13,605 nucleotides of DNA. It comes from Solirubrobacteraceae bacterium (GTDB taxonomy: Bacteria > Actinomycetota > Thermoleophilia > Solirubrobacterales > Solirubrobacteraceae). Under the pieces are notes generated by a model that searched no databases, was not told the DNA's origin, and was given only the letters and a program-made list of their open reading frames with translations. The stretch spans positions 1-13,605 of the forward strand of contig JANJUA010000053.1 of assembly GCA_024710825.1 (NCBI GenBank). The letters are read 5' to 3'. Shown here piece by piece: positions 1-13,605 of this stretch; the stretch's first letter is position 1, and each line of letters begins with the position of its first letter. The translations under genes and the position numbers were made by a program.

Positions 1-389
1 GCGTCCGCGGCGAGCATCTCGCGGCGGCGCTCCGGCGCGCGCGTCAGCCGGTGCACGAGCCCGGACCGGTAGCGCTCGACCGGGTCGCGCAGGAGGACGA
101 GGATCTTCGCCTCGGGCGCCGCCCGGCACAGCAGCCGCGGCGTCCAGACGTCGGACATGTACCGGGGCGTCCACTCGCCGGCGACCTGCCCGCGCTTGCG
201 GCGGAACAGCTCGTGATAGCCCGCGATGTCCTCCGCCCGCAGCTCCCACGCCCCGAAGCGGTCGAAGAAGTGCGTCTCCTTCGTCCGTCCGCTCGCCGAC
301 CGGATCTGCGGGTGGGTCAGGAGGCTGCGAAACCACCACGTGGTGCCGGAGCGCTGGGCCCCGACCCCGATGAAGTCCGGTGCCGGCAC
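1..389 (-). CDS. Sulfotransferase, N-terminal part (runs off left edge)
   Basis: This is the 5' part of a PAPS-dependent sulfotransferase, which moves a sulfuryl group from 3'-phosphoadenosine-5'-phosphosulfate to an alcohol or amine acceptor. About 129 residues are in the window. The 5'-phosphosulfate loop is at residues 7-19 (IGVGAQRSGTTWW), followed by KETHFFD at 37-43. The 3'-phosphate motif RDPVERYRSGL is at 101-111, close to the family RDPxxRxxS pattern. I chose GTG at 389 because it sits a few residues before the PAPS loop, as is usual; the frame stays open further upstream but offers no better start, and the ribosome site (AGGGTGG) is weak. It is divergent from the RTX gene across 72 bp. 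The acceptor cannot be told from this part; bacterial relatives often sulfate glycans or lipids. The family call is firm; the start is moderately sure. Confidence 0.85.
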   Translation of the reverse strand, partial: MPAPDFIGVGAQRSGTTWWFRSLLTHPQIRSASGRTKETHFFDRFGAWELRAEDIAGYHELFRRKRGQVAGEWTPRYMSDVWTPRLLCRAAPEAKILVLLRDPVERYRSGLVHRLTRAPERRREMLAAD

Positions 390-412
390 GGCCCGCCACC
401 CTAGTGTCTTCG

Positions 413-436
413 CGTTCGCGCCGACGTTTGCGCCGG
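413..436. repeat. Imperfect 12-nt tandem repeat in divergent promoter gap
   Basis: Two adjacent 12-mers, CGTTCGCGCCGA and CGTTTGCGCCGG, differ at two positions. They lie in the 72-bp gap between the divergent sulfotransferase and RTX genes. They could be a direct-repeat operator or chance in GC-rich DNA; nothing in the sequence settles it. Confidence 0.3.
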
Positions 437-461
437 CGATCCACCGGAAACCCGCAAAGAG

Positions 462-1661
462 ATGCCCCGAAAGAGCCGCCCGTTCCTGTTCGCCCTGCTG
501 CTCGCGCTCGCGCTGCCGGTGGCGCTGGCCGCCGGCAAGTCGGCGACGGGCGACAACGGCCCGAACCGCCTGGTCGGCACCGACGGCCCCGACGTCCTGA
601 ACGGCGACGGCGGCATGGACCGGATCTCCGGTCGCGGCGGTCCCGACCAGCTCTTCGGCGGGACCGGCCACGACCGCATCGCGGGTGGGGCGGGCGACGA
701 CGTGATCGACGGCGGCTCCGGCGACGACCGCCTCTCCGGCGGCTCCGGCGACGACCTCGTCAAGGGCGACTTCGGCCACGACACGATCGACGGCGGCTTC
801 GGCGACGACGTCATCGACTCCGGCGCGGCCCCCGACGAGATCGACGCCGGCCCGGGCGACGACACGGTGCACGCGGGCGGCGCCGGGGACCGCGTGCTCG
901 GCGGCGACGGCAACGACGTCATCCACGCGGACTCGGGCCCTGACGTCATCGACGCCGGGCCCGGCGACGACCAGGTGCACGTCAACAACGGCACGGCGGT
1001 CAGGTCCGTCGACTGCGGGCCGGGCGACGACACGATCTACGTCAACCCGTACGAGAGGCCCGGCGGCATCTCCAACCGCCAGGACCTGCGCAACGGCAAC
1101 ATCCGCAACTGCGAGACGGTGATCGAGCAGGCGCCCGAGGACGACCCGACGCGCGGCGTGCGCTACGTGGGCCGGGCCGAGGGCGCGACGATGGCCGGCA
1201 GCGAGCGCAACGACAACCTGCTCGGCCAGCACGGGTCCGACACCTACTCCGGGCTGGGCGGCGACGACGTCATCTGGGGCGATGCGCGCAAGAGCGACGG
1301 CTCCGGCGGCTCGCGCGACCAGCACGACCGGCTCGACGGCGGCCCCGGCGACGACACGATCTTCGGCGGCCCGGGGACGAACACGATCCTCGGCGGCGAC
1401 GGCGACGACGTCCTCCAGGGCGGCACCCACCGCAACAGGATCTTCGGCGGCCCCGGCAACGACGCGATCCGCCTGCGCTCCGCGCGTTCCAATCGCGTCG
1501 ACGCCGGGCCGGGCGACGACCGCGTCGTAGCGATCGTCGGCAGCGGCTCCGCATCCGTGACCTGCGGGCCCGGTCGCGACACGGTCACGGTGTCGAGCGT
1601 GCGCGCCAACCGCCGCCGGGTGAAGGTGGCGGACGACTGCGAACGCGTCGTGCGCGGCTGA
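462..1661 (+). CDS. Secreted RTX-type calcium-binding protein, two beta-roll blocks
   Basis: This 399-residue protein is probably exported and calcium-binding. Residues 1-23 form a Sec signal peptide (MPRKSR, then a Leu/Ala core, likely cut after ALA). Two runs of GGxGxDxhx nonapeptides, the calcium-binding beta-roll unit of RTX proteins, span about 38-195 and 240-355. Each run is followed by a segment starting CGPG(D/R)DT (Cys185, Cys368) and ending in CE(T/R)V (Cys217, Cys393), so the protein looks like a twofold duplication with a likely disulfide closing each half. The N-terminal signal peptide and the apparent lack of a C-terminal type I secretion signal separate it from classical RTX toxins. 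No catalytic domain is visible, so a structural or adhesive envelope role is an inference. The start is the first ATG before the signal peptide; its ribosome site (AAGAG) is poorly spaced. A palindrome begins 22 nt after the stop. Confidence 0.85.
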
Positions 1662-1682
1662 GCGGGGGGAGTGCCCGCGTGG

Positions 1683-1701
1683 CTCCGTAGCAACTACGGA
1701 G
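1683..1701. promoter_or_regulatory. Palindromic candidate operator, site 1 (upstream of nirK-like gene)
   Basis: CTCCGTAGCAACTACGGAG has 8-bp arms around a 3-nt centre. The core TCCGTAG-N3-CTACGGA recurs in the gap at 5597-5615, and only there as far as I can see. It lies 131 bp before the nirK-like start codon. Because it also sits just after the RTX stop, it could instead form a short hairpin terminator, but there is no T-run and the second copy does not follow any gene's stop codon. The regulator is unknown; the half-site does not match FNR, DosR or CsoR boxes as I know them. Confidence 0.6.
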
Positions 1702-1732
1702 GGTGGCTCAGCGGTCTCGTGCAGACTCGCCG

Positions 1733-1751
1733 GGGGAAGTACCTCTTCCCC
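1733..1751 (+). other. Hairpin in nirK-like leader region
   Basis: GGGGAAG-TACCT-CTTCCCC is a perfect 7-bp inverted repeat with a 5-nt loop, about 80 bp before the nirK-like start. It could be a second protein-binding site, an mRNA leader hairpin, or the end of the RTX transcript; there is no T-run. I could not identify a convincing -35/-10 pair here to decide whether it is transcribed. Confidence 0.35.
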
Positions 1752-1831
1752 GCAAATGGGCATGTTTTGGGCCGGCATGGTGGCCAATAGAGCGCTAGAA
1801 CCAATGTCACGGAACCTCCATCGGAGACACC

Positions 1832-3025
1832 ATGAACACCACCGGCAGCACCCCACCCGACCACGAGTTCCCTCTCGCCGACACCCGCCCCGAGCCCCGC
1901 CGCCCCGAGCGTCGCCGCCGTGGCGGCCGCGGAGGGATGCTCCTGTCCGCGGCGGCGCTGGCGCTCGCGCTGGCCACCGCCGTCCTGGTGACCTACGTCG
2001 TCCTCACCGACGAGCTCGGCGGCGGCAACGACACCGCGGTAGCGGCGCAGACCGAGCCCGCGTCGTCGGCCGCCACGGGCCACGAGGGGCATGCCGCCAT
2101 GACGGAGGCCCCGGTCGGGGGCGAGACCGTCGAGCCCTTCGAACGCGTCGATCCCAACGTGCCCGCCGTCCCGGCCGGCAAGATCAAGAAGTTCAAGCTC
2201 GACGTCTACGAGCACGTCACCCGCGTGTCGGACGACCTTCAGCCGGCGCGGATCTGGTCCTACGCCGTCAACGGCGTCTTCCATAGGGGCACCGGCGTCT
2301 CGACGCCGATGGTCGTCAACGAGGGCGACCGCGTGGAGATCACGCTGAACAACGGCCTGCAGAAGGAGATGCAGGTCCAGTATCCGCACTCGGTCGACTT
2401 CCACTCCGCCGAGGTCGCCCCGAACCAGGACTACAAGACGATCGGGCCGGGCGAGACCTACACCTTCAGGTTCACCGCCGACCATCCGGGCGTCTTCATG
2501 TACCACTGCGCCACGGACCCCGTCCTGATGCACACGGCGGCCGGCATGTCGGGGATGATGCTCGTCAAGCCGAAGAACCTGGCCCCCGTCGATCGTGAGC
2601 TGTGGATCACGCAGCAGGAGTACTACCTGGGCCCGAAGTCCGGCGACAACGCCGACCTCGCGAAGGCCGAGGCCAAGCAGCCCGACGTGATCGCCTTCAA
2701 CGGCTACGCCAACCAGTACTCGAAGGCGCCGATCGCGGTGAAGCCCCACGAGCGCATCCGGATGTACGTCCTGAACGCCGGGCCGTCGATCTGGACCGCG
2801 TTCCACGTCATCGGCACGGTCTTCGACCGGACCGTGGTCGAGGGCACCGTGGGCCACTCGGTCCAGACGATCAACCTCGCCCCCTCGCAGGGCGGATGGG
2901 TGGAGTTCACCCTCGAGCGCAAGGGCACCTACCCGTTCGTCGACCATGCGTTCGCCGACATGGGCAAGGGCGCAGCGGGCGTGCTGGCGGCGGGAGTCCC
3001 CGCGAAGCCGGGCATGGGACACTGA
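1832..3025 (+). CDS. nirK: Membrane-anchored NirK-type copper nitrite reductase
   Basis: This is a 397-residue two-cupredoxin protein of the copper nitrite reductase family, which reduces nitrite to nitric oxide outside the membrane. After a basic N-terminus, residues 36-58 form one membrane segment. A His/Met-bearing linker follows (GHEGHAAM, 83-90), then cupredoxin domains at about 115-250 and 255-390. The family's copper ligands all appear present: type 1 His186, Cys226, His234, Met239; type 2 His191, His225, His372; and the catalytic pair Asp189 (PHSVDFH) and His325 (FHVIG). The Cys226-x7-His234 loop is one residue shorter than in Alcaligenes NirK and resembles the Gram-positive type as I recall it. 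GGAG lies 5 nt before ATG. A four-helix protein gene follows after 33 nt. No nitric oxide reductase is in the window. A multicopper oxidase of another specificity remains possible; the fold is near certain and nitrite as substrate likely. Confidence 0.82.
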   Translation: MNTTGSTPPDHEFPLADTRPEPRRPERRRRGGRGGMLLSAAALALALATAVLVTYVVLTDELGGGNDTAVAAQTEPASSAATGHEGHAAMTEAPVGGETVEPFERVDPNVPAVPAGKIKKFKLDVYEHVTRVSDDLQPARIWSYAVNGVFHRGTGVSTPMVVNEGDRVEITLNNGLQKEMQVQYPHSVDFHSAEVAPNQDYKTIGPGETYTFRFTADHPGVFMYHCATDPVLMHTAAGMSGMMLVKPKNLAPVDRELWITQQEYYLGPKSGDNADLAKAEAKQPDVIAFNGYANQYSKAPIAVKPHERIRMYVLNAGPSIWTAFHVIGTVFDRTVVEGTVGHSVQTINLAPSQGGWVEFTLERKGTYPFVDHAFADMGKGAAGVLAAGVPAKPGMGH

Positions 3026-3026
3026 C

Positions 3027-3046
3027 GGTGTGAAGGGCTTCACGCC
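3027..3046 (+). other. Intercistronic hairpin just before the copD-like ribosome site
   Basis: GGTGTGAA-GGGC-TTCACGCC forms an 8-bp RNA stem (one G-U pair) with a 4-nt loop. It begins one base after the nirK-like stop codon and ends directly against the AAGGAGGG ribosome site of the next gene. There is no T-run, so it is more likely an RNA-stability or translation element than a terminator. That role is inference. Confidence 0.4.
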
Positions 3047-3058
3047 AAGGAGGGCTCG

Positions 3059-3433
3059 ATGACGTGGGAGGCCGTCCGCTGGCTGCATCTGCTGGCGATG
3101 GCCTTCTTCGTCGGAGGCCAGCTCGTCCTCGTCGCCGCCGTCCTCCCCGCCTTGCGCGGGGAGCAGGATCGCGACCGCCTCCGGGCGGTCGCGCGGCGCT
3201 TCGGGTGGGGCTCGCTGGCCGCGCTCGTCGTCCTGCTGGGGACCGGCGCGGCGATGGCCGACTACGCCTCCCGCTGGGACGACCGCACCCTGCAGATCAA
3301 GCTCACGCTGGTCGCGGTGGCCGGCGGCCTCGTCCTGTGGCACCTGCGCCGGCCGAACCGCCATTGGATCGAGGGCCTGGTGTTCGTCCTCTCGCTCGTG
3401 ATCGTCTGGCTGGGCGTGGCGATCGCCCACTGA
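3059..3433 (+). CDS. CopD-like four-helix membrane protein
   Basis: This 124-residue integral membrane protein has four predicted helices at about 8-28, 50-68, 78-95 and 104-123. The opening WLHLLAMAFFVGGQ, with His10 in the first helix, and KLTLVAVAGG in the third resemble the CopD/DUF2269-like families of small membrane proteins, some of which are tied to copper import or bind haem through helix histidines (here His10, His95, and His102 beside a helix). A strong AAGGAGGG lies 4 nt before ATG, which fixes the start. It follows the copper nitrite reductase-like gene by 33 nt and is almost surely in its operon. Plausible jobs are copper delivery to that enzyme or membrane electron transfer to it; the sequence does not choose between them. 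Confidence 0.75.
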   Translation: MTWEAVRWLHLLAMAFFVGGQLVLVAAVLPALRGEQDRDRLRAVARRFGWGSLAALVVLLGTGAAMADYASRWDDRTLQIKLTLVAVAGGLVLWHLRRPNRHWIEGLVFVLSLVIVWLGVAIAH

Positions 3434-3439
3434 GGCGCA

Positions 3440-3459
3440 GGCGCGCGCCCGCGCGCGCC
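3440..3459. terminator. GC hairpin between convergent genes
   Basis: GGCGCGCG-CCCG-CGCGCGCC is an 8-bp all-GC stem with a 4-nt loop. It occupies the 39-bp gap between the converging stops of the CopD-like gene and the universal stress gene. It lacks a T-run, which is common for terminators in high-GC actinobacteria, and could serve both directions. Confidence 0.5.
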
Positions 3460-3472
3460 GCGCGAACGGACG

Positions 3473-4336
3473 CTACTGCTCGTCGTCGACCCTCGGGGCC
3501 ACGACGACCGGGCACTCCGCGCGGTGGATGAGGCGGTCGGACGTGCTGCCGAGCACGACCCGCTTGGCGGCCCCCCAGCCGCGCGAGCCGCAGACGATCA
3601 GGTCGACCGACGCCGACAGGCGCTCCAGGGCGCGGCTGGCGTGCTCGCTGACCACCTGGCCCTCCGCCGGGACGCGCAGCCCGGCGAGCGCCTCGTCGAG
3701 CGCCTCGCGCGCGGTCGACATCGCGTCCTCCGCGAGCCCCACCCAGCCGTGGAACTCCTCCGGCGCGAGCGGGAACGCCTCGGGCGGCGGGATCGCCGCC
3801 AGCAGGCTCAGCCGGGCGCCGTACGCCTCCGCGGCGCGCTCCGCGAGCGCGAGGGCGGCGCGCGACTCGGGCCGGCCGTCGTAGCCGACGCCGATCGTCG
3901 CCGGCCGGGCCAGCCTGTCGGCGCAGCCCTTGGGCGCCACCGCGACCGGGCACGGCGCGCCGTGCAGGACGGCGCGGGACACGCTGCCCAGGATCGCGCG
4001 CCCGACGCGGCCGCGGTGGCTGGCGCCGACCACCAGCAGGTCGGCCTCGCGCCGCTCGGCCAGCCGCTTGAGACCGCGGGCCGGGCTGATCTCGGGGACG
4101 GCGACCAGCTCCGCCTGGACGCCGGAGGCCTCGGCGGCGGCGGCGAGCTCGCGCTCGGCGTGCTCGGCGAGCGACCTGCGGTAGCCGGCGAACTCCTCGC
4201 CGGCCTCGGGATCGAAGACGTAGGTGCGGGCCAGGATCAGGCCGTCCTGTCCGCCGAGCGCCGTGGCGAGCGCAACCGCGTCGCGCGCCGCCTCCGGTCG
4301 GTCGATGCCGACGATGCGGGTGGGAAATGGGTTCAT
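3473..4336 (-). CDS. Tandem-domain universal stress protein
   Basis: This 287-residue protein has two UspA domains, at about 6-135 and 146-281. Both carry the ATP-binding signature G2xG9xG(S/T)-like run: GASHRGRVGRAILGS at 104-118 and GSRGWGAAKRVVLGS at 250-264, each followed by a (A/E)CPV(A/V)VAP strand. Tandem proteins of this kind bind ATP and are induced by hypoxia, nitric oxide or starvation in other actinobacteria; the biochemical role here is not evident. The frame is open upstream to 4501, but the start is ATG 4336, with GGAAGG about 6 nt before it, because the UspA fold begins at residue 6. That ATG overlaps the stop of the upstream FAD oxidoreductase gene (ATGA), so the two are translationally coupled. 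With the copper nitrite reductase and the shared palindrome nearby, a redox or nitrosative stress role is reasonable. Confidence 0.92.
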   Translation of the reverse strand: MNPFPTRIVGIDRPEAARDAVALATALGGQDGLILARTYVFDPEAGEEFAGYRRSLAEHAERELAAAAEASGVQAELVAVPEISPARGLKRLAERREADLLVVGASHRGRVGRAILGSVSRAVLHGAPCPVAVAPKGCADRLARPATIGVGYDGRPESRAALALAERAAEAYGARLSLLAAIPPPEAFPLAPEEFHGWVGLAEDAMSTAREALDEALAGLRVPAEGQVVSEHASRALERLSASVDLIVCGSRGWGAAKRVVLGSTSDRLIHRAECPVVVAPRVDDEQ

Positions 4337-5547
4337 CGGATCCTTCCGAGGGTGTCCAGGGTGGTCGCGGCCTCCGCGCTGTCGGCCGGCAGGGCAACGT
4401 CCACGTCGAGGGCGGTCGCCGCGGGCGGGGGCTCCCCGCCGGCGTCGTGGGCGCGCAGCCACGGCCCCAGATAGCGCCCGGCGACCTTCGTGGGCGGCCA
4501 CCAGAGCGGCTCGATCGACGCTTCCCCCTCGCCGTCTCCCGCCGCGGCGCGGCGCAGGTAGCGGGCCGTCTCGCCCGTCAGCAGCCGCCCGCGGAGCACG
4601 GGCCGGAACGGCTCGGGAGCCACGTCGGCGCCGGCGCGCGCGGCGATCTGGGTCGCCGCCGCGTCAGCCTGCTGGGTGGCGATGCCGCCCTGCTTGACCG
4701 GGTAGGTGGTGCCGTCGCCCGCCGCCCACACGTCGTCGACGTCCACGACCCGCGCGTGGTCGTCGATGCGGATGAAGCCGTCGGCGTCGCGCGGCACGCC
4801 CGGGATGCGCGGGCCCTGAAGCACCGGCAGCGCGACGATCCGCTCCGCCGTCACCGTGCGGCCGCTCGCGCCGAGCCCGATCACGCCGCCCGTGATCTCG
4901 GCGTCGGCCCCGAGCTCCACCGCGATGCCGGCCGCGGCGAGCAGCGCGGCCACGGGCTCGCTCGCGGCGGCGCCGAACAGCGCCAGCGGCGCCCGCTCCG
5001 GCGTGACCAGCGTGATCCGCACGTCCTCGATCCCCATCGCCCGCACGTCGCGCGCCGTGAGCAGCGCGAGCTCGTACGCCGGCAGCGTCCAGGCGACGCC
5101 GGGAGGCACGACGAACGCGACGCTCTTCGACCAGCCCTCCTCGAGGTCGGCGAGGAGCCCGGCGAGCGCGGTCGGGTCGTGCTCGCCCTGGAAGGTGAGG
5201 ACGTGGCCGTACGCCGCGACGGGGCGGGCGCCCGGCGCCAGGAGCAGCGCGTCGTAGGCCCGCCGGCCGCCGTCGGAGAGGACGACCTCGTGCGCGTCGG
5301 CGTCGACGCGCTGCACCGCCGCGGCCACGACCTCCGCCCCGAGCTGCTGCGCGATCGACGGCAGCGACCGGTGCTTCGCGTGCGTGACCCCGAACGGCTC
5401 GCCGACCGACAGCGGCGTCATGACGAAGTCCGGCCGTGGGCTGACGAGCGTGAGCGCGACGCGCTCGGCCGCCATGTCGCGCAGGGCCAACGCCGCCTCG
5501 ACCGCCGCGACGCCCCCGCCGGCGATCACCACGTTGAGGGGACTCAT
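4333..5547 (-). CDS. Cysteine-free FAD/NAD(P) oxidoreductase (SQR/NDH-2-like fold)
   Basis: This 404-residue flavoprotein belongs to the pyridine nucleotide-disulfide oxidoreductase superfamily. The FAD-binding dinucleotide fold opens at residues 5-21 (VVIAGGGVAAVEAALAL). LLLAPGARP at 101-109 is the usual ATG-like motif, and the second FAD motif with its helix is at 273-298 (VWAAGDG...QGGIATQQA). The layout resembles sulfide:quinone oxidoreductase and type II NADH dehydrogenase, yet I find no cysteine in the whole protein. This excludes an SQR or disulfide-reductase mechanism. The C-terminal WWPPTKVAGRYLGPWL (349-364) could be a membrane-contact or family-specific patch. ATG 5547 has AAGGTGA about 5 nt upstream. 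The stop overlaps the start of the universal stress gene. Electron donor and acceptor are unknown; an NAD(P)H-quinone role is a guess. Confidence 0.85.
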   Translation of the reverse strand: MSPLNVVIAGGGVAAVEAALALRDMAAERVALTLVSPRPDFVMTPLSVGEPFGVTHAKHRSLPSIAQQLGAEVVAAAVQRVDADAHEVVLSDGGRRAYDALLLAPGARPVAAYGHVLTFQGEHDPTALAGLLADLEEGWSKSVAFVVPPGVAWTLPAYELALLTARDVRAMGIEDVRITLVTPERAPLALFGAAASEPVAALLAAAGIAVELGADAEITGGVIGLGASGRTVTAERIVALPVLQGPRIPGVPRDADGFIRIDDHARVVDVDDVWAAGDGTTYPVKQGGIATQQADAAATQIAARAGADVAPEPFRPVLRGRLLTGETARYLRRAAAGDGEGEASIEPLWWPPTKVAGRYLGPWLRAHDAGGEPPPAATALDVDVALPADSAEAATTLDTLGRIR

Positions 5548-5596
5548 GCCGTCACCTTAGGCGAGCGGTGGCGTCAAGGCCCGGGCGACGCGACGG

Positions 5597-5615
5597 ATCC
5601 GTAGTGACTACGGAT
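5597..5615. promoter_or_regulatory. Palindromic candidate operator, site 2 (divergent FAD / small membrane gene gap)
   Basis: ATCCGTAGTGACTACGGAT is a perfect palindrome with 9-bp arms around one central G. It shares TCCGTAG-N2-ACTACGGA with the site at 1683-1701. Its centre is about 59 bp from the FAD oxidoreductase start on one side and 100 bp from the 72-residue membrane protein start on the other, so one regulator could act on both promoters. Confidence 0.65.
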
Positions 5616-5705
5616 GCCGGCCGCGGGACGGTGCGGACGACGCACGGCGGGAGCGGGCGGAAGATCGACGTAGTCAACTCGTCACACGTACCGGGGGGAA
5701 CCGAC

Positions 5706-5924
5706 ATGAGCATCGACGAAATCGACACAGGCCGACACGAGCCCAGCGCCCAGACCCTGCTCCTCTGGATGGCGGTGGCCACGCTCGTCGTCACGCTCGC
5801 CGTCGTCGTGGCGATCGTCTCGATGGGCGTGACCGCCGGCATGTTCGTCGCCTACGGCACGCTGATCGTCGCCGCGTTCGCGGTCTTCGCCTACATCATG
5901 CGGTTCATCGGCCCGGAGGGCTGA
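5706..5924 (+). CDS. Small two-helix membrane protein, unknown function
   Basis: I do not recognise this 72-residue protein. Residues 1-16 are polar and acidic (MSIDEIDTGRHEPSAQ). Two hydrophobic helices follow at about 18-40 and 44-66, joined by a short Gly-containing turn, with a short tail. There are no cysteines, and the single histidine lies outside the helices. The frame is open from 5568, but ATG 5706 is the likely start: it has GGGGGGAA about 5 nt upstream, and the extra N-terminal stretch has the composition of non-coding DNA and would overlap the palindrome at 5597-5615. It is divergent from the FAD oxidoreductase and ends at a strong shared hairpin. By context it may be a small membrane partner in the same redox response. 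Confidence 0.72.
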   Translation: MSIDEIDTGRHEPSAQTLLLWMAVATLVVTLAVVVAIVSMGVTAGMFVAYGTLIVAAFAVFAYIMRFIGPEG

Positions 5925-5949
5925 CCGCGCGGTTCCCTGCCGCCGCGCA

Positions 5950-5981
5950 GCCGGGGGCGGCTCCCCCAAGCCGCCCCCGGC
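5950..5981. terminator. Strong bidirectional hairpin terminator
   Basis: GCCGGGGGCGGCT (5950-5962), loop CCCCCA, and AGCCGCCCCCGGC (5969-5981) make a perfect 13-bp stem. It fills the gap between the converging small membrane protein gene (+) and NHL-repeat gene (-). No T-run follows on either strand, but stem strength and position make a two-way terminator the natural reading. Confidence 0.8.
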
Positions 5982-5985
5982 GCGG

Positions 5986-8202
5986 TCAGCGGCGGACCGC
6001 GTAGCTGCGGGCCAGCTTCGTCGGCGCCCCGGCGCCCCGGCTGGCGGCCCGCAGCGTCAGGTCGAGCGTGAGCCCCTTGCGGCGCCTGCCGAGCGCCCGG
6101 GCCAGCCGCGCGGCCGAGGCTGACGACAGCGTCAGCCGGGCACGGCGCTCGCGGCCGCCCGGAAGCGTGCGGGCGCGGAGCGTCAGGCGCACCCTCGGCG
6201 CCCCGGTGCGCGGGCGCAGCGTCGCGCCGCCGCTCAGGCGGCAGGTCCGGTCGCACGTGACCACCACCACCGCTCCGCGGCGCGACAGCATCCCCGCGCG
6301 GCGCTCGAGGCGCACGTCGAGGACCGGGGCCGGCTCGGGTGGCGGGGGCGGCGGCGGGGGCGGCGCGGGCGGTGGCGTCGGCTGACACGTCCCCACCGCC
6401 GGATCGGTGGGCAGGAAGCGCTGCACGCGATGGTTCTCGAGGTCGGTGACCGACACCACGCCCGTGCAGCCGATCGCGACGTCCACCGGCCGCATGAACC
6501 GCCCGACGGCGGAGCCGCGCCCACCCCACGCCTCGACGAAGCGGCCCTCCGCGGTGAAGCGCTGGATGCGGTCGTTGCTCGAGTCGACGACCCACACGTC
6601 GCCGCGCAGGTCGACCGCGACGCCCGACGGGTTGCGGAAGTGGCCCGTGCGCATGCCGGTGGAGCCGAACGTGCCCGCCACCCGGCCCTCGGCGTCGAAG
6701 CGCACGATCCGGTCGTTGCCCGTGTCGGCGACGTAGACGTGACCGTCGGGCGCCACCGCGGCGGCGCGCGGCCCGTCGAGCAGGTCGGGGGTCGCGCCCG
6801 GCACCGAGGGGCCGAACGAGAGCAGCGGCGCGCCGCCGGGGTCGAGCTTCTGCACCCGGTCGTTGAGCGTGTCGGCGACGTAGAGGAACGAGCCGCCGTC
6901 GACGTCCACGTCCTGCGGGCCGGCGAAGCGGCCCGGTCCGAGGCCGGGTCCGCCTACCACCGCCAGGACCGTGCCGTAGTAGTCGCGCAGGACGAGCCGG
7001 TCGTTGCCGGTGTCGGCGGTCCACGAGCGGAAGTCGGAGGTCATCGCGACGCCCTTGGCCACCTGGAGCCGGTCGTCGTCCTGGCCCAGCCGGCCGAAGG
7101 CGCCCACCAGGCCGTTGTCGGGGCCGAACTGCTGGATGCGGCTGTTGGCCGAGTCGGCGACGGCCAGGCCGCCGTCCGGCGAGGAGCCGATCCCGGCCGG
7201 GTCGATGAACTGTCCGGGCGCGCGGGCGTCGCGGCCGATCGTGCGCTCAAAGCGGCCGTCGCCGGCGAACACGGAGATCCGCCCGTTGGCGGAGTCCGCG
7301 ACGTAGACGCTGCCCGCCGCGTCGACGGCGATGCCGCGGATGTAGGCGAGCTGGCCGGGGGCGGTGCCGTAGCCGTCGCCGAAGGTCCGCACGGGCCGGC
7401 CGAGGGCGTCGAACTGGCTGACGCGGTGGTTCATGTTGTCGGCGACGAAGACGTTGCCCGCGGCGTCGACCGCCACGTCGTACGGGTTGTAGAGCCGGCC
7501 GAGCTCGCGTCCGTGGCCGGCGCCGACGATCGCGCGAAAGTCGCCGTCGGGGCCGAAGACCTGCACCCGGTGGTTGCGGTTGTCGGCCACGTAGACGGCG
7601 TCCGCGGTCGCCCACACGCCCTGCGGGACGTTCAGGCGCCCCGGGCTGTTGCCGAAGCCGCCGAACTCGATCGCGCCGGAGCCGTCGAGGTCGAAGCGCT
7701 GGATGCGGTTGTTCAGCGTGTCGGCGACGTAGATGTGGCTCGCGGTGACCGAGATGCCGCCGCCCGCGCCCTGGCCGACGCTGCCGCCGCTGCCGAAGCG
7801 GAACTGGCCGAGCCGGCCGCCCTTGGAGCCGAACGCGCTGACGAGCTGGCCGTCGGGCCGGAAGCGCTGGATGCGGTTGCGGCCGGCGTCGACCACGTAG
7901 ATCGATCCATCCGGTCCGACCGCCACGCCGCCGACCGAGGTCAGCTCGCCCTCGCGCGAGCCGTAGGTGCCGAAGGCGGCCTGAAAGCCGCCGTCCGGGC
8001 CGAAGCGCTGGATCGCGTGCGTGAACTGGTCGCCTACGTACGTCGTGCCGTCGGGCGCCACCGCGACCGCCTGCGGCAGGCGCAGCACGCCGCCGTCGCG
8101 ATCGCCGATCACGCTCACCGAGGTGTAGGAGGCGGGCGCCGGCGCGGCGGCGACCAGCAGCGCCAGCGACGCGAGCAGTGCGGCTAGGAGCGGACGGGCC
8201 AT
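5986..8202 (-). CDS. Secreted twelve-repeat NHL beta-propeller protein
   Basis: This is a 738-residue exported protein. The signal peptide is at 1-25 (MARPLLAALLASLALLV..., cut near APAS). About twelve NHL repeats follow (28-606), each of the form (G/D)VAVD-x-DG-x-(V/I)YVADxxNxRIQxF-x-DG-x(8)-FG. Twelve repeats fit two six-bladed propellers. A proline-rich hinge (607-627) leads to a C-terminal beta-rich domain with a Cys650-DRT-Cys654 pair and many arginines. NHL propellers bind proteins, glycans or RNA, or serve as enzyme scaffolds; no catalytic residues are evident. The frame extends to GTG 8238, but ATG 8202 gives a cleaner signal peptide; neither has a good ribosome site. It is the last leftward gene, 52 bp after the epimerase, and ends at the strong hairpin. 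A surface or cell-wall role is inferred. Confidence 0.85.
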   Translation of the reverse strand: MARPLLAALLASLALLVAAAPAPASYTSVSVIGDRDGGVLRLPQAVAVAPDGTTYVGDQFTHAIQRFGPDGGFQAAFGTYGSREGELTSVGGVAVGPDGSIYVVDAGRNRIQRFRPDGQLVSAFGSKGGRLGQFRFGSGGSVGQGAGGGISVTASHIYVADTLNNRIQRFDLDGSGAIEFGGFGNSPGRLNVPQGVWATADAVYVADNRNHRVQVFGPDGDFRAIVGAGHGRELGRLYNPYDVAVDAAGNVFVADNMNHRVSQFDALGRPVRTFGDGYGTAPGQLAYIRGIAVDAAGSVYVADSANGRISVFAGDGRFERTIGRDARAPGQFIDPAGIGSSPDGGLAVADSANSRIQQFGPDNGLVGAFGRLGQDDDRLQVAKGVAMTSDFRSWTADTGNDRLVLRDYYGTVLAVVGGPGLGPGRFAGPQDVDVDGGSFLYVADTLNDRVQKLDPGGAPLLSFGPSVPGATPDLLDGPRAAAVAPDGHVYVADTGNDRIVRFDAEGRVAGTFGSTGMRTGHFRNPSGVAVDLRGDVWVVDSSNDRIQRFTAEGRFVEAWGGRGSAVGRFMRPVDVAIGCTGVVSVTDLENHRVQRFLPTDPAVGTCQPTPPPAPPPPPPPPPEPAPVLDVRLERRAGMLSRRGAVVVVTCDRTCRLSGGATLRPRTGAPRVRLTLRARTLPGGRERRARLTLSSASAARLARALGRRRKGLTLDLTLRAASRGAGAPTKLARSYAVRR

Positions 8203-8254
8203 CGGAAGTGCGACACCGATGACGCGGTGAAGTTGCACGCCGGGTGCCGGTAGG

Positions 8255-9313
8255 TCACATCTGGGCGAGAGCCTGCACGACGCGCTGGGCCGCGCGGCCG
8301 TCGCCGTACGGAGCGGGATGCTCGTCGGGGAGGGGACGGTCGAGAGCGGCGACCGCCGCCTCGGCGTCGAGGTCGACGAGCACGTTCCAGCCGGAGTCGA
8401 CCGTCTCGACCCACTCGGTCGTGTCGCGCATCGTCACGCAGCGCGTCTTCGCCAGAAACGCCTCCTTCTGCACCCCGCCGGAGTCGGTCAGCGCGGCGTG
8501 CGCATGGACGAGCAGCGCGGTGAACTCGAGGTAGCCGAGCGGCGGCGAGAGCGTGACCCGGCGCGCCAGCTCGTCGAGCATCCCGGCGGCCTCCAGGCGC
8601 GCGCGCGTGCGCGGGTGCAGCGGCAGCACGACCGGATACGGCACGGCGAGCAGCAGGTCGACGAGCAGGCGCAGCCGGGCGGGATCGTCGACGTTGGCGG
8701 CCCGGTGCGTGGTGCAGACGACGAAGCCGCCGGGCTCGACCGACAGCCGCTCGAGGACCGCGGTGTCGGCCCGCGCCTTGGGCCGGAAGAGGTCGGCGAC
8801 GTCGACCATCACGTCGCCGACGTAGGCGATCTCGCCGCGTGGGTGCTCGCGCTCGAGGTTCTCGACGGCGGTGTGGGACGGGCACAGCAGCAGGTCGCTG
8901 AGCGCGTCGGTGAGGACGCGGTTCTGCTCCTCGGGCATCTTCCAGTCGAACGAGCGCATGCCCGCCTCGACGTGGGCGACCGGCACGCCGGCCTGCGTCG
9001 CGGCGATGCCGCCCGTGAGCGTCGAGTTCGTGTCGCCGTATACGAGGACGACGTCGGGGCGCTGCTCGGCGACGAGCGGGCCGAGGGCGGCGAGCTGACG
9101 GGCGGTCTGCTCGGTGTTGGTGCCGGTGCCGAGCCCGAGCTGGATCTCCGGTGCGGGAACGCCGAGCTCGCGGACGAAGATCGTCGACAGCTCGTCGTCG
9201 TAGTGCTGGCCGGTGTGGACGAGCACCTCTTCGTGGTCCTCGCGCAGCACGCGCGAGACGGCCGCTGCCTTGACGAACTGGGGACGGTTGCCGATGACGG
9301 TGAGGACGCGCAC
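8255..9313 (-). CDS. wecB: UDP-N-acetylglucosamine 2-epimerase, non-hydrolysing
   Basis: This cytoplasmic enzyme interconverts UDP-GlcNAc and UDP-ManNAc, supplying ManNAc-type sugars for surface glycans. It has 352 residues, near the short end of the family's usual range. GNRPQFVKAA at 8-17 starts the first Rossmann half. The catalytic positions known from Escherichia coli WecB are present: Asp94 (YGDTNS), Glu116 (HVEAGMRS), Glu129 (MPEEQNR) and His203 (THR). TDSGGVQKEA at 276-285 is the UDP-binding signature, and RDTTEWVET follows at 296-304. The usual HR(A/R)EN reads HRAAN here, losing the glutamate. The start is GTG 9313, directly before VLTVIGNRPQ; the frame is open much further upstream but overlaps the DUF2332 gene. 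It lies 11 nt after that gene, in one operon. A closely related nucleotide-sugar epimerase activity is possible. Confidence 0.9.
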   Translation of the reverse strand: MRVLTVIGNRPQFVKAAAVSRVLREDHEEVLVHTGQHYDDELSTIFVRELGVPAPEIQLGLGTGTNTEQTARQLAALGPLVAEQRPDVVLVYGDTNSTLTGGIAATQAGVPVAHVEAGMRSFDWKMPEEQNRVLTDALSDLLLCPSHTAVENLEREHPRGEIAYVGDVMVDVADLFRPKARADTAVLERLSVEPGGFVVCTTHRAANVDDPARLRLLVDLLLAVPYPVVLPLHPRTRARLEAAGMLDELARRVTLSPPLGYLEFTALLVHAHAALTDSGGVQKEAFLAKTRCVTMRDTTEWVETVDSGWNVLVDLDAEAAVAALDRPLPDEHPAPYGDGRAAQRVVQALAQM

Positions 9314-9324
9314 GGCGGCGCACC

Positions 9325-10377
9325 CTAGCCCAGCCAGCGCACGGGATGCTCGTGGAAGCCGCCGATCCCGAGCAACCGGTCCTCGCCGCCCGGCCACTGC
9401 GTGAGCCGCAGCTCCACGTCGCTGGAGGCGTCGGCGGACGGCTCGTAGCGCAGCCAGGCCAGCGGCGCCGCGGCGGTCGCTCCGAGCGCGGCGTCCTCGA
9501 TCGTCCCGGCGATCGCGTCGCGCACCGGCTGCGGCGGGTACGGCCAGAACAGCGAGTGGTAGACGACGGTCGCCCGGCCCTCCGCCGGCCCGCCGGCCAG
9601 CTGCGCGGCGATCCACTCGTCGGCGCTCGCGCGCTCGACGACGACCGGCGCCTCGCGCGCCACCCGGATCGCGTCCCCGAGCTGCTCGAAGCGGCGCGCC
9701 TCGTCGGGCCAGACGTAGGAGAGCAGCGCGATACGCCCGTGCTCGGTCGTCACGTCGAGCGGGTGCAGGTCGCACCCCCGCCGCTCGGCCACCTCGAGCG
9801 GCGCGTCGAGCGGCGGCGTCCCGCCCTCCCAGTAGTCGGTGAAGCGGATCGGGCTGTCGGCCGGCCCGAGCGCGAGGCCGCCCTGCTCGTAGCGGTAGCG
9901 GTCGAAGTGCAGGTTCAGGCCGCCGCTGGCCCCGAGCTCGAGCACCCGCAGCGGCAGGCCCGTCGTCGCGGCCACCGTGCAGAAGCCGCCGATCAGCGCG
10001 CCGCATCGGGAGGTCTCGTTCGTCTGCAGCGCGTGCGGCATCTCGCGCAGCACGTCGGGGTCATGCCCGGCGAACGCCGCCCGGACGCCGGGCCAGGCGG
10101 CGTCCGCGTCGCCGTCGCCGCCGGTCGACGGGAAGTGGCGCGCCAGCTCGGGCCGCTCTCCGGCGAGCACCTCGTGGTGCACGCCCGCGAGGGCGCGGAA
10201 CGGGAAGTACTCCGAGGCGGGCTCGTCGGCGTGCGGGGCGAGCAGCTCCCATGTGGGCCCGCCGTCGCGCACGTCCTGCGCCATGCGCTCCAGCAGCGCG
10301 GCGTAGAACGGCGACGGAGAGGCCTCCGCCACCCCGCGGTTGGCCTCGATCGTGGTCAGGAGCCGCTCGCGGCTCAC
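9325..10377 (-). CDS. DUF2332 family protein (methyltransferase-like fold)
   Basis: This 350-residue protein matches the DUF2332 family, which has no established function. Family features visible are FPFRALAGVHH at 58-68, QTNETSRCGAL at 118-128, and a glycine-rich strand-loop VLELGASGGLNLHFDRY at 145-161 like motif I of SAM-dependent methyltransferases. YVWPDEARRFEQL is at 221-233 and VVYHSLFWPY at 271-280. The SAM-like loop suggests a methyltransferase, but that is inference. It starts at GTG 10377, which overlaps the stop of the efflux pump gene by 4 nt (GTGA). The pump's last codons supply a strong AGGAGG ribosome site at 10385-10390 (read leftward), so translation is coupled. The epimerase follows after 11 nt. 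Coupling to the pump hints at a related task, for example acting on an exported compound. Confidence 0.85.
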   Translation of the reverse strand: MSRERLLTTIEANRGVAEASPSPFYAALLERMAQDVRDGGPTWELLAPHADEPASEYFPFRALAGVHHEVLAGERPELARHFPSTGGDGDADAAWPGVRAAFAGHDPDVLREMPHALQTNETSRCGALIGGFCTVAATTGLPLRVLELGASGGLNLHFDRYRYEQGGLALGPADSPIRFTDYWEGGTPPLDAPLEVAERRGCDLHPLDVTTEHGRIALLSYVWPDEARRFEQLGDAIRVAREAPVVVERASADEWIAAQLAGGPAEGRATVVYHSLFWPYPPQPVRDAIAGTIEDAALGATAAAPLAWLRYEPSADASSDVELRLTQWPGGEDRLLGIGGFHEHPVRWLG

Positions 10378-11939
10378 ACGATGTCCTCCTGGCGTCCGGC
10401 CGGCAGGCGCGTGACGGCGACGAGGAACGCGACGACGAGGATCCCGGCGCCGACGTACAGCGCCACCTGGAACGCCTCGGCGAAGTCCAGGGCGAGCGTC
10501 TGCCCGATCACCTCGCCGATCTTGCCGCCTCCGCTGCCCAGCCCGCCCTCGCCGCTGTGGGTGCCCGCCAGGATCGAGTGGGCGATCTCCTGCGCCTGGT
10601 CGGCGGGCACGTTCGCCTGCGTCTCGAGGGCATCGGCGGTCTTGCCCTGCTGGATCTGCAGGATGATCGTGCCGAGCAGCGCGACGCCGACCGCCGACCC
10701 GAAGTTGCGGACGGTCTGGATGACGCCCGAGGCCTCGCCGCGCTCGGCGATGCCGACGCGGTTGAGCGCGTCGGTGTTGGCCGCCGACATCACCAGGCCC
10801 AGGCCGGCGCCGGTGACGAGCTGGCCCCAGAGCACGTTGAGGTGCTCGAGCTCGGTCGCCTGGTGAGCCCAGAGCGCCAGGCCGACCGCGGTGACGAGCA
10901 GGCCCGCCGCGACCGGGATCTTCGGTCCCTGCTTGTCCATCATGGCGCCGCCGATCCTCGACCCCACGAAGAAGGTGTAGAAGACCGTCAGGATCGAGAA
11001 GCCCGCCTGCGACGGCTCCTGGCCCGCGGAGATCTGGAAGTACATCGACCCGAACAGGAAGATCGCCAGCCAGACGGTGAAGAACAGGAACATGATCGCG
11101 TTGTCGATCGCGAACACGCGGTTGGCGGCGAGCTTGCGGACGTCGATCAGCGGGTGCTCGGTGCGCTTCTCGACCTGCCAGAAGGCGGCGAGCAGCACGA
11201 CCCCGGCGACGATCGAGACGATCGTGGCGGGCGACCCCCAGCCCCACACGGTGGACTGCTGGATGCCGAGGACGGCGAGCGCCATGCCCGCGACGATGAG
11301 GATCGCGCCGCGCACGTCGAGCGGCGCCGGGGTGGGCTCGTCGACAAGCCGCGTGCGCCGCAGCTCGAAGAGCGAGATCAGCGCGACCGGCACGTTGATC
11401 CAGAAGATCGCCCGCCAGGTCCAGTACTCCGTCAGGTAGGAGCCCGCGATCGGGCCGAGCGCCGTGAACAGGCCGGCGACGATGAAGAAGACCGAGATGC
11501 CCTTGCCGCGCTCCTCGGGCGGGAAGGCGTTGAGGACCAGCACCGTCGCCGAGGGGATCAGCAGCGCGCCGCCGATGCCCTGCAGGCAGCGGAAGACGAT
11601 GAGCCAGGCCTCCGCCGTCGTGCCGTTGCCGTCGGGCACGAGGCCGCACATGAGCGAGGAGGCGGCGAACACGACGATGCCGATCGTCACGATCCGCTTG
11701 TGGCCGATCGTGTCGCCGAGCCGCCCGCCGAGGGCCACGAACGCGGCCGTGGCGAGGGCGTAGGCCGTGACTGTCCACTGCGCGGCGGTCGACGATATGC
11801 CCAGATCCGCCTGGATCGTCGTGACGGAGATGGAGACGATCGTGAAGTCGATCATCACCATCGCCATCGCCGGCACCAGTGGCCAGAGGACGCCGAAGCG
11901 CAGGTAGTCGCCCGTAGCCCGGGGCGCTGAGGTGGTCAT
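10374..11939 (-). CDS. MFS multidrug efflux transporter, DHA2 (EmrB/QacA) type
   Basis: This 521-residue transporter should have the 14 membrane helices of the DHA2 family, which exports drugs and other small molecules in exchange for protons. Asp31 lies in the first helix, as in QacA-type pumps (MVMIDFTIVSI). Motif A is at 70-82 (LGGRLGDTIGHKR), and the antiporter motif C region begins at GPIAGSYLTEYW (162-173). A long polar, glycine-rich loop at about 431-486 lies between the last two helices, a usual site for an extracellular loop in actinobacterial members. The substrate cannot be read from sequence. ATG 11939 has no ribosome site upstream, and a weak promoter lies almost at the start codon, so the message may be leaderless. 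Its end overlaps the DUF2332 gene. It follows the aminotransferase by 59 bp, so it may be either within that operon or the start of its own. Confidence 0.92.
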   Translation of the reverse strand: MTTSAPRATGDYLRFGVLWPLVPAMAMVMIDFTIVSISVTTIQADLGISSTAAQWTVTAYALATAAFVALGGRLGDTIGHKRIVTIGIVVFAASSLMCGLVPDGNGTTAEAWLIVFRCLQGIGGALLIPSATVLVLNAFPPEERGKGISVFFIVAGLFTALGPIAGSYLTEYWTWRAIFWINVPVALISLFELRRTRLVDEPTPAPLDVRGAILIVAGMALAVLGIQQSTVWGWGSPATIVSIVAGVVLLAAFWQVEKRTEHPLIDVRKLAANRVFAIDNAIMFLFFTVWLAIFLFGSMYFQISAGQEPSQAGFSILTVFYTFFVGSRIGGAMMDKQGPKIPVAAGLLVTAVGLALWAHQATELEHLNVLWGQLVTGAGLGLVMSAANTDALNRVGIAERGEASGVIQTVRNFGSAVGVALLGTIILQIQQGKTADALETQANVPADQAQEIAHSILAGTHSGEGGLGSGGGKIGEVIGQTLALDFAEAFQVALYVGAGILVVAFLVAVTRLPAGRQEDIV

Positions 11940-11948
11940 GACGCGGGA

Positions 11949-11977
11949 CGCTAACGCCGTGGACCCGCGCTCCGCAA
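11949..11977 (-). promoter_or_regulatory. Weak candidate promoter for the efflux pump (possibly leaderless)
   Basis: Read leftward, TTGCGG (11977-11972), 17 nt, then TTAGCG (11954-11949) gives a weak sigma-70-like pair. Transcription would begin at about 11942, only a few bases before ATG 11939. The absence of a ribosome site fits a leaderless message. The -10 match is poor, so this is tentative. Confidence 0.25.
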
Positions 11978-11998
11978 GACGCGGATGTCTGGTTTCGT

Positions 11999-13084
11999 TC
12001 AGCCGGCGAAGGCGCGCACGGCGGCGGTGACCTCGGCCGCCTGCCCGGCGTCGAGCACGGGGCTCATCGGGATCGCGAGGTGCGTGCGGGCCACCTCGTC
12101 GGTCGCCGGCAGGCTCACGCCCTCGCCGTGCGCGACCATCGCCGGCTGGCGGTGGATCGGCACGCGGTAGTACGCCTTCTGGCCGATGCCGGCGGCCTTC
12201 AGGGCGGCGGCGAGCTCGGCGGCGCGCTCGTGGCGGATGACGTACAGGTGCCAGGCGGGCGCGGCGCCCGCGGTGGGCGTGGGGAGCGCGACCAGCTCGC
12301 CGAGGCCGGCCTCCTCGTAGTGGCGCGCGGCGGCGCGGCGCCCGTCGGCCCAGCGGTCGAGCTCGGGCAGCAGCACGCGCAGGACGGCGGCCTGGAGCTC
12401 GTCGAGGCGCGAGTTGTAGCCCACGTGCTCGTAGGTGACCTTGTCGTGGGAGCCGTGGAAGCGCAGCATGCGCGCGCGCTCGGCGATCTCGGGGTCAGAC
12501 GTCGTGACCATCCCGCCGTCGCCGAAGCAGCCGAGGTTCTTGCTGGGGAAGAACGAGAAGGTCGCGACCGACCCGAGCGCGCCCGGGCGGCCGGCGGGCG
12601 CCGTCGTCCCGGCGGCCTGGGCCGCGTCCTCGACGACCCGGACGCCGAGCGCCTCGATCTCCGCGACCGGCGCCACGTTGCCGAACAGGTGGACGACCAC
12701 GACGGCCTTCGTGCGCGGCGTCATCGCGGCCTTCACGGTGTCGGCGGTCACGCAGTACGTGTCGGGGTCGACGTCGCAGAAGACGGGCGTGGCGCCCGTC
12801 GGGGGGATCGCCTCGGCGGAGGCGTAGAACGTGAACGAGGGGACGATCACCTCGTCGCCCGGTCCGACCCCGAGCGCCCGCAGCGCGATGGTGAGCGCGT
12901 CCGTGCCGTTGGCGACGCCGACGGCGTGGTCGGCGCCGCAGTAGGCGGCGAACTCCTCCTCGAACGCGGCGACGTTGGGGCCGAGGATGTAGCGCCCGTC
13001 GGCGACGACGTCGGCCATCGCCTCGAGCAGACGGGGCTTGAGCGGCGCCAGAGGGGTATCGGTGTCGAAGAGGGCGACGGGCAT
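11999..13084 (-). CDS. DegT/DnrJ/EryC1/StrS-family sugar aminotransferase
   Basis: This is a PLP-dependent aminotransferase of 361 residues, a normal length for the family. These enzymes add an amino group to keto-sugar nucleotides for surface polysaccharides or glycosylated metabolites. Visible are NGTDALTIAL at 59-68 (phosphate cup), VPSFTFYASAEAI at 81-93, EDAAQAAG at 152-159 with the PLP-contacting Asp153 and Gln156, Lys182 in FSFFPSKNLGCFGDGG (177-191) as the Schiff-base lysine, and GYNSRLDELQAAVL at 222-235. The start ATG 13084 precedes the typical N-terminal FxxxTP region but has no clear ribosome site. It is the first gene of the leftward block and divergent from the response regulator across 78 bp. 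Together with the epimerase downstream it suggests amino-sugar nucleotide synthesis; the exact keto-sugar is unknown. Confidence 0.93.
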   Translation of the reverse strand: MPVALFDTDTPLAPLKPRLLEAMADVVADGRYILGPNVAAFEEEFAAYCGADHAVGVANGTDALTIALRALGVGPGDEVIVPSFTFYASAEAIPPTGATPVFCDVDPDTYCVTADTVKAAMTPRTKAVVVVHLFGNVAPVAEIEALGVRVVEDAAQAAGTTAPAGRPGALGSVATFSFFPSKNLGCFGDGGMVTTSDPEIAERARMLRFHGSHDKVTYEHVGYNSRLDELQAAVLRVLLPELDRWADGRRAAARHYEEAGLGELVALPTPTAGAAPAWHLYVIRHERAAELAAALKAAGIGQKAYYRVPIHRQPAMVAHGEGVSLPATDEVARTHLAIPMSPVLDAGQAAEVTAAVRAFAG

Positions 13085-13162
13085 CGGCCGCAGGCTAGTG
13101 CCGCGTCCACTGTCCCTGGACGTTTATGTGCTCTTGACAGCCCGCCAATAGCTTCTCGCCCC

Positions 13163-13605
13163 ATGCAGCAGACGCCCATCCGCACGATCGTCGCCGAGCC
13201 GGATCCCCTGGCTCGCCGGGTCGTGGCCGGATACCTGCGCGACAGCGGGCGCTTCGAGGTGGTCGCGGAGAGCGGTGACGGCGAGGAGGCGCTGGAGCTC
13301 ATCGCCACCCACCGCCCGCACGTGCTCGTGACCGAGATGAGCCTCTCGCGGATCAACGGCCTCGACCTCATCGGGCGGGTCGCTGCCGCGTCGCCCGGCA
13401 CGCGCGTCATCGCGCTCACCGCGTTCGAGGACTCCCAGCTGGCCCTCTCCGCGCTGCGCCGCGGCGCGTCCGGGGTGCTGTCCAAGTCGATCGGCGGCGA
13501 GGCGATCGCCCGCGCCGTCGAGGCCGTCCACACGGGCGAGGCCGCGATCACCCGTGAGCTGACCTCCGAGATCGTGCGCCGGTTCCGCGCCATCCCGGAG
13601 CCGGG
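13163..13605 (+). CDS. NarL-type response regulator with atypical receiver (runs off right edge)
   Basis: The first 147 residues of a response regulator are in the window, with no stop before the edge. The receiver domain spans about 6-122. Acidic pocket residues are Glu12 and Asp14 (VAEPDP), Thr86 (ALTAFED) is the switch threonine, and Lys108 (LSKS) is the conserved lysine. The phosphoacceptor position is Glu58 (VLVTEMSLSRINGLDL) instead of aspartate. Residues after 123 (HTGEAAITRELTSEIVRRF) look like the linker that leads to a LuxR-type helix-turn-helix in the NarL family; that domain would lie beyond the window. ATG 13163 is the only sensible start and has no ribosome site, so a leaderless message is possible. 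The aspartate-to-glutamate change suggests regulation that does not need phosphorylation. No sensor kinase is in the window. Confidence 0.88.
   Translation, partial: MQQTPIRTIVAEPDPLARRVVAGYLRDSGRFEVVAESGDGEEALELIATHRPHVLVTEMSLSRINGLDLIGRVAAASPGTRVIALTAFEDSQLALSALRRGASGVLSKSIGGEAIARAVEAVHTGEAAITRELTSEIVRRFRAIPEP

Follow-up and report, generated by a model that had tools for sequence, protein, structure and literature searches.

The window analysed here, a stretch of 13,605 nucleotides, is the whole of contig C28 of a draft genome of a Solirubrobacteraceae bacterium (3,038,914 bases, or 3.04 Mb, in 444 contigs, 90.22% complete). The candidate sites and the genes that surround them are as follows.

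1684..1700, no strand: candidate palindromic operator, site 1, TCCGTAGCAACTACGGA, upstream of nirK
1832..3025, + strand: NirK-like copper nitrite reductase, 397 aa, with Cu-oxidase Pfam domains; candidate target of site 1
3059..3433, + strand: membrane protein of 124 aa, downstream of nirK; called CopD-like in the initial annotation
3473..4336, - strand: tandem universal stress protein (Usp), 287 aa, with two stretches of Pfam Usp
4333..5547, - strand: FAD/NAD(P) oxidoreductase, 404 aa, Pyr_redox_2; candidate target of site 2
5598..5614, no strand: candidate palindromic operator, site 2, TCCGTAGTGACTACGGA, in the gap that separates the divergent genes of the FAD oxidoreductase and the small membrane protein
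5706..5924, + strand: membrane protein of 72 aa, with a sub-threshold DUF3325 match only; candidate target of site 2

The best PDB match of the NirK-like protein is the nitrite reductase 3wia (E 1.2e-46), and its score against the NCBIfam nitrite-reductase model TIGR02376 is 138 bits, under the cut-off of 296.3; the protein carries a long N-terminal extension. Searches of Pfam and NCBIfam gave no match for the 124-aa membrane protein. The start of the Usp gene overlaps the end of the FAD oxidoreductase gene by 4 bp on the same strand. The window also encodes an RTX calcium-binding repeat protein with seven stretches (462-1661), an NHL-repeat beta-propeller protein (5989-8238) and, truncated by the contig end, a NarL-type response regulator (13163-13605) that is 24% identical to the candidate regulator described below.

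Two palindromes in promoter regions of the window

Sites 1 and 2 are identical at 15 of 17 positions and both are intergenic, the first lying 22 bp past the stop codon of the RTX-repeat gene and 131 bp ahead of the nirK ATG, the second 50 bp ahead of the ATG of the FAD gene and 91 bp ahead of that of the 72-aa membrane-protein gene. No other match to TCCGTAGN3CTACGGA is present in the window at up to three mismatches; dinucleotide shuffles of the window yielded a mean of 0.37 matches at up to three mismatches, and two matches were reached in 12 of 200 shuffles, mismatched ones counted. In the window genome the exact box is present in two copies, both in the window, and the reversed pattern, used as the control for box counts, in none; no third exact copy was found in the 444 contigs of this 90.22% complete genome. 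The initial annotation had correctly described two near-identical intergenic palindromes. When up to two mismatches are allowed, the count in the window genome equals that of the control (8 versus 8), so that this genome, taken alone, is informative for exact or near-exact copies only. The relaxed form of the box defined below gave 44 sites versus 24 for the control at two mismatches, which is barely above the control and mostly noise, and none of the secondary boxes within the window exceeded the control. The case for a putative function of the palindrome is made by the relatives of this organism and not by its own genome.

A palindrome of this kind might act in RNA or be a repeat, that is, a terminator hairpin past the RTX gene or one copy of a dispersed repeat, as suggested by its perfect seven-pair stem with a 3-base loop and by the location of site 1 shortly past a stop codon. 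We consider this highly improbable, as site 2 lies between divergent start codons and the box recurs before genes across genera. A terminator or RNA hairpin was rejected on the grounds that no terminator-like site was detected in 1600-5760, and a repeat element on the grounds that the genome holds two exact copies.

Recurrence of the box in the family and order

Among 146 genomes of the family, the exact box was found at 11 sites in 9 genomes, versus 2 for the reversed pattern, and among 232 genomes of the order at 15 sites in 13 genomes, versus 3. Outside the order, in the rest of the class sample, the count was at the control level (2 versus 2) and neither box adjoined a target gene. Eleven of the 15 exact sites of the order precede members of a recurring gene set, grouped after the fact, which comprises a NarL/FixJ-type response regulator, Usp, FAD oxidoreductase, terminal oxidase, nirK and the 72-residue membrane protein. 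A NarL-type regulator gene is located downstream of five of the 15 (genomes G025, G030, G134, G135 and G175), a Usp gene follows the box in G172 and G174 and an FAD oxidoreductase gene follows it in G173 and in the window, while in G039 the exact box separates the gene of a zinc alcohol dehydrogenase from those of a COX2/COX1 oxidase. Among these 15 sites, nirK is downstream of the window copy only. Overlap with the 3' end of a Usp gene was noted for the boxes of G134 and G135. No related gene was found beside four of the 15 sites (G069 twice, G101 and G126). The box, its recurrence and its association with these genes can be read directly from the sequences.

The fifth inner position was relaxed to R/Y, giving TCCGTRG-N3-CYACGGA, after viewing upstream regions of the family, including that of genome G117, which recurs as locus L196 in the test described below. 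In the same 232 genomes the relaxed box occurs at 43 sites versus 10 for the reversed pattern, and the locus context of 28 of the 43 was inspected, earlier loci not being counted twice. These contexts included a kinase/Usp gap (G028), a CBS gene (G107), an FAD gene (G117), alcohol dehydrogenase genes (G122 and G127) and the membrane-protein gene (G023). The pure GTGG-N3-CCAC form had an adjoining target gene at one of nine inspected loci (G023), its contexts being mostly unrelated. Unbiased enumeration of palindromes in 75 upstream regions did not single out the box: CCGTAG-N3 was counted 7 versus 0, and several G+C-rich and control palindromes also reached at least 7 versus 0. A separate palindrome, TCCGTGGAGACCACGGA, is present in four genomes of one genus (G132, G133, G135 and G138), with no known target beside it in the inspected loci.

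Conservation was also followed upstream of individual targets. The gene for the 72-aa membrane protein is present in 3 of the 146 family genomes, all congeneric with the window, and a box precedes it in all three: it is exact in the window, in G023 it is a perfect palindrome of the GTGG type, and in G022 it reads TACGTAGGAACCACTGA, with two mismatches. The terminal oxidase of the G039 type is present in 2 of the 146 (G039 and the window genome), preceded by an exact box in G039 and by a two-mismatch box in the window genome, whose oxidase promoter also holds TCCGTAGTTTCCCCGG and a further three-mismatch element. This promoter (contig C44, upstream of COX2; loci L146 and L152) apparently contains three box-like elements about 21-23 bp apart, of which two were scored and the middle one was judged by eye; one of them contains the FixJ SELEX motif GTAGTTTCCC.

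The first family upstream scan, from which row L005 was left out for having no alignment, gave an exact box upstream of 4 of 33 distinct regulator genes (35 rows, 2 duplicates). Homologues of the FAD oxidoreductase at E <= 1e-60 are present in 99 of the 146 family genomes. The expectation that the box would be conserved upstream of orthologous genes was borne out by the membrane protein and by the oxidase, but for the most part not by the homologues of nirK and of the FAD gene: in the first family set a box was found at the window's own nirK copy only (1 of 11 loci, several starts being extrapolated) and, with 0-1 mismatch, upstream of 2 of 31 FAD genes. Drift of the box, patchiness of the regulon or a different binding protein would each explain why the box cannot be recognized at most homologues. 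Near-matches in the window genome were noted in the SCO1-CtaA gap (C7), ahead of a piece of an FAD gene (C328) and about 350 bp ahead of an FAD gene (C114), and because of the control rate they are treated as leads.

Loci selected by the regulator protein

Eighty named loci, amounting to 849,204 bases, were retrieved with an alignment of ten regulators and without use of the motif. They are largely from Solirubrobacterales, the others being small numbers of records from Streptomyces, Chloroflexota and unclassified actinobacteria. With up to one mismatch, the relaxed box was found 7 times in these loci versus 0 for the reversed pattern, and five of the seven lie 0-300 bp before a gene of the target list, a list that was itself partly derived from motif hits. 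At two mismatches the counts were 22 versus 9, and 8 of the 22 versus none of the 9 were located 0-300 bp before a target; at three mismatches the corresponding values (13 of 101 versus 8 of 103) are noise. The relaxed box was seen ahead of nirK, FAD, Usp, kinase and regulator genes. In locus L180, from a named MAG, a nirK homologue (55%) is found within the regulator locus, and a one-mismatch box lies 93 bp before its aligned start.

A matrix was also trained on 22 sites outside the 80-locus set. A score of at least 14 was reached in 13 of 193 upstream regions, one of which (L196) repeats a training site, versus 0 for the reversed pattern, and a score of at least 12 in 16 of 193 versus 1, some divergent gene pairs sharing one site. 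Upstream regions had been excluded if the alignment started beyond query residue 30, if its score was below 60 bits or if the piece was shorter than 60 bases; after removal of two further regions with starts off the locus, leaving 191, a box with up to two mismatches was present in 16 of the 191 target upstream regions versus 0 for the reversed pattern. That the two palindromes of the window match by chance and have no function is consistent with the equal counts at two mismatches in the window genome and with the four exact sites of the order that look unrelated. Given the 15 versus 3 exact sites in the order, the box upstream of all three membrane-protein genes and the counts of 7 versus 0 and 16 of 191 versus 0 in loci that were not picked by the motif, we regard it as very improbable.

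Among the 80 loci, 33 contain a DosS/DosT-like kinase, 29 the FAD gene and 19 Usp, and the FAD and regulator genes often adjoin. Two Streptomyces records (L230:5941 and L232:5953) carry TCCGAAGGTTTCACGGG / TCCGAAGGTTCCACGGG at a distance of 45 bp upstream of a regulator homologue that is 38-39% identical. Locus L159, in a record titled Chlamydiae bacterium, encodes a regulator 69% identical to that of Solirubrobacter, and the record is probably mislabelled.

Known boxes were searched in the same 191 target upstream regions, those of NarL (7-2-7), FNR and CRP as consensus sequences. The boxes of DosR, OsdR, NarL (7-2-7), CRP, Rex and BlaI type were not enriched. In agreement with the initial annotation, which had set the palindrome apart from the DosR and FNR boxes, the DosR core was found in 0 of 191 regions at up to two mismatches, and FNR-type sites were not enriched at up to one mismatch; their counts against the reversed pattern were 0 at one mismatch, 12 versus 7 at two and 66 versus 25 at three. 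The excess at three mismatches could reflect composition or a second regulator. The CRP box was counted 1 versus 0 at one mismatch and 7 versus 4 at two.

These data bear on whether the palindrome is a true shared operator that is recognized by another protein, for instance of the CRP/FNR, Rrf2 or ArsR families or another NarL-type regulator, and that controls the two-component genes among others. Such a binder is unlikely, although it deserves serious consideration: the close homologues of the regulator in the window genome (contigs C442 and C41) have no box upstream, nor do most orthologues of the regulator, and 48 matches to the NarL-type regulator in this genome leave room for another member of the family to bind. 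Against it, five of the 15 exact sites precede a NarL-type regulator gene, the box is enriched in loci selected by that very regulator, and neither the CRP, NarL (7-2-7), Rex and BlaI-type boxes nor, at low mismatch, FNR-type sites are enriched. The CRP/FNR, Rrf2 or ArsR-type regulator suggested initially did not find support in the loci inspected, the recurrent regulator gene beside the boxes being that of a NarL/FixJ-type response regulator, accompanied in most of the closely inspected loci by a DosS/DosT-like kinase.

A DosS/DosT-like kinase and a candidate regulon

The kinases of the G134 locus and of contig C41 of the window genome have the GAF-A domains of DosS/DosT as their best PDB matches (E 1e-41 and 4e-43). 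These two kinases and that of G175 are composed of two GAF domains, HisKA_3 and HATPase_c, and the kinase of G030 is of the PAS type. DosS is reported to bind haem with His149 as the proximal ligand and Tyr171 on the distal side, in the numbering of PMC4082495. In an alignment of 37 kinases, in which columns were assigned to DosS residues by our own mapping from structure-match alignments, His occupies the His149 column in 36 of 37 and Tyr the Tyr171 column in 36 of 37; in the Glu87 column, 33 have Gly, as in DosT, one has Ala and three have no coverage. Haem binding by these kinases is predicted from these residues. On contig C41 the kinase gene (940-2775) is linked to a regulator gene (2802-3422), a pair that, like the haem-pocket residues, is directly visible in the sequence.

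The regulators are receiver and GerE proteins according to Pfam (G030 and G134 homologues). They match NarL, VraR and DevR about equally, and among solved structures that of NarL matches the G134 regulator best. Their recognition helix, RTVETHRAHIQ in nearly all aligned regulators, differs from that of DevR (KTVKNYVSRLL in 3c3w), which would fit a different box.

Among known systems, this one resembles DosS/DosT-DosR (DevS/DevR) of Mycobacterium tuberculosis, with which it shares a kinase of the GAF-A haem type in which the columns of the proximal His and the distal Tyr are conserved, a NarL-family response regulator and Usp among the likely targets. By contrast, the DosR consensus TTSGGGACTWWAGTCCCSAA is not enriched here, the recognition helix is another one, and the targets are likely to extend to NirK and to a terminal oxidase accompanied by assembly genes. 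Since the box and the recognition helix, two defining features of DosRST, are not those of DosR, we describe the system as Dos-like in working and do not file it as a DosR regulon. The initial suggestion that the regulator may be undescribed suits the box and suits the kind of system, which is DosRST-like, less well. OsdK/OsdR of Streptomyces coelicolor is likewise a two-component system, whose targets include Usp and whose own gene is preceded by a box (PMC5069765); its box, AGGGCCGATCGGCCCT, is given there as resembling the DosR box and, in contrast to the present one, is not enriched in the 191 upstream regions.

FixL/FixJ of rhizobia is an oxygen-responsive two-component system whose SELEX motifs, listed as GTAGTTTCCC and GTAMGTAG in PMC4999443, resemble the half-site of the box, and the oxidase promoter of the window genome, with its TCCGTAGTTTCCCCGG, bears a partial resemblance to them. 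However, the main-locus kinases (G134, G175 and C41) are of the GAF type and not haem PAS proteins, PAS being found in G030 only, and the two regulators of the window genome, at 57.2 and 65.8 bits, fall short of the cut-off of 255 of the NCBIfam FixJ model. NarX/NarL shares the structural match of the regulator to NarL and differs in that the NarL 7-2-7 box is not enriched and the kinases here are GAF-type.

Taken together, these results indicate that the box is probably the operator of the NarL/FixJ-type regulator, with a DosS/DosT-like kinase upstream, in an oxygen/NO-responsive, DosRST-like regulon that has a different operator and a respiratory branch. That the regulator is the protein bound to the box, which gas is sensed and that binding leads to activation and not repression are inferences. 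In such a circuit, a fall in oxygen or the binding of NO or CO would cause the haem GAF kinase to phosphorylate the regulator, and the phosphorylated regulator would bind TCCGTRG-N3-CYACGGA as a dimer and switch on low-oxygen and stress genes. Its targets in some species would be its own two-component genes, Usp, FAD oxidoreductases, an alcohol dehydrogenase, CBS proteins and a haem-copper oxidase together with the SCO1/CtaA assembly genes; in the window genome they would include the copper nitrite reductase and the small membrane protein. The earlier proposal that one regulator governs the NirK pair, the FAD/Usp pair and the membrane protein gains support from the box upstream of the membrane-protein gene in all three genomes and from the relaxed box in loci chosen independently of the motif.

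As far as our searches show, little has been published on how soil Thermoleophilia respond to oxygen and NO: we found no work linking Solirubrobacter with DosR, none on the regulation of nitrite reductase in Thermoleophilia and, at the level of literature listings, no published description of the TCCGTRG-N3-CYACGGA box. A bolder reading, which we advance tentatively and with some doubt, is that Solirubrobacterales have a Dos-type haem-GAF sensor and that its regulator has exchanged the DosR box for a CCGTRG half-site of the FixJ kind as its DNA specificity, so that sensing of oxygen or NO would directly drive nitrite and haem-copper respiration together with dormancy-type stress proteins. If this shift is real, a mycobacterial kind of sensor would be wired to a rhizobial kind of output. 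If the regulon proposed here is right, it would provide an operator, a kinase and a regulator identified by name and a few targets, all open to testing in culturable Solirubrobacter or Conexibacter, and it would mean that sensing of the Dos type can act through a different DNA box and be linked to nitrite respiration.
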